A DNA stretch of 64,000 nucleotides from Gammaproteobacteria bacterium (lineage in GTDB: Bacteria; Pseudomonadota; Gammaproteobacteria; Ga0077536), in NCBI GenBank assembly GCA_016191285.1, contig JACPPA010000016.1:1-64000 (forward strand), written 5' to 3'. The position numbers and the translations under genes were made by a program. Position 1 is the stretch's first letter; each line of letters opens with the position of its first letter. The notes under the pieces are model-generated. The model was given only the letters and a program-made list of their open reading frames with translations. It made no database searches and was not told the DNA's origin. Of this stretch, positions 1-64,000 are shown piece by piece.

Positions 1-66
1 AGAGCTAAGCCCGAGATCCTGAACCCCCACCAACCGGCGCGGCCGGTGGTTCGTCGTCTCCGGCGG

Positions 67-2004
67 CTACGCCGCCTCCGACTCCTCACCACCGGCCATC
101 ATGATTGTCGCTGAACCGGACAAGATGATTGTCGCGCCCCAGGCGCGCGGCACCAGGGGGATGAAGACGCCTCGGGCGCCGAGTCGTGCGTCGATGTAAC
201 TCAGATTGCTCCACGTCTGTATTGTGGGACTGAGCTCACCTTTCAATTCGAGTTCGACGCCGCGCCGCTTGCTTCGCTCATCGAGGTTGCGATTCACGTC
301 GCGACTGCTTACGACGTCGTAGCCAAAGAAGATCTCATCGTCGACGCGCAAATCGAACAGCGTCAGGGCGGCCTCATAGCGGCGCGCATGCCGCAAGCGC
401 AGACCGACCTCCCACTGCTCACCATGTTGTGGACGCAGATTGGCGGTGCCGAGGGTCAATTCGTCAACGTTGGGATTGCGGAAACTCTCGCGACGACTTA
501 GGAACAGATCAGCCCACGGTCGCGGTTGGTAACTCAATCCGACTTCCCAGGCTTGGTTGTGCCAAGTCTGATCGCGATTGTGCGCGACCTCAGTCATACC
601 GCGGCAGTTGCTCTGCACCGGTAGATTGAGTGTTACCGGCACCACGACCGGTACGGTCACGCCTGGCGCGATCTCGACGAACACCGTAGTCTCGACCACG
701 GTCGGCACGAATGTCGTATCACACAGCTGCCGCAGGCGTTCGTTGCGACGCGTGACATGAAAATCATCAAGTCGATAGCCCGCCTCGACACTGAAGCCTT
801 AGGGCAATGCCCAGCGCGAACTCACGTACCCAGCGTGATTGGTGAGCCCACCCAGCAAGCGGTGACTGCGATCGAGAAATCCCCGCCCATCTTCGCGGCG
901 CTGGTAGTCCGCTGACTGATGGTCGTAGCCGATGACCAGTTCATGCTCAAGGCCGAGCATCGTATAAGGAAGAGTATGGCTGAGTTGGAGATCGCGCTGC
1001 TGGGATGCGATGGCGTCCTGCTGCTGCGCGGGTGTCAGCAGTGGGGAAAAGCCAATCACAAATGGATTGTCGCGTACGCGATAGCTAGCAAGCACGGCAA
1101 ATTGGCCGAAATGCTCGTCACGTAGCGTAGCGCCGGCATGGAAGCGCCGATCAGTGGTCTCGCCTTCATCGTGGGGTGCATTGCTGGCGCGACGCGCACG
1201 TTCAGAAGCAAGGAAGTCCGTGCGACTGACTGGGCCGGGCAAGCCATAGTGGTCCTGGTGCAATTCGGCACGCGCGAAAGCGTCCAACCATTCAAGGCCG
1301 TCGTAACGCAGTTCAACGGCGCCGTCCTGACGGGATAAGTCGCCGTTGTCGCGATAGCCAGCGCTATCGCTGCTGGAGCTCCGTGTGGCGAGTGACACGC
1401 CATGCAATGTACTGCTGGCCGCAAGCGCCGCGCCATGGCTGTCAAAGCCGCCGGCATGCAATTTAAGTGAGGCGTGAGTCCCGTCCACCGCGCGCTTGGT
1501 ACGGATATTGATAATGCCGCCGACCGCGCCGTTGCCGTAGCGCACGGTATTGGCGCCGCGTACGACTTCGATACGTTCGATTTGATCGAGCGGAATGCTG
1601 GAAAAGTCGGCGCCACTCAAGTCCACTGCGTTGATGCGCACACCGTCGATCAAGACCAGTACATTGCTGCCCGCCGTGTCGCCCATGCCACGGATATCGA
1701 TGGTGGCGAATTTGTCGTTGCCGAAGAAGCTGCGGAGATTGACGTTGGCTTCGTGGGCCAATAAATCGACCAGATTGGACGATGTGCCGCGCGCAATATC
1801 GTCGGCGGTGATGACCGTGACGCTACGGGGCACTTCCCATGCTGTTTCTGTATGCGTGCCGGTGACGACGACTTCATCGACTTCGAGATGGCTCGGTTCG
1901 GTGGCGCCCCACGCGGAGGCAATGCAAGCCGACAAGGCAGCGCCCAGCCACCGACGCCATGTGAAGCAAACTGACAGGAATAGACGGACATTGCGCGTGC
2001 GCAT
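67..2004 (-). pseudogene. btuB: BtuB-like TonB-dependent receptor, broken by an in-frame stop and truncated at the C-terminus
   Basis: Outer-membrane TonB-dependent receptor, probably for cobalamin because a cobalamin riboswitch precedes it. The first part (799-2004) has a signal peptide, a plug domain beginning near residue 40 (VDEVVVTGT), and plug motifs such as VLIDGVRIN and VVRGANTVRYG. An in-frame TAA at 799-801 ends it. The same frame stays open from 798 down to 67 and carries further barrel sequence (SFRNPNVDEL, RGVELELKGEL), so one stop codon splits the gene. The C-terminus after VPRAWG does not look like a normal barrel end, lacks the usual terminal aromatic residue and probably misses several strands. 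Either decay, or a sequencing error for the stop; the abnormal C-terminus argues for decay. Confidence 0.8.
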
Positions 2005-2043
2005 GTTCGGTAGTCGCCCTCCGCGACATGGACAAACAACGAC

Positions 2044-2238
2044 GTGCAGGCCGGTCTCCGGACTTGTGGGGTGCTATTCGCGCGCTTTCTGGCCTTCCCG
2101 TGCAGAGCACAGTGGCATCTTCAGAAGCGCACCCACTTACCGTTGCGGAGGCAGTGACGGCATTGCTGGCTGGCAGCGCACCGTGCTTCCCGTTTCACCG
2201 CGGAGTTAGAATGACCCCGCGACACCTGAACATAACAC
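2044..2238 (-). promoter_or_regulatory. Cobalamin riboswitch
   Basis: Read on the minus strand this leader holds, in order, an AGGTG box, the CTCCGCAACGGTAA core (the B12-box region), GCCACTG, CACGGGAAGG and AGTCCGGAGACC with a closing GGCCTGC. This is the conserved order of the cobalamin riboswitch. It ends about 40 bases upstream of the BtuB-like receptor start, as expected for repression of B12 uptake by adenosylcobalamin. Boundaries are approximate. Confidence 0.92.
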
Positions 2239-2260
2239 CGTAGACAGTAACGGAAGGTGA

Positions 2261-3142
2261 CTAGAAGCGGTCTCAAAATTCGCCAAAGGTTAAGTTGTTG
2301 AAATAAGATCGTTTTTTGATGGGGATCGACACCGATCGCGAAACGTGATCTAAGGTCGAGATGAAACTCACCGAAAAGCAGTGGCAGCTCGCCGCTCCCG
2401 TGTTCGGATCGGCACCGCGTGAAAGCAACATAGGTCGGCCAGCAACGCCCGCCAGAGAGGTTCTCAACGGTGTCCTTTGGATATTGAGAACAGGGGCCCG
2501 GTGGAAAGATCTACCGCGAGAATATCCGCCATACCAGACCTGCCATCGACGTTTCCAACAGTGGGTCCGGGACGGCACCATGGAACGCGCGTTGCGCGTC
2601 ATCGCCGAAGATTTACGCGACCGCGGCGGTATCGATTTACAGGAAGCTTTCATCGACGGAACCTTTAGTTCCGCAAAAAAAGGGGTCTTTGTGTTGGCAA
2701 GACGAAACGCGGCAAAGGGACCAAGATCATGGCAATTACGGACGCTCACGGTCTTCCTATCTCGGTATGCATTACGAGCGCTTCACCCCATGAAGTAACC
2801 TTGGTCGAGCAAACGGTCGACGCGTCATTCTTCGCGGATGCACCCGGGCGATTGATCGGTGATAAAGCGTATGACAGTGACCCCCTCGATGAACGACTGC
2901 TCAAAGAACGAAACATCGAACTCATCGCCCCGCACAAAGTTAACCGAGTCAAGCCAGCCACGCAGGACGGTCGCCCACTACGGCGATATCGACGGCGCTG
3001 GCGAATCGAACGATTCTTCGCCTGGTTACACAATTTCCGTCGCATCGTGACTCGCTACGATTATTACTCTCTGAATTACCTGGGCTTTGTTCAGCTTGGA
3101 TGTCTCGTTATCCTACTGAGGCAATTTTGAGACCGCTTCTAG
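2261..3142 (+). mobile_element. IS5-family (IS427-like) insertion sequence
   Basis: The element is bounded by perfect 20-bp inverted repeats, CTAGAAGCGGTCTCAAAATT at 2261-2280 and its complement at 3123-3142. The outermost CTAG at each end may be the target duplication rather than part of the repeat. It carries two overlapping transposase frames joined by a -1 slip. Length of about 880 bp is normal for this group. It inserted upstream of the B12 riboswitch that precedes the broken receptor and looks intact, so it is probably a recent arrival. Confidence 0.9.
2361..3130 (+). CDS. IS5-family transposase, two frames joined by -1 frameshifting
   Basis: DDE transposase made from two reading frames. 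Frame A (2361-2798) begins [15 protein letters not shown] and holds the N-terminal DUF4096-type domain, then the first catalytic Asp region (EAFIDGTF). Frame B continues in the -1 frame with [16 protein letters not shown], the second Asp region ([13 protein letters not shown]) and the C-terminal [15 protein letters not shown] with the catalytic Glu. The slip site is A7 followed by G4 at 2675-2685, matching A_AAA_AAA_G read in frame A. The stop lies inside the right inverted repeat. Programmed frameshifting is known in the IS427 group; a plain mutation cannot be excluded. Confidence 0.85.
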
Positions 3143-3153
3143 TTGGCCAACGT

Positions 3154-3484
3154 TTACTGCTGCTCGGCGAACGGCATGGATTTCAGCAAAAACGCAGCGC
3201 CCTGGGCCAGGTCAACGAAGTGGTTCCGACAAATGACTAAGAGCATGGTGGGTGGGCTTACCGCATTTCGATAGACAGTGCCGAGCTTCATTAACGAGGC
3301 CGCCTCAAAGTCCACGGGACTGACACCGCCCAGATGCCTGTGGCGCCGGGTTCGGTTGTAGAAGCTTTCGATGTAATCAAACACATCTGCGCGGGTCAGG
3401 TCGCGGGTTTTGTAGATCCGTTTTTTGCCCCGGTCTTGTTTCAGACTGCTGAATACGGCTTCGCTCGGCGCGTTGACGCTCCTA
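3154..3484 (-). pseudogene. IS3-family transposase OrfB, C-terminal remnant
   Basis: Reading down from about 3483 the minus strand gives NAPSEAVFSSLKQDRGKK, then TRDLTRADVFDYIESFYN and RRHRHLGGVSPVDFEAAS. This is the conserved C-terminal end of the IS3-family integrase (OrfB), including the region around the third catalytic residue. Nothing upstream of about 3485 continues it, so only the last part survives. The tail after EAAS has no resemblance to the family. It abuts the IS5 element, showing repeated insertion at this spot. Confidence 0.8.
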
Positions 3485-3724
3485 TGTCAAGGATGGCCAG
3501 CGATGTCGGCCAAGTAAGTGGGGGTTAGACTCAAAACCGTCTTACTACTCAATTGCAGAGGGACGTTGGAAGAGAAAATCGCCTAACAATCCGTAAATAG
3601 AAAAAAGAAAATAGATTTTATCAAATGGCATCCGAGCCTGTAAAAACGGACTCGTACTCGTTCGCTCGTCAAGATATGGATTCGTCGCTAGAAGTCGTCA
3701 TGTTCGTAAGCGACCCCCACGGAA

Positions 3725-4753
3725 TTATCGGGAAAGGCGATGTGCAGGCGCTTGAGCGAGCGCCAGTGGCATCTTTGTAGCGACCGGGCGGAAGCGAAAA
3801 TTATCGCGATAACGGGAAGGCGTCATGCCAACGTAACGTTTGAACAGAACGCGGAAGTAAGCCGGGTCGGCGTAGCCCACGCGCAGCGCGACGAGGTCGA
3901 TGGAATCGGTATCGGTTTCGAGCAGACGACGAGCGGCATTCAAGCGAAGCTTCTGCAAATACACTTTAGGCGAATCTCCGAACGCATCTTGAAAGCGACG
4001 GTAGAAGGTTCGCCAGGACATTCCGAACTGGCGTGACAACGACTCGAAATGGATCGGGCCATTGAAGTGGCCGAGTATCCATGCCTCGACACCAGCCATG
4101 AGCGTCCGTTCGGCAACCGGGCCGGTGAACATTGGAGGGGGCAACTGCTGGCGCGTGCGCGGCAGACCGGCCAGGAACCACTGCGCACAAGCGACCATGA
4201 TGTCGCGGCCGCAGAGCTGGTCGACGATATAGAGGGTGAGATCGATGGCTGCGCTCGCGCCGCAACACGAATAGATGCCCTGATCCTCTACCACCATGCG
4301 CTCGGCTGTCCAACAGGTTTTCGGCCAACGCTGCCTGACCTCATCGATAAGACTCCAATGCATAGCCACCGTGCGGCCATCGAGCAAACCGGCATGCGCG
4401 AGTAGCGCCTGGGTTGGGCAGACGGTGGCGATGGGTACCCCGCGCGCGACTCGTTCGAGCACCCAATCCAAAATGCAGGCACCGTCGCCGACCACTTCAT
4501 CGACAACGCAGGGCATGCCGGCCAGGAATACCAGGTCGGCATCTTCAGCGTGTGCTATCGACGCGCTCGGGGTGATGGTCACACAACCGTCGCAGGTAAC
4601 GGCGGCGCCATCCGGGGTGATTACCGATACCCGCAACAAGTCGTCGTTCGCGAGTTGTTTGCGAGCGAATTCGAGGACTTCGAGCGGTCCGGTAATCGTG
4701 GAAGCGTTGCCCCCGGAGAACGGCACCAAGGCGACGTGGGCAGGCTTTGTCAT
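3725..4753 (-). CDS. GlxA-type transcriptional regulator (DJ-1/PfpI-like domain plus AraC HTH)
   Basis: 342 residues with the start chosen at MTKPAHVALV (4753), preceded by AGGTAA; an in-frame ATG exists at 4795 and the frame stays open further upstream. The N-terminal half (about 5-175) is a DJ-1/PfpI-like amidotransferase fold (GPLEVLEFA, ADLVFLAGMP, TVCPTQALLAHAGLL, YSCCGASAAIDL). The C-terminal third is an AraC DNA-binding domain with two helix-turn-helix motifs (SLSRQFGMSWRTFYRRF and VALRVGYADPAYFRVLFKR). Such regulators usually activate nearby catabolic genes. It is divergent from the glutathione transferase gene, which it may control. The ligand is unknown. Confidence 0.85.
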   Translation of the reverse strand: MTKPAHVALVPFSGGNASTITGPLEVLEFARKQLANDDLLRVSVITPDGAAVTCDGCVTITPSASIAHAEDADLVFLAGMPCVVDEVVGDGACILDWVLERVARGVPIATVCPTQALLAHAGLLDGRTVAMHWSLIDEVRQRWPKTCWTAERMVVEDQGIYSCCGASAAIDLTLYIVDQLCGRDIMVACAQWFLAGLPRTRQQLPPPMFTGPVAERTLMAGVEAWILGHFNGPIHFESLSRQFGMSWRTFYRRFQDAFGDSPKVYLQKLRLNAARRLLETDTDSIDLVALRVGYADPAYFRVLFKRYVGMTPSRYRDNFRFRPVATKMPLALAQAPAHRLSR

Positions 4754-4894
4754 TTCTAAAGTTACCTGGCAAGCGGGATGGGTATTTTCCAACATGAGTG
4801 GTTGGCGAATTCGCCTCCACAATATGGCCTTTCTGCCAACTGGTGTCCACCTCAGGCATCGTCGAGGATGACTCGAACATTGGAGGGAAACGCT

Positions 4895-5590
4895 ATGTCG
4901 ATATTGCTCTACGACCTCGCAGGTGCGGATCCCGAGATCTTTTTTAGCCCGTTCTGCTGGCGAACCCGCATGGCGCTGCTGCACAAAGGCCTCGACTTCG
5001 AGGTTCTCCCTTGGCGCTTCTCGGACCGCAGCGCGACCGCGGACTCGGGACACAATAGCGTCCCCATCATTCGTGACGGTGATCGGTGGGTCGGGGATTC
5101 CTGGGAGATTGCACGCTACCTCGATCGCCAATACCCGACGCGCCCCACGCTCATAGCTGGTCCCCAGGGTGAAGCTCACGCACGTCTGGTTTCAGGCCTG
5201 TGCGGCACGCTGATCTTTCCTGCCGCGATTCGTATCGCGCTGTTGCCCGCCTACGGTCTGCTAGATGACAGTTCAAAACCCTATTTTCGCGAAAGTCGCG
5301 AGCAGATGTTCGGCAAGCGGCTGGAAGATATCGACGCGGACGAGGCGACGGGGCGGGCAGGGCTCGCCGCCGCGCTTGCGCCTTTCCACGAAGCGTTGGC
5401 GGCATGCCCGTTCATCAATGGTGCCGAACCGGCCTATCCAGATTATCTGCTGTTTGGGGTGCTCAAGTGGCCGGACATTGTCAGTGCCTATGCACCGCTT
5501 GACGGGACGAGTGCGGTTGGCCGCTGGTTCGAACGGATGAACAGTCTCTATGACGGATACGCCGGTAAAGCGCGGACCGTGCGTGACTGA
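4895..5590 (+). CDS. Glutathione S-transferase, LigE/LigF-like (beta-etherase-type)
   Basis: 231-residue cytosolic glutathione transferase. The start MSILLYDLAG at 4895 follows GGAGGG at a proper distance; the open frame reaches 4778. The thioredoxin-like N-terminal domain (1-80) has SPFCWRTRMALLHKGL and the glutathione-binding stretch VPIIRDGDRWVGDSWEIARY. The rest is an all-helical C-terminal domain ending with WFERMNSLYDGYAGKA. The N-terminal pattern recalls beta-aryl etherases LigE/LigF and related GSTs, so removal of an ether or electrophile is possible, but the substrate cannot be read from sequence. It is divergent from the GlxA-type regulator. Confidence 0.8.
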   Translation: MSILLYDLAGADPEIFFSPFCWRTRMALLHKGLDFEVLPWRFSDRSATADSGHNSVPIIRDGDRWVGDSWEIARYLDRQYPTRPTLIAGPQGEAHARLVSGLCGTLIFPAAIRIALLPAYGLLDDSSKPYFRESREQMFGKRLEDIDADEATGRAGLAAALAPFHEALAACPFINGAEPAYPDYLLFGVLKWPDIVSAYAPLDGTSAVGRWFERMNSLYDGYAGKARTVRD

Positions 5591-5682
5591 ACCTCAGACC
5601 GGTACTCACACGACATCGACCAGATAGCAGCAGCTTGCCCGGAAATAAGAATACGTAGGGCGGCGACTCACAGGAGCATGAA

Positions 5683-7467
5683 ATGGGCGGCACAGATCAG
5701 ACTGAACGAGAACAGGTGTTGCTAGCGGCGATGACCGGTGCTGGCGCGAATCCCAACTGGCTGACCAGCGATATGGTTGACGCCCTAATGGGCGGTCACG
5801 GCATGTTGAACATCGCGGTCGTCAACATCGCCGACGTGTTGGTCGGTGAACTCAAGCGCGGCATGGACACCAAACTGCGTTTTGCGAACGCGGCCAGCCA
5901 GCCAGTCGATGAAGTGCTGACCAAGGCCATCAAGGCGGCCGTGGCAGCCGGCGCTGCGCCAGCCAATGCCGCGCTGCTCGCCGCCGTCATGATGTATTTG
6001 ACCGGCACCAAGGCCCAGGTTGGTATTCCAGCCGGTAATCGTAAGCTGGGTGCCAGCGCGCGGATGCTGGCGGGCGTTGACCGTTGTGGCGTGGCCGCGA
6101 TTCCGACTTCGAAGAAGAACAACAAAGTGTCGGGATTCGCCGCGGTGATGGCTATCCATCAGGCGATGATGGAAGGGCGCTTGTCGCCGGTCAGTGGCTA
6201 CAACCTGGCGGTCTCGGGCGGGCCGCTCATCGGCCATGGCCGGCTCGGCGAGGACATCATCTTTCCGGCCATGGCGGTGAACGGGGCGCGTATCGGTACC
6301 CAGGCGATGATGGACTGCATGGCCGGCGCTGGATTCAAACCGCAGGCCTTGAATGCAGCCGTATTCGGCGCCGCAGCAATACTCGAGATAATTCATCCCG
6401 ACGCCGATGTCGCGGAAGAATATGGACCCCATGGCAAAGTAACCACTGCATTCCTGGCCGGCAAAACCGCGGCCGAGACGGCGGGCTTACCGGAAAAGCT
6501 CCATGTCAGAATCACGGGCCAGGAGTATTCGACCGGTCAGGTGATCGGTGATCTCGGGCTGATCCTGAAAGATATCGGCGGGCCGACCGTGATCGGCATC
6601 ATGGCGGTGGACGAGATCATGGGCGTCTTCCAGGAAGGCATCGCAGGCTCGTCGGCTGGTCCAGTGAACCCGCCGCTCGGGCACGTATGCACCGATGCTG
6701 TGATTGCTATGAAATGTCTGCTCGAAGAGGGCGCGACACCGGAGAGTGTGGCCGACGCGCTGTGCAAACGCCGCTACGATTTCGCCTTTGATCCCGAAAC
6801 CTCGATGGTTGCCATGAATATAGTGGCGAAGAAGGCCGCGCAGCTCAGGAGCGGGCCGGTGACCAACGCCATGATCCTGGCGTCGGAGCCGGTGCGCGCC
6901 AAGGCTCTTTATCGCCGGGCCGCCAAAGCATACGACGATCTCAGCGCGGGTAAGGATCTCGCGACCGTCGTGCGCGAGTTGGACGAGGAACGCAAGACCA
7001 AGGTCGAGACGCGCGTCGGATCCTTTCTGAGCCGGATGACCGGTAAGAACGTCACTATCCGTCTCACTCATATCGGGCCCGGTGCGCGGCGCACAAGCCA
7101 ACTCGCCAAGGAGTGGTTTGCATTCGATGCCCATCTCGATGCCGAGATTACGGTCGATGGCGTGACCACGGTGCTGGAACGCTACTCCGACCAGATAATT
7201 CCCGATGTTGCGCTAGGCAAGCGGCCGGATATCGCTTGGGCCGTGCCCATGGTCGCGCCGCTCGCGAGCGAGATACTGCTGGCCTCTAATGTCATCATGA
7301 ATGTTACCGTTCCGGCCGCAGTGGCGGCGGCAATGGGCAAGTTGAGTCCCGAGGAAGCCGGTGCTATAGCCCAGCGCGCAGGCTTCGTCTCCTCAGGGAT
7401 CCCAGGCTCGAACGTCAACGCCGCGACCGCCGCGCGGCTCGCGATTAAGGTCATGAACGCGCCATGA
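5683..7467 (+). CDS. Uncharacterised 594-residue protein at the head of the lar gene cluster
   Basis: I do not recognise this family. The protein is rich in Ala and Gly, has no signal peptide or obvious membrane segment, and carries repeated small-residue motifs: GGHGMLNIAVVNIADVL (about 43-60), GVAAIPTSKKNNKVSGFAAV, LAVSGGPLIGHGRLGEDI, KVTTAFLAGKTAAETAG and GSSAGPVNPPLGHVCTDAV. Few cysteines are present. It shows none of the LarA lactate racemase signatures. Its stop overlaps the start of the next gene (ATGA, 7464-7467), and larC, larE and larB follow, so it is translationally coupled to an NPN cofactor locus. It could be a cofactor-dependent enzyme or a helper. A remote relation to the L-serine dehydratase alpha fold crossed my mind but is unsupported. 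Confidence 0.55.
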   Translation: MGGTDQTEREQVLLAAMTGAGANPNWLTSDMVDALMGGHGMLNIAVVNIADVLVGELKRGMDTKLRFANAASQPVDEVLTKAIKAAVAAGAAPANAALLAAVMMYLTGTKAQVGIPAGNRKLGASARMLAGVDRCGVAAIPTSKKNNKVSGFAAVMAIHQAMMEGRLSPVSGYNLAVSGGPLIGHGRLGEDIIFPAMAVNGARIGTQAMMDCMAGAGFKPQALNAAVFGAAAILEIIHPDADVAEEYGPHGKVTTAFLAGKTAAETAGLPEKLHVRITGQEYSTGQVIGDLGLILKDIGGPTVIGIMAVDEIMGVFQEGIAGSSAGPVNPPLGHVCTDAVIAMKCLLEEGATPESVADALCKRRYDFAFDPETSMVAMNIVAKKAAQLRSGPVTNAMILASEPVRAKALYRRAAKAYDDLSAGKDLATVVRELDEERKTKVETRVGSFLSRMTGKNVTIRLTHIGPGARRTSQLAKEWFAFDAHLDAEITVDGVTTVLERYSDQIIPDVALGKRPDIAWAVPMVAPLASEILLASNVIMNVTVPAAVAAAMGKLSPEEAGAIAQRAGFVSSGIPGSNVNAATAARLAIKVMNAP

Positions 7468-7973
7468 GCGAGGGGATGCGACTGCTGATGGCTCAGGTTG
7501 ACGACGTTCCCGGTGAGCTTATAGGCGAATTCATCCGTCGCGCTGAAGCGCTTGGCGCGCGCAATGTGCAGGTCGTGCCCGCGTTGACCAAGAAGGGACG
7601 TCCCAGCTACATCGTTTACCTGGACGTGGCTGCTCATCTGGAAACAGAAGCGGGGCTGCTGCTCGGCTTGGAGCTCGGTACCTGGGGGTATCGAGTGCTG
7701 GCCGCTGAGCATCGGCACTTCGATATCGCGCGGCTCGAAGTGGTGCTTGCGATTACCGTCGCTGCAACGAATCATGAATTCCCGTTGCGTGCAAAGACCA
7801 TCTCAGATGGCGAACGGCTGTTGCGCGTCAAGGCTGAACATGACGACCTCTCGGCTATCTGTGCAACGCTGCGCGGAGGTGGAATCAGTATCGCTCTAGC
7901 CGTATTGAAGTCCGCGGTCGAATCGCGACTCTACGAACAAGACGATCGCACGCATGTCGCCGTGCATCTGTAG
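7464..7973 (+). CDS. Stand-alone LarC2-like protein
   Basis: 169 residues resembling the C-terminal (LarC2, CTP-binding cyclometallase) half of LarC: AQVDDVPGELIGEFIRR, ALTKKGRPSYIVYLDV, then LGTWGYRVLAAEHRHF, matching the LarC2 pattern of a DD-containing strand, a KKGRPG-like loop and a TTLGVR-like strand. A full-length LarC with its own C-terminal domain lies 300 bp downstream, so this is an extra copy rather than a split half. It overlaps the preceding gene by 4 bp. A role in nickel insertion or as an accessory to the upstream unknown protein is inferred only from context. Confidence 0.65.
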   Translation: MSEGMRLLMAQVDDVPGELIGEFIRRAEALGARNVQVVPALTKKGRPSYIVYLDVAAHLETEAGLLLGLELGTWGYRVLAAEHRHFDIARLEVVLAITVAATNHEFPLRAKTISDGERLLRVKAEHDDLSAICATLRGGGISIALAVLKSAVESRLYEQDDRTHVAVHL

Positions 7974-8025
7974 TAACCAGCGCGTGGCTACAGCCTGCAG
8001 CGCGTCCACAACGAGGAAGAAGGCC

Positions 8026-8247
8026 ATGACCAGACTCAGCATCGTATTGCTTTTATCCGCCCTGTCAGCGCCACTCGCGGCCCACGAAGGCCTGGAGCTC
8101 GACAGCCCTCTGCATAATTTCCTGCACTCTTTCGGTACCGATAATGCAATTGGTGTTTGCGCTATCGGCCTCATCATCGGAGTAGGCGTGCTGTTTCGTC
8201 GCCGCATGCGTGCGAGAGCGATCAGCCAGACGCGTTTGGCACGCTGA
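8026..8247 (+). CDS. Small exported or membrane protein in the lar cluster
   Basis: 73 residues. The ATG at 8026 follows GAGGAAGAAGG. A signal peptide (about 1-19, ending PLAAH) is followed by HEGLELDSPLHNFLHSFG, one hydrophobic segment (about 42-57) and a basic tail FRRRMRARA, giving an N-out, C-in single-span topology after cleavage. The AHEG opening and histidines recall the mature N-terminus of HupE/UreJ-type nickel transport proteins, though it is far too short for one. It lies between the LarC2-like gene and larC in the same direction. Function unknown; help with nickel is a guess from context. Confidence 0.55.
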   Translation: MTRLSIVLLLSALSAPLAAHEGLELDSPLHNFLHSFGTDNAIGVCAIGLIIGVGVLFRRRMRARAISQTRLAR

Positions 8248-8268
8248 CACTTTGCCGCGCGCAATCAT

Positions 8269-9522
8269 ATGATGCATCTCCACCTTGACCCGCTCGGTGG
8301 CGTGGCCGGCGACATGTTCGTTGGTGCGCTGCTCGACCTGCGTCCAGCCTTGGCGGACGGAGCTATGAAAGCCGTTCGTGCGGCGGGTCTGGACCCCGCT
8401 GTCGGGCTCGCGCACCGGCCGTTTTCTGACGGCATCTTGAGTGGCAGCCGTTTCGATGTGACCATGCCGGCGCGCGAATCGGGTCATGAACATGACCACG
8501 TTCTGCATCACCATCATCACTCCGGCCACGACCACACGCATCAAGAGGGGCACGTAGAATGGTCGACACTGCGTGCGCGTCTAGCCACAAATGCACTCGA
8601 TGCCAAAGTGGGGGCGCGCGCCATCGATATTTTCACTCATCTCGCGCAGGCGGAGGCGCGAGTTCATGGCAAGTCAGTCGATGCCGTGGCCTTCCACGAA
8701 GTGGGTGCCTGGGATTCGATCGCGGATATCGTGGCCGCCGCGTTCTTGATTGAGGCTCTCGGAACATGTACTTGGTCACTCGGTCCGCTGCCGGTGGGCA
8801 GCGGACGGGTGCGCAGTGCGCACGGCGTGTTACCTGTCCCGGCTCCGGCCACTGCGCTCCTGCTGGAAGGCTTCGCCTGCTTCGATGATGGTTTGCCTGG
8901 GGAACGTGTTACCCCAACCGGTGCCGCGATTCTGCGTCACCTCGCACCAGCCGCCAGCCTGGGCCGAGCGCCGCGTCGTCTGGTGTGCAGCGGTCATGGT
9001 TTTGGCCTGCGGCACTTCGCTGGTCTGTCGAACGTGCTGCGCATACTCGAGTTCAGCGGCGATTGCTCGCACGGTATTGATAGCGACCAGGTGCTGGCCA
9101 TTCGCTTCGAGATCGATGACCAGACCGGTGAGGATCTGGCGGTTGGTCTCGATCGTTTACGCGCTTTGGATGGCGTGCTCGATGTTCAACAAGCACCGAG
9201 CTTCGGCAAGCGAGGGCGGCTGTTCGCCGCCATCCAGGTGCTCGCACGACCAGAGATGGCCGAGTCAGTGACGGCGGCCTGCTTCCGCGAGACCACCACC
9301 ATCGGGTTGCGACTCCAGCGCTTGGAACGGCGGACACTTGAACGCCGCGCCGCGCGCACGCAGAGCGGCCTTCGAGTGAAAATCGCTGAACGCCCTGGCG
9401 GCGCGACGGCGAAGGCCGAGATTGCCGATGTTCTGGACGACGACGACCACCGCACGCGCGGTGCGCGGCGCGCTGCGGCGGAGGCCGAGGCGCTCGGTTA
9501 CGGAGACGAGACTCATGACTGA
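8269..9522 (+). CDS. larC: Nickel-pincer cofactor biosynthesis protein LarC
   Basis: 417 residues. LarC is the CTP-dependent cyclometallase that inserts nickel into the pincer nucleotide. The start MMHLHLDPLGGVAGDMFVGA is typical (the second Met at 8272 is equally possible). A histidine-rich loop lies at about 67-90 (GHEHDHVLHHHHH), followed by AVAFHEVGAWDSIADIVAAA and the VTPTGAAILRHLA stretch. The C-terminal LarC2 part is fused in the same frame (FEIDDQTGEDLAVGLDRL, ACFRETTTIGLRLQRLERR), unlike Lactobacillus where the halves are joined by frameshifting. It overlaps larE by 8 bp. Confidence 0.9.
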   Translation: MMHLHLDPLGGVAGDMFVGALLDLRPALADGAMKAVRAAGLDPAVGLAHRPFSDGILSGSRFDVTMPARESGHEHDHVLHHHHHSGHDHTHQEGHVEWSTLRARLATNALDAKVGARAIDIFTHLAQAEARVHGKSVDAVAFHEVGAWDSIADIVAAAFLIEALGTCTWSLGPLPVGSGRVRSAHGVLPVPAPATALLLEGFACFDDGLPGERVTPTGAAILRHLAPAASLGRAPRRLVCSGHGFGLRHFAGLSNVLRILEFSGDCSHGIDSDQVLAIRFEIDDQTGEDLAVGLDRLRALDGVLDVQQAPSFGKRGRLFAAIQVLARPEMAESVTAACFRETTTIGLRLQRLERRTLERRAARTQSGLRVKIAERPGGATAKAEIADVLDDDDHRTRGARRAAAEAEALGYGDETHD

Positions 9523-10330
9523 TGTCGCCGCCGAAGAGCTGCTGGAGCGTCTGACAGCAGTGCTGCTTGCATGTGCTCCGGCCGCGGTGGCTGTGTCCGG
9601 CGGGGTCGATAGCATGACATTAGCGTCGGTCGCCGCAACGGTGTTGGGCAATGAGGTCACTATGTTCCACGCGGTGTCGCCAGCGGTGCCACGCGCGGCA
9701 ACGGCACGCGTCGAGCGTCACGCCATGAGCGCAGGCTGGCGACTTGTGCAACTCGATGCCGGCGAATTTGCCGATCAGCGCTACCTCGAAAACCCGGCCA
9801 ATCGCTGCTTTTTCTGCAAGCAGAACCTCTATGGCACGCTGGCGGCGCGCACGAGTGCGCAGTTGCTTTCGGGCACTAATCTCGATGACCTGGATGACTG
9901 GCGTCCAGGATTGGCTGCTGCTGCTGCTAATGGCGTCCGCCATCCGTTTGTCGAGGCCCAGATGGATAAAGCCGCCATTCGAGCCGTCGCCCGCTACCTG
10001 GGCTTGGAGGATCTTGCCGAACTACCGGCCGCGCCGTGCCTGTCGAGTCGGGTCGAAACCGGTATACCGATCGCGGCGCGAGACTTGGGCTTCGTCGACG
10101 CGGCTGAAACCTTGGTGCGGCACACCCTCGCTCCGCACACGGTGCGTTGTCGACTCCGCCGCGATGGCATCGTGATCGAGCTCGATGACAAGACTCGCGT
10201 CGGACTTTCCGAGGACAAAATGATGACCGTATGTCAGGCTCTGAGCGACCTCGCTCGCGAGCATCACGTCGAAGGTCAGGTCGAGATTGCGGCTTACCGG
10301 CGCGGTAGCGCCTTCCTGAGAGAGCACTAG
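9515..10330 (+). CDS. larE: ATP-dependent sulfur transferase LarE, probably the iron-sulfur type
   Basis: 271 residues with the start MTDVAAEELLERL at 9515, overlapping the larC stop. LarE converts the two carboxylates of the pincer precursor to thiocarboxylates. The PP-loop SGGVDS lies at residues 28-33. Three cysteines, C98 and C101 (RCFFCKQNLYG) and C175 (APCLSSR), match the three-cysteine pattern known for LarE proteins that hold a [4Fe-4S] cluster and act catalytically, rather than the single-cysteine type that sacrifices its own sulfur. The assignment of type is by motif only. Confidence 0.9.
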   Translation: MTDVAAEELLERLTAVLLACAPAAVAVSGGVDSMTLASVAATVLGNEVTMFHAVSPAVPRAATARVERHAMSAGWRLVQLDAGEFADQRYLENPANRCFFCKQNLYGTLAARTSAQLLSGTNLDDLDDWRPGLAAAAANGVRHPFVEAQMDKAAIRAVARYLGLEDLAELPAAPCLSSRVETGIPIAARDLGFVDAAETLVRHTLAPHTVRCRLRRDGIVIELDDKTRVGLSEDKMMTVCQALSDLAREHHVEGQVEIAAYRRGSAFLREH

Positions 10331-10336
10331 CGAGCC

Positions 10337-11020
10337 ATGAACGCGCGGGAGATACGGCTAGACCTGTCACGCGCCGAGCGTATAGGCCTCGAAGAGGCGA
10401 TATTCTGCGCGAACAAATCCTCGAACCAGATTGAACAGATCCTGGATGAGATCCTAGCGGCGAACCGCAGTTGTCTGTTGACTCGTCTCGACGCGATGCA
10501 ATTCGAAGGTGTCACCGCGGTTCATCGAGCACGCCTCGACTATGACGGTGAATCGCGAACAGCATTTTTCAACTGGCGCGGGAAAAGCGCGACCACGCCT
10601 TCAGTTGCGATCGTAACTGCGGGCAGCTCCGATGTGCCCGTGGCGCGCGAGGCATTGCGCACGCTCCGCTATTTCAATGTCGCCGGGTTACCCCTGTTCG
10701 ACGTAGGGGTCGCAGGCCTCTGGCGTTTGATCGAACATGTCGACGTGTTGCGCACGCTGCCGGTAACAATCGTCGCCGCAGGTATGGACGCAGCGCTGCC
10801 GAGCGTGCTCGGCGGTCTTTATCCCGGCCTCGTCATCGCCGTGCCAACGTCGGTTGGTTATGGTGTGGCGGCTGGTGGCCATACTGCTCTGAATGCGATC
10901 CTCGCGTCCTGCGCGTCGGGTATCGTCACGGTCAATATCGACAATGGTTACGGCGCTGCTTGTGCGGCGTTACGTAGTTTGCATGCGGTCAACGCCTTTT
11001 CGACAGGCAGCGGCGAATAA
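10337..11020 (+). CDS. larB: Nickel-pincer cofactor biosynthesis protein LarB
   Basis: 227 residues. LarB carboxylates and hydrolyses nicotinic acid adenine dinucleotide, the first step of NPN synthesis. The C-terminal two thirds is the PurE/AIR-carboxylase-like domain: VAIVTAGSSDVPVAREAL, YFNVAGLPLFDVGVAGL, IVAAGMDAALPSVLGGL and AVPTSVGYGVAAGGHTALN. The gene starts 6 bp after larE, so it is co-transcribed. No larA or other known NPN enzyme lies in the window. Confidence 0.92.
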   Translation: MNAREIRLDLSRAERIGLEEAIFCANKSSNQIEQILDEILAANRSCLLTRLDAMQFEGVTAVHRARLDYDGESRTAFFNWRGKSATTPSVAIVTAGSSDVPVAREALRTLRYFNVAGLPLFDVGVAGLWRLIEHVDVLRTLPVTIVAAGMDAALPSVLGGLYPGLVIAVPTSVGYGVAAGGHTALNAILASCASGIVTVNIDNGYGAACAALRSLHAVNAFSTGSGE

Positions 11021-11525
11021 ACATGCCCGAGCGGATGTGGGTTTGACCGCATCGCGCTTTCAATCGACTCGCGACGCGGGCGGAGGTGCTTTCATTCAAT
11101 TGCTGAATTGCCCAGCTGTCCAGTGACGGCATCAACGGATTTCTACGACTCGCGAAAATGCGAAGCCATGCGTTTCCAATAAGTTGGCATGAAGGATTAT
11201 TCTTCCAAACCTATGTCAATGGAGACACTGTTGAGTTGCACTGAAAACGGACCCGCTTGAGAAAGATACGTGCATCAAGATTTGATCGACGTAGAGACAC
11301 TGTCCTACCCCGCGACAGCTGCAGGAATGTTGCCGCTGACACCCAATTGCGCCATTGTTTTTGAAGAGATGTCTGTGCTGGTCGGTCAATAAGCCAGTGC
11401 GACGAACTCAGAAGCTGGGCAGCAGTTGGCATCGGAGTCCTTAGAACTGACTCACTATTGTATCGATGCCGTGGCTCAATTTGGGACCGGCGCCAGCAGT
11501 CACGCGTCCTACCGCATTTACGCAG
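11021..11525. other. Gene-free stretch after larB
   Basis: No convincing gene, RNA or promoter is seen. Short open frames here lack family resemblance and ribosome-binding sites. The stretch separates the lar cluster from a transposase remnant and the monooxygenase reductase, and may itself be old mobile-element debris. Confidence 0.4.
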
Positions 11526-11645
11526 TCAGTGATTAAAGGTGAACACCCCGTGATAGCGCGCGAGGTTGACGGGCGGCGTCGCCGCCAGTATCTCGAAGTG
11601 CTCTACCAATGCCGCGAAGCATTGTTCAACAAGTTGATAGAGCAG
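11526..11645 (-). pseudogene. Remnant of an IS91-type transposase C-terminus
   Basis: The minus strand reads YQLVEQCFAALVEHFEIL then AATPPVNLARYHGVFTFNH and a stop. The LTRYHGVFAP-like motif near the end of IS91/ISCR-type (Y2 HUH) transposases is the match. Only about 40 residues remain, directly downstream of the monooxygenase reductase gene. The family call rests on this short motif. Confidence 0.4.
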
Positions 11646-11663
11646 TGTCTGTTCGGGCCGGTA

Positions 11664-12695
11664 CTATTTCGGCTGATCTGCGGTACTCACAAATTTGTCG
11701 TAACAAATGCGCGATGCAAACATGCCATGCGCCTTCAGCACTTCGATAGCAGCGTCGATCATGCCAGGAGGCCCGCATAGGTAGGCCTCCGCCGCTCGAA
11801 GGTTATCCGAGAGCCGATCGATGACCTCAGTAATCAGTCCACTTTCCCCAGTCCAATCGCCCGGAACGTCGGGCTCCGAGAGAGCGGGGACGTAGGCGAA
11901 GGATGCCAATGCTTTTCCTACCGCTTCGATGTCTTCAGCGCATATCAGATCGGCATGGCGGCGAGCGCCGTAAAAGAAAGTCACTGGGCGTTCAGAGCCC
12001 TCCGCCGCCAGTGACCGGAGCAAGGCGAGGATCGGTGCCATCCCGGACCCACCCGCAATCATGACGATAGGCGCATGTCCTCTGTTTACGCCAAACTGAC
12101 CATAGGGCCCACGCAGCAGCAGTTCGTCATCAATTCTGACCTGCTCGGCCAGCGCGGTAGAGAACTGGCCCCCCGGCACCTGTTTGATAAGAAATTCCAC
12201 TCGTCCTTCGGCATTCGGCAGATTGGCCATGGAGTAGGCTCGCCAATGCTCGGAACCCGCAACGCATAACTCCGCGAACTGTCCAGGATCGTATTCGACC
12301 CGCTCAAGCCCCGTTGTCACCAACAACAAACGCCAGATGTCGGTTGCAATCTGTTCGACCGCCACAACGCGGCAGGGATATTCCTTGATTGGCCGCGCCG
12401 CACTCAGCTCCGCCTCGTCGTAGTCGCTGAGTTCAATGACTACGTCCTCGAGCGGGTATGCCGAGCAAAGCAAAGCCATGCCCGCATCCCGCTCGTAGTC
12501 CATCAAGGCGAATCCGGACGCATCGCTGACGTCGACTTCGCCCTCCACCACTTTCGCTTTGCAACTGCCACAGGCACCGTGCTTGCAGCCGTAGCGCAAA
12601 CCGATGCCTTCGCGCAAGGCGGCGGCGAGGATGGATTCATCCTCGCCACACGCGAACTCGATGTCGAACGGCGCTAGCCGAACGTTGTGACTCAC
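11664..12695 (-). CDS. Di-iron monooxygenase reductase (2Fe-2S ferredoxin plus FAD/NAD domains)
   Basis: 343 residues. Passes electrons from NAD(P)H to the hydroxylase. N-terminal plant-type ferredoxin with YGCKHGACGSCKAKVV and LLCSAYP supplying four cysteines (about residues 36-82). Then an FAD domain with RAYSMANLP and an NAD domain with MIAGGSGMAPILALL, and a C-terminal CGPPGMIDAA. This is the layout of MmoC/DmpP-type reductases. The start overlaps the alpha-subunit stop by 4 bp (ATGA at 12692-12695), so translation is coupled. It may also serve the second monooxygenase at 38-41 kb, which lacks a reductase gene. Confidence 0.9.
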   Translation of the reverse strand: MSHNVRLAPFDIEFACGEDESILAAALREGIGLRYGCKHGACGSCKAKVVEGEVDVSDASGFALMDYERDAGMALLCSAYPLEDVVIELSDYDEAELSAARPIKEYPCRVVAVEQIATDIWRLLLVTTGLERVEYDPGQFAELCVAGSEHWRAYSMANLPNAEGRVEFLIKQVPGGQFSTALAEQVRIDDELLLRGPYGQFGVNRGHAPIVMIAGGSGMAPILALLRSLAAEGSERPVTFFYGARRHADLICAEDIEAVGKALASFAYVPALSEPDVPGDWTGESGLITEVIDRLSDNLRAAEAYLCGPPGMIDAAIEVLKAHGMFASRICYDKFVSTADQPK

Positions 12696-14224
12696 GCGGC
12701 CTCCAGACTCATGACGGGTGGGGGCGGTGGCTTCTTCACCTCATACTGACAACGTCGAACGTCATCGAGCGTCCACATCGGCGCGCCGTCCAGGGTCGGC
12801 TGCGCTATGAGCGTCTTACCATCTTCGCGGACAAATCCCATGTCGACAGTCACGTCGGCGAGATCGAAGCCCTCGTACCGGTCGAGAAAGCCCTGAAACC
12901 CCTTGTAGTGCTCTGGTTCGTTCATGAAGATTTCCTGGCACCCTGCAGAGCAGAATATGTAGTTCTTGCCATTGTACACATGAGATCTGCCGGTATTGTC
13001 CTTGGGCGTCGGGAAGATAGTCGGCAACTGACAGACCTGACAGAAGTTCGGCAGCCCGCCGAGCTGCTGGATGATCAGTGCGCGATCTGCCGGATCGGTG
13101 CATTGATTGTACGCTTCCCAGAACCAGCCATATCGTTCGTGCCAGCCGGGATACTTCTTTTCGAACCAGTCCATGTCTGCGGCCGTCATCGGGTCCATGC
13201 GATGGTAGAAGACCGGCCATGCGCCGAACACGTAGATCGCCGCAGAGTGAGACAGATAATCCTGATCAGAAATCATACGGTCGAGGTACTTCGGCTGCTT
13301 GATGCCATAGCGCTCGAGCTTCTGATAGAAGCCCCCGTAGAACTCATCGAACAACCAGCGCATGTTCATTTCTTTCGCTGATTCTTGGCGATTGCGCACG
13401 AAATAGTCAGCAAACAGATTGTTTCCGGCGCCAAAACTCATATGCGTGCGCCATGACCACTTGTCTAAGGCCTGCTGGATCAAGGGGATATTACGGTCAT
13501 CTTGCAACAGGGTCGCGAGGGTTGCCCACCCGTTGGCCATGTGGCGTGCTTCATCCGACTGGATAGTGAGCATGGTCGAGGCAAGCATGTTGTCGCCATG
13601 AGCGGCGGCGGCCGTGGACAGTCCGACAAAGAAGATATTCGAATAGGCGGTCTCGACGAACATCTGCAGACCGATAGACGTTTCCACCGGATCGCAGGTC
13701 ATGAAATCCTCGCACATCGCACGGAAAATACCGCCACCGACGCTTGTACCCGCCGCACGCAGGGCTACGTCATAGCCGGCAGGGTCTCGCCAGCTGCGCA
13801 TATGGTGGCGCAGCGTGTTCATTTCGAGCTGCGTGTGACGCATCTCATCGAGCACCTGCATCATGTAGCCTTGGCGCAGTTCCATCGGTGCCACGGTGCG
13901 CGCCATGCGGCCCATTTGACGGCCGGCGGAATATTCGATGGCGGAAAGATTCGACAAACCGAATTTCATTCCTTCCATCCAGCGTGCGTCCGGTTGGCCG
14001 CTGCTTAGTCGGCTGGATGCCTCAAGAATGGCGTAGTGTCGATTGTCCTTCTCCTGCTCCATGTCGAAATATTCGCGCACGAAGGTCTTGAAGGGGTCGA
14101 CGGGTTTCAGTCCTTCTAAATGGAAACGAGTCTTTTCAACGAGCTTGTCTTCGACCGGGATGTAGGTCGGGTCCCAGTCGATGGATTTGACGCGATCATA
14201 GGCTTTGGTCAGTGAAGCACTCAT
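12692..14224 (-). CDS. Soluble di-iron monooxygenase, hydroxylase alpha subunit
   Basis: 510 residues with the start MSASLTKAYDRVKSIDW at 14224 after a GGAG; the open frame extends to 14293. Catalytic subunit of a soluble di-iron monooxygenase. Two metal-binding motifs are visible: LDEMRHTQLEMN and SDEARHMANGW, with the extra Glu ligands around LSAIEYSAG and FVETAYSN. The C-terminus has a YHS-like cysteine motif (CQVCQLPT and FCSAGCQEIF). Gene order beta-coupling-alpha-reductase matches alkene monooxygenases (amoABCD, etnABCD, group 4), but the substrate is not readable from sequence. Confidence 0.88.
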   Translation of the reverse strand: MSASLTKAYDRVKSIDWDPTYIPVEDKLVEKTRFHLEGLKPVDPFKTFVREYFDMEQEKDNRHYAILEASSRLSSGQPDARWMEGMKFGLSNLSAIEYSAGRQMGRMARTVAPMELRQGYMMQVLDEMRHTQLEMNTLRHHMRSWRDPAGYDVALRAAGTSVGGGIFRAMCEDFMTCDPVETSIGLQMFVETAYSNIFFVGLSTAAAAHGDNMLASTMLTIQSDEARHMANGWATLATLLQDDRNIPLIQQALDKWSWRTHMSFGAGNNLFADYFVRNRQESAKEMNMRWLFDEFYGGFYQKLERYGIKQPKYLDRMISDQDYLSHSAAIYVFGAWPVFYHRMDPMTAADMDWFEKKYPGWHERYGWFWEAYNQCTDPADRALIIQQLGGLPNFCQVCQLPTIFPTPKDNTGRSHVYNGKNYIFCSAGCQEIFMNEPEHYKGFQGFLDRYEGFDLADVTVDMGFVREDGKTLIAQPTLDGAPMWTLDDVRRCQYEVKKPPPPPVMSLEAA

Positions 14225-14282
14225 GTTGGATGAACTCCGGATGTGTTTTGCGGGGATGACTGTTGAAAGGCGCAGTCGCCTT

Positions 14283-14582
14283 TCAGTCAGCAAGAGCTTC
14301 CTTTATGGAGACACAGCGGTCTGCGACATCGACCTGCCCGGTATAGCTCGAAAGCACCACGAGTAGTGTCGGGACAGTGTAGGGTCGCCCCAGTTCTTCG
14401 ACGATAGTGTCGATATTGAAATTTAGACGACGGTTGCCGGTGATCGTGATGTAGGGGCCATGGTCTTCAACTTCGGCACCCGGGTTATCGACACATGCCG
14501 CTGCAGCGATTGCGTCCGCCTCTTCACCGGCCATGAACTTGGCGCTAACGCGGTGTGTTTCATGCAGTGTCGACGCGTTCAT
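14283..14582 (-). CDS. Monooxygenase coupling (effector) protein, MmoB/DmpM family
   Basis: 99 residues with no cofactor motif. The pattern is that of MmoB/DmpM regulatory proteins: an N-terminal strand (RVSAKFMAGEEADAIA), GPYITITGNRRLNFN and the closing TLLVVLSSYTGQVDV. Such proteins bind the hydroxylase and tune its active site. Its start overlaps the beta-subunit stop by 4 bp (14579-14582) and the alpha subunit follows 58 bp downstream. Confidence 0.85.
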   Translation of the reverse strand: MNASTLHETHRVSAKFMAGEEADAIAAAACVDNPGAEVEDHGPYITITGNRRLNFNIDTIVEELGRPYTVPTLLVVLSSYTGQVDVADRCVSIKEALAD

Positions 14583-15613
14583 GCCAGTACTCCTTCGGGT
14601 GTCGAGAGCCCTGTATCACCGAGCAGCGTGCGCCAGTCTGCGAGGACACGGGCCAGTGCGGTCTCGAACAATTGAACCGGCACCTCAACCGCCTCGAACA
14701 ATGGCGCCATGGCGCGCGCCGCCTCAATGGCCTGCGGCGTCCATTTCGCTAGCCAAGCGTTCATGATGGCTAAATTGCCGACATCCTGAGCAATCAGGAA
14801 GCGCACGAGCTCGGCTGCGGCATTGCGGCGAATTTCGCGATCTGATTCGGCGCCCTCCGCGATGACCGGTGTTATGGAGTCCCCGTGTCGGGGCGCGAAG
14901 CGCAGAACGAGTTCAGTGTTGAACAGCGCGGCGACTAGGGGTTCATGGATAAGATTGATGACGAAATTAATTTCGCCCCAGTCGCGGCAGCCGATCAGCA
15001 GTTCAATCAATTTGCGGGTCGGTTGCCATACCGGCGAATTCAGCCACAGTGTTTTACACCACTCGTCGCTGAAACCTTCAATGGCGGTTTCCAACTCCAT
15101 GCAGTAGAGGGCTATATCCTGAGCATGGCGATCCTTCTCCAGGCCTTGAAATACTATCGGGCACGCGACAACGTCTGAGAGTGCTTCGCGTTGGGCATAA
15201 CAGAGCGCCATGAACAACCCATACTCAGGAAAACGGTAGGCGGCGTAGTGACCTGCCAGGAATTCGTGCCAGCGCGGCGTCATGCCGCTGAACAATCCCG
15301 CCCGCTTCGCGCTGGCGATGTTACGTTCGATGCTCCCGCCTATCGCGGCTTGGCGAGTCACGTACGGACGGAACCATTCTTCCTGAGGGTCGCGGTAGGC
15401 CCACCAATCAGTCGCCTTCAGCACAGTCGAATGCTCGTCCCAGGCTGGCCGGCCGTTGATGTCGCGGTTGAACCACCCCTGCGCTGCGTAATTTTTGGGG
15501 TCCCACTGCACATGCAGTGTGACTTCTTCATATTGGGTGGCACGCCGTTTGGCGGGCTCAAAGTAGCGGAAGGGCACGACTGTGCCGCGAGCGCGGTGGG
15601 CTGTGTCAGCCAT
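14579..15613 (-). CDS. Soluble di-iron monooxygenase, hydroxylase beta subunit
   Basis: 344 residues, the first gene of the operon. The beta subunit has the ferritin-like fold without the metal ligands; visible family features are the RRATQYEEVTLHVQWDP start, EWFRPYVTRQAA, then HAQDIALYCMELETAIEGF, and an EPLVAALFNTELVLRFAPRHGD segment near the middle. It forms the hydroxylase with the alpha subunit. The paralogous subunit at 40406-41440 shares the layout and length. Promoter sequences with palindromes lie upstream. Confidence 0.87.
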   Translation of the reverse strand: MADTAHRARGTVVPFRYFEPAKRRATQYEEVTLHVQWDPKNYAAQGWFNRDINGRPAWDEHSTVLKATDWWAYRDPQEEWFRPYVTRQAAIGGSIERNIASAKRAGLFSGMTPRWHEFLAGHYAAYRFPEYGLFMALCYAQREALSDVVACPIVFQGLEKDRHAQDIALYCMELETAIEGFSDEWCKTLWLNSPVWQPTRKLIELLIGCRDWGEINFVINLIHEPLVAALFNTELVLRFAPRHGDSITPVIAEGAESDREIRRNAAAELVRFLIAQDVGNLAIMNAWLAKWTPQAIEAARAMAPLFEAVEVPVQLFETALARVLADWRTLLGDTGLSTPEGVLA

Positions 15614-15704
15614 GTTGCTTGCCTCGTATTGATTGACCCGCCGTGGGATGGCGACTTGTTTCCCCGACTGTCCGATCCAGCGGGCAGCGGCTACCTTTCA
15701 GGTT

Positions 15705-15728
15705 TATATTGATATCAATGTCAATATA
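15705..15728. promoter_or_regulatory. Operator-like inverted repeat upstream of the monooxygenase operon
   Basis: Perfect 8-bp arms TATATTGA (15705-15712) and TCAATATA (15721-15728) around an 8-bp spacer, with the nested palindrome TTGATATCAA inside. It lies about 90 bp upstream of the beta-subunit gene. A TetR-family dimer encoded divergently is the obvious binder; this is inferred. Confidence 0.6.
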
Positions 15729-15870
15729 GGTGGCGACAGTCGCATTTAGTGATAGTTCTGTCAATACTATCTTTATGGGAGGAGGGTAACTTGGAAAGCA
15801 AGCGGTCCGCCGCCTTGCTCCTGCAATGACCAGCCCAGAAGCACCGACCGGGTAGCTCGCCGGCTAAGTA

Positions 15871-15888
15871 ATTGATACATTAATCAAT
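15871..15888. promoter_or_regulatory. Second operator-like palindrome, upstream of the TetR gene
   Basis: ATTGATACATTAATCAAT, with 6-bp arms ATTGAT and ATCAAT, shares the TTGAT/ATCAA core with the palindrome at 15705-15728. It lies about 40 bp before the TetR start, where autorepression would act. Further copies of the half site (TCAATAC, CTTGATT) lie around it. Confidence 0.55.
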
Positions 15889-15927
15889 ACCTTGATTTTC
15901 AGCTTCATGCCCTATGAGTGACATGGA

Positions 15928-16593
15928 TTGGAACGGCCTTTGAACGATCTCGCACGCAAACGGGCAACTCGCACTTCTCCTGAACTGCGGCAGGCGCAGT
16001 TGCTGGCCTGTGCCATGAAGGTATTTGCAAGGCTTGGTATCGGACGCGCGGTGCATGCCGATGTCGCTCGCGAGGCGCGCGTTTCGGTACCCACAGTATT
16101 CAGCTACTTTCCTACTGGCGATGCGCTAAAAATCGCGGTGGTGACGGAAATCGATCGCTTTCTGGTATTGCTCGTCAATACAGCTACGCGCAATACAGCC
16201 GACAGCGAAGATCGCCTCAAATCTATATTGAGGGCATTCGCGGAAGCGGTTGAGTCGCATCCTGACTATCTCAAGATTTGGATGGACTGGAGCACGGTCA
16301 TTGCTGAGCCGACCTGGTCGAAGTACGAAGCCTTTCAAGACCATATCCTCGACTCATTCGCCACCCTAATTGAGCGCGGCAAAGCCGAGGGAACGCTGCG
16401 CGCCGATCTGAACGCAACCATTGGCGCCCATATGATCATGGGCGCCGGACACATGATTGCGCAGATGATTTTCAGACACCGAGATGAACAACTCGTCGAC
16501 GAATTCATCGATAACGTAGTGCATAACGCACTCTTCGCTGACGCGCGAAAGACCGACCGAAAGACGAAATCTGAAGGATCTGACTCCCGCTGA
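15928..16593 (+). CDS. TetR-family regulator of the HapR/LuxR/SmcR type
   Basis: About 221 residues from a TTG at 15928; a second TTG at 15940 would give MNDLARKRATRTS, which fits the family better. The N-terminal DNA-binding domain closely follows Vibrio SmcR/LuxR/HapR: RTSPELRQAQLL, VFARLGIGRAVHADVA, EARVSVPTVFSYFPT. The ligand domain has HPDYLKIWMDWSTVI, comparable to the LKVWFEWSA of that group. It is divergent from the di-iron monooxygenase operon with shared palindromes between, so it probably controls it. No quorum-sensing genes are visible nearby. Confidence 0.85.
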   Translation: MERPLNDLARKRATRTSPELRQAQLLACAMKVFARLGIGRAVHADVAREARVSVPTVFSYFPTGDALKIAVVTEIDRFLVLLVNTATRNTADSEDRLKSILRAFAEAVESHPDYLKIWMDWSTVIAEPTWSKYEAFQDHILDSFATLIERGKAEGTLRADLNATIGAHMIMGAGHMIAQMIFRHRDEQLVDEFIDNVVHNALFADARKTDRKTKSEGSDSR

Positions 16594-16868
16594 TACTGGG
16601 TCCAACAGCGTGCGGCCGAACTCGCTACGCGCGGTGAGAGGGCGCTCGATAACACGTCAATGGGCTGGGCGCGCTATTTTGGTGTATAGCGGCGCAAGAA
16701 CAGAAAATTACCTGCACCAACGGCATCAGCGCTGGGTCCTTGCACTTACTGGTCTTCATTACTACGCTTGACCGGCATCTATAGGCAACCCAGTGCAAGT
16801 CACGATCACCCCTGGACCGCCGACCGATTACCCAGGGACAGTGGAATCGGCGCGAGAGCACACAATTA

Positions 16869-17705
16869 GTGAATAAGGAACTCGCGGAGTTGCTCCGTCT
16901 ACGCTTCGGCTATACGACCGATATCGACGCAGATATTCCGGTAGAAGCATTGCTCATGAGTGTACTATCGCGCCGCAGCCAGCGACGCTATTCCGCGCAG
17001 CCGGTTCCGGAAAGTCTGTTGGCGATGCTGTTGGCATGCGCGCAATCGGCCAGCAGTAAGTCCGATCTGCAGCAGTATTCGATTATCAGAATCAAAGACG
17101 CAGAAAAGCTCAACACTATCGCTCAACTAATTCCCGACATGCCGTGGATCACGCTTACGCCTGTGTTCTTGGTGTTCTGTGGTGACATCAGGCGTGGGCA
17201 ACAAATCTCGCGACTACGCGGCTATGCCAATGTCAACAACACACTGGACAGCTTCATGAACAGTGCAGTGGACGCCGCGTTGGCGATGCAGACATTTATC
17301 CTGGCGGCGGAAGCATGCGGTCTCGGTTGCTGCCCAATCAGCGCGGTTCGCGTACGCATCGGTGAGGTTGCCGCGCTCCTTGAGTTGCCCGACGGGGTAT
17401 TTCCGATGTGTGGCCTGTGTGTGGGTTACCCGGCGAGCGTGGGCCACTTGACCATGCGCTTGCCACCACGGGTGATTGTGCATACGGATCGATATGATGA
17501 CAGCGCGCTCGAAGCCGAGCTCGCAGATTACGATGCGCGGCGTGAAAACTGCTATGCCACCACGCCAGAGCGGCAGCTTTATCGCGAGCGCTTTGGCGTC
17601 AGCGGACAGTATGGTTGGTCCGAGCATGCGGCGCGGCGCCTGACCGCTCGCGAGCGCGAACAGTTTAAGTCTTATCTGGAAGACCACGGATTTGACCTGG
17701 ATTGA
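16869..17705 (+). CDS. Nitroreductase-family FMN oxidoreductase (NfsA-like)
   Basis: 278 residues from a GTG start. The nitroreductase fold is shown by SVLSRRSQRRYSAQPVPESL (FMN phosphate-binding Arg cluster), SASSKSDLQQYSIIRI, then the NSAVDAALAMQTFILAAEA helix, GLGCCPISAVR and LCVGYPA, followed by a C-terminal extension typical of NfsA/Frp enzymes. It could supply reduced FMN for the flavin monooxygenases that follow, since those two-component enzymes need a separate reductase. It lies alone 316 bp before the next gene, so co-transcription is not assured. Confidence 0.8.
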   Translation: MNKELAELLRLRFGYTTDIDADIPVEALLMSVLSRRSQRRYSAQPVPESLLAMLLACAQSASSKSDLQQYSIIRIKDAEKLNTIAQLIPDMPWITLTPVFLVFCGDIRRGQQISRLRGYANVNNTLDSFMNSAVDAALAMQTFILAAEACGLGCCPISAVRVRIGEVAALLELPDGVFPMCGLCVGYPASVGHLTMRLPPRVIVHTDRYDDSALEAELADYDARRENCYATTPERQLYRERFGVSGQYGWSEHAARRLTAREREQFKSYLEDHGFDLD

Positions 17706-17817
17706 AGCCCTAAAATGCATAACGCATTGCAGCGTGCGGTCACCGTACGTCCCAGTACTCAAGTAGTTACATCTCGCACAGAATTAACCATCGCTCGGGT
17801 GCCTTTTGAGATCCAAC

Positions 17818-17864
17818 CTGTGCAGGTTCCACTGCACAACTCTCGGCGCTGCACAATTGTGCAG
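17818..17864. promoter_or_regulatory. Activator-binding repeat cluster upstream of the 18.0 kb monooxygenase
   Basis: CTGTGCAG (17818-17825), CTGCACAA (17832-17839) and the perfect 16-bp palindrome CTGCACAATTGTGCAG (17849-17864). It ends 76 bp before a sigma54 -24/-12 element, the usual place of an enhancer-binding site. Related TGTGCA/TGCACA repeats precede the other sigma54 promoters in the window. Confidence 0.75.
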
Positions 17865-17939
17865 ACTCGCTGCCCCTGAAGTCCGGGTTCAAGCGCTAAA
17901 CAATTCGATAGTGTCCTCTGGCATCGTGACGTTTGTCAT

Positions 17940-17955
17940 TGGCGCGATAATTGCC
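17940..17955 (+). promoter_or_regulatory. Sigma54 promoter
   Basis: TGGCGCGATAATTGCC has GG-N10-GC spacing and differs little from the consensus TGGCACG-N4-TTGCW. The transcription start would fall near 17967, leaving a leader of about 55 bases before the monooxygenase gene at 18022. Confidence 0.75.
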
Positions 17956-18021
17956 TTCTACAAACAATGTGCACGCCCGTGCGGCCGGGCACCCCACTTC
18001 TGCAGAAAGGCGCGAGTTCGA

Positions 18022-19347
18022 ATGAGCAAGAAATTTCACCTGGCGCAGTACACCATGATGCCCGTCACGCATCACAGCATGGCGACCTGGAAACATCCCC
18101 GCAACCTCGCGGGAGGGTGGCGCTTTGACCGCCCGGAAGTTTGGCAGTCAATGGCCAGAACCTGCGAACGTGGAAAATTCGATTTCTTTTTTTCGGCGGA
18201 CACCGAAGGTATTTACGCGGACTTCCAGCAAAGCTACAAACCGGCGGTGCGCTATGCGGCGCAGGTGCCATGTTACGACGTCTCGACCATGATGGCGTGG
18301 CAAGCGGCCGTCACGACCAAGCTTGGATTTGTATTCACGGTATCGGTGGCGGCGCTTCCCCCCTACCTTATGGCCCGCAAAGTATCTACTTGGGACCACA
18401 TGAGTAATGGCCGTGCGGGCGTGAATATCGTGACAGCGTTTCATTTGAGCGCGTCCAGGAATCTAGGCATCGATCCTAAGGACTACTTCGCACATGACGA
18501 GCGTTACAACCGCGCTGATGAATACATGGAAGTGTGCTATCGACTGTGGGACAGCTGGGAGGAAGACGCGATCGTTATGGACGTCGCCGGCGACATGTTC
18601 GCGGATCCGGAAAAAGTCCATGCCATCGATTTTGAAGGCAAGTGGTTCAAGGTCGCCGGTCCGCTCAATATCAATCGGTGTCCTCAGGGCAAGCCGCTGA
18701 TCGTGCAGGCCGGGCAATCGGGACGCGGTCAGGATTTCGCGGCCCGCCACGCTGAAGCAGTGTTCTGTATTCAGCGTGAAGTCGGAGGTATGAAGCGATA
18801 CTACGATTCGCTCAAGGGCAAGATGGCGTCCTATGGACGAGCGACGGATTCGCTCAAAGTGTTTTTTGGCGTGCAGCCGATTATTGGTGAGACGGAAGCG
18901 ATCGCACGCGATAAAGCAGCCTTACACAACGCCCTTTTGAACCCTGAAGCTGGATTGACCATCTTATGTGGCCACCTTGGCTATGATCTGTCCAGCTTGG
19001 ATCTCGATTCATCGGTGGAAGGATTAGCAGTCCCGGGCATCCAGGGGTTGATCGATATGTACAGCGATAGCTCTTCCGGCACGAAGATGAAGCTTGCGGA
19101 TATCGCGCGAGCGCACGCGCGCGGTGTCGGTGTGCCGCAGATCGTTGGCACTCCGGCGCAGATAGCTGACTGGATGGCGACGACCATGGCAACCGTCGGC
19201 GGCGATGGGTTCCTGTTATCGCCAGCCTATGTACCGGGCTCGACCGAAGAATTTGTCGAACTCGTGGTGCCTGAGTTGCAACGCCGCGGACTAGTCCGCG
19301 ATGAGTATATCGATGGGACATTACGCGACAACCTGCTCGCGTTCTGA
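18022..19347 (+). CDS. FMN-dependent luciferase-like monooxygenase (NtaA/DszA family)
   Basis: 441 residues. The start MSKKFHLAQYTMMPVTHHS at 18022 is chosen by homology to the two paralogs starting at 46888 and 54213; the frame is open to 17806. Uses FMNH2 from a separate reductase. Family features are FFFSADTEGIYADFQ, the TWDHMSNGRAGVNIVTAFH core, AHDERYNRADEYMEVCYRLW, QAGQSGRGQDFAARHAE and GDGFLLSPAYVPGS. The family includes nitrilotriacetate monooxygenase NtaA and dibenzothiophene sulfone monooxygenase DszA. A DszC-like gene follows 82 bp downstream, so the pair could act on an organosulfur compound. Controlled by the sigma54 promoter at 17940. Confidence 0.85.
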   Translation: MSKKFHLAQYTMMPVTHHSMATWKHPRNLAGGWRFDRPEVWQSMARTCERGKFDFFFSADTEGIYADFQQSYKPAVRYAAQVPCYDVSTMMAWQAAVTTKLGFVFTVSVAALPPYLMARKVSTWDHMSNGRAGVNIVTAFHLSASRNLGIDPKDYFAHDERYNRADEYMEVCYRLWDSWEEDAIVMDVAGDMFADPEKVHAIDFEGKWFKVAGPLNINRCPQGKPLIVQAGQSGRGQDFAARHAEAVFCIQREVGGMKRYYDSLKGKMASYGRATDSLKVFFGVQPIIGETEAIARDKAALHNALLNPEAGLTILCGHLGYDLSSLDLDSSVEGLAVPGIQGLIDMYSDSSSGTKMKLADIARAHARGVGVPQIVGTPAQIADWMATTMATVGGDGFLLSPAYVPGSTEEFVELVVPELQRRGLVRDEYIDGTLRDNLLAF

Positions 19348-19429
19348 TCGCCACGAAGCGCCTTGCGACGGCGTCCATATTTTTTATTTAGCGTAGAACA
19401 CCAAGCGCGTTTTTTTTGGAGAGAAACCG

Positions 19430-20725
19430 ATGGCTGACAAGAACGTAACGGTGAGTGTGACCGCGATGGAACCGCCACCCTCGCGCAACGGGCGCGGCGT
19501 GAGCTCTGATGCGCATCTAGGCCTGGACGACAGTGAAATGGCAATCGTCGAGGAGGTTCGTCGCTTCCGTCAGGAAATCATGCCGGCACGCGCCATCGAG
19601 CATGATCGCGCAGCCACTTTTCCAAGCGACAATTTTTCTGATCTTCACCGCATGGGGCTGCTGAGCTTGGCGATCCCGAAGGAGTACGGCGGACGCGGCT
19701 TCTATATTGCGAATCGTCTGCTGGTCGAAATCATGGTGGTGGAGGAACTCGCCAAGGCCTGTTCGTCTACGGGGCAGGGTTTCCACAACCATGTGTTCCC
19801 GCTCGAAATGATACGGATGTTGGGCACCGAGGCGCAGCGCCAATTCTTTTTCAATGAGGTACTTGAGCGGGGCGCCGTATTCGGCGGCTGGGCTTCTGAA
19901 GGCCCCGGTCGTAAGACCGCTTTCGAGCTGAAGACCAAGGTGCGCAAGGTCGACGGCGGATATCTGCTAAACGGCGAAAAGTTTTTCTCGACGAATTCGG
20001 GGGGCGCGACCTGGGGGCAGGTCTGGGGACATCTCGAAGGTGAAGAGCCCGCCGCTGACAATCTGTTCCTGGCGATGGTCAGAATGGATCAGGACGGTGT
20101 CGAGCAGTTGCACGACTGGGACCCATTGGGTCAGAGAGCAACGACGAGTGGGACTACGCGTTACACGAATGTGTTCGTCCCCGATCTCCATATGCTGGGA
20201 GGCTCAGGCGCTTATTACAGCAACCCGCTGATTGGCGCGTTTTTCCAGATCGGTTGGGCGGCCGTATATGCCGGTATCGCAGGTGGCGCTTTGGAGAAAA
20301 CGGTGGAATTGGCCGTCACCCACGCCCGGCCCTGGGGCGAAACGGAGCTGGAACGGGCGATTGACGATCCTTATGTGCAAAACGACGTCGCGAATATGAG
20401 TATTGCCGTCGAAGCAACCCGCTTGCTGCTGTATCGGTCGGCGACGTTGCTCGAAGCTGCATCGAGCAATTTCAGCCGCCGACCCGAAGCGCAAACGGCC
20501 GTCTATCGCGCGAAGGTCATGGCCTCCGAAACCGCGCTCGATGTGGCAAGCAAGCTGTTTCAAGTGGCGGGTGCACGCGCCGCCGTCGGCGCACCGAAGA
20601 CCGGCATTGACGCGTTCTGGCGCAATGCGCGGACGTTCACATTGCATGACCCGGTCAATTACCGTCGTCAACGCATTGGGCGCTATGTTCTCGGAGTCGA
20701 AGATCCACCGATCGGGTGGTATTAG
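19430..20725 (+). CDS. Acyl-CoA dehydrogenase-fold flavin monooxygenase (DszC/SfnC-like)
   Basis: 431 residues, with TTTTGGAG before the ATG. The acyl-CoA dehydrogenase fold is plain (GLLSLAIPKEYGGRG, LNGEKFFSTNSGG). The ending ARTFTLHDPVNYRRQRIG, then GRYVLGVEDPPIGWY, is the signature of FMNH2-dependent oxygenases such as DszC and SfnC; it replaces the catalytic-Glu loop (YEGT) of true dehydrogenases. These enzymes oxidise sulfur or other heteroatoms in small molecules. It stands directly after a DszA-type gene and probably shares its transcript. A C-terminal relic of a homologous gene lies at 23590-23741. Confidence 0.82.
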   Translation: MADKNVTVSVTAMEPPPSRNGRGVSSDAHLGLDDSEMAIVEEVRRFRQEIMPARAIEHDRAATFPSDNFSDLHRMGLLSLAIPKEYGGRGFYIANRLLVEIMVVEELAKACSSTGQGFHNHVFPLEMIRMLGTEAQRQFFFNEVLERGAVFGGWASEGPGRKTAFELKTKVRKVDGGYLLNGEKFFSTNSGGATWGQVWGHLEGEEPAADNLFLAMVRMDQDGVEQLHDWDPLGQRATTSGTTRYTNVFVPDLHMLGGSGAYYSNPLIGAFFQIGWAAVYAGIAGGALEKTVELAVTHARPWGETELERAIDDPYVQNDVANMSIAVEATRLLLYRSATLLEAASSNFSRRPEAQTAVYRAKVMASETALDVASKLFQVAGARAAVGAPKTGIDAFWRNARTFTLHDPVNYRRQRIGRYVLGVEDPPIGWY

Positions 20726-20801
20726 GGAAACTCTGACCAAACCCACACATGCATTTTCAAAATACAGCACTTGCGCGCATAAAGCGACAAAGGACTCTTC
20801 G

Positions 20802-22004
20802 ATGCACTATGGACTGAACAATGCGCAGATCGAACTCGAGGCGCACGCACGCTCCGTGGCCGTGGAAGTGATCGGTCCGCAGGCTGCACAAATCGATGTG
20901 ACAGAGCAATACCCCTGGGCCAACGTCGATGCGCTGAAAGAGGCTGGTTTCATGGGCATGACCTTGCCTAAAGCCTATGGCGGCGCCGGACTGGATTATC
21001 TCGACGCCGTACTGGTCATCGAGCAGATGGCTCGTGTATGCGGAGTTACGGCGAGAATTGTCGTCGAAGCCAACATGGGTGCCATCTCGGCCATCCTGAT
21101 GTATGGCACTGAGGCACAGAAACGTCTCGCCGCCGATCTGGTTCTGGGAGGTGACAAGCCCGCGATCTGCATCACCGAGCCGCAGGCGGGTAGCGCCGCC
21201 TCCGAAATGACGACCCGCGCCGACAAACGCGGGAACACCTATGTCATTAACGGAAAGAAGCACTGGATAACCGGCGGCGGCGTATCGCGCTTGCATTTGA
21301 TCTTCGCGCGGGTGTTCGACGAAACGGGGACTGAACTTGGCATCGGAGGCTTCATCGCCGTTAGAGACGAAGATCCAGGACTGAAGATTGGCCGACGTGA
21401 ACCGACCATGGGGCTGCGCGGCATCCCGGAAACCGAACTGTTGTTCGAAAATCTGGAGATCGATCAAAGCCGCGTCTTGCTACCGCCGTCGGGGTTCAAG
21501 CGCGGCTTCGCCGAACTCATGAGTGCGTACAACGCTCAACGGGTGGGCGCGGGAACAGTCGCGCTCGGCCTCGCTGCGGGCGCCTTCGACCTAGCGCGAG
21601 CCTATACCCTCGAGCGCGAGCAATTCGGACGTCCGATCGCGGAATTTCAGGGGGTACAATGGATGCTTGCCGACATGAGCACCCAACTTGATGCCGCGCG
21701 ATTGATGATCCAGAGTGCGGCGCGCACACGCGGCCCTCACGACAGTCCGTTCCCTGATCCGACTGCCGCCGCGCAGGCGAAGCTCTTCGCGTCCGAGATG
21801 GCCATCAAGGTCACTAACGACGCGTTGCAGCTGTTTGGTGCGAAGGGCTATTCCCGCAATTCGCCGCTGGAGCGCATGGTTCGCGACGCACGGATGTTCA
21901 CCATCGGCGGTGGCACTGTGCAGATTTTGCGGACCGTCATTGCATCACGCATTCTCGATAGAAAGTTGCCGCAGGCCCGCGATGGCTATGGTAAGGCGAA
22001 GTAG
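20802..22004 (+). CDS. Acyl-CoA dehydrogenase
   Basis: 400 residues from ATG 20802 (MHYGLNNAQIELEAHARSVA); the frame is open further upstream across the preceding gene. Typical FAD-dependent dehydrogenase: GFMGMTLPKAYGGAGLDYLD, CITEPQAGSAASEMTTRA, then EREQFGRPIAEFQGVQWMLA and a C-terminal LFGAKGYSRNSPLERMVRD. The position of the catalytic Glu of medium-chain enzymes (YEGT) reads IGGGTVQI, so the base must lie elsewhere or the reaction differs, as in some FadE-type enzymes. It follows the DszC-like gene by 76 bp, likely in the same operon. Confidence 0.85.
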   Translation: MHYGLNNAQIELEAHARSVAVEVIGPQAAQIDVTEQYPWANVDALKEAGFMGMTLPKAYGGAGLDYLDAVLVIEQMARVCGVTARIVVEANMGAISAILMYGTEAQKRLAADLVLGGDKPAICITEPQAGSAASEMTTRADKRGNTYVINGKKHWITGGGVSRLHLIFARVFDETGTELGIGGFIAVRDEDPGLKIGRREPTMGLRGIPETELLFENLEIDQSRVLLPPSGFKRGFAELMSAYNAQRVGAGTVALGLAAGAFDLARAYTLEREQFGRPIAEFQGVQWMLADMSTQLDAARLMIQSAARTRGPHDSPFPDPTAAAQAKLFASEMAIKVTNDALQLFGAKGYSRNSPLERMVRDARMFTIGGGTVQILRTVIASRILDRKLPQARDGYGKAK

Positions 22005-22062
22005 AGCAAGAACGACGCCGGATGCAATTGAAGGCAGCTACTAGCTTGTCGACCCCATCCGA

Positions 22063-23277
22063 GTGAGCCTGCCAGCCGCATCCGTGCCGCGCTGGTCCAC
22101 GCGCCACGCAACTGCCATCATCGGGATCGCTGCCCTCCTCTGCAGCGCGTTGTGGTTCAGTATCAACGCGGTGGCCGATACACTGCAAATCGCGTGGGGC
22201 CTCACACCGGCTGATTTAGGCCACCTGGCCAGTGCCGTGCAGCTCGGATTCATCAGCGGGACGCTGCTGATTTCCTTATCGGGCTTAGCTGATCGCTTTG
22301 CCGCTAGCCATATCTTCACTATCTGTGCCGTCATCGGCGCGCTCGCGAACGGTGCCGTGGCGTTCATTTACGGTGGGCTGCTTCCGGCGCTGTTGTTGCG
22401 GTTCGTGACCGGCATGGCAATGGCCGGGGTTTATCCACTCGGCATGAAGCTGGTTGTCACCTGGGCCCCTGAGCGCGCGGGAAATGTTCTGGGATGGTTG
22501 GTCGGCATGTTGATGGTAGGCGCAGGCCTGCCCCATTTCGTGCGCGGTATCGACGTGGTTCCAAATTGGCAGGCAGTCCTTCTGATTGCGTCGGCGGTGG
22601 CATTGATTGGCGCTGGCATGGTGTGGAGCCTGGGCGATGGTCCCCATCACGCGCGGGGGCGCCGCCTGCACTGGGGCGGCGTCTTGCGCTGTTACGCGGT
22701 CCCTGAATTTCGTGCAGCAGCCTGTGGATATTTCGGTCACATGTGGGAGCTGTATGCATTTCTCGTCATGGTGCCGATCATGATCGCGCGACAAGGTGCG
22801 ATCCAAGGTCACATGGTGTACCTCACGACCGCCGCGGTCTTTCTGGCGAGTGGGACAGGTTGTATTGTGGGTGGCATCCTAAGCCGACGTTGGGGCTGCG
22901 CAAGAATCGCCATCCTGGCGTTGAGCGGTTCGGCGCTGATGTGCCTGCTCTATCCTTGGCTCGCCGGAGGCCCCACGCCACTCGTGGTCATGGTGCTACT
23001 GGGATGGGGATTTCTCGCGACGGCCGACTCCCCGCAATTCTCCGCCTTGGCCTCCCAAGCTTGCCCTCCACAGCTAGTGGGCAGCGCACTGGCGTTGATG
23101 AACAGTATCGGGTTCGGGATCTCCATCGCCTCCATTGAACTGGCCACTCTGGTGTGGGACAGCCTCTCCGTCTATATCGCGTGGCTACTCCTTCCCGGCC
23201 CACTGTTAGGACTGTTAGCGCTGCGGGAGATGTGGCGAGCTTCCAAGGTCGAGTCACGACCGTTGGCTATCGGATAG
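22063..23277 (+). CDS. MFS transporter
   Basis: 404 residues from a GTG start. Twelve hydrophobic segments can be counted; the loop after helix 2 reads SLSGLADRFAASH, a variant of the MFS motif A. A helix 4-5 region MAMAGVYPLGMKLVVTW follows. It ends 58 bp downstream series with the preceding dehydrogenase gene and probably imports a substrate or exports a product of this operon. The substrate cannot be told. Confidence 0.8.
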   Translation: MSLPAASVPRWSTRHATAIIGIAALLCSALWFSINAVADTLQIAWGLTPADLGHLASAVQLGFISGTLLISLSGLADRFAASHIFTICAVIGALANGAVAFIYGGLLPALLLRFVTGMAMAGVYPLGMKLVVTWAPERAGNVLGWLVGMLMVGAGLPHFVRGIDVVPNWQAVLLIASAVALIGAGMVWSLGDGPHHARGRRLHWGGVLRCYAVPEFRAAACGYFGHMWELYAFLVMVPIMIARQGAIQGHMVYLTTAAVFLASGTGCIVGGILSRRWGCARIAILALSGSALMCLLYPWLAGGPTPLVVMVLLGWGFLATADSPQFSALASQACPPQLVGSALALMNSIGFGISIASIELATLVWDSLSVYIAWLLLPGPLLGLLALREMWRASKVESRPLAIG

Positions 23278-23311
23278 TCTCCCGCAGACCGAAAAGTCGT
23301 GCGCTTCGCCG

Positions 23312-23360
23312 TGCACCTAGTGCGAGATTGTGCGCGAATTCGCCAGAGAAATCTGCACAG
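23312..23360. promoter_or_regulatory. Activator-binding repeat cluster upstream of the 23.75 kb monooxygenase
   Basis: GTGCACC near 23311, TTGTGCGCG near 23328 and CTGCACAG at 23353-23360 repeat the TGTGCA/TGCACA theme. The cluster ends 92 bp before the sigma54 element at 23453, comparable with the spacing elsewhere in the window. Confidence 0.55.
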
Positions 23361-23452
23361 AACCCCGCAGCTAACCGACGATGCAGCGCCTAGCTCCTGG
23401 CGCTGTGGCCCATATCTGACTCGGGGCGCACTTGTGCTGTCTTGGCATACTC

Positions 23453-23468
23453 TTTGCTCAATCTGCAT
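23453..23468 (+). promoter_or_regulatory. Sigma54 promoter
   Basis: TGGCATACTCTTTGCT matches TGGCACG-N4-TTGCW at all strongly conserved positions, with GG-N10-GC spacing. Transcription from about 23480 would pass through a gene relic before reaching the monooxygenase gene at 23753. Confidence 0.75.
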
Positions 23469-23589
23469 GAAAGAAGCGGCAAACGATAAAAAGCAGCTGC
23501 TCCGACTCAGACCTGCTGCTAAGCGAGAAGGGAGCGTTTCAATGGGTGGATTGAAGTTCGACATAGACGGCCGAGGTCGCGAGGTCCTG

Positions 23590-23741
23590 GCGATCCGAGA
23601 AAATACGCCATTAGAAGCCGGCGCAACGCGCGAACATTCACCTTGCATGATCCCATCGATTACCGGCCACAACGGATTGGCAGGCACCTACTTGACGACG
23701 ATGATTCACCGATTGGCTGGTATTGGGTCGTACTCATTTAA
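23590..23741 (+). pseudogene. C-terminal relic of a DszC/SfnC-like monooxygenase gene
   Basis: The frame beginning at 23607 reads AIRSRRNARTFTLHDPIDY, then RPQRIGRHLLDDDSPIGWYW, ending at a TAA (23739-23741). This is plainly the C-terminus of the family represented by the intact gene at 19430-20725 (NARTFTLHDPVNYRRQRIG). Only about 45 residues remain; the rest was deleted. It lies between a sigma54 promoter and a DszA-type gene, so an ancestral operon probably had a DszC-like gene before the DszA-like one. Confidence 0.8.
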
Positions 23742-23752
23742 GGACACAATAC

Positions 23753-25075
23753 GTGGCTAAACACATGCACCTCAGCGGCTTCATGATCCATTGCCCCGCG
23801 CCGCATACGATGCTTTCTTGGGTTCACGATGAAAAGGTCGCGACACACCGCTGGCACGAGCCTGGCTATTGGCAGTCGATCGCGCAAACCCTGGAAAGGG
23901 GCAAATTCGACATGTTCTTTTTCGCCGACCAATGGGCGGCCTACGACATTTACAAGGACACGATGGATCCGGTGTTGCAATACGCCGTGCAGTTTCCCGT
24001 TCACGACCCGGTGGTCCTGATTCCGGCCTTGTCGGCGGTGACCAAAAAACTTGGCTTCACCGTCACGATGTCCACGACGTTTTATCCTCCCTATATGCTC
24101 GCACGCAAGCTCTCGACCTTGGATCACGTGACTCAGGGCCGGATCGGCTGGAATATCGTGACTTCATTTCACCGCAATGAGATGCGGAACTTTGGTATCG
24201 ATGAACTGATCCCTCACGATGAGCGCTATGCCCGCGCGGAAGAGTACATCGATGTTTGCAAACGCCTGTGGGGCAGCTGGGATCCGGACGCGGTGGTCAT
24301 GGATATGCAGCATGGACTCTTCGCCGATCCCGCGAAGATCCGCAAGATCGATTTCAAGGGGAAGTGGTATAGCTGCACTGGACCCGCCAGCGTCATCCCC
24401 TCGCCGCAGGGCACGCCGTACTTGGTGCAGGCGGGCGCGTCGGCCGCGGGACGGGACTATGCGGCCCAGCACGCAGAAGCTATTTTCGGCTTGCAGTTGT
24501 CACCGGAATCGATGCGCGTCTTTGTCGACGACATCGCGCAGCGCGCGAGAAAGTTCGGGCGTAAGCCCGAGGACATCAAGATCATGTGGGGCGTGATCCC
24601 CATTGTCGGCAAGACTGCCGAAGAAGCGGCGGAGAAAGAACGCACGTTGATGGCGCGCATTCCGCTCGAAGCGGGGATGGCGCTGATGTCGGCGCACTTT
24701 GGCATCGACTTATCAAAATATGAACTCGACGCGCCGCTGAAACAAATGGACATCCCGGGTATCCAGGGCATCCTTGATGCCTTCATCAGCATGCCTGGGA
24801 AGACGATCACCTTGCGCGACGCGGTAACGCGCTACGGCGCCGGTGTGGCGATGCCGCATATCGTCGGCACACCTGAGCAGGTCGCGGATCGTATGGAGCA
24901 ACTGCTGCTGCAAGGGGGCGGCGACGGGTTCCAGATCAGCCCGGGGTATTACGCCCCTGCTTATTTTCAGGACATCGTGGAATTGTTGATCCCGGTCCTC
25001 CAAGAACGTGGCCTGTTCCGCAAGGAATATTCGGGCGCCACCCTGCGGGACCATATGTCTCAACAACGTGGATAG
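23753..25075 (+). CDS. FMN-dependent luciferase-like monooxygenase (NtaA/DszA family)
   Basis: 440 residues. GTG at 23753 with AAGGA 9 bases upstream is the likely start; an ATG at 23765 is possible. Features: FDMFFFADQWAAYDIYKD, STLDHVTQGRIGWNIVTSFH, HDERYARAEEYIDVCKRLW, VQAGASAAGRDYAAQHAEA and QISPGYYAPAYF. It is divergent from the three KKFHL-type paralogs, so probably a different substrate. Two dioxygenase genes and soxCD follow closely on the same strand. The sigma54 promoter at 23453 precedes it. Confidence 0.85.
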   Translation: MAKHMHLSGFMIHCPAPHTMLSWVHDEKVATHRWHEPGYWQSIAQTLERGKFDMFFFADQWAAYDIYKDTMDPVLQYAVQFPVHDPVVLIPALSAVTKKLGFTVTMSTTFYPPYMLARKLSTLDHVTQGRIGWNIVTSFHRNEMRNFGIDELIPHDERYARAEEYIDVCKRLWGSWDPDAVVMDMQHGLFADPAKIRKIDFKGKWYSCTGPASVIPSPQGTPYLVQAGASAAGRDYAAQHAEAIFGLQLSPESMRVFVDDIAQRARKFGRKPEDIKIMWGVIPIVGKTAEEAAEKERTLMARIPLEAGMALMSAHFGIDLSKYELDAPLKQMDIPGIQGILDAFISMPGKTITLRDAVTRYGAGVAMPHIVGTPEQVADRMEQLLLQGGGDGFQISPGYYAPAYFQDIVELLIPVLQERGLFRKEYSGATLRDHMSQQRG

Positions 25076-25174
25076 ATTTATGCCGGGGCGCGCTACTGCC
25101 GATCGGCTGTTTGCGTGCCGAATGTTGTTCAATCCTTGACAGCCAGGGGCGCTTTAGAACGGGGGCTCGATGTT

Positions 25175-26008
25175 GTGAAGAATTGTATATCCATAGTCCC
25201 TATCGCCGGCGCGCTGGGCGCCGAGATTACCGGTGTCGATTTATCGGCGCAGCTCAGTGAAGAGACGATTGACCAGATAAAGAGTGCGCTCACCGAACAT
25301 CTCGTCATTTTTTTCCGCGATCAAACGCTTACACGGCAACAGCATAAAGCGTTTACTTCCCGCTTCGGCGAGCTGCATCGTCATCCGGTGATCAAGGGGC
25401 CGCCGGGCGAGCCCGATTTGCTCGTGTTGCAAAACGATGAAGCCCGACGTGCTCAGACAGACGCTTGGCACTCGGACGTGAGTTCAGACGAGTACCCGCC
25501 AATGGGGTCAGTTCTCTATGCACACGAGATACCGGACGCAGGTGGCGACACAATGTGGATGAATGCCTATCTCGCCTATGAAGCGCTGTCTGCGCCGATG
25601 CGCACCTATCTCAATGGATTAACCGCGACGCATAGTATCGAGCACCTGTTCGGGATGAAGTCGCTGGTCAATTTGGGCGCTGCCGAAGCAACTGCGATCC
25701 GAGAACGGCTCAAACCGGTTCATCATCCCGTGGTGCGGACGCATCCGTGGTCCGGTCGCAAATCGCTCTACGTGAACAGCTCATTCACACGATCCATAGA
25801 CGGTATCCCAAAAGCGGAAAGCGACGCTGTGCTTCGTTTCTTGTACGCGCACATGGCGTCTCCGAATTTCACCTGTCGCTTCCGATGGCGGAAAGGTTCC
25901 GTTGCGTTCTGGGACAACCGTTGTACTCAGCACTACGCGCTCAACGATTATTGGCCGCACAAGCGCCATATGGAACGTTTTACAGTTGTCGGCGAGAAAC
26001 CCGTTTGA
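25175..26008 (+). CDS. TauD/TfdA-family Fe(II)/2-oxoglutarate dioxygenase (first of a tandem pair)
   Basis: About 277 residues from GTG 25175 (MKNCISIVPIAGALGAEITG), chosen because this aligns with the start of the neighbouring paralog; the frame is open to 25115. Iron ligands are visible as WHSDVS (HxD) and the distal His in NRCTQHYALNDYWP, with GGDTMWMNAYLAYE between. TauD releases sulfite from taurine and related enzymes act on alkyl sulfates or phenoxyacids. Near SsuD-like, DszA-like and SoxCD genes, a sulfonate or sulfate ester is a reasonable guess. Confidence 0.85.
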   Translation: MKNCISIVPIAGALGAEITGVDLSAQLSEETIDQIKSALTEHLVIFFRDQTLTRQQHKAFTSRFGELHRHPVIKGPPGEPDLLVLQNDEARRAQTDAWHSDVSSDEYPPMGSVLYAHEIPDAGGDTMWMNAYLAYEALSAPMRTYLNGLTATHSIEHLFGMKSLVNLGAAEATAIRERLKPVHHPVVRTHPWSGRKSLYVNSSFTRSIDGIPKAESDAVLRFLYAHMASPNFTCRFRWRKGSVAFWDNRCTQHYALNDYWPHKRHMERFTVVGEKPV

Positions 26009-26098
26009 ATTGAATAGAGACGAGAGACGGCGCTGCAGCGACGGCATTTCCACCCATACAGCGGCACAGTTCCACAGCCACGATAAGGTAGGAGGATC

Positions 26099-26932
26099 AT
26101 GATGGGTACACGTTTGCAAATTCGGCCAGTGGCGGGGGCTTTGGGCGCCGAGGTCGGGGGTATCAATCTTGCCGACGCTTTGAGCGACGACATTATCGCT
26201 GAAGTCAGGCAGGCGCTTCTGGAAAATCTCGTATTATTTTTCCGTGACCAGGCCCTGACTCCGGCACAGCACAAGGCATTTGCTTCTCGGTTTGGGCGAC
26301 TTCATCGTCATCCAACGGTCAAGGCGCCGCCGGAAGATCCGGATCTGCTTGTACTCGAAACCGATCGTGAGCGACCCGGTCAGGTCGACCGCTGGCATTC
26401 CGACGTGAGCTCCGATGAATATCCGCCAATGGGGTCGCTACTATATGCGCGTATCGTCCCTGAACGCGGTGGCGACACGATGTGGATGAATGCCTACCTG
26501 GCTTATGAAACGCTGTCAGCCCCGATGCGCGGGTTGCTCGACGGCTTGACCGCGACCCACAGCATCACCCGCCTCTACGATTTGGGGATTATGCGCGGGG
26601 AATGGGAGGCACGCAGGAAGGCGAGCGAGGCACATCCGCCGATGCACCATCCGGTCGTGCGGACGCATCCGGTAACTGGGCGTAAATTGCTCTATGTCAA
26701 CACCATATTCACCGAATGCATCGATGGGGTTTCGGCCGCCGAGAGCCGTGCCATTCTCGATTTCTTGTACGCACACATAGCGACACCGAATTTTTCGTGT
26801 CGACTGACTTGGCGTGAGGGCACTCTCGCATTTTGGGACAATCGCTGCACCCAGCACTATGGCGTGAACGATTATTGGCCCCAACATCGATTGATGCACC
26901 GCTACACGATCGTGGGCGACAGGCCCGTATGA
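26099..26932 (+). CDS. TauD/TfdA-family Fe(II)/2-oxoglutarate dioxygenase (second of a tandem pair)
   Basis: 277 residues behind a strong TAGGAGGATC ribosome-binding site. The sequence is close to the preceding gene along its whole length (SRFGRLHRHPTVKAPPEDPD, DVSSDEYPPMGSLLYA, NRCTQHYGVNDYWP), so the pair arose by tandem duplication. Ligands HxD and distal His are intact in both. The region after the metal motif (ITRLYDLGIMRGEWEARRKA) differs most, where substrate selectivity usually lies, suggesting divergence rather than dosage. Confidence 0.85.
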   Translation: MMGTRLQIRPVAGALGAEVGGINLADALSDDIIAEVRQALLENLVLFFRDQALTPAQHKAFASRFGRLHRHPTVKAPPEDPDLLVLETDRERPGQVDRWHSDVSSDEYPPMGSLLYARIVPERGGDTMWMNAYLAYETLSAPMRGLLDGLTATHSITRLYDLGIMRGEWEARRKASEAHPPMHHPVVRTHPVTGRKLLYVNTIFTECIDGVSAAESRAILDFLYAHIATPNFSCRLTWREGTLAFWDNRCTQHYGVNDYWPQHRLMHRYTIVGDRPV

Positions 26933-27019
26933 TGGGCGTGGCCCATCCAGCAACCAAACTTTGAATCGTCTACCGACAATTGCCTTCAACGAACAGCGCA
27001 CCCCCTGAACGAGCCATGT

Positions 27020-28243
27020 ATGGTCACGAGTAGGCGTCATTTTCTCGCACGATGTCGTACGCTTCTTGGCAGCGTGGCTGCCGTGCTGGTCGGTAGTCCC
27101 TCACGGGCGCTGGCAGCAGATGTTTCGCCGATGGATACCACTAAGCAGCAGGGCGGGCCGGCAACGGCGCATGGCGCGCGGTCTCCAGCCGAGACGAGCG
27201 CGCGGTTAGTGGATCCTTTGGGCGATCCTCGTAGCACCCAGTCATTGACGCCCTTGCAAGACTTGCACGGAATAATCACGCCCTCGGGACTGCACTTCGA
27301 ACGACACCATGCGGGGGTCCCGCAGATCAAGCCTGAAGCGCATCGTCTACTGCTCCACGGCTTGGTAAACGACGCCAAAATATTCACCGTAGAGGACATC
27401 AAGCGTTTCCCGGCTACTACCAAAAATTATTTCATTGAGTGTTCTGGTAACGGGTACCGGGAGTGGAATGGGCCTATCGGGCAGAGTGTCCAGGAAACTC
27501 ACGGATTGACGTCTTGCAGCGAATGGACCGGCGTGCCCTTGAAGCACCTGCTGGGTGAAGCCCACATTGCGCCGGGCGCCGCTTGGGTTGTTGCCGAAGG
27601 CGCAGATGGTGCGGCGATGACGCGCAGCGTCCCGCTCGACAAATGCCTCGATGATGTCCTCGTCGCTTACGCGCAGAACGGCGAGATGCTGCGCCCGGAA
27701 CAGGGTTACCCGTTGCGTCTGCTGGTGCCGGGGTGGGAAGGGAATATCAGCGTCAAATGGCTGCGTCGCCTGAAAGTGGTGGACCGGCCATATCAAACGC
27801 GCGAAGAGACTTCAAAGTATACGGACCTGATGCCCGATGGCAGCGCTAAACAATTCACGTTTGTCATGCATGCGAAATCCGTGATCACCTATCCCTCCGG
27901 GAAGCACAAATTGCCGGGGCCCGGATTCTATGAGATTCGCGGTTTAGCCTGGTCTGGGCGTGGCCGTATCACACGGGTCGAGGTCAGCACCGATGATGGT
28001 GCATCGTGGCAAGAGTGCCGACTGCAAGGGCCGGTACTAGATAAATGCCATACCCGCTTTTCGTGTGACTGGCGGTGGCAGGGGAAGGCGACCATCATCC
28101 AGAGCCGGTGCACGGACGAATCGGGTTATCGGCAATCGACGCGCACGGAGCTGCAAGCCGCGCAGGGTAAACTTCCATCGTACCATTACAACGCCATCCA
28201 ACGCTGGCGGATTGATGCTAGCGGCGAGGCGTCCAATGTTTAA
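27020..28243 (+). CDS. soxC: SoxC-type molybdopterin sulfane dehydrogenase subunit
   Basis: 407 residues with a twin-arginine signal (TSRRHFLARC then a hydrophobic stretch to about 34), so periplasmic. The oxidoreductase molybdopterin domain shows DLHGIITPSGLHFERHHAGV, FIECSGNGYREWNGP and the molybdenum-ligand cysteine in THGLTSCSEWTGVPL. A dimerisation domain follows (ARSVITYPSGKHKLPGPG-like). These motifs are closer to SoxC than to sulfite oxidases. SoxD overlaps its end. No soxXYZAB genes are in the window, so it may act outside the classical Sox complex. Confidence 0.88.
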   Translation: MVTSRRHFLARCRTLLGSVAAVLVGSPSRALAADVSPMDTTKQQGGPATAHGARSPAETSARLVDPLGDPRSTQSLTPLQDLHGIITPSGLHFERHHAGVPQIKPEAHRLLLHGLVNDAKIFTVEDIKRFPATTKNYFIECSGNGYREWNGPIGQSVQETHGLTSCSEWTGVPLKHLLGEAHIAPGAAWVVAEGADGAAMTRSVPLDKCLDDVLVAYAQNGEMLRPEQGYPLRLLVPGWEGNISVKWLRRLKVVDRPYQTREETSKYTDLMPDGSAKQFTFVMHAKSVITYPSGKHKLPGPGFYEIRGLAWSGRGRITRVEVSTDDGASWQECRLQGPVLDKCHTRFSCDWRWQGKATIIQSRCTDESGYRQSTRTELQAAQGKLPSYHYNAIQRWRIDASGEASNV

Positions 28244-28766
28244 GCGTCGACGCGCGCTCATTGCTTTGCAGGTCGCGTTGGCAAATTGCGTCAGCGCCGC
28301 CGCGACGGCTGAGTCTTACGACCTGGGTCGTACCCCGACGTCCGCAGCGATAGCGGCGTGGGACATCGCGATCGGACCACTGGGCGCAGAACTCCCAACT
28401 GGTCACGGCACCGCCGAAGCAGGGGCGGATTTATTCGCGCAAAAATGCGCCATGTGCCATGGCGCGACCGGACGCGAGGGACCCGACCCTGTCCTCGCTG
28501 GGGGGCAGAATACCCTCGCGACCGACAAACCCATCCGGACCATCGGCAGCTACTGGCCCTACGCCACGACTATCTTCGATTACGTCCGTCGCGCGATGCC
28601 TTTGCAGGCGCCGGGATCGCTCAGGCCTGATGAAGTCTATGCATTAACCGCGTATTTGCTGTACGCGAACGGCATCATCGAGCACGCAACCATTATCGAT
28701 GGGGCCAGCCTGCCACAGGTTTTGATGCCAAATCGACACGGCTTCGTCGTTGCCCCACGCGATTGA
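28236..28766 (+). CDS. soxD: SoxD-type cytochrome c subunit
   Basis: About 176 residues; ATG 28236 overlaps the soxC stop by 8 bp (ATG 28215 is an alternative). A signal peptide ends near ATAES. One c-type haem motif CAMCH is followed by VLAGGQNTLATDKPIRTIGS, WPYATTIFDYVRRAMP (axial Met probably in this loop) and DEVYALTAYLLYANGII, all SoxD features. The second haem domain found in some SoxD proteins is absent. It takes electrons from SoxC in the periplasm. Confidence 0.87.
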   Translation: MFKRRRALIALQVALANCVSAAATAESYDLGRTPTSAAIAAWDIAIGPLGAELPTGHGTAEAGADLFAQKCAMCHGATGREGPDPVLAGGQNTLATDKPIRTIGSYWPYATTIFDYVRRAMPLQAPGSLRPDEVYALTAYLLYANGIIEHATIIDGASLPQVLMPNRHGFVVAPRD

Positions 28767-28781
28767 AGTCGGCTTTCAACT

Positions 28782-28797
28782 TGGCATATCCCGCGCA
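28782..28797 (+). promoter_or_regulatory. Weak sigma54-like element
   Basis: TGGCATATCCCGCGCA keeps GG-N10-GC and a good -24 half, but the -12 half reads GCGC instead of TTGC. No clear TGTGCA cluster lies upstream. It precedes the MFS gene at 28913. Low confidence. Confidence 0.25.
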
Positions 28798-28912
28798 TAA
28801 AGAGGGCTGCAATGTTCAGCGATGAATACCACGGTGGCGACCTAAGAACCGAATTCATAGATTTTCTATCTGCAATTCGCAGTGCCCTGTGTGGCCGTGG
28901 AGATGTGCGATA

Positions 28913-30187
28913 ATGAGCGTTTTCCTCGACACGGCGGATAGTGTTCCAGCTGGGGTGAATCATTCGCGCAATTATCTTGCTCATCTTCTCTTCTTTATCT
29001 GCTTCTGCACACTGTTCGAAGGGTATGACGTGCTGATTCTGAATCTCGCGCTACCACATCTGGGCCGCGAATTCGGCGCGAGTGCGGAGACGCTCAGTTA
29101 TGCTGTTGGACTGATCAGCGTCGGGACGATGGTGGCCTTCGCGCTCGTGCGTCTAGCCGATCGCTATGGACGGCGCGCCGTATTCCTGGGTGCGGTCGCG
29201 GGCTATACGCTGTTCACCATGCTCACCGCCTGCTCGACAGGGGTATATGACTTCGTTGCGTACCAGTTCGTGGCGCGTATGTTCATGGTGACTGAGATTG
29301 GCGTCGGAGCGATTATCCTGACGGAGGAGATGCCGCATCGCTACCGCGGCGCGGCCGTCACTTTGGTCTTCGCGCTCGGTTTGGCGGGTGGCATTGCGGG
29401 TTCGCTGCTTTATCCGTATATCGTCGAAACGGCGCTCGGCTGGCGCACGCTCTATATCGCTGGAGGGGCGGTGTTTCCGGTGCTTGCGATTTACTGGAAA
29501 CGACTGCGCGAAACCCGACGCTGGCAATTAGACCAGCAACACAATCGACAACCCCGGGTGTCATTCCTTGCTGGCTATCGCGAAATAGTGAAGGTATTTC
29601 ATTCAAAATATCGTGCGCGCTTATTGGTGGGTACCAGCATCTGGTTTGCGCTGAATGCCTGGAGTGCGAGCTGCCTGTTTTTCTTCACTTACTATGTGAC
29701 GAACGAGCGTGGCTGGAGCGCGGCGCAGGTCAGCACGACCCTGACGTTCGGCTATATGTTTGCAATTGTAGGATACCTGATGGCTGGACCGATGCTCGAA
29801 TTGGCAGGGCGACGGATCACGGTGTCCCTGTATTTCGCCGTCGGCGCGGTTAGCGCGATTACCTGCTTTTTGTCGGAATCCACCCAGATAATTACCGTGT
29901 CTTACATGGTTGTACTGGGCATGCAGGCCTTATGGGCCATCGCCGCGACGATTACGAGCGAGATCTTTCCGACCGAGTTGCGCGGCACCGGCAATGCGGT
30001 CGTGAACAACTTGCTCGGGCGGACGGGGATGGTGCTTGCCCCGGGCATGATCGGCGTCTTATCGGTGTGGCTTGGTTCGGTTGGGCAGGCCGTGGCAGTC
30101 ATGGCGCTGGTGCCGCTGTTTTGCATTCCGGTGATCTTGCTGCTGCTTAAGGAAACCAAGGGCAAGACACTGGAAGAGATCGCCTAA
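28913..30187 (+). CDS. MFS transporter, aromatic acid/sugar porter-like
   Basis: 424 residues with twelve predicted membrane segments. Motif A is clear: RLADRYGRRAVFLG after helix 2, and a helix 1 reading FFICFCTLFEGYDVLILNLA typical of the aromatic acid:H+ symporter branch (the GYD motif). The second half has GPMLELAGRRITVS, TSEIFPTELRGTGNAVVNNL and a cytoplasmic end KETKGKTLEEIA. It would import an organic acid. A decayed partial copy of a homologous gene lies at 36205-36408. Confidence 0.87.
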   Translation: MSVFLDTADSVPAGVNHSRNYLAHLLFFICFCTLFEGYDVLILNLALPHLGREFGASAETLSYAVGLISVGTMVAFALVRLADRYGRRAVFLGAVAGYTLFTMLTACSTGVYDFVAYQFVARMFMVTEIGVGAIILTEEMPHRYRGAAVTLVFALGLAGGIAGSLLYPYIVETALGWRTLYIAGGAVFPVLAIYWKRLRETRRWQLDQQHNRQPRVSFLAGYREIVKVFHSKYRARLLVGTSIWFALNAWSASCLFFFTYYVTNERGWSAAQVSTTLTFGYMFAIVGYLMAGPMLELAGRRITVSLYFAVGAVSAITCFLSESTQIITVSYMVVLGMQALWAIAATITSEIFPTELRGTGNAVVNNLLGRTGMVLAPGMIGVLSVWLGSVGQAVAVMALVPLFCIPVILLLLKETKGKTLEEIA

Positions 30188-30364
30188 CGGAAGGTAATGA
30201 TGTGTCCGGTCCTGCTTTGACTCCGACTGTCGATGTCGAACGGTTGTTGATTGAATAGCCGGGACGTTGCGTAACGGCCGAATCCCGGATACCTAGTAGG
30301 CAAGGTGCGCAAGTAGTCGCGGACAACTCGATTCCAAGCTGCAAGAAACGAAGGGAGAACAGGC

Positions 30365-31744
30365 ATGTCGTCGCCACCGCGCAAGCGAATCTATTTCAAT
30401 GCGTTTCATATGAACTGCGTGGTCCACCAGTCGCCTGGTCTATGGGTGCGCGACGATGATCATATGGTCGATTACACCGATCTCGACCAGTGGACGCGCT
30501 TCGCCAGGTTGATCGAGAAGGGGTGCTTCGACGCAATCTTCCTTGCTGACGTCGTCGGCACCTACGACGTCTACGGCGGCAACCGTGACGCCGCCATTGC
30601 TGCCGCCACGCAATTCCCGGTCAATGATCCCATGCTGTTAGTCCCGGCGATGGCGGCGGTCACTAAGCATCTGGGTTTCGGTTTCACCAGCTCGTTCATT
30701 CAGTACCACCCCTTCATGTTCGCGCGTTTGATCACTACGCTCGATCATCTGACCAAAGGCCGCGTTGCCTGGAACATTGTGACCTCCTACCTGGAGAGCA
30801 CCGCGCGCAGCTTTGGCATCGCCGGCCTGCCCGAGCATGACGAACGTTACGCCATGGCCGACGAGTATTGCCGGCTGTGCTATCGCCTGTGGGAGGACAG
30901 CTGGGCGGACGATGCCGTGATCAAGGATCGCATACGCGGCATCTACGCCGATCCGGCGAAGGTGCGCGACATCGATCACGACGGCCGTTATTTCAAACTC
31001 CACGGCTGCCACCTCGCCGAGCCCTCGCCGCAGCGCACACCGGTGCTGTTCCAGGCCGGCAGTTCACCGCGCGGCTCCGATTTCGCAGCGGAGCATGCGG
31101 AATGCGTGTTCGTGGTTGGCTCTAAGCCGGTGATTGCCGGCGAGTACGTGCGTAACATTCGGGCTAAGATGGCCGCGCACGGAGGCGATCCGCAGGACGT
31201 GCTGGGCTTCGCCTACATGAAGGTTATCACCGGTGGCAGCGAAGCCGAGGCGCGTGCCAAGTACGACGAATACGCTGCGCAGATCAGCTACGAGGGTGCG
31301 CTGGCGCTGATGAGCGGCTGGAGCGGAATCGACTTCAGCAAGTACGATCCGGATCAGCCCGTCGAGTACGTCGAGACCAACGCGGTACGCACCTTGCTGC
31401 ACAGCTTCACCAACGCGGATCCGGGTCGCAAGTGGACCATGCGAGATATTGCCCGCTATGTCGGCATCGGCGGTGCCGGTCCGGTCCTAGTCGGGGTGCC
31501 CGAACAGATCGCCGATCAGCTCGAGGAGTGGGTCGCGGCTGGCGTCGACGGCTTCAATCTCGCCTACTCCATCATGCCGGGCTCGTTCGAGGACTTTATT
31601 GAGGGTGTGGTGCCGGTGCTGCAGCGGCGCGGGCGCATGCAGACGGCTTACGGCGAAGGCACGCTGCGTGAGAAGCTGTTCCCGCATCGCGCCGCGCGCA
31701 TGAGCGCGCCGCATCCGGCGGCGACCTGTCGGCGGCCCTGGTGA
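30365..31744 (+). CDS. FMN-dependent luciferase-like monooxygenase (NtaA/DszA family)
   Basis: 459 residues. Family features: MSSPPRKRIYFNAFHMNC, CFDAIFLADVVGTYDVYGG, TLDHLTKGRVAWNIVTSYLE, HDERYAMADEYCRLCYRLWE, FQAGSSPRGSDFAAEHAEC and a final FEDFIEGVVPVLQRRGRMQT. It is the most distant of the five NtaA-type proteins here and has a basic, proline-rich tail of about 18 residues after LREKLFPH. It follows the MFS gene by 177 bp. No sigma54 element is seen before it. Confidence 0.85.
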   Translation: MSSPPRKRIYFNAFHMNCVVHQSPGLWVRDDDHMVDYTDLDQWTRFARLIEKGCFDAIFLADVVGTYDVYGGNRDAAIAAATQFPVNDPMLLVPAMAAVTKHLGFGFTSSFIQYHPFMFARLITTLDHLTKGRVAWNIVTSYLESTARSFGIAGLPEHDERYAMADEYCRLCYRLWEDSWADDAVIKDRIRGIYADPAKVRDIDHDGRYFKLHGCHLAEPSPQRTPVLFQAGSSPRGSDFAAEHAECVFVVGSKPVIAGEYVRNIRAKMAAHGGDPQDVLGFAYMKVITGGSEAEARAKYDEYAAQISYEGALALMSGWSGIDFSKYDPDQPVEYVETNAVRTLLHSFTNADPGRKWTMRDIARYVGIGGAGPVLVGVPEQIADQLEEWVAAGVDGFNLAYSIMPGSFEDFIEGVVPVLQRRGRMQTAYGEGTLREKLFPHRAARMSAPHPAATCRRPW

Positions 31745-31934
31745 ATCGCGTCAACCACCCACCCCACAACTGGATAGTCTCAACGGCTTGATGCACCCGC
31801 GATGACCAGTGGCTACAGGGGCGGCCAAAAGCCAGGTTAAACCCAACCCTCCCTGCCGCTTGGACAACTACCAGCAACCTGTTCGCGAGCCGGATGTGAC
31901 GCCGTCCACGCGCCGCATGCCGGGAGGGCGGTGC

Positions 31935-32047
31935 TTACACAATACCGGCCACCAGGTTTGACGGATGCCGGTCGCTACGATCTGCGAGCATGGCTTGAGC
32001 CGCGACGATTCGGCCGTCTTTGAGGTACGCTGCAAGCAGCGTGGAAT
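31935..32047 (-). pseudogene. C-terminal fragment of a TTC38-like TPR gene, cut by an IS630 remnant
   Basis: The minus strand encodes STLLAAYLKDGRIVAAQAML then ADRSDRHPSNLVAGIV and a TAA. This is nearly the same as the end of the intact TPR protein at 43136-44431 (STLLAAYLKDGRIVAAQAML, ADRNDRQPSNPVAGLA). DNA similarity extends a little beyond the stop, to the GCATGCC near 31916 and 43111. The reading frame is cut at about 32047 where transposase sequence begins. Confidence 0.85.
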
Positions 32048-32744
32048 CATTGTTAGCGCTGGAACTGAGTCGTCAGGGGTGGGTTGCGGTGCATCCGACG
32101 ACGGTTCGGCGCTGGCTGGTGCGGCTGTGCATGGTATGGCGCCGGGCGCGCCCGACCTTGCATATCGCTGATCCACGAAAAGTGCGGCGGATGCGGGCAA
32201 TTAAGCGAGCGTTGCGACGAGCGAGTGTGCGGGACGAGGTGTTTTACGTGGATGAAGCCGACATTGATTTGAATCCAAGGATTGGGCCGACGTGGACGCC
32301 GCGCGGCGTTCAACAGACAGTCGTGACTCCGGGTCAAAACCGTAAACGTTATGTCGCAGGCGCACTCAACGCGCGGACCGGCCGCGTGCTGTGGGTTGAG
32401 CATGCGGCCAAGAACTCGGAATTATTCTTGCGCCTGATAGAAGCCCTGACGCGCGCCTATCGTCGCGCGCGGCGACTCTTCCTCATCTTGGACAATTATC
32501 GTATCCATGATAGCCGAGTGGTCCGCAGCTGGTTGGCGCACCACCCGCGCATCAAACCTTTGTTCCAACCCGCTTATCATCCATGGGTCAATTGCATCGA
32601 ACGACTCTGGAAACAATTACACGACGCCGTGACGCGCAATCATCGCTGCACAAGCCTTGAGCACTTGATGATGCCGTGCGGCGCTTCATGCAGGTCTGCC
32701 AACCATTCCCTGGCAATCGCCCTGCGTTAGCGTCCAAGTCATGA
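32047..32744 (+). pseudogene. IS630-family transposase, 5'-truncated and frameshifted
   Basis: From about 32047 the frame reads ESLLALELSRQGWVAVHPTT, with the DDE residues in FYVDEADIDLNPRIG, LILDNYRIHDS and PWVNCIERLWKQLHDAVT. The N-terminal domain is missing. Near 32668 a one-base shift moves the true ending, DAVRRFMQVCQPFPGNRP, into another frame that stops at 32742-32744. The element is dead and sits in the TPR-gene fragment. No inverted repeats were found. Confidence 0.82.
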
Positions 32745-32802
32745 CTGGTCAGCATTTACGATCAGCTATTTAGTTAAATCTATCGGTTAGGGGATTACAA
32801 GC

Positions 32803-34548
32803 ATGGAAAAACAGGACGCTCTCATGAAAATTTTGAGTCTGGTCGCGATTCTAAGCGTGGCGATTTCCGCCGCCGCGCAGCAAGCTGAGCCTGCGGTCGG
32901 CGGCCATGTTCACTACACGGAGACGAACAAGGTCGAGCAGCCATCCCCGACCGGCGCGCTCGCGCCGCGGCTGCAGAATCTCGGTGACCATTCGTTTCCG
33001 GTCTCTACCGAAAACTCCCAGGCGCAGCGCTTTATGAGCCAAGGATTGAACCTCGCCTATGCATTCAATCACGCCGAGGCGCGCAGAGCGTTCCGCGAAG
33101 CGGCACGGCTTGATCCCAAACTCGCGATGGCCTACTGGGGCCAGGCGCTGGTGCTTGGGCCTAATATCAATGCCCTGATGACACCGAACGAGGAGCCGCA
33201 TGCCTACGAGACGGTGCAGAAAGCAATCTCGTTAAAGGCCAAGGCGACACCACGCGAGCAAGATTTGATCGACGCCCTCGCCGCGCGGTATTCGGGACGT
33301 GCCGATGATCGCGCGCCGCGCGATCAGGCGTACGCCGCAGCCATGCGCGCGGTACATCGCAAATATCCCGACGATCCAGATATCGCGATGCTTTACGTGG
33401 AGTCGATGATGGACCTGCGTCCGTGGGGTTATTGGATGCCCGACGGTCGACCGCATGCAGGCACCGCGGAAATTGTCGCACTCACTGAGCAAGTCATTGC
33501 AAGTCATCCGCGTCACCCAGGCGCACTGCATCTCTACATTCATCTCATGGAATCCACTGCGGTGCCGGGTAAAGCGGAACGAGCGGCAGATACCTTGTTA
33601 ACCTTAATGCCCGCAGCCGGACATTTGGTGCATATGCCGTCACATATCTACCAGCGCATCGGGCGTTACGCGGATGCCGCGCACGCGAACGAACTCGCAA
33701 TCGCGGCGGATGAGGACTACCTCGCACAATGCCAGGCCCAAGGTCTTTATCCAATGGGCTACTACCCGCATAACATCCATTTTCTGTGGTTCGCGGCGAC
33801 TGCCGAGGGGCGCAGCAAAGTCGCGCTCGATTCAGCGCGCAAAGTGGCGTCCAAAATCGATGACGAGACGCTAAAAGCGCTACCGATACTGGCGGCATTT
33901 CGGACTGTGCCCTACTGGGCACTCACCCGCTTCGGGCACTGGGACGAGATGTTGCGTGAACCGGAGCCACCCGCCTATAGCGCCTACTTGCGTGGGGCAT
34001 GGCATTATGCGCGTGGCCTAGCGCGAGTTGCCAAGGGTGAAATGGATACGGCGGACCAAGAACTCGCCAAGCTTCGCGAAATCCTCAAGGATGAGTCGCT
34101 GAAACTGCCGCTGTTCTCACCGAATTCGGCAGGGGCCGTGCTCAGTATTGGTGACGACGTGCTGGCCGGCGAAATCGCCGCCGCGCGTGGCGACTACGAT
34201 CGCGCTATTGGGCATCTCGACAGGGCCGTTCGGCTCGAAGACGCGTTGACCTACACCGAACCGTCAGAGTGGCACTACCCACCGCGCCACGCCCTTGGTG
34301 CGGTGCTGCTGCAGGCTGGCCGTGCGGCCGAAGCCGAAGCCGTCTATTGGGAGGATCTGAAACGCAACCGGGACAACGGCTGGGCGTTATTTGGCTTGCT
34401 GCAGGCCCTACGTGCACAGCAGAAAACTGCGCTGGCAACCGTTGTCGAGGCGCGGTTCAAGCAAGCCTGGGCGCATGCCGACATCACGCTCGAGGCTTCC
34501 CGCTTCGGCGCCGCGTCCCCACACAAAATAGCACTCAGCACGCAGTAG
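32803..34548 (+). CDS. Periplasmic TPR-repeat protein
   Basis: 581 residues, or 574 if started at the second Met (MKILSLVAILSV, 32824), which begins a normal signal peptide cleaved after ISAAAQ. Several TPR-like helix pairs follow: GLNLAYAFNHAEARRAFREA, GRYADAAHANELAIAADEDY, then EIAAARGDYDRAIGHLDRAV and LLQAGRAAEAEAVYWEDLKR. Motifs such as HPGALHLYIHLME and HMPSHIYQRIGRY recur in a widespread uncharacterised TPR family. It lies 10 bp before a GMC oxidoreductase gene and may be exported with or help that enzyme. Function not known. Confidence 0.75.
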   Translation: MEKQDALMKILSLVAILSVAISAAAQQAEPAVGGHVHYTETNKVEQPSPTGALAPRLQNLGDHSFPVSTENSQAQRFMSQGLNLAYAFNHAEARRAFREAARLDPKLAMAYWGQALVLGPNINALMTPNEEPHAYETVQKAISLKAKATPREQDLIDALAARYSGRADDRAPRDQAYAAAMRAVHRKYPDDPDIAMLYVESMMDLRPWGYWMPDGRPHAGTAEIVALTEQVIASHPRHPGALHLYIHLMESTAVPGKAERAADTLLTLMPAAGHLVHMPSHIYQRIGRYADAAHANELAIAADEDYLAQCQAQGLYPMGYYPHNIHFLWFAATAEGRSKVALDSARKVASKIDDETLKALPILAAFRTVPYWALTRFGHWDEMLREPEPPAYSAYLRGAWHYARGLARVAKGEMDTADQELAKLREILKDESLKLPLFSPNSAGAVLSIGDDVLAGEIAAARGDYDRAIGHLDRAVRLEDALTYTEPSEWHYPPRHALGAVLLQAGRAAEAEAVYWEDLKRNRDNGWALFGLLQALRAQQKTALATVVEARFKQAWAHADITLEASRFGAASPHKIALSTQ

Positions 34549-34558
34549 AAGCGATCGC

Positions 34559-36082
34559 ATGATGACAAAAACAATTATCATCGGCAGCGGGTTTGCCGGA
34601 GCTGTGGTTGCCGATCAATTGGTCAACGCAGGGATTCAGGTCACCCTGTTGGAACGCGGCCCGTGGCGCGATACCGTACCGGTACGATCCATGGGGATCA
34701 CTGACCGCACACCATTCCCACGCGGCCGACAAATGTGGGGCGCCACGTTTCGCTCGTTGCGGCATCGCTGGTTGGGTAAGAAGGGGTTGCTGCTGAACCC
34801 CCGTGGACTGCTAGAGATGTTTATCGATAAACATCTGAGCACGGTTTGCTCGTCGAGTGTCGGCGGCGGCAGTCATATTTACTCCGGCGTTTTCCGCTAC
34901 CCTCAAGTAGATCATTTTTGGGATGGATTCTGCGAAGACATCTCCGACGCATCGATGAAACGCCATTACGAAAATGTGCTTAGGAAATTCGACGCAGTAG
35001 AGCCTGCCGCGGACTTGAAAATACCGCACACCGCAGCTGAACGTTTTGGGCCTGGCGATCCGGTCCAAGGCCCCTCTAAGACGCCACCTACTTGGCTCGG
35101 CTTTCTTTTTCCAGAGGAAGTCGGAAGCCCTCGCAAAATAATGACCGCCGAAGGGATTGAGCGCTGGGAACTGGATTACGACGACCGTGATGGCCATGGT
35201 TTCCTCGGTGCACCAAACGGCGCTAAAACGACCGTCGATTTCCTATATCTCGCACCGCTACTCAACAAGGGTCTCGAGCTGCGCGATCTCTGCGAGGCAA
35301 CGAGAATTGTCGAAAACCCGGTAGGTAACGAGGCGCGTTACCGTGTCGACTACTTCGACCACAAAACGGGCGAAACAGTTAGTCTGTATTCGGATAACGT
35401 GATTCTCGCCGCCGGCACCATGAACACGCTTAGCCTACTGTTGCGCAGCCGGGATATCGATGGAACCTTACAGGGCATGCCGCAACTCGGAAAACGATTA
35501 GGCGGGAATGGCGATTTCTTTGCCTTCTGGGATTACAACGAGGTGGGTCGAAATCTATCGACCGGTTTGCCGTTTCATGGTGGTTTCCAGTTAAAAGATG
35601 AAAATTTCCCCCTGGTCCTCGGTGGTGGCGGCTGGCCGGCGGCCGACAAGTACCCGTTTCCCCGATTCATCAAGGAACGAGTCAAGCGCGGCGCATTCAC
35701 CAGTAGTATGGGTCCCGATGCGATGGATGGCACGGTCGGTATTCGCGATGGAAAGCTGCACATAGATTTCAATCCTGACAATAGTCCGATCTATGCGCAG
35801 ACCGCGGCAACTTTCCGGCGAATGAGTGAGGTAACAGGGAAAAAAATCTTCCATCCCAAATCGCCGATTACGGTGCACGCGCTTGGCGGTGCATGCATGG
35901 ATCGGGACATCGAACGCGGTGTGGTCGGATCAAACGGAGAAGTCTACGGGCACCAAGGGCTTTTTATCGCGGATGGATCGGTGTTTCCGCGAATGCCGGG
36001 CGGACCGCCGACGCTGACAATCGCGGCATGGGCAGAACGTCTGGGTATGCGACTCGCCGAGCGCTTGCGCGGCACGCCATAG
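34559..36082 (+). CDS. GMC-family FAD oxidoreductase (cholesterol oxidase-like)
   Basis: 507 residues. FAD-binding GSGFAGAVVADQL at residues 9-21, a second nucleotide motif NVILAAGTMNTLSLLL, and the GMC C-terminal end HALGGACMDRDIERGVV followed by LFIADGSVFPRMPGGPPTLT. The layout is that of cholesterol oxidase-like GMC enzymes that oxidise an alcohol on a ring. The N-terminus has no export signal and fits a cytoplasmic enzyme. It is adjacent to the TPR gene in the same direction, likely one operon. The substrate could be an alicyclic alcohol, but this is not shown. Confidence 0.82.
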   Translation: MMTKTIIIGSGFAGAVVADQLVNAGIQVTLLERGPWRDTVPVRSMGITDRTPFPRGRQMWGATFRSLRHRWLGKKGLLLNPRGLLEMFIDKHLSTVCSSSVGGGSHIYSGVFRYPQVDHFWDGFCEDISDASMKRHYENVLRKFDAVEPAADLKIPHTAAERFGPGDPVQGPSKTPPTWLGFLFPEEVGSPRKIMTAEGIERWELDYDDRDGHGFLGAPNGAKTTVDFLYLAPLLNKGLELRDLCEATRIVENPVGNEARYRVDYFDHKTGETVSLYSDNVILAAGTMNTLSLLLRSRDIDGTLQGMPQLGKRLGGNGDFFAFWDYNEVGRNLSTGLPFHGGFQLKDENFPLVLGGGGWPAADKYPFPRFIKERVKRGAFTSSMGPDAMDGTVGIRDGKLHIDFNPDNSPIYAQTAATFRRMSEVTGKKIFHPKSPITVHALGGACMDRDIERGVVGSNGEVYGHQGLFIADGSVFPRMPGGPPTLTIAAWAERLGMRLAERLRGTP

Positions 36083-36204
36083 TGCTGGCAATGGATACCC
36101 GCGTTCTTGTTCACGCCCGGTCGTGCCGCTCAGTCACTCGCGTAAAAGTGCTCGTTGGATAGTGTCTCAGTTTGGTAGCAGTTGAAGGCCGTTCGACTTG
36201 AGTT

Positions 36205-36408
36205 TGTCCTAGGCGAATATGACCGCCGGGCCGATGCTCGATTGGGTAGGCCGACGAGTCACGGGATGTGCATACTTTGCCGTTGGCGGGGCAGCGCGAT
36301 AACGTGCTTCTTGGCGGAGTCCACGCTGGTGATTGCGGTGTCGTACATGATTGTTTTGGGGATGCAGGCTTTATGGGCGATCTTCGCTACCTGGAAGAGA
36401 TGGCCTAG
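36205..36408 (+). pseudogene. Relic of an MFS transporter gene
   Basis: Two frames together recall the C-terminal part of the MFS protein at 28913-30187. MTAGPMLDWVGRRVTGCAYF runs from 36219 to a stop near 36298, then the other frame gives AITCFLAESTLVIAVSYMIV and LGMQALWAIFAT, then jumps to LEEMA and a stop (36391-36408), matching the end TLEEIA. So one frameshift and a large internal deletion have destroyed a copy related to, but clearly diverged from, the intact gene. Confidence 0.8.
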
Positions 36409-36740
36409 GGATGGGGGGCCGTCACTTTTAACTTCCCTAGTGCGCCGTTGCGTGGCGGGCGCCGGACTGCGGGTTTTGCTCCGGCAGTTCTCCGGCTGCG
36501 GCTTGTGCGATTCGCTGACGGCAGGTCTGACCGGGCTGGTATTGTTCACCGTGGCGATCACCGCCACCCTCATCAAAGAAAGGGCGAGACGTAATGCCAG
36601 CGCAACATCGCAAACGTTTTTTTTAATGCTTTTCATCACTAGTGTCCCAACGTTGCGCTATAGATTGTCGGTTAAGGGCTTCCGATGGACTTCGCCTTGC
36701 GGGGGCACTGTGCTTCAATTGCCGTTTCTAGGTCGACGCA
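36409..36740. other. Gene-free stretch with a possible second transporter tail
   Basis: A short open piece near 36530-36590 reads AGLTGLVLFTVAITATLIKE, which resembles the last membrane helix of an MFS protein. Nothing before it supports a gene. I see no RNA, promoter or repeat that can be named. Confidence 0.3.
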
Positions 36741-37664
36741 TCAACGCACAGAAAGTTCGTCAAATCCTTTTCTCGAGACGCGTCGAAACGTCATTGGCGT
36801 AACGCCATATGCGTTCTTGAATAAAGTCGAAAAATGGCTTTGACTTGCGTAACCGAGTTCAATGGCGATGATTCCTAACGGGATGCGTGTCATCGCCAGG
36901 AGTCGGCGCGCTTGCTCAAGTCGCTTTCCCGAAATGTAGTGATGAGGCGCCATTCCCATTTCGACTCGGAAACGTTCTCTGAAATGGGAGATAGACATGC
37001 CGGCAATGGACGCCAAGCCAGATAGTGTCAGTTTCTGGGCAAGATTTGATTCGACGTAGGCTTCAACCCGGCGCAACCCTGGACTGTTTGCGGCCCCAAG
37101 TCCCGTTCTCTTGGCGCCAACGGCCACCGCGGCCTCCCGACATAGTTGGCGATGGAGCACTATGGCCAACGCCTGGACGAAATCGTTCTCTGGTGTCATT
37201 GAGTTCATCTCGTCGCGAAGCGTTGCCGCTGCAGCATCGAGAATCGGATTTAACAACACGAGCGGACCCCGGGTGCTGCCAACCGCCTCCACCAAGCGTT
37301 TTTGCGCTTCCCCCTTAAAGTAAACCAGAACGAAATCGACCGGGTAACTGCTTTGCCAGTGGGAGGGCTGGCCACCAGGGATCAGGAAGGTGGAGCTCGG
37401 CAAAGTTCGTCGCGGATATTGACCCGCAGTGCGATGGACGATGCTCTGACAAGTGCCCTGGAAGGTCACGACCGGCGCAGGCATCTCTGGCAAATGGAGG
37501 TCGGGGATCGGGGTAATGTAGCGTTCGATTATGAAAGCGAAGCCGCCGGAAATGTTTTTCGAAAATATCGGCGCACTCTCGATCGCTCGATGAAAAAGCT
37601 CTAGCGTCCGAGGCGTTGCCTGCGGTTTGTCTCCCCGATACAAATCATTGAGTATTTCGGGCAT
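36741..37664 (-). CDS. AraC-family transcriptional regulator
   Basis: 307 residues. The C-terminal AraC domain (about 205-300) has two helix-turn-helix motifs: LSGLASIAGMSISHFRERFR and IIAIELGYASQSHFSTLFK, ending with the TPMTFRR consensus. The N-terminal half (PAPVVTFQGTCQSIVHRTAG, PSSTFLIPGGQPSHWQSSYP) is a cupin-like sensing region. It is divergent from the toluene-monooxygenase-like operon starting at 37963, with 298 bp between, and so is its likely activator. A broken copy of its DNA-binding domain lies at the other end of that operon. Confidence 0.87.
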   Translation of the reverse strand: MPEILNDLYRGDKPQATPRTLELFHRAIESAPIFSKNISGGFAFIIERYITPIPDLHLPEMPAPVVTFQGTCQSIVHRTAGQYPRRTLPSSTFLIPGGQPSHWQSSYPVDFVLVYFKGEAQKRLVEAVGSTRGPLVLLNPILDAAAATLRDEMNSMTPENDFVQALAIVLHRQLCREAAVAVGAKRTGLGAANSPGLRRVEAYVESNLAQKLTLSGLASIAGMSISHFRERFRVEMGMAPHHYISGKRLEQARRLLAMTRIPLGIIAIELGYASQSHFSTLFKNAYGVTPMTFRRVSRKGFDELSVR

Positions 37665-37962
37665 GTTTTAATCTCATTTTATGCGCGGTCGATCCATGTC
37701 CAACGATGAGTGGGGGCACCAATGCCGTCATTTTATGCAAATTCTGCGACGTTTTGTGGAAGTTATAAGCGACTGAGTTGATTAGTATGAGCTTCGTGGA
37801 CGGAGCGCCTGGGGAAGCGAGTAGGAGCGCCTTCGAACTCGGGAGATCAACCATTACGAATGATCCTCCCGATAACTGGGCGCGCGAAAATTTATGAAAC
37901 GAGCGGAATCGATATTCTACTTCGAGCACCCGTCTAACCTACTCGATTAAAGAGGAGGAACC
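37665..37962. promoter_or_regulatory. Divergent intergenic region between the AraC gene and the tmo-like operon
   Basis: 298 bp that must hold the promoters of both units. I could not pick out a convincing sigma70 or sigma54 element. An AAGAGGAGGAACC ribosome-binding site stands just before the alpha-subunit gene. AT-rich compared with the flanking genes. Confidence 0.4.
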
Positions 37963-39483
37963 ATGGCTTTTCTAAATCGCGCTGACTGGTATGATCTCGC
38001 CCGTGCTACCAACTGGAGTCCTCGCTACGTGAGCGAAGACCAGCTCTTTCCGCCCGAGATGAGCGACCGTTTCGGTCTCAGTCTCGAACAGTGGGAAGCG
38101 TACGATGAGCCCTTCAAGATTTCCTACCGCGAATATGTTGACGTGCAGTCACGCAAGGATGCAGATGCCTATTCGGTCCGCGCCGCACTCGCACGATCCA
38201 ATTTCTACGACAATGCGGATGCTGGTTGGCAAAGCATCTTGAAACTGCATTTTGGCGCGTTGTGTCTGACCGAATACTCCGCCGTGCCGGGCGAATCGAA
38301 AATGGCGCGCTTCGGCAAGGCGCCGGGCATGCGCAATATGGCCACGTTTGGCGCGCTGGACGAAATGCGCCATACGCAGATTCAGCTTTATTTCGCGCAC
38401 GAATTTGTCAGCAAGTCGCGACAGTTCGATCTTGCGCAAAAGTTGCTCTCCACCAATAGCTGGGCCGCGATCGCGACACGATCCGCCATGGACGACACCA
38501 TCCTGGGTCGCGACGCTGCAACCCTTTCGATCATGCTCACCTTCGCGCTCGAACAAGGCTTCACGAATCTACAGTTCCTTGGACTCGCAGCCGATGCGGC
38601 CCGTGCGGGCGATTTCAGTTTTTCGAACTTAATCTCCAGTGTGCAGACCGACGAGGCGCGCCATTCACAGATCGGTGGTGCCACGCTGAAAGTCCTGATC
38701 GCCAACGGCAAAAAGGAAGAAGCGCAGCGGGCAGTCGATATTTCGTTTTGGCGACAGTGGCGGTTGTTCTTCACGCTCACCGGGCCCGCGATCGATTACC
38801 TCACCCCACTGGCGCATCGCGATAAGTCGTTCAAGGAATTCATCCAGGAATTTATCGTCGCGCAGTTCGAACGTGCGCTGGTCGATCTGGGACTCGAACG
38901 CCCCTGGTACTGGGACTTCTTCTTGAAGTCGATTGAGTTCTATCACCATAGCGGACATCTCGAAATCTGGTTTGTTCGCCAGACAGTCTGGTGGAACCCA
39001 GCAGCGGGAGTGTCCGCCGCCGAGCGCGCCTGGCTCGAAGCGAAATATCCCGGATGGAATGCGAAATGGGGCCGGTTATGGGATGTGATCGCGGACAACG
39101 TACGCCATGGCCGCACCGATAAGCTCTATCCCAAGACGCTGCCGATGCTTTGCAATATCTGCGGCTTATCGGTGGGTAGCATCCCGCATGAAGGTCATTC
39201 GAACCGCGGTTATTGGACAGAATTTGGCATGCGGCGGTACTACTTCTGCTCCGAGCCGTGCCAGTGGATTTTCAATCTCGAACCATTGCGCTATCAGGAT
39301 CACAAAAGTGTGATCGATCGCCTGTTGTGCGGAGACATCCAGCCTCCCGATATTGAAGGCACATTGCGCTACTTCGATCTCATGCCAGGCGAGCGCGGCG
39401 AGGACGCACACGATTACGCTTGGGCATGGCCTGAACTTGCACTAGACCCCGCTGCCGAAAGGCCCTCGCAGGAGGCGGCATGA
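37963..39483 (+). CDS. tmoA: Toluene-4-monooxygenase-like hydroxylase alpha subunit
   Basis: 506 residues, the catalytic subunit of a group 2 soluble di-iron monooxygenase (toluene/benzene type). Start MAFLNRADWYDLARATNWSP is typical of TmoA/TbuA1/TouA. Ligand motifs: CLTEYSAVPGESKMARFG, LDEMRHTQIQLYF, an extra Glu near LEQGFTNLQFLG, and TDEARHSQIGGATL. The C-terminus has the YHS-like cysteines CNICGLSVG and FCSEPCQWIF. The operon order A-B-C-D-E equals tmoABCDE. Hydroxylation of an aromatic ring is the family role; the real substrate here is open. A strong ribosome-binding site precedes it. Confidence 0.9.
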   Translation: MAFLNRADWYDLARATNWSPRYVSEDQLFPPEMSDRFGLSLEQWEAYDEPFKISYREYVDVQSRKDADAYSVRAALARSNFYDNADAGWQSILKLHFGALCLTEYSAVPGESKMARFGKAPGMRNMATFGALDEMRHTQIQLYFAHEFVSKSRQFDLAQKLLSTNSWAAIATRSAMDDTILGRDAATLSIMLTFALEQGFTNLQFLGLAADAARAGDFSFSNLISSVQTDEARHSQIGGATLKVLIANGKKEEAQRAVDISFWRQWRLFFTLTGPAIDYLTPLAHRDKSFKEFIQEFIVAQFERALVDLGLERPWYWDFFLKSIEFYHHSGHLEIWFVRQTVWWNPAAGVSAAERAWLEAKYPGWNAKWGRLWDVIADNVRHGRTDKLYPKTLPMLCNICGLSVGSIPHEGHSNRGYWTEFGMRRYYFCSEPCQWIFNLEPLRYQDHKSVIDRLLCGDIQPPDIEGTLRYFDLMPGERGEDAHDYAWAWPELALDPAAERPSQEAA

Positions 39484-39734
39484 GTGCGTTACCCGTGGTA
39501 TGCAACTTCGAAGATGGTTGCATCCTAACCTTGGTGAACGTGGATACCGCATTCACGATGGATGAGGTTGCCGACGCCGCAGCGGAGCATTTTGCCGGAC
39601 GTATGCTGCCATTGCAGCCGAAGCGCACAATGCGTGTTCGCCTGCAGGATGGCGAAAATCCGCTGCCGCGGGCGCTCACGGTGCATGAAGCGGGCTGGGT
39701 GCCACTTGACACCATCGAAATCTTCTACGAATAG
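39480..39734 (+). CDS. tmoB: Toluene-4-monooxygenase-like hydroxylase gamma subunit
   Basis: 84 residues with the ubiquitin-like pattern of TmoB/TouB: LPVVCNFEDGCILTLVNVDT, MDEVADAAAEHFAGRML and RVRLQDGENPLPRALTVHEA. It is the small third subunit of the hydroxylase in group 2 enzymes and is absent from the other di-iron operon in the window. It overlaps tmoA by 4 bp (ATGA), giving translational coupling. Confidence 0.88.
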   Translation: MSALPVVCNFEDGCILTLVNVDTAFTMDEVADAAAEHFAGRMLPLQPKRTMRVRLQDGENPLPRALTVHEAGWVPLDTIEIFYE

Positions 39735-39742
39735 GTGTCACA

Positions 39743-40081
39743 GTGGCTTTCGTGCGTGTGTGCGATATCGAGGAATTGTGGGTCGGCGAGATGTGTGGCT
39801 TTGACGTGCAGGGCCAACCTGTGCTGATTGTGCATTATGCTGACCAGCGCCTTGCCGCGTACGACGGTCGTTGTCCGCACCAGCATGCGCGTCTTGCCGA
39901 TGGGGAGTTCGTCGGCGGACACATCATATGCGCTGCGCATCGTTGGGAGTTCGACGCCGCCACGGGTCAGGGCGTCAATCCGCGCAGCTGTCGGCTGCGG
40001 CCCCATACTGTCAGGGTCAACGACGGCGCGGTCGAAGTCGAGCTTGAAACCGCAGCCATGCACTCTGGAGTTGGAGCATGA
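39743..40081 (+). CDS. tmoC: Rieske-type ferredoxin of the toluene-monooxygenase-like system
   Basis: 112 residues. The Rieske [2Fe-2S] ligands are CPHQH (about residues 45-49) and CAAHRW (about 64-69), spaced as in TmoC. It starts MAFVRVCDIEELWVGEMCGF and carries electrons between an NADH oxidoreductase and the hydroxylase. It starts 8 bp after tmoB and overlaps tmoD by 4 bp. Confidence 0.9.
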   Translation: MAFVRVCDIEELWVGEMCGFDVQGQPVLIVHYADQRLAAYDGRCPHQHARLADGEFVGGHIICAAHRWEFDAATGQGVNPRSCRLRPHTVRVNDGAVEVELETAAMHSGVGA

Positions 40082-40386
40082 CGGAAGCAACGGATTTTAT
40101 GCTCAACAACAAAGTTGGACCGGTCATAAAAACGGGTGAGATCGCGGATGCCGTGATCGAAGCGGTACGCGAAGACAATCCAGGGAAAACATTTGTGATT
40201 GAGGATAACCTCGCCTATGTGCGCATCCAGACTGACGGCGAATGCATCATCCGCCGTGAGACCATGGAAGCCATTCTCGGTCGACCATTCAATATGCAGG
40301 AGCTCGGCGTAGTGCTCGCTTCGTTCGCCGGGCAGATCGAGTCTGAGAGCACGCATTTTCGCTTTTATCTTACGCGCACCTTATAG
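40078..40386 (+). CDS. tmoD: Coupling (effector) protein of the toluene-monooxygenase-like system
   Basis: 102 residues of the MmoB/DmpM/TmoD family: NNKVGPVIKTGEIADAVIEA, then FVIEDNLAYVRIQTDGECII and MQELGVVLASFAGQIE. It binds the hydroxylase and increases coupling of oxygen use to product formation. The ATG overlaps the tmoC stop (ATGA). Similar in role but not close in sequence to the 99-residue coupling protein at 14283-14582. Confidence 0.88.
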   Translation: MTEATDFMLNNKVGPVIKTGEIADAVIEAVREDNPGKTFVIEDNLAYVRIQTDGECIIRRETMEAILGRPFNMQELGVVLASFAGQIESESTHFRFYLTRTL

Positions 40387-40405
40387 ACGCTCTACGGGGG
40401 TTCCG

Positions 40406-41440
40406 ATGACGCAACATGAAAACGAGACTGACGTCCTGCGCCCACTCAAGACCTGGAGCCATCTCGCGGCCGCGCGCCGGCGACCCAGCGAATACGAGAT
40501 CGTTTCCGTCAAGACACTTTATAACGCGGTCAACCTCGAGCGTCCGTTGGAGCTCGATAGCAACGTTTACATGAATCGCTGGTTGCGCGATTACCGGATC
40601 GACAGTCCGCTCAAGCACCCCGATTGGAGCGGGTTCCGCGATCCGGATGAACTCATTTACCGCACCTATACCACCCTGCAGAATGGCCACGAAACCTACG
40701 TCGACGGGCTGCTGGATCAACATGACGAGCAGGACCACGACCAGGGTCTCGGTGCAGATTGGATTGAGACCTTGGCGACGCTCTATACCCCGATGCGCTA
40801 TCTGCTGCATACCCTGCAGATGTGTTCAGCCTATCTCGTGGTCGTCGCGCCATCGAGCACCATCGATAATTGCGCCGCGCTCCAGGCTGCCGATCAGTAT
40901 CGTTGGGTGTCGAGAGTCGCCTACCGGACTGCCGAGCTGGCACGCCACCGACCGGAAGGCGGCTTTGGTCATGCCGAGCGGGGCCATTGGGAGAATCATC
41001 CCGCCTGGCAGGGCGCACGCGAGCTGATGGAAAAACTGCTAATCGCTTATGACTGGGGCGAAGCGTTTGTCGGTCTCAATTTCGTGGCGAAACCAGCGAT
41101 TGATGAGGGCGTTCTGCGCCCATTAGCGGGCGCCGCGCGCCGCCACGGCGATACGCTGCTTGCGTTCTTGATAGAGGCGCAGCTACGGGATTCGGAGCGT
41201 AGTCGCCGCTGGTCGAGTGCGCTGGTGCGCTACGCGCTGGCCGGTGATCCTGCCAATGCGGCGGTCATTCTCACGTGGATAGAAAAATGGACGCCACTCG
41301 CGACAGCAGCAACCGAGGCTTACTGTCGCGCGCTGCCGGATATGCCGGTGGCAGCGTCTGAGGCAGACGAGGCGGTCAAGGCGTTCCACTCCAGCCTCGG
41401 ACTGCACGCGATCCGAACCGCAAACCGAGCGTCGCCTTGA
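40406..41440 (+). CDS. tmoE: Toluene-4-monooxygenase-like hydroxylase beta subunit
   Basis: 344 residues. TmoE features: PLKTWSHLAAARRRPSEYEI, SVKTLYNAVNLERPLELDSN, then HLAAARRR-type N-terminus and a ferritin-like core lacking metal ligands. NFVAKPAIDEGVLRPLAGAA and ARRHGDTLLAFLIEAQ parallel EPLVAALFNTELVLRFAPRHGD of the other beta subunit. It ends the operon; the tmoF reductase that normally follows is absent, and a regulator relic comes next. Confidence 0.88.
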   Translation: MTQHENETDVLRPLKTWSHLAAARRRPSEYEIVSVKTLYNAVNLERPLELDSNVYMNRWLRDYRIDSPLKHPDWSGFRDPDELIYRTYTTLQNGHETYVDGLLDQHDEQDHDQGLGADWIETLATLYTPMRYLLHTLQMCSAYLVVVAPSSTIDNCAALQAADQYRWVSRVAYRTAELARHRPEGGFGHAERGHWENHPAWQGARELMEKLLIAYDWGEAFVGLNFVAKPAIDEGVLRPLAGAARRHGDTLLAFLIEAQLRDSERSRRWSSALVRYALAGDPANAAVILTWIEKWTPLATAATEAYCRALPDMPVAASEADEAVKAFHSSLGLHAIRTANRASP

Positions 41441-41494
41441 TCCGTTCGACGTCGTTACCCAGCTGGTGACGTGGGCCGATGCGCCTTCGAATTC

Positions 41495-41620
41495 GCAGTT
41501 CACCCCGACATCGAGTGTGTACGTCTACAAGATGCGCGCCGACTTTTGGCGATGGCTTCTTTGCTGATCGGAAGGATCGCTATCGGGTTCGCGAGTCAGA
41601 GTCATCAGTCAAGTTCATTC
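41495..41620 (+). pseudogene. Relic of an AraC-family DNA-binding domain
   Basis: The frame reads FAVHPDIECVRLQDARRLLA then MASLLIGRIAIGFASQSHQS. This lines up with KRLEQARRLLAMTRIPLGII and AIELGYASQSHFSTLF of the AraC protein at 36741-37664, with two residues missing between AI and the ASQSH motif. About 40 residues remain. It lies just after tmoE, on the opposite strand orientation to the intact AraC gene on the far side of the operon. Confidence 0.72.
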
Positions 41621-41749
41621 ATGTCAATGTATGACATTACTCAGCTCGCGTTATGCCGGGCCACAGGGTATTACGACGACGCCTTGGCCTGTGCAGTATC
41701 TTAGAATGCGCCAAGCGACGAGCGCGAAAACCGACCAGGACACAAACCA

Positions 41750-42996
41750 ATGAAGACGGTAGATGAACGATTAACGGATCCTGCTTCATTCGTGGATGAG
41801 AGTTTCTATGAATTGCTTGCACAACTGCGGCGCGACGATCCAGTACATTGGACCGTTGGACGTAACGGTGCTCGCTTCTGGTCGCTATTCAAGCATGCTG
41901 ATATCAAGCGGGTGCTGGGTGATGCGGAATCGTTTAGCTCGGAGCGGGAGGGCATGGTCCCCATTATGGACGAGGCGCTTAAAGAAGCGAATATGAATAC
42001 TTTCAAGCGCGGGGAATCGATTATTGCGACTGATCCGCCACGCCACGGGAAGCTGCGTGAATTAGCCTAAGCGCCGTTCATGCCCAAGGCGTTGCAGGAA
42101 AACTCGGAGCACGTTGCGACCCTGATCCGAGAGATTTTCAATGAGCTCCCAAGTAACGGAGAGATCGACCTGGTCGAGGATTTGGCAGGGAAAATCCCGA
42201 TGGTCGTCATTTGCGATATCTTGGGTATACCGAAGCAGGACTGGGCGTATTTGATCAAGTTGGGAACAAGGCAATCTCGGGCTCCGACCCGGAGTTTCAG
42301 CGCGATGGGGCGGCGGAAACGACGGCCCTCGGATACCGCCTCCTCCGGGAATACACGCTCAAATTAGTCATGCCACGGCGCGGATGCCCTCACGCCGATG
42401 CCCTCAGCGCATTGGCCAATGGAAAAATAGACGGCACGCCGCTTTCCGAATCCGAACTGGTCGAAATGGGCATCCTACTGATGCTTGCCGGATTCGAAAC
42501 CACGCGTAATGCGGTCGCAGGCGGTATCCTGGCGCTACTGCAGCATCCGGCGCAAATGAAGTCGCTCCGGCAAGACCATAAGCTTATTCGCAGAGCGGTC
42601 GAGGAGATTGTACGGTGGACTAATCCGGCAATCACGATGATGCGGGTGGCGACGTCCGATACCGTGCGGGTGGCTAGAGCCAATACCGAGATCAGTGGCA
42701 AACAAATCAAGGAAGGTGATCGGCTCGTGCTCTGGTTTGCGTCTGCGAACCGCGACGAGAGCGTGTTCGAACGCGCCGACCAGTTCGATGTGACGCGTTC
42801 GCCAAACCCGCATCTTCGCTTCGGCTTCGGTCCTCATACTTGCCTCGGGGGTCCGCTCGCCAAACTCGAACTCCGGATTACGCTCGAAGAACTACTCAAG
42901 CGTTATAACGGCGTTGAGAGTACGGGCAAACCCGAACGGAGTCAGGCGAATTTCGTAGGTAGTTTGAAGCGGTTCCCGGTTAGGCTCACCGTATAA
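41750..42996 (+). pseudogene. Cytochrome P450, inactivated by a nonsense codon and a frameshift
   Basis: Pieced together, this is a nearly full-length bacterial P450 (about 415 codons). MKTVDERLTDPASFVDESFY starts at 41750. A TAA at 42068-42070 interrupts the frame at KLRELA, where relatives have a basic KAFTP-like stretch, and the same frame resumes with APFMPKALQENSEHV. Near 42262 the frame shifts by one base and continues to 42996. The oxygen-binding helix LAGFETTRNAVAGG, the E-x-x-R pair EEIVRW and the haem-binding FGFGPHTCLGGPLAK are all kept, so loss is recent. ATG choice is by similarity only. Confidence 0.85.
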
Positions 42997-43135
42997 GCCA
43001 CCGTGCCTCACGCGTTTGATCGTTACTAAACGACGCACCGAAGCAGCGTGCGGCTTGTGGTGATGCGAATTTCGGGGCGGCGGCAGGACAACGCCCGAGG
43101 TCTTGCATACGTCGCATGCCCGGGGGACGCCTTGC

Positions 43136-44431
43136 TTACGCAAGACCGGCCACCGGGTTTGACGGTTGCCGATCATTGCGGTCTGCGAGCATGGCCTGCG
43201 CCGCGACGATTCGGCCGTCTTTGAGATAGGCCGCAAGCAGCGTGGAATCGATCAGGTCGCGTTGTGCCCGGCTGCCGCCGATGCGCACGGTTTCCGGCCG
43301 TGCGCCTGCCAAGAGATCGATCGCCATGCTCCATTGCCCCTTCGCATAAGCTTCGAGGCCGCGCGCCAATGTCGGCACGACGCCCCCGACGGGGTAGCGG
43401 CCGGCGGCGACGCGTTCGGCGAGTTCCTGGTGTATGCGGGCGAGTCCGTCGACGTCGCCTGCGGTGATGCAGGCCAGCACCTTGTGCACGTCAACAAAGG
43501 CAATGCCGACTTTCGGGAAAGCCTCTAACGCGTATGCATGGATTTCCCGCCACAGATTGCCACGCCGTTTCTCGCCGGCGAGTTCGGCTCGCCACAGGAA
43601 GGCGACCGCGTCGGTGGCGATATTCAGCGCGGGTCCCCAGGCCCCGCCGGGATGCACCTGTTGCTGATAAATGCGCCAGGCAGCATCGAGCTTACCCAGT
43701 GACAGTGAGAGCAGCGCCAGATGCCAGGAGAGGTGGCAATGCAGCAACCCCTCGCGCGCATAGTCGGCCAGCCAGCTTTCGAGATAGTCGAGTGCGACGG
43801 CATCTTCGCCCGTCTCGTAGAGTAGATGCGTCTTGGCGTGCACCCCATGCGCATTGCGGGGATTCGTAGTCAGGCTGCGCTCGATTTGAGTCTGTGCTGG
43901 CGCGAACTGACCGGTTTCCCCCAGCGCGAAGCCGTAGGCCATTTGGAACCACCAATCCTCGGCAAGCTGCGGCTTCAGCCCGGCGAGGAATGCCAACTGC
44001 TCTGCCTCGCGTCCTGGCCGGCCGCTGAACCCGATCAGGCCGAATGGACCCGTGGCGGGTGCCGCCACCATGGCGTCGCGTGGATATTGGTCAAGATGGG
44101 CCTGGGTCGCGGCGAACGCGTCAACTGGCTTGCCTTCGATTGGTAGGCACAGCGCATGGACATGGCTTTGTTCGCGCGCACTTGCACCGGCTGAACGCGC
44201 GCGCGCTTCGGTTGCAGCACGCCGCGCCTCGACCACGTTTCCGAACAGAAAATGTTCGCGCGCCAACGCGGCGTAAGCCAGCGCGAATCTAGGATCGGCC
44301 GTGACGGCACGCATCAGCGCTTCGGCGCCGCCGGGTGCGGCTGAGAGGATGCAGTCGCACCCCACGATATAGGTATCGCGAGCAGCCTCGGAGTGCGTGC
44401 TAATTGCTAGGTCGTAGCGGTCGGTAAGCAT
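43136..44431 (-). CDS. TTC38-like tetratricopeptide-repeat protein
   Basis: 431 residues from MLTDRYDLAISTHSEAARD (44431), the position where family members begin; the frame is open to 44494. Helical-repeat protein with RAVTADPRFALAYAALAREH, GETGQFAPAQTQIERSLTTN and LHCHLSWHLALLSLSLGKLD, matching the TTC38 group of soluble TPR proteins of unknown role. No signal peptide. It stands between the dead P450 and the SsuD-like gene. A fragment of a second copy lies at 31935-32047. Confidence 0.8.
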   Translation of the reverse strand: MLTDRYDLAISTHSEAARDTYIVGCDCILSAAPGGAEALMRAVTADPRFALAYAALAREHFLFGNVVEARRAATEARARSAGASAREQSHVHALCLPIEGKPVDAFAATQAHLDQYPRDAMVAAPATGPFGLIGFSGRPGREAEQLAFLAGLKPQLAEDWWFQMAYGFALGETGQFAPAQTQIERSLTTNPRNAHGVHAKTHLLYETGEDAVALDYLESWLADYAREGLLHCHLSWHLALLSLSLGKLDAAWRIYQQQVHPGGAWGPALNIATDAVAFLWRAELAGEKRRGNLWREIHAYALEAFPKVGIAFVDVHKVLACITAGDVDGLARIHQELAERVAAGRYPVGGVVPTLARGLEAYAKGQWSMAIDLLAGARPETVRIGGSRAQRDLIDSTLLAAYLKDGRIVAAQAMLADRNDRQPSNPVAGLA

Positions 44432-44568
44432 TGCGAATCTCCAGAATTTTTTAAAGGAACGCGCTGCCAAACGGTGGTGCTTCCTGCGGCACATGATTAT
44501 CCTCTATGAAAATCCAGGCGGATTTTTTTAGAGAGCCCTTGGGTCGGTGTGTTGAGCGATGACGGAGG

Positions 44569-45657
44569 CTACGCCAGCGTCGTCATCCGCTCTCGATTCT
44601 TTGCCAGCAGTAACGGGCGCACCAAACGACCGAAGCGCTCCGCTTCTTCATCGTGCAGATAGCCGGAAAGACAAAACGAATGACAGCCAATATCGATGAA
44701 CTGCTGAAGGGTCGCTGCGCACTGTGCCGGATCTCCGACCACGGCTACCCCGGCACCTGCGCGTACGGCGGTGATCCCGGTCCAGAGATGCGGCCCGAGG
44801 AACTTGTCCTCGTTTTTCGCGAGTTCCTGCATCCGCCGGTTGGCGACGGAGATGGTGAAAGTATTACGGACCATCTCTTTGTGGGCGTCGCTGGCGCCTT
44901 CCACCAAGGCGTGGGCGGCACTCCACGCATCTTCTTCCCGTTCGCGGCAAATGATCTGTAAGCGCATGCCGAAGCCGATATCGGCACGCCGCCCATAACC
45001 CGCGGCAAGTTCACGTATCTCGGCCATCTGACTTGCGATCCGGGCCGGCGAATCGCCCCAAAACAAGTGCACATTAGCGTGCCGTGCCGACAGTTCCCAG
45101 GCCTGCCGCGACCCACCACCCAAATAGAACTTCGGATACGGTTGCTGGAAGATCGGTGGCCGTGTCACGGCTTGATTGAGTTGATAGTATTTGCCCACGA
45201 AGTCAACAGGACCTTTGCTGGTCCACAGGGCCTTGAGGATGGTGACCTCTTCCTCCATCAACTCATAGCGCTGCTCCTTGGGATAGGTAACCCCGTCGGC
45301 GGCTGCTTCCTCATCGCTGCCGCCAGCAATCAAATTGATGCAGATGCGACCGCCGGAGAGGCGGTCGAAGGTCGAAATCATCTTCGCAAGCAACGCTGGG
45401 TTGATATAGCCGGGGCGCGCCGCCACTAACATTTTGATCGTGCGCGAGTGAGCGACCATCATTGCGCTGGCTATCCAGGCTTCCCAGCAGTTGGTCTGTA
45501 CCGGGATGAGCATATAGTCGAACCCGGCGGATTCCGCCGCGCAGGTTACGCGCTCGAACATCTCGCTTGATGATGCCACTTCCACAGGGCGCGCGAACGC
45601 CGTCGTGTCCCCCATTGTTGGGAGAAACCATCCAAACTCTAACGGTGCCATCGTCAC
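44569..45657 (-). CDS. SsuD-like FMNH2-dependent alkanesulfonate monooxygenase
   Basis: 362 residues (the second Met, 45651, is an alternative start). Luciferase-like TIM barrel close to SsuD: EFGWFLPTMGDTTAF, SAGFDYMLIPVQTNCWEAWI, TFDRLSGGRICINLIAGGSD, RYELMEEEVTILKALWTS and YPKFYLGGGSRQAWELSARH; the C-terminus VVGDPAQCAATLQQFIDIGC and SFCLSGYLHDEEAERFG also match. SsuD desulfonates alkanesulfonates to aldehyde and sulfite; an exact substrate cannot be read here. It has its own sigma54 promoter (45757-45772) divergent from another. Confidence 0.85.
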   Translation of the reverse strand: MTMAPLEFGWFLPTMGDTTAFARPVEVASSSEMFERVTCAAESAGFDYMLIPVQTNCWEAWIASAMMVAHSRTIKMLVAARPGYINPALLAKMISTFDRLSGGRICINLIAGGSDEEAAADGVTYPKEQRYELMEEEVTILKALWTSKGPVDFVGKYYQLNQAVTRPPIFQQPYPKFYLGGGSRQAWELSARHANVHLFWGDSPARIASQMAEIRELAAGYGRRADIGFGMRLQIICREREEDAWSAAHALVEGASDAHKEMVRNTFTISVANRRMQELAKNEDKFLGPHLWTGITAVRAGAGVAVVGDPAQCAATLQQFIDIGCHSFCLSGYLHDEEAERFGRLVRPLLLAKNRERMTTLA

Positions 45658-45756
45658 CTTCCCCTTTGCGATTCTGGAGCGATATTCTCGCCCGCCATGT
45701 CACCCGCTCGCTGAGCCCCGTCTAACACGCTGCCAGGAGCCGTCGGTGAAGTGGCA

Positions 45757-45772
45757 GGCATGGAGCGTGCCA
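45757..45772 (-). promoter_or_regulatory. Sigma54 promoter of the SsuD-like gene
   Basis: On the minus strand TGGCACGCTCCATGCC: the -24 half TGGCACG is the exact consensus and spacing is GG-N10-GC. The start would be near 45745, about 90 bases before the gene. The repeat cluster at 45877-45910 lies 105-140 bp upstream. Confidence 0.75.
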
Positions 45773-45876
45773 GATGCCTTCGTAAGTCCGGGATGCGGGC
45801 TTTTGAACGTGACCCTTTCAGTAGTGACGGATCTGAAGACCGTCAGCGACTGTGCGGGCCCATGCCATACAAACCG

Positions 45877-45910
45877 CTGTGCACACCGCTATCGCGCACA
45901 ATTGCACAAT
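45877..45910. promoter_or_regulatory. Shared activator-binding repeat cluster between two divergent sigma54 promoters
   Basis: CTGTGCACAC at 45877-45886 and GCACAATTGCACAAT at 45896-45910 (compare CTGCACAATTGTGCAG at 17849). It lies about 105 bp from the left promoter (45772) and 86 bp from the right one (45996), so one bound activator could serve both. Confidence 0.7.
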
Positions 45911-45995
45911 ACCCGATGTAGCCCGAGCGTGTGGCGACCGGAGTTCTCACTAAAATTCAAGCGCCCAAGCCATTATCCGGATCGCAATCTGTTGC

Positions 45996-46011
45996 TGGCA
46001 TCAAAGTTGCC
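45996..46011 (+). promoter_or_regulatory. Sigma54 promoter of the Nudix/monooxygenase unit
   Basis: TGGCATCAAAGTTGCC, GG-N10-GC, close to TGGCACG-N4-TTGCW. The start would be near 46023, about 135 bases before the Nudix gene at 46157. Confidence 0.75.
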
Positions 46012-46156
46012 TGTCCTCTGACGTCCCGTGACCACCGCGGCTACTTCGGAAGGAGGCTGTGGTACCACCAAGGCAGAGTTTAGAGGCCCTCAATAGGGAA
46101 CACCCAAACACTTCGCGTTCCCCTGACCAGTCCGAAAAGCTGAGTGGAGAGACAAG

Positions 46157-46756
46157 ATGAAAACCATTGCGGCGGCGATTCCCAATATGGGCTCAAGCAT
46201 GCCGCCCGCTTGGGCAGTACGTAGCTCACAGGAGATTTACAACAACGGGTTTTTTCGACTGCGGCGCGATTGTTGTGCGCTCACACAAATTCCGGCCGCC
46301 ACCACCGATCTTTACGTACTCGAGATGCCCGATTGTGTCAGTGTCGTGCCGATCACACCGGACGGGGAGATCATTCTGATTGATCAATATCGGCACGGTG
46401 TTGCGCAATGGGTCCTCGAATGCCCCGGAGGCTCCATTAAATCAGACCACGACGACCCCGCCAGTGCGGCTGCACGCGAGTTACGCGAGGAGACGGGTTA
46501 CGCCGCAGGCGAACTCGAGTATCTGGGGACTCACCACTTGAATCCGAGCGGACAGACCAGCCAGGTCCATACGTTTCTGGCGCATGACTGCCGTGTGGAT
46601 AGTGGTGCCGCGTTAGAGCCTTTCGAGGATCTCAGCATATGTGTGGTGACTCGTGCAGAACTTCGCGCGTTGTTGCAGAACAGCGCCAGATTCCAGACCA
46701 GTACGCTCGCCTCTTTGATGTTAGTTCTCGTGAGTTCCCAATGGAAAATGACGTGA
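46157..46756 (+). CDS. Nudix hydrolase (ADP-ribose pyrophosphatase-like)
   Basis: 199 residues. The Nudix box is GGSIKSDHDDPASAAARELR followed by EETGY (about 94-118); the REL-x-EE-x-G core is intact although the first half has a slightly unusual acidic insertion. SVVPITPDGEIILIDQYRHG and WVLECPGG give the preceding strands as in ADP-ribose pyrophosphatases. Nudix enzymes hydrolyse nucleoside diphosphate derivatives; flavin or CoA derivatives would fit the neighbourhood but are not shown. It is the first gene after the sigma54 promoter at 45996, followed by a flavin monooxygenase. Confidence 0.82.
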   Translation: MKTIAAAIPNMGSSMPPAWAVRSSQEIYNNGFFRLRRDCCALTQIPAATTDLYVLEMPDCVSVVPITPDGEIILIDQYRHGVAQWVLECPGGSIKSDHDDPASAAARELREETGYAAGELEYLGTHHLNPSGQTSQVHTFLAHDCRVDSGAALEPFEDLSICVVTRAELRALLQNSARFQTSTLASLMLVLVSSQWKMT

Positions 46757-46887
46757 GACCTCGGCGCTATCCGGTGCCGACGTTAGCAAGGTACAAAAGT
46801 ATCGCCGCGTGCCACCCTGTGGCTGCGATGCCGCAGCAGTAGACCACAACAGTCGTGCGCCGTGCACGAATCGCTGGAGCCATTGGC

Positions 46888-48213
46888 ATGACCAAAAAAT
46901 TTCACCTCGCCCAGTACACCATGCTGCCCGTGACCCACCACAGCACGGCCACCTGGAAACATCCGCGCACGATGAAAGGCGGGTGGGAGTTCGACCGGCC
47001 TGAGGTTTGGCAGCACGTTGCGCAAGTGTGCGAGAACGCGAAATTAGACTTCTTCTTTTCGGCAGATACCGAAGGCGTCTATTCCGATTATCAAAATAGC
47101 TGGCGGCCGGCTGTGCGCTATGCGGCGCAGGTGCCCTGTTTCGACACCGGCACTATTATGTGCTGGCTCGCCGCTGCTACTCGGCACATCGGCATCGTGC
47201 AGACGGTCTCGACGGCGGCGATCCCTCCTTACCTGATTGCCCGCCGAATGGCGACGTTCGATCATCTCTCACGCGGACGCGCCGGCATCAATATCGTGAC
47301 GGCGTTTCATAAGAACGCGACGCGTAACCTCAGTCTCGCCGACAGCTATCATCTCCAGCACGATAACCGCTATGACCGCGCGGATGAATTCATGGAAGTG
47401 TGCTACCGGTTATGGGACAGCTGGGATCCCGACGCGGTAGTCCAGAACGTCGAAGGCGACATGTTCGCCGATCCGTCAAAGGTGCACGCGATCGATTTTC
47501 ATGGCGAGTACTTCCAAGTGGCGGGTCCGCTCAACATACACCGCTCGCCGCAAGGGCGCCCGCTGATCGTGCAGGCCGGTCAGTCCAAACGCGGTACCGA
47601 GTTCGCAGCTCAGCATGCCGAAGCCGTATTTTCGATTCAACGAGACCGACAGGGCATGAAGGGCTACTACGATGGTCTCAAGGAGGAAATGGTTCGCGTC
47701 GGTCGCAATCCCGATCACTGCAAGGTGTTCTTTGGCGTACAGGTGTTCGTGGGCGAAACAACGGATATCGCCCGCGAAAAGGCCGCCTTGCACAATGCAA
47801 TGGTCAGTCCCGAAGCGGGGCTCACGATGCTCTCGGGTCATCTGGCTCACGACTTGGCGGTCGAAGATCTTGATGCAGTCGCTGCGCACCTGAAAGTGCA
47901 AGGGCTGCAAGGCCTGATCGACGCGTATCGCGACAGCGGCACAGAAAGAGATATTACCTTGCGTGACATGGCTCGGACCCACGGGATCAGTGTCAGCGTC
48001 CCGCAAGTGGCCGGCAGCGCCGCGGAGATAGCCGACTGGATGGCGGACACCATCGATGCGGTGGGTGGCGATGGATTCCTGCTGTCGCCAGCCTATGTAC
48101 CCGGATCGATTGTCGAATTTTGCGAATTGGTCGTCCCTGAGTTGCAGAAGCGCGGACGTGTACGGCGTGGCTACGGCGACGGGACCCTACGCGACAACCT
48201 GCTCGCTTTTTGA
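46888..48213 (+). CDS. FMN-dependent luciferase-like monooxygenase (NtaA/DszA family)
   Basis: 441 residues, the same length as and a close paralog of the protein at 18022-19347 (MTKKFHLAQYTMLPVTHHST, FFFSADTEGVYSDYQNSW, FDHLSRGRAGINIVTAFHKN, VQAGQSKRGTEFAAQHAEAV, GDGFLLSPAYVPGS, final LRDNLLAF). The start at 46888 is fixed by that similarity. An acyl-CoA dehydrogenase gene follows with 38 bp between, where the 18 kb copy is followed by a DszC-like gene, so the two copies probably work in different pathways. Confidence 0.87.
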   Translation: MTKKFHLAQYTMLPVTHHSTATWKHPRTMKGGWEFDRPEVWQHVAQVCENAKLDFFFSADTEGVYSDYQNSWRPAVRYAAQVPCFDTGTIMCWLAAATRHIGIVQTVSTAAIPPYLIARRMATFDHLSRGRAGINIVTAFHKNATRNLSLADSYHLQHDNRYDRADEFMEVCYRLWDSWDPDAVVQNVEGDMFADPSKVHAIDFHGEYFQVAGPLNIHRSPQGRPLIVQAGQSKRGTEFAAQHAEAVFSIQRDRQGMKGYYDGLKEEMVRVGRNPDHCKVFFGVQVFVGETTDIAREKAALHNAMVSPEAGLTMLSGHLAHDLAVEDLDAVAAHLKVQGLQGLIDAYRDSGTERDITLRDMARTHGISVSVPQVAGSAAEIADWMADTIDAVGGDGFLLSPAYVPGSIVEFCELVVPELQKRGRVRRGYGDGTLRDNLLAF

Positions 48214-48251
48214 CCGCGGCACGCAATTACCCAAGGCAAGAGGGTAACCCG

Positions 48252-49409
48252 GTGTTGATAGGCTACGAGGAAACGGATGAGCGCCGGATGCTGCGCGAGA
48301 CAGTGCGTGCTTTCGCCGAAAACGAAATCCGGCCGCAACTCCCACAAGCAGAGCTGGAACAGCGCTTTCCGCTGCCCTTGTTGAAGCAGATGGGCGACCT
48401 CGGTTTACTCGGAGTGAATGGCCCGGAGGCATATGGCGGCGGTGGCCTTGGTATGGTCGAAGCCGTCATTGTCACCGAAGAGATTGGCCGGATCAGCATC
48501 GGCTTCTCCTCGGGAATGCTGGTTGCGGGCTACATCAAGCCCGGTGCAATCTGGGCCGTGGGAACCGACGAGCAGAAAGCCAAATATGTCACGCCGGCAT
48601 TACGGGGTGAGTCCATCACTGCGTTTGGTGCGTCGGAGGCGAGCGCGGGCAACGATATCCGGGGGATCCGTACGGTTGCGCGCGACATGGGTGACCATTT
48701 CGTCATCAATGGGCATAAGACCTTCAATACGATGGGGCCGGTCGCCTCATCGGAGATTATTTTGGCTTATCTCGAGCGTGACGAAGAGAAAGCGCGGCCC
48801 ATGGTCTTTCTAATGGTCGATACTGATACGCCCGGCGTGGCAATCGTTCGTGTACGCAAGCACGCCTTCAAGTGCAGTGATATGGGTGAAGTGTTCCTGA
48901 GTGACGTCAAGGTACCGAAGGAAAATCTACTCGGAGACGAAACCGGCGCAGCGCGTGGTGAATTGATGCGGATCTTCGATGGCGAGCGGATCCTGGTTGC
49001 TGCGCGCAGCATCGGGCTTGCGCAAGCGGCGTACGAGCTTGCGCTTAAGCAGGTCGGTGTACGTGAACAATTCGGCCGCCCAATCGGCGAATTCCAGGGA
49101 ACCGGCTTCAAGCTTGCCGAGATGCTGAGCGAAATCAAGGCGGCGCGCCTGCTCACCTACGCCGCAGCGTCCTATTACGACCAGCAGGTCGAGCACAAGC
49201 TCGACACAGCAGCCGCTAAGCTCTTTGCGATTCAAGTCGCTGAACGCTGCGCCAGCGCGTGTCTGCAGATCCACGGTGGCTGGGGTTTGATCGAGGGTGT
49301 CAACGATGAGGTGGTGCGCAATTTCATGGATTCCCGTGTGTCTCTGGTCACCACGGGCAGCGTCGAAGTGCAGAAGCAGATCATTTGTCGTCTGCTTGGG
49401 GTCATGTAG
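48252..49409 (+). CDS. Acyl-CoA dehydrogenase
   Basis: 385 residues from GTG 48252, with AGAGGG in front; a TTG at 48210 overlapping the previous stop would add 14 residues. Features: GDLGLLGVNGPEAYGGGGLG, FGASEASAGNDIRGIRTVAR, VREQFGRPIGEFQGTGFKLA and QIHGGWGLIEGVNDEVVRNF. The C-terminal loop that usually carries the catalytic Glu (YEGT) reads LVTTGSVEVQK, so Glu is absent there. It belongs to the unit of the monooxygenase before it. Confidence 0.83.
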   Translation: MLIGYEETDERRMLRETVRAFAENEIRPQLPQAELEQRFPLPLLKQMGDLGLLGVNGPEAYGGGGLGMVEAVIVTEEIGRISIGFSSGMLVAGYIKPGAIWAVGTDEQKAKYVTPALRGESITAFGASEASAGNDIRGIRTVARDMGDHFVINGHKTFNTMGPVASSEIILAYLERDEEKARPMVFLMVDTDTPGVAIVRVRKHAFKCSDMGEVFLSDVKVPKENLLGDETGAARGELMRIFDGERILVAARSIGLAQAAYELALKQVGVREQFGRPIGEFQGTGFKLAEMLSEIKAARLLTYAAASYYDQQVEHKLDTAAAKLFAIQVAERCASACLQIHGGWGLIEGVNDEVVRNFMDSRVSLVTTGSVEVQKQIICRLLGVM

Positions 49410-49476
49410 GCCGATTGGTAGCAACTATTTCGTCGACTACGATCACATCAGCACGCGGCATGCGGTCCGGGAGTGT

Positions 49477-49508
49477 CTGGGTCAATTGCTACCACGCCAT
49501 TGACCCAG
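49477..49508. terminator. Hairpin after the acyl-CoA dehydrogenase gene
   Basis: CTGGGTCAAT (49477-49486) and ATTGACCCAG (49499-49508) form a perfect 10-bp stem around a 12-base loop, 70 bp after a stop codon. No T-run follows, so termination is uncertain. A second arm pair, TGGTAGCAA (49416-49424) and TTGCTACCA (49486-49494), overlaps it. Confidence 0.45.
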
Positions 49509-49613
49509 CCGTATCTTTCCGCGGGCGACCGCAACAACGGTGATGGGCAAGACTCATGGGTGCAATTGTGTGCAGCGGCACATCAAGAATAAGGCGGTCT
49601 GGATGCTTTCCCT

Positions 49614-50876
49614 ATGAATACAACTGACGCAGCGAGTATGACCAAGGCAGTGAAACCGCTCGACGGGGTCCGGGTGCTCGATCTGACGCGTTATCTGGCC
49701 GGACCGTATTGCACTATGTTACTGGCCGGTCTCGGTGCCGAGGTGATCAAAATTGAACCGCCAGGCCGCGGCGATATTTATCGTACACGCGCGCCGTTCG
49801 TCGGACCCCGTGGCTGCCACGCCACGCGCCAAACCGCCGAGGATGTCGGGATCGGTCTGGTGCATCGCGCACGCAACAAGAAGAGCATCACGCTCAACCT
49901 GCATGAGGCTGCGGGTCGAGAGTTGTTCAAGACGTTGTGTCGCCAGGCGGATGTGGTGGTCGAGAACTATTCCCCCGGTGTGATGGACCAAATGGATTGC
50001 AGTTACCACACGCTGTCCGCACTCAATCCGCGTTTGATCCTCTGCTCAATCAGTGGCTTCGGCCAGACTGGCCCGCTCAGCGACTGGCGCGCCTACGATC
50101 CCGTCATACAGGGCATGAGCGGACTAATGTCGATCACCGGGTACGCAGGCAACCCACCGGTGCGTTGCGGGGCCGCCGTCGCGGATACCGTGGCGCCACT
50201 GGTCGCAGTCATTGGGGTGCTTGCCGCCTTGATGCGCCGCGGAATCACCGGCAAAGGAGACTGGGTTGACGTGTCCATGCTCGATGCGCTGACCTTTGTG
50301 ATGCCCGAGGTCTTGGAGTACTTCCAGGGTGGCGGGTTGCAGGTGCCTATGGAGAATCGCCATCCCGGCGGGGCGCCCTTCAATAGCTTCCAAGCGGCTG
50401 ACGGTCATGTCTATATCGCAACCATCACCGACGACGACTGGCAGACCTTGCTGAAGGCGATGAGTCGCACTGAGTATCTCGATGATCCGCGATTTCAGCA
50501 CCTCGCCGATCGGCAGGCGCACCTAGAAGATCTCGAGGCGATTGTTGCAAGCTGGGTGGCGCCGCAGAAGCGCGACGCGGTGGTCGCCACCTTGCAGCAG
50601 AATAAGGTCGCGTGCGGCCCAGTGCTGAGTATCGAGGAGGTGCTCAGCAGCAAACAACTTCAAGCGCGCGCTATGCTGGTTGATCTTGACCTGCCTGGCG
50701 GAGGCAAGGTGCCGGGCGTGCACGGCCTGGGGATCCCGATTCACTTCGCCAACGATCCGCTTGCATTTGATCAGCCGGCGCCACAGCTCGGGGCGCATAA
50801 CGGTGAGATCTTCAGAGACCTGGCCGGTCTTGATCAACAGCAACTCGACGAGCTTGCCGCACAAGGCGTCATCTGA
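49614..50876 (+). CDS. Class III (CaiB/BaiF family) CoA-transferase
   Basis: 420 residues. Family features: GVRVLDLTRYLAGPYCTMLL, GAEVIKIEPPGRGD, HRARNKKSITLNLHEAAGRE, ADVVVENYSPGVMDQM (the catalytic-Asp region lies around the conserved E-N-Y/F-x-P-G stretch), and SGFGQTGPLSDWRAYDPVIQ. Transfers CoA between a carboxylic acid and a CoA donor, activating a substrate acid without ATP. An acyl-CoA dehydrogenase gene follows 81 bp downstream, forming an activate-then-dehydrogenate pair like the one at 59.7-62 kb. Confidence 0.88.
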   Translation: MNTTDAASMTKAVKPLDGVRVLDLTRYLAGPYCTMLLAGLGAEVIKIEPPGRGDIYRTRAPFVGPRGCHATRQTAEDVGIGLVHRARNKKSITLNLHEAAGRELFKTLCRQADVVVENYSPGVMDQMDCSYHTLSALNPRLILCSISGFGQTGPLSDWRAYDPVIQGMSGLMSITGYAGNPPVRCGAAVADTVAPLVAVIGVLAALMRRGITGKGDWVDVSMLDALTFVMPEVLEYFQGGGLQVPMENRHPGGAPFNSFQAADGHVYIATITDDDWQTLLKAMSRTEYLDDPRFQHLADRQAHLEDLEAIVASWVAPQKRDAVVATLQQNKVACGPVLSIEEVLSSKQLQARAMLVDLDLPGGGKVPGVHGLGIPIHFANDPLAFDQPAPQLGAHNGEIFRDLAGLDQQQLDELAAQGVI

Positions 50877-50957
50877 ATGGGCGGCAAGCACTGATGACAC
50901 ATCACAAATTGATCGTCGAGAACGCTTCTGGCGGTTCATACGAAGAAGGACCCATTC

Positions 50958-52133
50958 ATGGATTTCTCTCTATCGGAAGAGGCGCAAGCCATTCGTTCAG
51001 CGGCCGCGCGTTTCGCGCACGAGCGCGTCGCGCCGGCCGTAAAAGCCTATCGTGCAAGTAACGAGATGCCCCTTGCGTTGATACGCGAATTCGCCGACCT
51101 CGGTTATCTCGGGGGCGTGATCCCTGAAGCCTGGGGTGGTGCGGGGATGTCATTCGAAAGCCTGGTCGCAATGGTCGAGGAAATTTCCACCGTCGATCAT
51201 GTCTTCGCCGGCCAGATCTCGCATCCTTCAGGGTTGCTCGGTATCGGGCTGTTGCGGTATGGCAGCGATGCACAGAAAGACGAAATTCTGCGCCCGCTGT
51301 GCGCAGGGGCAATCCGCGGGGCGGTTGCGATGTCGGAGCCACAGGGCGGCTCAGATGTCGCCAACATGACCACGGTCGCGCGCAAAGATGGGGGTGACTA
51401 CCTGCTGCGCGGACAGAAGCTGTTTGTCAGTCATACCGACCATGCCAATTTTATCCTGACCTTTGCGCGTCTCTATGATGCGCCAGACCGCGCTGGGATT
51501 TGCGCGTTTATTGTCGATCGCAACGCGGCAGGTCTGGTCACGACGCCAATTGATGACGTTGGCGTGTTATTGCCGCATTCCTTCGTGCAGGTGCACTACG
51601 ATGATTTGCGGGTACCAGCCGCGCGGCGCCTGGGTGCGGAAGGTGAGGGGCTGCGCGTGGCGATGTGTGCACTGGAGTCAGGCCGTATGGCGCTCGCCGC
51701 AAGATGTTGCGGAGCGGTGCGGCATTGCCTAGAGAGCGCGACCGCATACGCGCGTGATCGTACGGTATTTGGCAGTGCCATCGGTCGCTACCAAATGATC
51801 CAGCAAAAGCTTGCCGATCTCGCGATCGGGTTGACCAGCGCGCGCCTGCTGCTCTACCGGTTGGCGTGGCTCAAGGACCAGGGCATTGAGAGTGCGCGCA
51901 CCGAGTCCGCGATGGCGAAAGTGCTGGCCACCGAACTACTGGAACGCGCGGCATCCGAAGCGATTCAGATCTTTGGCGGCTATGGGTTAACCGCAGATTA
52001 TCCGTGGGTGCAGTATCTCAAGGACTCGAAGGCGTTTCAGGTCGCTGAAGGCACGAGCGAAATCCAGCGCATGCTTATTGCGGAAGCGGTGCTGGGCTAT
52101 CGCGAACAGGGGCGCTTCCAATTAGTGAGTTGA
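50958..52133 (+). CDS. Acyl-CoA dehydrogenase
   Basis: 391 residues. FAD-dependent dehydrogenase with DFSLSEEAQAIRSAAARFAH, GVIPEAWGGAGMSFE, SEPQGGSDVANMTTVARKDG and QIFGGYGLTADYPWVQYLKD. The catalytic loop FQVAEGTSEIQRM keeps the Glu of medium-chain-type enzymes, unlike several paralogs in this window. It follows the class III CoA-transferase and probably acts on the acid that enzyme activates. The next gene is convergent, 31 bp away. Confidence 0.87.
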   Translation: MDFSLSEEAQAIRSAAARFAHERVAPAVKAYRASNEMPLALIREFADLGYLGGVIPEAWGGAGMSFESLVAMVEEISTVDHVFAGQISHPSGLLGIGLLRYGSDAQKDEILRPLCAGAIRGAVAMSEPQGGSDVANMTTVARKDGGDYLLRGQKLFVSHTDHANFILTFARLYDAPDRAGICAFIVDRNAAGLVTTPIDDVGVLLPHSFVQVHYDDLRVPAARRLGAEGEGLRVAMCALESGRMALAARCCGAVRHCLESATAYARDRTVFGSAIGRYQMIQQKLADLAIGLTSARLLLYRLAWLKDQGIESARTESAMAKVLATELLERAASEAIQIFGGYGLTADYPWVQYLKDSKAFQVAEGTSEIQRMLIAEAVLGYREQGRFQLVS

Positions 52134-52164
52134 TTGGTCGCAACGCATGCCGAGCGAGCACCGG

Positions 52165-53664
52165 TCAAAGCTGTACGCCGCGACGGCTTCGCGCGTAGGC
52201 GATGCCATAACGCTTGAGCTTACGAATGACCGTCGTGCGGTGGACCTCGAGTTGCCGGGCCATTTCGTAGACATCTCCACCACAACATTCGGCCAGGCTG
52301 CGGAGCTGTGCAGCCTCGACGGCGTTCTCGCTGCGCGTTTCGGTAATAGATGATGGGTGCGGTGCTGCCGTGTGCAACGCAGCCCGCGGGTCCTGGTCGT
52401 GCGCAAGCAGCAGCTGCGCGGCTTCGGGCGGTATCGTGACCTGCATCAGTGGATCGGAATCGGGCGTGTATTCGAGGGCGATCTGCCAGATGAGATTTTT
52501 GATCTCGCGGACATTGCCGGGCAGCGGTAATGTTGTGAAGGCTTCGACGAGCGCGGGGTGCAATGAGAGATTGGTGCCGTTCGCTTCATTGAATTCCATC
52601 AAGAAATGATTCGCTAACGGCGGGATATCATCCGTCCGTTGTCGAAGCGGCGTGATGTGTATGGTGCTCATTGCCAAACGGTAGAACAAATCAACGCGCA
52701 TGACCCGGCCGGCGCGCAACTCTTCGGCATCTCTATTGGTGGCGGCGATAATGCGCAGGTCGGTTTTCTGCCAGCGCTCAGCGCCAAGTCTCCGTACGGT
52801 ATGGTCCTCTATTACTGACAGTAACTTGGCTTGCATCGCGATGGGGAGCTCAGTGATTTCGTCGAGGAACAAGGTACCGCCTTCAGCGATTTCGATGAGG
52901 CCGCGGCGCCCTTTTCGACTGGCGCCCGAAAACGAACCTTCCACATAGCCAAACAACTCGGCTTCGATCAATGACTCTGGCAGACATGCGCAGTTGACGT
53001 GGATAAGCGGTCCTTGCGCACGCGCGCTCGTACGATGGAGGTAAGTCGCCAGCAGGTTTTTTCCAACGCCGGTTTCGCCAGTAATCAACACTGTACTGTC
53101 CATGCGTGCGACCTTCGAAGCCCGCTCGAGTATCTGCTGCATGCTGCTACTCGCATAGACCACGCTGTGCGCATTTTTTACAGGGTGCAGTATATCGAGT
53201 TGATCTCGGTACAGATTCGTGAGCTTTTCCAACTCCGCAATCCGCTTCCTGCCTTCGTCGAGCGCGCTCGTATCGCGCTGAGTGAAGACGGCATACAGCG
53301 GATTTCCGGCACTGTCCGGGATGATCTTGCCGATGTACAGCATCCGAGTGCCGTTTTTGAAAACCATATAACCGGGAGACGCATAAGAGGCAAGATCGCG
53401 TCGAATGCGGCGGAGGTCGTCGATACCACGATCGCTATAGCCACCGAATTCAGTGGTCTGGATGGTTGCGACCGTGGGCAAAGTGGCGATCTCGCTGATG
53501 TTGAGACCGATCATCTGTTCACGCGGAGTGCCCAGAATCTCGCAGGCCTTGTTGTTCGCCCAGACGAGCGTGGCGGCGCGATCGTAAATGGTGACACCAT
53601 CGTCCAGTGCGTCCAGCACCTGTCGCCAATTATCGTTCAAAAGCAGTTCGGTGTTTGATTTCAT
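52165..53664 (-). CDS. Sigma54-dependent transcriptional activator with PAS domain
   Basis: 499 residues from MKSNTELLLNDNWRQVLDAL (53664); the frame is open to 53793. A PAS-like sensor (about 15-140: VTIYDRAATLVWANNKACEI, GYMVFKNGTRMLYIG) and a linker helix precede the AAA+ domain: Walker A GETGVGKNLLA, Walker B GGTLFLDEI, GNVREIKNLIW. The sigma54-contact loop reads GSFSGA in place of GAFTGA. A Fis-type HTH ends the protein (YEMARQLEVHRTTVIRKLKR). It is the only such activator in the window and lies next to TGTGCA repeats, so it is the candidate regulator of the sigma54 promoters listed here. Confidence 0.9.
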   Translation of the reverse strand: MKSNTELLLNDNWRQVLDALDDGVTIYDRAATLVWANNKACEILGTPREQMIGLNISEIATLPTVATIQTTEFGGYSDRGIDDLRRIRRDLASYASPGYMVFKNGTRMLYIGKIIPDSAGNPLYAVFTQRDTSALDEGRKRIAELEKLTNLYRDQLDILHPVKNAHSVVYASSSMQQILERASKVARMDSTVLITGETGVGKNLLATYLHRTSARAQGPLIHVNCACLPESLIEAELFGYVEGSFSGASRKGRRGLIEIAEGGTLFLDEITELPIAMQAKLLSVIEDHTVRRLGAERWQKTDLRIIAATNRDAEELRAGRVMRVDLFYRLAMSTIHITPLRQRTDDIPPLANHFLMEFNEANGTNLSLHPALVEAFTTLPLPGNVREIKNLIWQIALEYTPDSDPLMQVTIPPEAAQLLLAHDQDPRAALHTAAPHPSSITETRSENAVEAAQLRSLAECCGGDVYEMARQLEVHRTTVIRKLKRYGIAYARSRRGVQL

Positions 53665-53737
53665 ACCTTGCCGGTGGAATTGCCGTACGTACCGTAACAA
53701 TCCATTCTTTCGTGGTCCGGGCGGGGCTGGGCTTTCG

Positions 53738-53779
53738 TTGTGCAGTGCGTGCACACGTGCATCTGTGCAATGGGTGCAC
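53738..53779. promoter_or_regulatory. Activator-binding repeat cluster next to the sigma54 activator gene
   Basis: GTTGTGCAG (53738-53746), GTGCACACGTGCA (53749-53761), CTGTGCAA (53763-53770) and GTGCAC (53774-53779) follow in close order. The cluster lies 75 bp upstream of the activator gene and about 80 bp upstream of a weaker forward sigma54 element at 53857, so it may serve both autoregulation and the 54.2 kb unit. Confidence 0.65.
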
Positions 53780-53856
53780 GGGTCGCAGAACAATTCGCGA
53801 CGGTCGCAAACCTCTCCGGCCGTTTACCCATAGGCTGCACCGTAGCCAATACTTGA

Positions 53857-53872
53857 TGGAACAGATTATGCT
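53857..53872 (+). promoter_or_regulatory. Possible sigma54 promoter upstream of the 54.2 kb monooxygenase
   Basis: TGGAACAGATTATGCT has GG-N10-GC and a TGC -12 core but deviates at two -24 positions and one -12 position. A start near 53884 would leave a leader of about 330 bases that includes a transposase relic. Confidence 0.5.
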
Positions 53873-53930
53873 TAATAAATATGGATTGTCGACCTCCTTC
53901 GGCATTCGCACACACTGAGAATCGCGCACA

Positions 53931-54149
53931 ATGAACTGGCGAGGCAAGCCGTTGCATACCTACCAGACGGTGGTCAATCTGATCGCGGCAACAACGACAA
54001 GAACGGGCCTCGAAGTGCAGTGCGAACTCGACTCACGTGGCTACGACAAGGGGCGCAAGGTGTCCGACGCGGAAATGGATCTGGTCAGGATACGGCCGCA
54101 TCGATTTCACGGCGAGTGGAACTACACCATAGAGCCGCGCTCGCTGTAG
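53931..54149 (+). pseudogene. C-terminal relic of an ISAzo13-type transposase
   Basis: The frame reads MNWRGKPLHTYQTVVNLIAA, TTTRTGLEVQCELDSRGYDK, then GRKVSDAEMDLVRIRPHRFH and GEWNYTIEPR. This is the conserved C-terminal block of ISAzo13-family transposases (NWRGKPL, ATTT-TGL, KVSD-EM, FHGEWNYTI). The rest of the gene is missing and no inverted repeats were found. It lies between the activator-binding cluster and the monooxygenase gene. Confidence 0.78.
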
Positions 54150-54212
54150 AGCATGCCGAACCTGATCGACTTGTTTTGTCACGAGCCCTAACGCGACGAT
54201 TACAACCGGCAA

Positions 54213-55547
54213 ATGAGCATGGCTAAAAAATTTCACCTGTCACTGTTTTCCAGTCCACCCGTCATGCACCATCAAGTCGGCGGGTGGCGGCATCCGCGCA
54301 ATATCAAGCGCGGGTACCGCTTCGATCGCGCTGACATCTGGCAGTACTGCGCGGGGCTGGCCGAAGCCGCGAAATTCGATTTCGTCTTCTCGGCGGATTT
54401 CGGCGGGATATACGACGTTTTCCAGAATGATTACAAACTGGCCGTGCGCCATGGCGTGCAGGTGCCTTGCTTCGATCAAACCGTGCTGCATATGTTCATG
54501 GCGGCGGCGACCCAGCGAATCGGCGTCATCCCGACGGTTTCAATCAATGGTCGTCAGCCATGGCACGTAGCCCGAATGCTGGCGACGATGGACCATTTGA
54601 CAGGCGGGCGTAGCGGCTGGAACGTGGTGTCTTCGTTCCAGAAAATTGGCGCCCAGAACTTGGGGATGGAAGATTTATTAGATCACAAAACGCGCTACGA
54701 ACGTGCGGACGAGTTCGCGGAAGTTTGCCACCGACTCTGGATGAGTTGGGAACCTGATGCGGTGGTTATGGATGCCGAACAGGACATTTTTGCAGACCCG
54801 TCCAAAGTCCACCCGATCGACTTCGTCGGCAAGTATTTCAAGTGCCGAGGACCGTTGAATCTCCATCGTAGCCCCCAGGGGGAGCCGCTGTTCGTACAGG
54901 CAGGACAGTCCGCAGGCGGTGTCCGCTTTGCTGCCAAGTGGGCGGAATGTGTTTTCTCGATCCAATCGTTTGTGGAAGGGATGAAGCGATCCTACGATGC
55001 TTACAAGGAGACCGCGGCGAAGGAATTTGGACGCGACCCTGATTCAATCAAAGTCATGTTTTCGATGATGCCCATCGTCGGTGAGACGGAGGAAATTGCC
55101 CAGAAGAAAGCCGAACTGCAACGGGCGCTGACGCCGGAAGTCGGCGGCTTGGTGTGGTACTCGGGAATTCTTGAAACCGATCTCTCACAATTGGACCTCA
55201 GTGCGCCGCTAGATGAAAAGCTGAATGTGCCGGGGATTCAAGGGCTTCTGCAAGCCTTTACTAAGACCGAGGCGGGACGACGCATGTCGGTCGGCGAAAT
55301 TGCCAAGTCTTTCGGGGAGACCTGTAGCGATCCGCTTGTCGTCGGCACCGCGGAGCAGATTGCTGACTGGATGGAGTCGACGATGAACGCGGTAGGAGGA
55401 GATGGCTTTTTGATCTGCCCTAGCTACCTACCGGGGATGATCGAGGAGTTTGTAGATTTGGTCGTCCCCGTTCTGCAGAAACGTGGCGTAGTCCGGCGCG
55501 AGTACATCGAAGGGGGCACCCTGCGTGACAACTTGATGGCCTTCTAA
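54213..55547 (+). CDS. FMN-dependent luciferase-like monooxygenase (NtaA/DszA family)
   Basis: 444 residues (ATG 54213; the ATG at 54219, MAKKFHLSLFSSPPVMHHQV, is equally good). Third member of the KKFHL group in this window: FVFSADFGGIYDVFQNDYKL, TMDHLTGGRSGWNVVSSFQK, TRYERADEFAEVCHRLWMSW, VQAGQSAGGVRFAAKWAECV, LICPSYLPGMIEEFVDLVVP and the ending LRDNLMAF. A BadH-like dehydrogenase gene follows 113 bp downstream on the same strand. Confidence 0.87.
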   Translation: MSMAKKFHLSLFSSPPVMHHQVGGWRHPRNIKRGYRFDRADIWQYCAGLAEAAKFDFVFSADFGGIYDVFQNDYKLAVRHGVQVPCFDQTVLHMFMAAATQRIGVIPTVSINGRQPWHVARMLATMDHLTGGRSGWNVVSSFQKIGAQNLGMEDLLDHKTRYERADEFAEVCHRLWMSWEPDAVVMDAEQDIFADPSKVHPIDFVGKYFKCRGPLNLHRSPQGEPLFVQAGQSAGGVRFAAKWAECVFSIQSFVEGMKRSYDAYKETAAKEFGRDPDSIKVMFSMMPIVGETEEIAQKKAELQRALTPEVGGLVWYSGILETDLSQLDLSAPLDEKLNVPGIQGLLQAFTKTEAGRRMSVGEIAKSFGETCSDPLVVGTAEQIADWMESTMNAVGGDGFLICPSYLPGMIEEFVDLVVPVLQKRGVVRREYIEGGTLRDNLMAF

Positions 55548-55660
55548 TGCGAATCTTTGGCGCGTCGCGCGCGGATCAGAATTGATCCAGTGAATAGGCG
55601 CGTCGATACGATACGAATTAATGTGCAGAACCTGCGCGCCCGCCGCCAAGGGAGGGACAG

Positions 55661-56422
55661 ATGCGTGGATTGAAAGACAAATCGGTAATCGTAACCGGCG
55701 GAGCCAGCGGTATCGGCCAGGCTATTGCTCAGCGGCTCGGCGCGGAAGGGTGCAAGGTAGCGATAATAGATCGGAATCAACAGGGCGCCGAGAGTGTAGC
55801 GTCAGCCATTCGGAATGACGGGGGCACTGCCTACGCCTATACGCTCGACATCACCGATTATGCTGCCGTGGCGGCTGCCATCGAGAAATTCGAACAGGCA
55901 GCGGGCGCGCTCTTCGGGTTGGTGAATAACGCCGGCTGGGACGAGGCGAAGCCATTTCTCAAGACTGAGCCGGAATTCTGGAGGAAGGTGATTGACATCA
56001 ATTTGTACGGTCCACTCAATTTTACGCACTGCGTGGGCCGTCGACTGGCGGTGCACGGCGCGGGACGGGTGGTGAGTATCGCATCCGATGCAGGCCGTGT
56101 GGGTTCGTCCGGCGAAGCCGTCTACTCCGCCGCCAAGGGTGGCATCATCGCCTGTATGAAGACACTGGCGCGCGAACTCGCCAAGCAAGGCATTACCTTC
56201 AACACGGTCTGTCCTGGGCCGACCGACACACCACTGCTAGCAGCGGTGGATGCGGCTGGTGGCGGCCGTCTCGTCGAGGCTTTACAGCGCGCGATTCCAA
56301 TGCGGCGGCTCGCGCAACCCACCGATTTTCCCGGTCTGGTCGCGTTTCTATTGAGCGACGACGCCGGCTTCATCACCGGCCAAACGATCAGCATCTCGGG
56401 CGGTCTTACCATGCACGGTTGA
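55661..56422 (+). CDS. Short-chain dehydrogenase, BadH-like
   Basis: 253 residues behind an AGGGAGGGACAG ribosome-binding site. NAD-binding GGASGIGQAIAQRL, NNAG, catalytic Ser in SIASDAGRVGSSGEAVYSAA with Tyr and Lys in YSAAKGG. The stretches NNAGWDEAKPFLKTEPEFW and VGSSGEAVYSAAKGGIIA closely recall BadH, the 2-hydroxycyclohexanecarboxyl-CoA dehydrogenase of alicyclic acid degradation. A role in oxidising a hydroxyacyl-CoA ring intermediate is inferred from this likeness and from the dehydrogenases and crotonases nearby. Confidence 0.83.
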   Translation: MRGLKDKSVIVTGGASGIGQAIAQRLGAEGCKVAIIDRNQQGAESVASAIRNDGGTAYAYTLDITDYAAVAAAIEKFEQAAGALFGLVNNAGWDEAKPFLKTEPEFWRKVIDINLYGPLNFTHCVGRRLAVHGAGRVVSIASDAGRVGSSGEAVYSAAKGGIIACMKTLARELAKQGITFNTVCPGPTDTPLLAAVDAAGGGRLVEALQRAIPMRRLAQPTDFPGLVAFLLSDDAGFITGQTISISGGLTMHG

Positions 56423-56662
56423 GGGGGGCATTCGCATTAACCAGCAGATATTCTTTAATCCGAGCAGGTGAGTGTCCCGACTACCACCATCAAACGACTC
56501 AAGATCGACAACGTCTTTCAGCTTTGTTTCTGTATTGAATGAATTGTCGCTGCCCACGATCCGCGATGTGCCGAAACCGGTCATCGTGCAGCCTCGACGA
56601 CGGGCAGTGACTCCGTGACCCTTGCGACAAGACGAACGACCGGGGCCATGTGAGCGCTCGTA

Positions 56663-57799
56663 TTACAAGGTGCGCCCGATAATCTCTTTCATAATTTCCG
56701 AGGACCCGCCCGCGATGCGACTCATTCGATGCCCGGCCCACGCGCGCGCGATCGGATAATCCCACATGCAACCATTACCGCCGTGCAGCTGCAGGCATTG
56801 ATCGAGTACGCGCCCTAGCGCTTCTGTGCTGGATAGCTTGGCCATGGCGGCATCATTTGCATCGAGCGCGTCCTGCATGTGTAACTCGATGCAGCGGTCG
56901 ACGAAGCTGCGCACGACCGCCGCCTGGGTCTTAACCTCGGCCAATGTGAAGCGTGTATTTTGAAACTCTATGAGTGTTCTGCCGAAGGCGTGGCGGTCCT
57001 TCGTGTAAGCGATAGTCGTGTCGAGTGCGGCTTCGATGGCCATCGTCGCGCGGATCGCAATCAACAGGCGCTCTTGCGCAAGTTGCTGCATGAGATAGTG
57101 AAAGCCGCGATTCTCACCACCGAGTAGTCGGTCAGCGGCAAGCCGCACGTCGCTGAAGAAGAGCTCGGAGGTGTCTTGCGCATGCCAACCGATCTTGTCG
57201 AGATTGCGGCCACGGCGGAAGCCCATGTCGTCGCCGGCGACCAAGAATAAGCTGATGCCCTTCGCGCCTTCCGTTTGACCGGTCCTGCACGCCGTGATGA
57301 TGAGATCGGCAATCTGACCATTGGAGATAAAGGTCTTTTGCCCATTCAGGATGAAGTCATTACCTTCGTGCACGGCGCGCGTACGAATTCCCCGCAGATC
57401 GCTGCCAGCGTCCGGTTCCGTCATCGCGATGGCGCCAATGATTTCGCCCGCACACATGCGCGGCAGCCACCTCAGTTTTTGCTCCTCACTGCCGTAGAGC
57501 AAGAGATACGGCGCGACGATGCCGGAATGCAGATGAAATGCCGGCCCGCTCGCTTCCACCCGTGCGAGTTCTTCAGTGACGATCGCTGTGTGCAGGAAAT
57601 CACCACCAGGACCGCCGTACTGATCCGGCACGATGGTGCACAGGAAGCCGTTCGTTCCAGCGGCGCGCCAGATCTCGCGGCTGACCATTCCGTCGTGCTC
57701 CCATTGCGCGTGATATGGCACGATCTCGCGCGCGACGAAGCGGCGCACGCTGTCGCGGAAGGTCTCATGTTCGGCAGAAAAAATTGTGCGTGGAATCAT
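56663..57799 (-). CDS. Acyl-CoA dehydrogenase
   Basis: 378 residues from MIPRTIFSAEHETFRDSVRR (57799), with GAGG in front; the frame is open to 58120 but the extra sequence has no likeness to the family. Features: GGPGGDFLHTAIVTEELARV, TEPDAGSDLRGIRTRAV, DRHAFGRTLIEFQNTRFTLA and QLHGGNGCMWDYPIARAW. The loop at the usual catalytic Glu reads IAGGSSEIMKE, as in steroid-type FadE enzymes that take their base from elsewhere. It has its own sigma54 promoter at 57940-57955. Confidence 0.86.
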   Translation of the reverse strand: MIPRTIFSAEHETFRDSVRRFVAREIVPYHAQWEHDGMVSREIWRAAGTNGFLCTIVPDQYGGPGGDFLHTAIVTEELARVEASGPAFHLHSGIVAPYLLLYGSEEQKLRWLPRMCAGEIIGAIAMTEPDAGSDLRGIRTRAVHEGNDFILNGQKTFISNGQIADLIITACRTGQTEGAKGISLFLVAGDDMGFRRGRNLDKIGWHAQDTSELFFSDVRLAADRLLGGENRGFHYLMQQLAQERLLIAIRATMAIEAALDTTIAYTKDRHAFGRTLIEFQNTRFTLAEVKTQAAVVRSFVDRCIELHMQDALDANDAAMAKLSSTEALGRVLDQCLQLHGGNGCMWDYPIARAWAGHRMSRIAGGSSEIMKEIIGRTL

Positions 57800-57939
57800 C
57801 AATGAAGGCCTCTGCTCGGTGACTTGTGAAGACTGTATCTTGACACGGGAAATTTCACATAAGCGTATTGACCGGGGCAACAGACATACCAGCCTCCTTG
57901 AGGCATTTACGGGCTTGGAGGAACTCGCAATCAGCATGA

Positions 57940-57955
57940 GGCAAAATGGATGCCA
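57940..57955 (-). promoter_or_regulatory. Sigma54 promoter of the leftward acyl-CoA dehydrogenase gene
   Basis: On the minus strand TGGCATCCATTTTGCC, GG-N10-GC, close to consensus. The start would be near 57928, giving a leader of about 130 bases. The repeat cluster at 58035-58085 lies 80-130 bp upstream. Confidence 0.75.
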
Positions 57956-58034
57956 GACGCGGATTACCTGAATGCACGCCACGCAAAACGAAGCGGAACA
58001 GGGGCGTCGTCCCGATATTTTGTATCGCGCTGAA

Positions 58035-58085
58035 CTGTGCAGATCTGTGCAGTAAAGAACTGCACCGGAGGGTCTCCTGCACAGG
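58035..58085. promoter_or_regulatory. Shared activator-binding repeat cluster between two divergent sigma54 promoters
   Basis: CTGTGCAG at 58035-58042 and again at 58045-58052, CTGCAC at 58060-58065, and the 10-bp palindrome CCTGCACAGG at 58076-58085. It is 80 bp from the leftward promoter (57955) and 83 bp from the rightward one (58168), nearly symmetrical. Confidence 0.75.
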
Positions 58086-58167
58086 TTTACGGCATAAAAC
58101 ACTCGCGTGCGCTGTAGCAACCATCTAAGACGGTAGAAGGTTGTGTACCCCGGTCTTCTCCCAGGAA

Positions 58168-58183
58168 AGGCATGAAAATTGCT
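58168..58183 (+). promoter_or_regulatory. Sigma54 promoter of the rightward enoyl-CoA hydratase-like gene
   Basis: AGGCATGAAAATTGCT with GG-N10-GC and a full TTGCW -12 half. The start would be near 58195, about 180 bases before the gene at 58375. Confidence 0.7.
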
Positions 58184-58374
58184 GACTTAATGTGATTGCC
58201 TTTTGGATAGGTGATCATCAAATAGCCGCTAGTCGGGTGATGCGAGCCATTGCATTCCGCTAAAAGACTTTATCCCCGCGTGCACATCGAAACCGTGCGC
58301 GCCGGCATATTCCGGAATACGAGGCTGCGCCGTCCTCGAATCATGTCAAACCAAAGCGTTAGGAGCTCATATCC

Positions 58375-59181
58375 ATGTCTGGACTTCCATCACTTACCGA
58401 TACGTCTCTCGTGCTCGATGGCCGAGTTGCCGTCCTTACTTTTCGCCGCCACGATGTGCGAAACGCGTTAACCAGCACCGAGATTGTCACGGATATCGTC
58501 GCGACGCTGAACTGGGCGAACAACAATTCGGCGGTGTCGGTGGTGATATTGACTGGCGAAGGTACCGCATTCTCCGCTGGCGGTAATATCAAGACCATGA
58601 GCGAACACACGAAGGCTCCGGCGTTCGAACTGCAGGGCGATTACAAGCGAGATATTCAACGTATTCCCCGCGCGCTCCAAAGCACCGGTGTTCCTGTCAT
58701 CGCCGCCGTTAACGGCGCAGCAATTGGCGCCGGTTTTGATCTTGCCAACATGTGCGACATCCGCATCGGATCGACGGACGCGCGGTTCTGCGAGACCTTC
58801 GTAAATCTCGGGATCGTCCCAGCCATTGGCGGAGCGTGGTTTCTGCAGCGCTTGGTGGGCTATCAACGCGCTGCTGAGATTACGTTGACCGGACGTATGA
58901 TTTCAGCTGCCGAAGCACTCCAACTCGGCATTTTGATGGAAGTAACGCAACCCGATGCATTACTGTCGCGCGCGCATGAAATCGCGGCAGCCATTGCCGC
59001 CAAGCCGCCACTTGCCGTTCGCTACGCGAAACAATTGTTGAAGCTCGCCCAATCGCAACCGCTGGCAGAGCATCTTGAAGTGTGTTCAGCAATCCAGGCC
59101 CTGTGTCACAAGACTGAGGACCATGCCGAAGCACTACAGGCTTTTCTTGAGAAGCGACCGGGCGACTATAAAGGGCGATGA
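58375..59181 (+). CDS. Crotonase-family enoyl-CoA hydratase/isomerase
   Basis: 268 residues with AGGAGC before the ATG. The oxyanion-hole regions are TGEGTAFSAGGNIKTM and AAVNGAAIGAGFDLANMCDI. By eye, the residue aligned with Glu144 of rat crotonase is Phe (ETFVNLGIVPAIGG), while the Glu164 position is kept (AAEITLTG). Such single-Glu members include isomerases and special hydratases, so a plain hydratase is not assured. A close paralog lies at 62624-63430. Driven by the sigma54 promoter at 58168. Confidence 0.85.
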   Translation: MSGLPSLTDTSLVLDGRVAVLTFRRHDVRNALTSTEIVTDIVATLNWANNNSAVSVVILTGEGTAFSAGGNIKTMSEHTKAPAFELQGDYKRDIQRIPRALQSTGVPVIAAVNGAAIGAGFDLANMCDIRIGSTDARFCETFVNLGIVPAIGGAWFLQRLVGYQRAAEITLTGRMISAAEALQLGILMEVTQPDALLSRAHEIAAAIAAKPPLAVRYAKQLLKLAQSQPLAEHLEVCSAIQALCHKTEDHAEALQAFLEKRPGDYKGR

Positions 59182-59552
59182 TCGCATTACCCGCGACGCC
59201 AACGAGGGGAGAGCGATTGACGAGCGAATCGCGGTAGAGGTCAGGGGCCTTTCAACCATTGTGGACACGCGCGTTCGACTTCATGTGTTCGAGATGCCCC
59301 GCCCGCTGAATAAACCATAAGGAAACTCTGCAAAAGCAAAGTGTCCCTAAAGTGATTCCCTGTATCTGAATAGGCCCATCCGGTGTTGCAACGACCCTGG
59401 GATATCCGCCGATCACGATGTACAGAATTTTGCACAAGTGCGGAAGTCTGTGGTGTCACGGTCGAGATGGCGTCAGAGGCCGCAACCTTTGGCTCCGCCG
59501 CATCCTCGAGATCGGGGCGTGCTACACGACCCTTATGTCGGAGAAGAAAAAT
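59182..59552. other. Non-coding stretch before the 59.6 kb sigma54 promoter
   Basis: I find no gene here. TTTGCACAAGTGC at 59428-59440 resembles the TGTGCA/TGCACA half sites and lies about 113 bp upstream of the promoter at 59553, the expected distance for an activator site. The remaining sequence shows nothing that can be named. Confidence 0.45.
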
Positions 59553-59568
59553 TGGCATGTGATTTGCT
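59553..59568 (+). promoter_or_regulatory. Sigma54 promoter of the dehydrogenase/CoA-transferase/flavin reductase operon
   Basis: TGGCATGTGATTTGCT differs from TGGCACG-N4-TTGCW at a single specified position. The start would be near 59580, 78 bases before the gene at 59658. This is the best match in the window. Confidence 0.8.
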
Positions 59569-59657
59569 TCTATTCGCTACTAGCGGAACGGTATGCTGTC
59601 GTGACAGGTGTCGTAATTCCGGAATTCATGACGATGACGACAGAATAGGAGAAGAGC

Positions 59658-60803
59658 ATGTCGCAAACGGTCAGTCACTTGCTCGGGGAAGAGCACGGGA
59701 CATTCCGCCAGTCCGTGCGGCGCTTCGCCGAGCGCGAAATCGCGCCGTTGGTCGATGCAGCCGAGACTAGCGGTCGCTTTCCAGTGCAGATCATGGCGCG
59801 CGCAGGTGAATTGGGTTTTCTGGCTGTCGGCTATCCGGAGTCGTTGGGTGGCGGCGGAGTCGGGCTGTCGTTCGAATGCATTCTCGTCGAGGAATGTGCC
59901 CGAGTCTGTGCCGGCATCACGTCTGGCATGATGCTGCAAACGGGGCTTGGGACGGCGTTGATTCACAAATTCGGTAATCCGGAGCAGCATGCGAACTATC
60001 TGATCCCCGCGTTGCGTGGCGAGAAGCTCGGATGTTATGCGATGACCGAACCTGACGCGGGCTCGGATGTGCTCGGGATGCGCGGCACCGCGACAAGGAC
60101 CACCAGTGGTTATCGGGTGCGTGCGAACAAGGTGTTCATCACCTGCGCGCCATTCGCTGACTTCATTGTATTGGTCGTGTATACGGATGCTGCGGCTCGG
60201 CAGAAGGGCTTGAGCGTATTCATTGTCGATCGGCACCAGCCGGGGATTGAAGTGCGCGCTTTGCGTAAGCTGGGCCATCACTCGATGGAAACCGGCGAGC
60301 TGACAATCGATTGCGAAGTGCCTGCGGCCGCCCTGCTAGGTGAAGAGGGGCGTGGCATGGAGTATCTGCTGCAAGGCCTCGAAAAAGGGCGCATCACCCA
60401 TGCCGCGCGCAGCCTCGGCGTCGCAATGGCGGCCAAAGATCTCACCCGCAGCTATACCGCCGAACGTCGGCAATTCGGCAAGGCACTCAATCAATTCCAG
60501 GCCATTCAGTTCGAACTGGCGCGCATGGAGATCGATGTCACGAGTGCCGCCTTGCATGTCTATAGCGCAGCACTCAAACATGAGCGCGGGGAGCGGTCTA
60601 TGGTGGCGGCGTCGATGGCCAAGGTGGTCGCGAGCGAGGTAGCAGAGCGAGTGACCAGCCGCGCGCTGCATCTGCACGGTGGCTATGGCTACATGGCGGA
60701 ATATCCGATCGAACGCCTGTTCCGCGACGCCAAGCTGTATCCGATTACCGAAGGCACGACCGAGATTCAGCTGCGTACCCTCGCCCGCGAGCTCGGGATA
60801 TGA
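59658..60803 (+). CDS. Acyl-CoA dehydrogenase
   Basis: 381 residues after an AGGAGAAGAGC ribosome-binding site. Features: GELGFLAVGYPESLGGGGVG, AMTEPDAGSDVLGMRGTATR, AERRQFGKALNQFQAIQFEL and HLHGGYGYMAEYPIERLFRD. The loop ITEGTTEIQLR keeps the catalytic Glu. It starts a compact operon with the CoA-transferase (4-bp ATGA overlap) and the flavin reductase, and is the natural partner of the CoA-transferase. Confidence 0.88.
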   Translation: MSQTVSHLLGEEHGTFRQSVRRFAEREIAPLVDAAETSGRFPVQIMARAGELGFLAVGYPESLGGGGVGLSFECILVEECARVCAGITSGMMLQTGLGTALIHKFGNPEQHANYLIPALRGEKLGCYAMTEPDAGSDVLGMRGTATRTTSGYRVRANKVFITCAPFADFIVLVVYTDAAARQKGLSVFIVDRHQPGIEVRALRKLGHHSMETGELTIDCEVPAAALLGEEGRGMEYLLQGLEKGRITHAARSLGVAMAAKDLTRSYTAERRQFGKALNQFQAIQFELARMEIDVTSAALHVYSAALKHERGERSMVAASMAKVVASEVAERVTSRALHLHGGYGYMAEYPIERLFRDAKLYPITEGTTEIQLRTLARELGI

Positions 60804-62050
60804 AAAAGAAGCGTAGCGCGCTGTCGACTGGCGAACTCCCGCTTTTTTCGGTGGCCTATCCTCCTGCCGAACCCGCCTCGCTGCCGTTAGGTGGCATCCG
60901 CGTCCTTGACCTCTCGCAGGTGTTGGCCGGCCCCTGCTGTGCGAGCATGCTGGGAGATCTTGGCGCGGAAGTAATCAAGATTGAGCCGCCGTCGCGGGAT
61001 TTGATTGCCGCTGCGGACGATCACTTAGGACCTGGTTACAGTGCCTACTACGCCGCGGCCAATCGCAACAAGCGCTACGCGATGCTGGACTTCACCGTTC
61101 CGAGCGGGCGGGCAGAGCTCGATAGTCTGATCCGCGACGCCGACATCGCCATCCTGAATCTGCGGCCCCAGTCCCTCGCCAAACTCAGACTTCGTTACGA
61201 AGATCTCGTGGCGACAAATCCGACGCTAATTTATTGCTTGATCACCGGATTCGGCGAAACTGGCCCACGCTGCGCTGAGCCTGGTATGGATCTGATAGCC
61301 CAAGCCTTGGGCGGCATCATGGGCACCACCGGCGAAGCGGCTGGCGCACCAGTCAAGGCGAGTTCTCCGATCGCTGATTTTGCCAGTGCGCTGTTTGCCA
61401 TCCAAGGAATACTCGCGGCCTTATGGCGGCGTGGCAGCACGGGGCAAGGCGCCAAGGTGGGAGTCAATTTGTTGGATTCTACCGTGGCGATGCTGGGTAA
61501 TTTTGTACCTCAGCACTTTGCCACCGGGGAGGAGGTTGTCCCGATTGGCGGCGGTCATCCCCAGTTGGTGCCTTATCAGGCGTTCGAAGCCAGCGATGGC
61601 TGGTTCGTGGTGGCCTGCATCTCGCAGGCATTCTGGCGTGCGTTATGTGTATTACTCGAGCGCCAAGCGTGGATTGACGACCCACGGTATCGGACCAATA
61701 CGGATCGCCGTAACAACCGTTCTGAATTAGTCGCGGAGCTGGCGACGATCTTCTGCCAACAGTCGCGCGCTCATTGGGTCGGGCTGCTCGCCAGCGCCGG
61801 GGTGCCGACAGCAGAGATCAATCGCTTCAGCGAAGTTTTTCGCGATCCGCAGGTCATACACAACGCAGGGGTGGTGCGCGTGTCCCACGCCACGGTCGGC
61901 GACTACGCAGTCGTACGTAATCCGGTCATCCTCGACAATCATTCGTTGCCAGTCAGGTTGCCGGTGGGTCGCCCCGAGCCCGGCGACACTCTGCCGCGCT
62001 TCACGGAACGCCAAGTCCGCCACGTCAATAATGGAATAGCCAATGAATAA
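60800..62050 (+). CDS. Class III (CaiB/BaiF family) CoA-transferase
   Basis: 416 residues. Features: GGIRVLDLSQVLAGPCCASM, GAEVIKIEPPSRD, YAAANRNKRYAMLDFTVPSG, ADIAILNLRPQSLAKL and ITGFGETGPRCAEPGMDLIA. The usual ENF-x-PG stretch with the catalytic Asp is altered (LNLRPQSL), as in some homologs, so the catalytic residue needs alignment. It overlaps the dehydrogenase before it (ATGA) and the flavin reductase after it (8 bp), so all three are translated together. Confidence 0.86.
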   Translation: MKKKRSALSTGELPLFSVAYPPAEPASLPLGGIRVLDLSQVLAGPCCASMLGDLGAEVIKIEPPSRDLIAAADDHLGPGYSAYYAAANRNKRYAMLDFTVPSGRAELDSLIRDADIAILNLRPQSLAKLRLRYEDLVATNPTLIYCLITGFGETGPRCAEPGMDLIAQALGGIMGTTGEAAGAPVKASSPIADFASALFAIQGILAALWRRGSTGQGAKVGVNLLDSTVAMLGNFVPQHFATGEEVVPIGGGHPQLVPYQAFEASDGWFVVACISQAFWRALCVLLERQAWIDDPRYRTNTDRRNNRSELVAELATIFCQQSRAHWVGLLASAGVPTAEINRFSEVFRDPQVIHNAGVVRVSHATVGDYAVVRNPVILDNHSLPVRLPVGRPEPGDTLPRFTERQVRHVNNGIANE

Positions 62051-62546
62051 CGCGCATCACCAAGCCGTGGAATTACCGCCCATTAGGGGTCAGGAATTTC
62101 GCCGTTTGTGCGGATCCTGGGCGACCGGCGTCGCGGTATTGACGACGCATGACGATGAAGGTCGCCGTGCGGCACTGACAATGAATGCGGTGACTTCGCT
62201 GTCGCTCGACCCACCTTTGATGCTGGTCTGTGTGGCCAATACTTCCGATACATTGATGGCACTACGGCAGTCTGGTGTTTTCTGTATCAACGTGCTGGCG
62301 GTGGGACAAGAAGAGATCGCCGCGCGTTGCGCGGCGAAAGGTAGTGACAAGCTGGAACGTATCCCGTATCGCGTCGGGGTTACCGGTGTCCCGGTCATTG
62401 AAGGAAGCCTTGTCGCGCTGGAGTGTCGCCTAATCAACGATGTGAGTGGCGGCGATCACCGTATTCTCATCGGCGAGGTGGTCTCTGGGTATGATTCGCC
62501 TGGGGCGCCATTGCTCTATTTTCGCGGTAATTACGCGAGATTATAG
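62043..62546 (+). CDS. Flavin reductase (HpaC-like)
   Basis: 167 residues of the flavin reductase-like FMN-binding family: FRRLCGSWATGVAVLTTHDD, AALTMNAVTSLSLDPPLMLV, FCINVLAVGQEEIAARCA and the C-terminal GDHRILIGEVVSGYDSPGAP. It makes free FMNH2 or FADH2 for a partner oxygenase. No monooxygenase is in its own operon, so it may serve the luciferase-like and DszC-like enzymes elsewhere in the window, which share the same type of promoter. Confidence 0.87.
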   Translation: MNNAHHQAVELPPIRGQEFRRLCGSWATGVAVLTTHDDEGRRAALTMNAVTSLSLDPPLMLVCVANTSDTLMALRQSGVFCINVLAVGQEEIAARCAAKGSDKLERIPYRVGVTGVPVIEGSLVALECRLINDVSGGDHRILIGEVVSGYDSPGAPLLYFRGNYARL

Positions 62547-62623
62547 TACCTATGGTCACCCGTGAAATGCGGTCGATGATGGATCACATTTTTAACTTTA
62601 TTCTCCAAACTTAAGGTCCCGTA

Positions 62624-63430
62624 ATGACTAAGCTACCGCAGCTAACCGATTGCCGAATCGTTCTTGAAGATGGCGTCGGGACACTTACATTCGAACGCGA
62701 CGATGTACGTAATGCGCTAACCAGCACAGCAATTGCCCCGGATTTATTAGGCGTACTCGAATGGGCCGCCGATGCGTCCGAAATCTCAGTGCTCATTATC
62801 ACCGGGGCGGGTTCCGCTTTTTGCGCCGGTGGCAACATCAAGCAGATGCCCGAGATGGCCGATATGCCGCCACATGCGCTACAGCACAGTTATAGCGAGC
62901 ACCTACAGAGGCTCCCGCGCGCAATGCAGCGCAGTGGCGTGGTACTGATCGCGGCCATTAACGGCCCGGCCATCGGCGCCGGGTGTGATCTATCGATGTT
63001 GTGCGACCTACGTATCGCAGCGACCACATCGAAGTTCTCCGAGACCTATATCAACCTCGGCCTGGTGCCGGCGCTGGGTGGGCCATGGTTGCTGCAGCGG
63101 CTGGTGGGCTTTCAGCGCGCGGCCGAACTGGTGCTGTCGGGCCGTATGTTCGACGCCAAAGAGGCGCTCGATCTCGGTCTCGTGCTGGCCGTGACCGAAC
63201 CAGCCGAGCTATTGAGTCGCGCGCGCGAATTGGCCATGAACATCGCCGCCAAGCCACCGCTCGCCGTGCGTTACGCGCGACAGCTTCTGCGCCAGGGACA
63301 GACGCAGGCGTTTGGCGAACATCTTGAACTTGCTGCCAGTTTTCAGGCCATTTGTCATAAGACCGCTGACCACCGCGAAGCCGTCAGCGCGTTCATCGAC
63401 AAACGTAAGCCGGAATTTGCAGGACGTTGA
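62624..63430 (+). CDS. Crotonase-family enoyl-CoA hydratase/isomerase
   Basis: 268 residues, the same length as and closely similar to the protein at 58375-59181 (VLEDGVGTLTFERDDVRNAL, TGAGSAFCAGGNIKQMP, AAINGPAIGAGCDLSMLCDL, ETYINLGLVPALGGPWLLQR, AAELVLSG). Like its paralog it has no Glu at the position of crotonase Glu144 but keeps the second Glu. It starts 77 bp after the flavin reductase gene without a visible promoter of its own, so probably belongs to the same operon. Confidence 0.86.
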   Translation: MTKLPQLTDCRIVLEDGVGTLTFERDDVRNALTSTAIAPDLLGVLEWAADASEISVLIITGAGSAFCAGGNIKQMPEMADMPPHALQHSYSEHLQRLPRAMQRSGVVLIAAINGPAIGAGCDLSMLCDLRIAATTSKFSETYINLGLVPALGGPWLLQRLVGFQRAAELVLSGRMFDAKEALDLGLVLAVTEPAELLSRARELAMNIAAKPPLAVRYARQLLRQGQTQAFGEHLELAASFQAICHKTADHREAVSAFIDKRKPEFAGR

Positions 63431-63617
63431 TCGAGCGACTGCGCCACTCGTCCACTCGCTAACGACGGATCTGATCTGCACGATGACGATGAGTCCCTCT
63501 GCGGTGACCGACGTGGTCAAAATCGCAGTCCGTTACAGATTCGTTGGCACCGATACAACTGATAGCCATATGGCATGTTTCCGCTGAGCGGCGCTGGCGT
63601 GCGAAACGATATCGCCT

Positions 63618-64000
63618 GTGACCTCGCGAAATAGAATAGTCGTGGGGATCGGTGTGGCAGGACCTGGGCTTCTGATTGCGGGACTCGTGGCGCTCGCGGC
63701 CTCCTGGCTCTCCGAGCACTACGGCGCGCCGGTGATGTTGTTCGCGCTATTGCTCGGCATCGCCGTCAATTTTCTATCGCAAGATCCCCGATGTCAGCCC
63801 GGCATCGAGTTCGCGTCGCGCGGCATTCTGCGTCTCGGGGTCGCATTGCTTGGGATGCGCATCACCGTCGATCAGATTCAGTCGCTCGGCGTCAATTCAC
63901 TCGCATTGACCGCGGCTGCAGTGTTGCTCACGATCTTATGCGGATGGCTGCTGGCGCGGATTCTTAAGCTTGAGACCAGTTTCGGTGTGCTTACCGGCGG
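63618..64000 (+). CDS. YeiH/UPF0324-family membrane protein, cut by the window edge
   Basis: A GTG at 63618 opens a frame that runs to the end of the window: MTSRNRIVVGIGVAGPGLLI, AGLVALAASWLSEHYGAPVM, LFALLLGIAVNFLSQDPRC, GIEFASRGILRLGVALLGMR. These hydrophobic helices and the GI-F-SR-iLR-GVaLLG stretch are those of the YeiH family, annotated as putative sulfate exporters. A second opening on the right may complete it beyond the window. Sulfate export would fit the organosulfur-type enzymes nearby, but the family assignment of substrate is itself tentative. Confidence 0.8.
   Translation, partial: MTSRNRIVVGIGVAGPGLLIAGLVALAASWLSEHYGAPVMLFALLLGIAVNFLSQDPRCQPGIEFASRGILRLGVALLGMRITVDQIQSLGVNSLALTAAAVLLTILCGWLLARILKLETSFGVLTG

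Follow-up and report, generated by a model that had tools for sequence, protein, structure and literature searches.

A protein of no recognized family encoded at the head of a larC-larE-larB operon is a candidate nickel-pincer nucleotide enzyme

Background

The LarA family (PF09861) comprises lactate racemase and other 2-hydroxyacid racemases and epimerases that depend on the nickel-pincer nucleotide (NPN). Three proteins make this cofactor: LarB, which carboxylates nicotinate adenine dinucleotide; LarE, which inserts two sulfurs; and LarC, which inserts nickel. Within the portion of the literature we surveyed, all enzymes said to use NPN belong to the LarA family. One published account reports that ~15% of the analyzed genomes carry larB, larC, and larE without larA, and infers from this that unknown non-LarA NPN proteins exist (PMC11796402).

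Here, we describe an operon in a gammaproteobacterial contig (the window, a 64,000-nucleotide stretch) in which these cofactor genes follow a gene for an unrecognized protein, X594. We think it reasonably probable that X594 is the apoenzyme of an NPN enzyme unrelated to LarA and is served by a dedicated LarC2-like protein; there are no binding, activity, or nickel data. Like LarA, X594 is encoded with larB, larC, and larE, and two copies may share one cofactor gene set, as with the two LarA genes of genome G070. Unlike LarA, X594 cannot be related to PF09861 by sequence, and its operons carry an extra LarC2-like gene; none of the five X594-bearing genomes that were searched contains LarA. As a candidate, X594 is specific and testable; its cofactor genes lie in the same operon, and it is also found on sequenced rhizobial plasmids. 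If the proposal is true, it would extend NPN chemistry past one protein family.

Gene content of the operon

The operon and its upstream flank are listed in Table 1. The coordinates of the initial annotation proved correct; the small ORF, the glutathione S-transferase gene, and the AraC-type regulator are additions to it. The initial annotation had described larC, larE, and larB as present and intact, and all three products indeed exceeded curated cut-offs. LarC scored 170.3 bits against TIGR00299 (cut-off 90) and 90.8 bits against NF052512 (cut-off 50), with 12bi and 6bwo as PDB relatives; LarE scored 237.7 bits against TIGR00268 (cut-off 150), with 6b2o and 5udq as PDB relatives. The start of LarE was assigned to the ATG at 9515 rather than to the start of the open reading frame at 9422, giving an 8-base overlap with LarC. 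LarE retains SGGVDS, CFFC, and a distal Cys, satisfying the SGGXDS and CXXC-C motifs, the latter being the motif of [4Fe-4S] LarE according to a published account (PMC9283937).

Table 1. Features of the operon and its upstream flank in the window
Feature	Coordinates	Strand	Description
AraC-type regulator with DJ-1/PfpI domain	3725..4753	-	Divergent from operon; PF12833, PF00165, and PF01965 over cut-off
Glutathione S-transferase-superfamily gene	4895..5590	+	Directly upstream of X594; PF13409, PF22041, PF13417, and PF00043 over cut-off
X594	5683..7467	+	594 aa, unrecognized; proposed NPN-dependent apoenzyme
LarC2-like stand-alone protein	7464..7973	+	169 aa; PF01969 over cut-off; proposed X594-dedicated cofactor carrier/inserter
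Small ORF	8026..8247	+	73 aa; signal-like/membrane segment and AHE/DG...LH..LH motif
LarC	8269..9522	+	Complete: LarC1, His-rich stretch, and LarC2; nickel insertion
LarE	9515..10330	+	Sulfur insertase, CXXC-C ([4Fe-4S]) type
LarB	10337..11020	+	Pyridinium carboxylase/hydrolase; NF033503 243.2 bits (cut-off 175)

The ATGA overlap that had been read as coupling the head gene to the LarC2-like gene was also borne out. Like the LarC2 domain of LarC, the LarC2-like protein aligns with the C-terminal region of PF01969 (positions 244-366, 53.4 bits, cut-off 22.1), and the KKxRP and GxWGYR stretches are kept. Unlike that domain, it has a gene to itself, alongside a complete LarC, and it falls below the NF052512 (LarC2) cut-off of 50 at 43.4 bits. 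It had no confident match in the PDB (best 3c19, E = 0.084). In the loci examined, the stand-alone gene occurred only next to X594: it was absent from eight of nine loci lacking X594, and the ninth match lay inside a LarC. Four of these control loci were searched at E ≤ 1e-3 (none matched) and five at E ≤ 1e-4 (none in four), and the set is weak, as only LarB was seen in four of the nine. The small ORF between the LarC2-like gene and larC was found in four gammaproteobacterial clusters (the window, L006, L009, and L011) and was absent from L007. Promoter-like sites numbered 4, versus 3.0 in shuffled sequences, and terminator-like sites numbered 3, versus 6.0; neither count is informative. Rfam gave no match at gathering thresholds at the clusters of the seven sources scanned.

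Co-occurrence of X594 with lar genes

We found 11 X594 genes in records from three proteobacterial groups (gamma-, beta-, and alphaproteobacterial). Ten copies are directly followed by the LarC2-like gene, larC, larE, and larB in the same order, and the eleventh sits in a genome with a full lar cluster; in one genome (G012), the lar set is split across two contigs. Across these 11 copies, no genome carried X594 away from lar genes. The initial annotation had proposed checking this co-occurrence, and the refuting outcome it named, frequent occurrence without lar genes, did not arise. That annotation had also noted no LarA nearby, and the absence proved genome-wide: PF09861 was missing from the source genome of the window (0/1; listed as 100% complete, 60 contigs) and from the other four X594-bearing genomes searched (G012, G019, G033, and Thiobacillus G578; 0/9 genomes or records). 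The same LarA search, run as a control, was positive in 2 of 14 known genomes. Genomic context ties X594 to NPN biosynthesis in genomes that lack LarA, one criterion for an NPN-dependent enzyme.

Among 190 related genomes, X594 occurred in 4, all of which are among the 8 with LarB over its cut-off; LarA occurred in 2, neither with X594. The association between X594 and LarB was strong (Fisher p = 1.3e-6; 3.2e-5 without the window's own genome), with the caveat that relatives are not independent. In the LarB search, a filter dropped 148 genomes whose LarB matches all fell under the cut-off and were taken to be PurE-like. With only 11 X594 genes, some of them near-copies, a small number of transfer events could underlie the association. 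In a sample of 398 genomes from the phylum, LarB exceeded its cut-off in 45, LarA was found in 6, and X594 was found only in the window's own genome. As 38 of the 45 LarB-bearing genomes have neither LarA nor X594, X594 explains little of the orphan-LarB gap and, even if the proposal is true, would not account for all orphan LarB.

A comparison of 12 loci, from which pairs with <33% identity, <80 residues, or both members in one group were dropped, showed that X594, LarC2-like, LarC, LarE, and LarB are common to all three groups, antisense ORFs aside. In three of the five plasmid loci, larB is followed by a HoxN/HupN/NixA-type nickel/cobalt transporter gene, and the other two records are unannotated. 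Two Rhizobium plasmids have larE annotated as a pair of ORFs; in Rhizobium sp. CCGE532, the gene at this position is annotated as one. Trees of 13 LarB and 12 LarC sequences give no verdict either way on whether X594-type proteins form a clade of their own: a branch supported at 41/58 has the X594-type LarB proteins on one side, and the LarC tree requires 3 changes, equal to shuffled labels. A 599-codon ORF before larC in G349 was rejected as an X594 relative, its composition being that of the antisense of a zinc-dehydrogenase-like ORF. In viral contigs, none of 293 matches to two short X594 patterns encodes a relative.

Conservation and duplication

Compared with L006, L007, and L009, respectively, X594 is 83, 82, and 88% identical, LarB 66, 67, and 72%, LarC 61, 63, and 63%, and the LarC2-like protein 70, 59, and 65%. 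X594 is the most conserved of these four operon proteins in the nearer relatives (82-88% vs. 59-72%). Because of this identity and a dN/dS of 0.06-0.10 against the three relatives, X594 is a real gene and no chance ORF. The lead is narrower in Rhizobium/Ciceribacter (X594 60-61%, LarC 57-58%, LarB 54-55%), where the dN/dS of X594 (0.19-0.26) is higher than that of LarC (0.13-0.16). In Thiobacillus, a second X594 (70%), with no lar genes beside it, shares its contig with a complete cluster, leaving both X594 genes to share one cofactor gene set. The ORFs behind this second copy look antisense on our reading.

The head protein had been suggested to be either a new NPN enzyme or a chaperone for one. 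This suggestion is supported, and conservation and duplication fit the enzyme; NPN binding and catalysis remain inference. It is unlikely, in our estimation, that X594 instead acts on the cofactor, whether by storing, delivering, or maturing NPN or by modifying it for an enzyme encoded elsewhere. Its place at the head of a cofactor operon, translationally coupled to the LarC2-like gene, is compatible with such a role, as is genome G049, in which larE, larB, and a shortened larC are present but PF09861 and X594 are both missing; given this genome, NPN users other than LarA and X594 may exist. However, X594 has 594 residues and is better conserved in the nearer relatives than the cofactor proteins compared, its Thiobacillus duplicate has no second lar set beside it, and a delivery role already fits the LarC2-like protein. 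This protein, rather than X594, is the likelier cofactor-insertion factor.

We likewise see little chance that X594 is an ordinary, NPN-free catabolic enzyme sharing a pathway, and hence an operon, with a separate non-LarA NPN enzyme encoded elsewhere in the genome. While the genes around the cluster do look catabolic, in the 12-locus comparison nothing outside the five genes was shared across the three groups, antisense ORFs aside, and the window's own genome lacks PF09861.

Sequence and structure comparisons of X594

Searching X594 (P0001) against Pfam-A and NCBIfam returned nothing at E ≤ 1 or at E ≤ 10, and against PDB sequences there were zero matches at E ≤ 10, whether it was used as a sequence or as a 9-row profile. 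For distant homology, nine aligned members were scanned against Pfam and NCBIfam at E ≤ 10. PF09861 (LarA, Lar_N profile) was unmatched in all nine; the only hits, Borrelia_P13 (Pfam; 2/9 members, best E = 0.054) and thiazolyl_GetA (NCBIfam; 4/9 members, best E = 0.23), were discarded as noise. The initial annotation had placed the protein outside recognized families and called for a profile search; in agreement, there was no Pfam-A, NCBIfam, or PDB sequence match, no characterized family unrelated to nickel was matched by sequence, and the fold is undetermined. Because it is not LarA-like by sequence, X594 would be a separate solution to NPN use.

Profile-profile comparison with hhalign gave probabilities of 0.2% against eight L-serine dehydratases (from 10 loci returned), <0.3% against LarC, the LarC2-like protein, and the other half of X594 itself, and 0.6% against a 474-aa protein of G049. 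The power of these comparisons is low, as the true pair of LarC2-like protein and LarC scored only 35.5%. AlphaFold2 modeling reached a mean pLDDT of 44.7 for the whole protein (5 alignment rows) and 41.4 for residues 1-400 (6 rows). On the low-confidence whole-protein model, Foldseek found 0 matches at E ≤ 0.001, and VIA-align gave a best Z of 4.3 without a meaningful match. These models speak neither for nor against a known fold, the LarA fold with its NPN site included.

Across nine sequences, four His (H39, H185, H238, and H334) and six Lys (K81, K121, K144, K148, K296, and K384) are invariant, and no Cys is. As candidate ligands these residues are supported by invariance only, and their grouping in one site has not been shown. 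In Fe-S L-serine dehydratases (PF03313), conserved Cys residues serve as cluster ligands. The alpha subunit of this enzyme and X594 both appear mostly helical and glycine-rich (an impression only). We find it hardest to credit that X594 belongs, as a strongly diverged relative that sequence methods miss, to a known enzyme family (an Fe-S dehydratase like this one, for instance). This reading draws on the mostly helical low-confidence models, the glycine-rich motifs, the undetermined fold, and the low power of profile comparison, and is opposed by the absence of an invariant Cys for a Cys-ligated Fe-S site and by the lack of profile similarity, low-powered as it was, to PF03313 or of any Pfam, NCBIfam, or PDB match to P0001 at E ≤ 10. 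A known fold would, in any case, leave NPN use by X594 possible.

Proposed mechanism

In the mechanism that we propose for X594 as an NPN apoenzyme, the operon would make NPN for the product of its own first gene. LarB would carboxylate nicotinate adenine dinucleotide, LarE would add two sulfurs via its [4Fe-4S] cluster, and LarC would put in nickel. We infer that the LarC2-like protein, translationally coupled to X594, may take over NPN from LarC and install it in X594. X594 would then bind NPN, probably through one of the four invariant His as the fourth nickel ligand, with one of the six invariant Lys possibly serving as the tether, and might act on a small catabolic substrate with NPN shuttling hydride. 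In LarA, a His is described as a nickel ligand and a Lys as an optional tether (PMC12611868).

A broader version of this proposal is plausible, and we hold it tentatively, at slightly under even odds: X594 may be the first NPN enzyme family outside LarA, independently evolved, catalyzing hydride transfer on a non-2-hydroxyacid (perhaps amine- or amino-acid-like) with its own LarC2-like chaperone, in a cassette moving between proteobacterial classes and residing on plasmids in rhizobia.

Genomic neighborhood

The Rhizobium cluster neighbors include a PLP lyase, RidA, and an amino-acid ABC transporter, while a flavin amine oxidase, a Zn-alcohol dehydrogenase, and an MFS transporter occur near the Thiobacillus and Rhizobium/Ciceribacter clusters. 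Together with the glutathione S-transferase and AraC-type genes, these weakly suggest catabolism of an amine, amino acid, or thioether-type metabolite, not lactate. Neighbors differ among the groups, and we therefore name no substrate. A di-iron monooxygenase beside the window cluster was dropped as a partner, with no relatives in 12 related loci (tblastn, E ≤ 1e-10).

The glutathione S-transferase gene also precedes X594 in L007, L009, and L010 (57-59%); it was not found in L006, where 1.7 kb of upstream sequence is available, or in the plasmid loci. It was considered as a lignin beta-etherase and rejected as a beta-etherase proper because it scored 131.8 bits against NF042997 (cut-off 440). 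The AraC-type gene, whose product is a probable regulator of the operon, was not found in L006, has no full match in L007, and occupies the corresponding position in L009 and L010. Its start was assigned to the ATG reading MTKPAHVAL, and its product is nearest to FtrA/GbdR, yet under their cut-offs.

X594 and the lar operon

The 594-residue protein at the head of the lar operon, X594, had been initially annotated as unrecognised, and it indeed gave no significant match to Pfam-A, NCBIfam or PDB sequences. Fold searches were uninformative because both predicted models were unusable. The reported larC, larE and larB genes, whose products make the nickel-pincer nucleotide (NPN), were confirmed by their profile scores (see table). 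To look for LarA (PF09861), the known NPN-using family, we searched the whole 5.1 Mb genome (listed as 100% complete) and obtained 0 matches, with 2/14 control genomes positive. PF09861 likewise matched 0/9 further-searched records, namely the X594-bearing genomes G012, G019, G033 and G578 (Thiobacillus) and others including four plasmid records, whose chromosomes were outside the search. The lack of a LarA-type racemase, initially noted near the operon, thus extends across this genome and these four.

Features of the lar operon, its surroundings and compared loci
Feature	Location	Strand	Remarks
X594	window 5683-7467	+	
LarC2-like gene	window 7464-7973	+	over Pfam Ni_insertion cut-off, under NCBIfam LarC2 cut-off
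Small ORF	window 8026-8247	+	signal-like start, LH..LH motif, one hydrophobic segment
LarC	window 8269-9522	+	over NCBIfam cut-off
LarE	window 9515-10330	+	over NCBIfam cut-off
LarB	window 10337-11020	+	over NCBIfam cut-off
ORF	window 799-2004	-	reads like a TonB-dependent receptor, from translation only
Cobalamin riboswitch	window 2032-2244	-	RF00174, 104.6 bits; directly upstream of the preceding ORF
Soluble di-iron monooxygenase genes	window 11664-15613	-	reductase, two PF02332 subunits, 99-aa ORF between the subunits
G049 lar cluster	L056 538-9000		LarE, LarB, LarC minus its C-terminal part
larE position, R. tropici CIAT 899	L012 18613-19419		two annotated ORFs
larE position, Rhizobium sp. 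CCGE531	L063 11541-12347		two annotated ORFs
SenA (selenoneine synthase) gene, Thiobacillus	L008 11957-13117		437.3 bits (NCBIfam cut-off 420)

Distribution and synteny

X594 was found in 4/190 related genomes (its own included), and the 4/36 positives of the order-level set were identical to these. The GTDB contig collection held six loci: three panel genomes again, as judged by coordinates (one gene being split over two contigs), and two copies in Thiobacillus sp. 63-78. Among 72,556 plasmid records, five carried X594 (four Rhizobium, one Ciceribacter; 60.8-61.8% identical). It occurred in 1/398 genomes of a phylum sample (its own) and 1/117 of the family of the Thiobacillus genome, and was not found in viral contigs. 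This totals 11 genes; one contig scan relied on exact peptides of the window X594, so distant copies would escape it. The family is rare and patchy, which we infer fits a mobile cassette.

The order X594, LarC2-like, LarC, LarE, LarB was kept in 10/11 copies (by tblastn, or by annotation in Rhizobium sp. CCGE531), counting G012, where the set spans two contigs. The one exception, the second copy in Thiobacillus (70% identical), lies about 26 kb from the first on the same contig; the co-occurrence with larBCE proposed as a check is seen as an adjoining lar set in all copies except this one, which shares a contig with such a cluster. The X594-lar finding is real and withstands the tests available. 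We favor the reading that X594 is itself an NPN enzyme, with its NPN binding inferred; that it is the first such enzyme outside LarA, with new chemistry, is a tentative proposal. The open-licence PubMed Central passages covered (including PMC11796402, PMC11770544, PMC7583248, PMC9283937, PMC12611868, PMC13329287 and PMC8305020) reported no non-LarA NPN enzyme and did not name X594, and no mention of its accessions or RS tag was found in that literature. A possible NPN enzyme is raised for Haloferax volcanii because larBCE is present there (PMC8305020).

Conservation

Compared with L006, L007 and L009 (the Thiobacillus cluster, L007, and two gammaproteobacterial loci), the window X594 was 83, 82 and 88% identical (dN/dS 0.095, 0.058 and 0.087). 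Respective identities were 66, 67 and 72% for LarB, 61, 63 and 63% for LarC, and 70, 59 and 65% for the LarC2-like protein, all with dN/dS of 0.15-0.22; LarE, outside the dN/dS comparison, gave tblastn identities of 59, 52 and 61%. These ratios are rough, as synonymous sites are near saturation. Against three Rhizobium/Ciceribacter loci the X594 lead was small (60-61%, versus 57-58% for LarC, 54-55% for LarB and 46-47% for the LarC2-like protein), and its dN/dS (0.19-0.26) was not below that of LarC (0.13-0.16). By inference, a protein under constraint no weaker than that on the cofactor enzymes is more in keeping with a catalytic than with an accessory role. LarB and LarC trees were unresolved.

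Across nine full-length X594 sequences, four His and six Lys were invariant, with no invariant Cys. In LarA, the last ligand of the nickel is a His, and the cofactor can be tethered through a Lys (PMC12611868; PMC11796402). The invariant stretches AGNRKLG, NNK.SGF, GPVNPPLGH and IGDLGL are candidate cofactor or substrate sites by inference; NPN binding has not been shown.

The LarC2-like protein has a gene of its own, coupled to X594, in addition to a complete LarC. It matches Ni_insertion through the C-terminal part of the profile and has a conserved core of its own, with 52 positions invariant among seven sequences. By tblastn it was not found in four comparison loci without X594, nor in 4/5 more, the sole match lying inside a LarC. 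In four of the nine only LarB was seen, leaving five informative controls. The protein may be a dedicated cofactor carrier or inserter. The window LarE has SGGVDS, CFFC and a later Cys, placing it in the CXXC-C type, for which a [4Fe-4S] cluster is reported (PMC9283937). The small ORF recurs in four gammaproteobacterial X594 clusters; its product could be a metal-handling membrane peptide, though this is a guess.

LarB without LarA

LarB passed its curated cut-off in 8/190 genomes: all four X594 genomes, two others with LarA, and two (G049 and G103) with neither. The association of X594 with LarB (Fisher p = 1.3e-6; 3.2e-5 without its own genome) is only a guide, as the genomes are related. 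In a further 148 genomes no match reached the cut-off, and most of the matches fell in the profile part shared with AIR carboxylase; we read these genomes' matches as PurE-like and set them aside. The loose threshold was positive in 13/14 control genomes, 6 of them over the cut-off. In the 14 kb of G103 inspected, LarB was accompanied by neither LarC nor LarE, so LarB alone is no proof of NPN synthesis. In the phylum sample, 45/398 genomes had LarB over the cut-off, 6 of these 45 had PF09861 (found nowhere else) and one had X594. Five LarA-less LarB genomes were inspected: in the stretch fetched, three (G194, G201, G264) had LarB without LarC or LarE, G228 had LarB and LarC, and G349 had LarC-LarE-LarB. 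A role for LarB beyond NPN is possible.

The G049 cluster, in a genome without PF09861, also includes parts of a TRAP transporter, a gene resembling quinolinate phosphoribosyltransferase and a 474-aa protein that matched no Pfam family. phmmer gave no match to three LarA-locus ORFs. The cluster possibly encodes a divergent LarA or another, still unidentified, protein that uses NPN.

Genomic neighborhood

Directly after larB, three annotated Rhizobium plasmids encode a HoxN/HupN/NixA nickel/cobalt transporter; the other two plasmid records are unannotated there. A GST-superfamily gene lies upstream of X594 in the window, L009, L010 (also gammaproteobacterial) and L007, and was not found by tblastn in L006 or the plasmid loci. 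Neither this non-universal gene nor the smaller conservation lead of X594 in the Rhizobium comparison moves our confidence in the enzyme readings, which rests mainly on synteny and LarA absence.

Near X594, Thiobacillus and the Rhizobium/Ciceribacter plasmids have in common a LysR-type regulator (73-76%), a Zn-alcohol dehydrogenase (70%), an MFS transporter and cupin group (48-73%) and a flavin amine oxidase (43-47%), with families assigned from representatives. Two Rhizobium loci carry MalY/PatB-type PLP protein, RidA and amino-acid ABC transporter genes, and two gammaproteobacterial loci an M24-type gene, in L010 nearest to ectoine hydrolase and under its curated cut-off. These neighbors hint, and no more, at a substrate among amines, amino acids or thioethers.

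The window's di-iron monooxygenase genes, on the strand opposite the lar operon, had no relatives across 12 related loci searched. The larE position is annotated as a single ORF in CCGE532; in the two strains with two ORFs there, R. tropici CIAT 899 and CCGE531, decay of the lar system is a possibility. The SenA gene is found roughly 2 kb past the second X594 of Thiobacillus.
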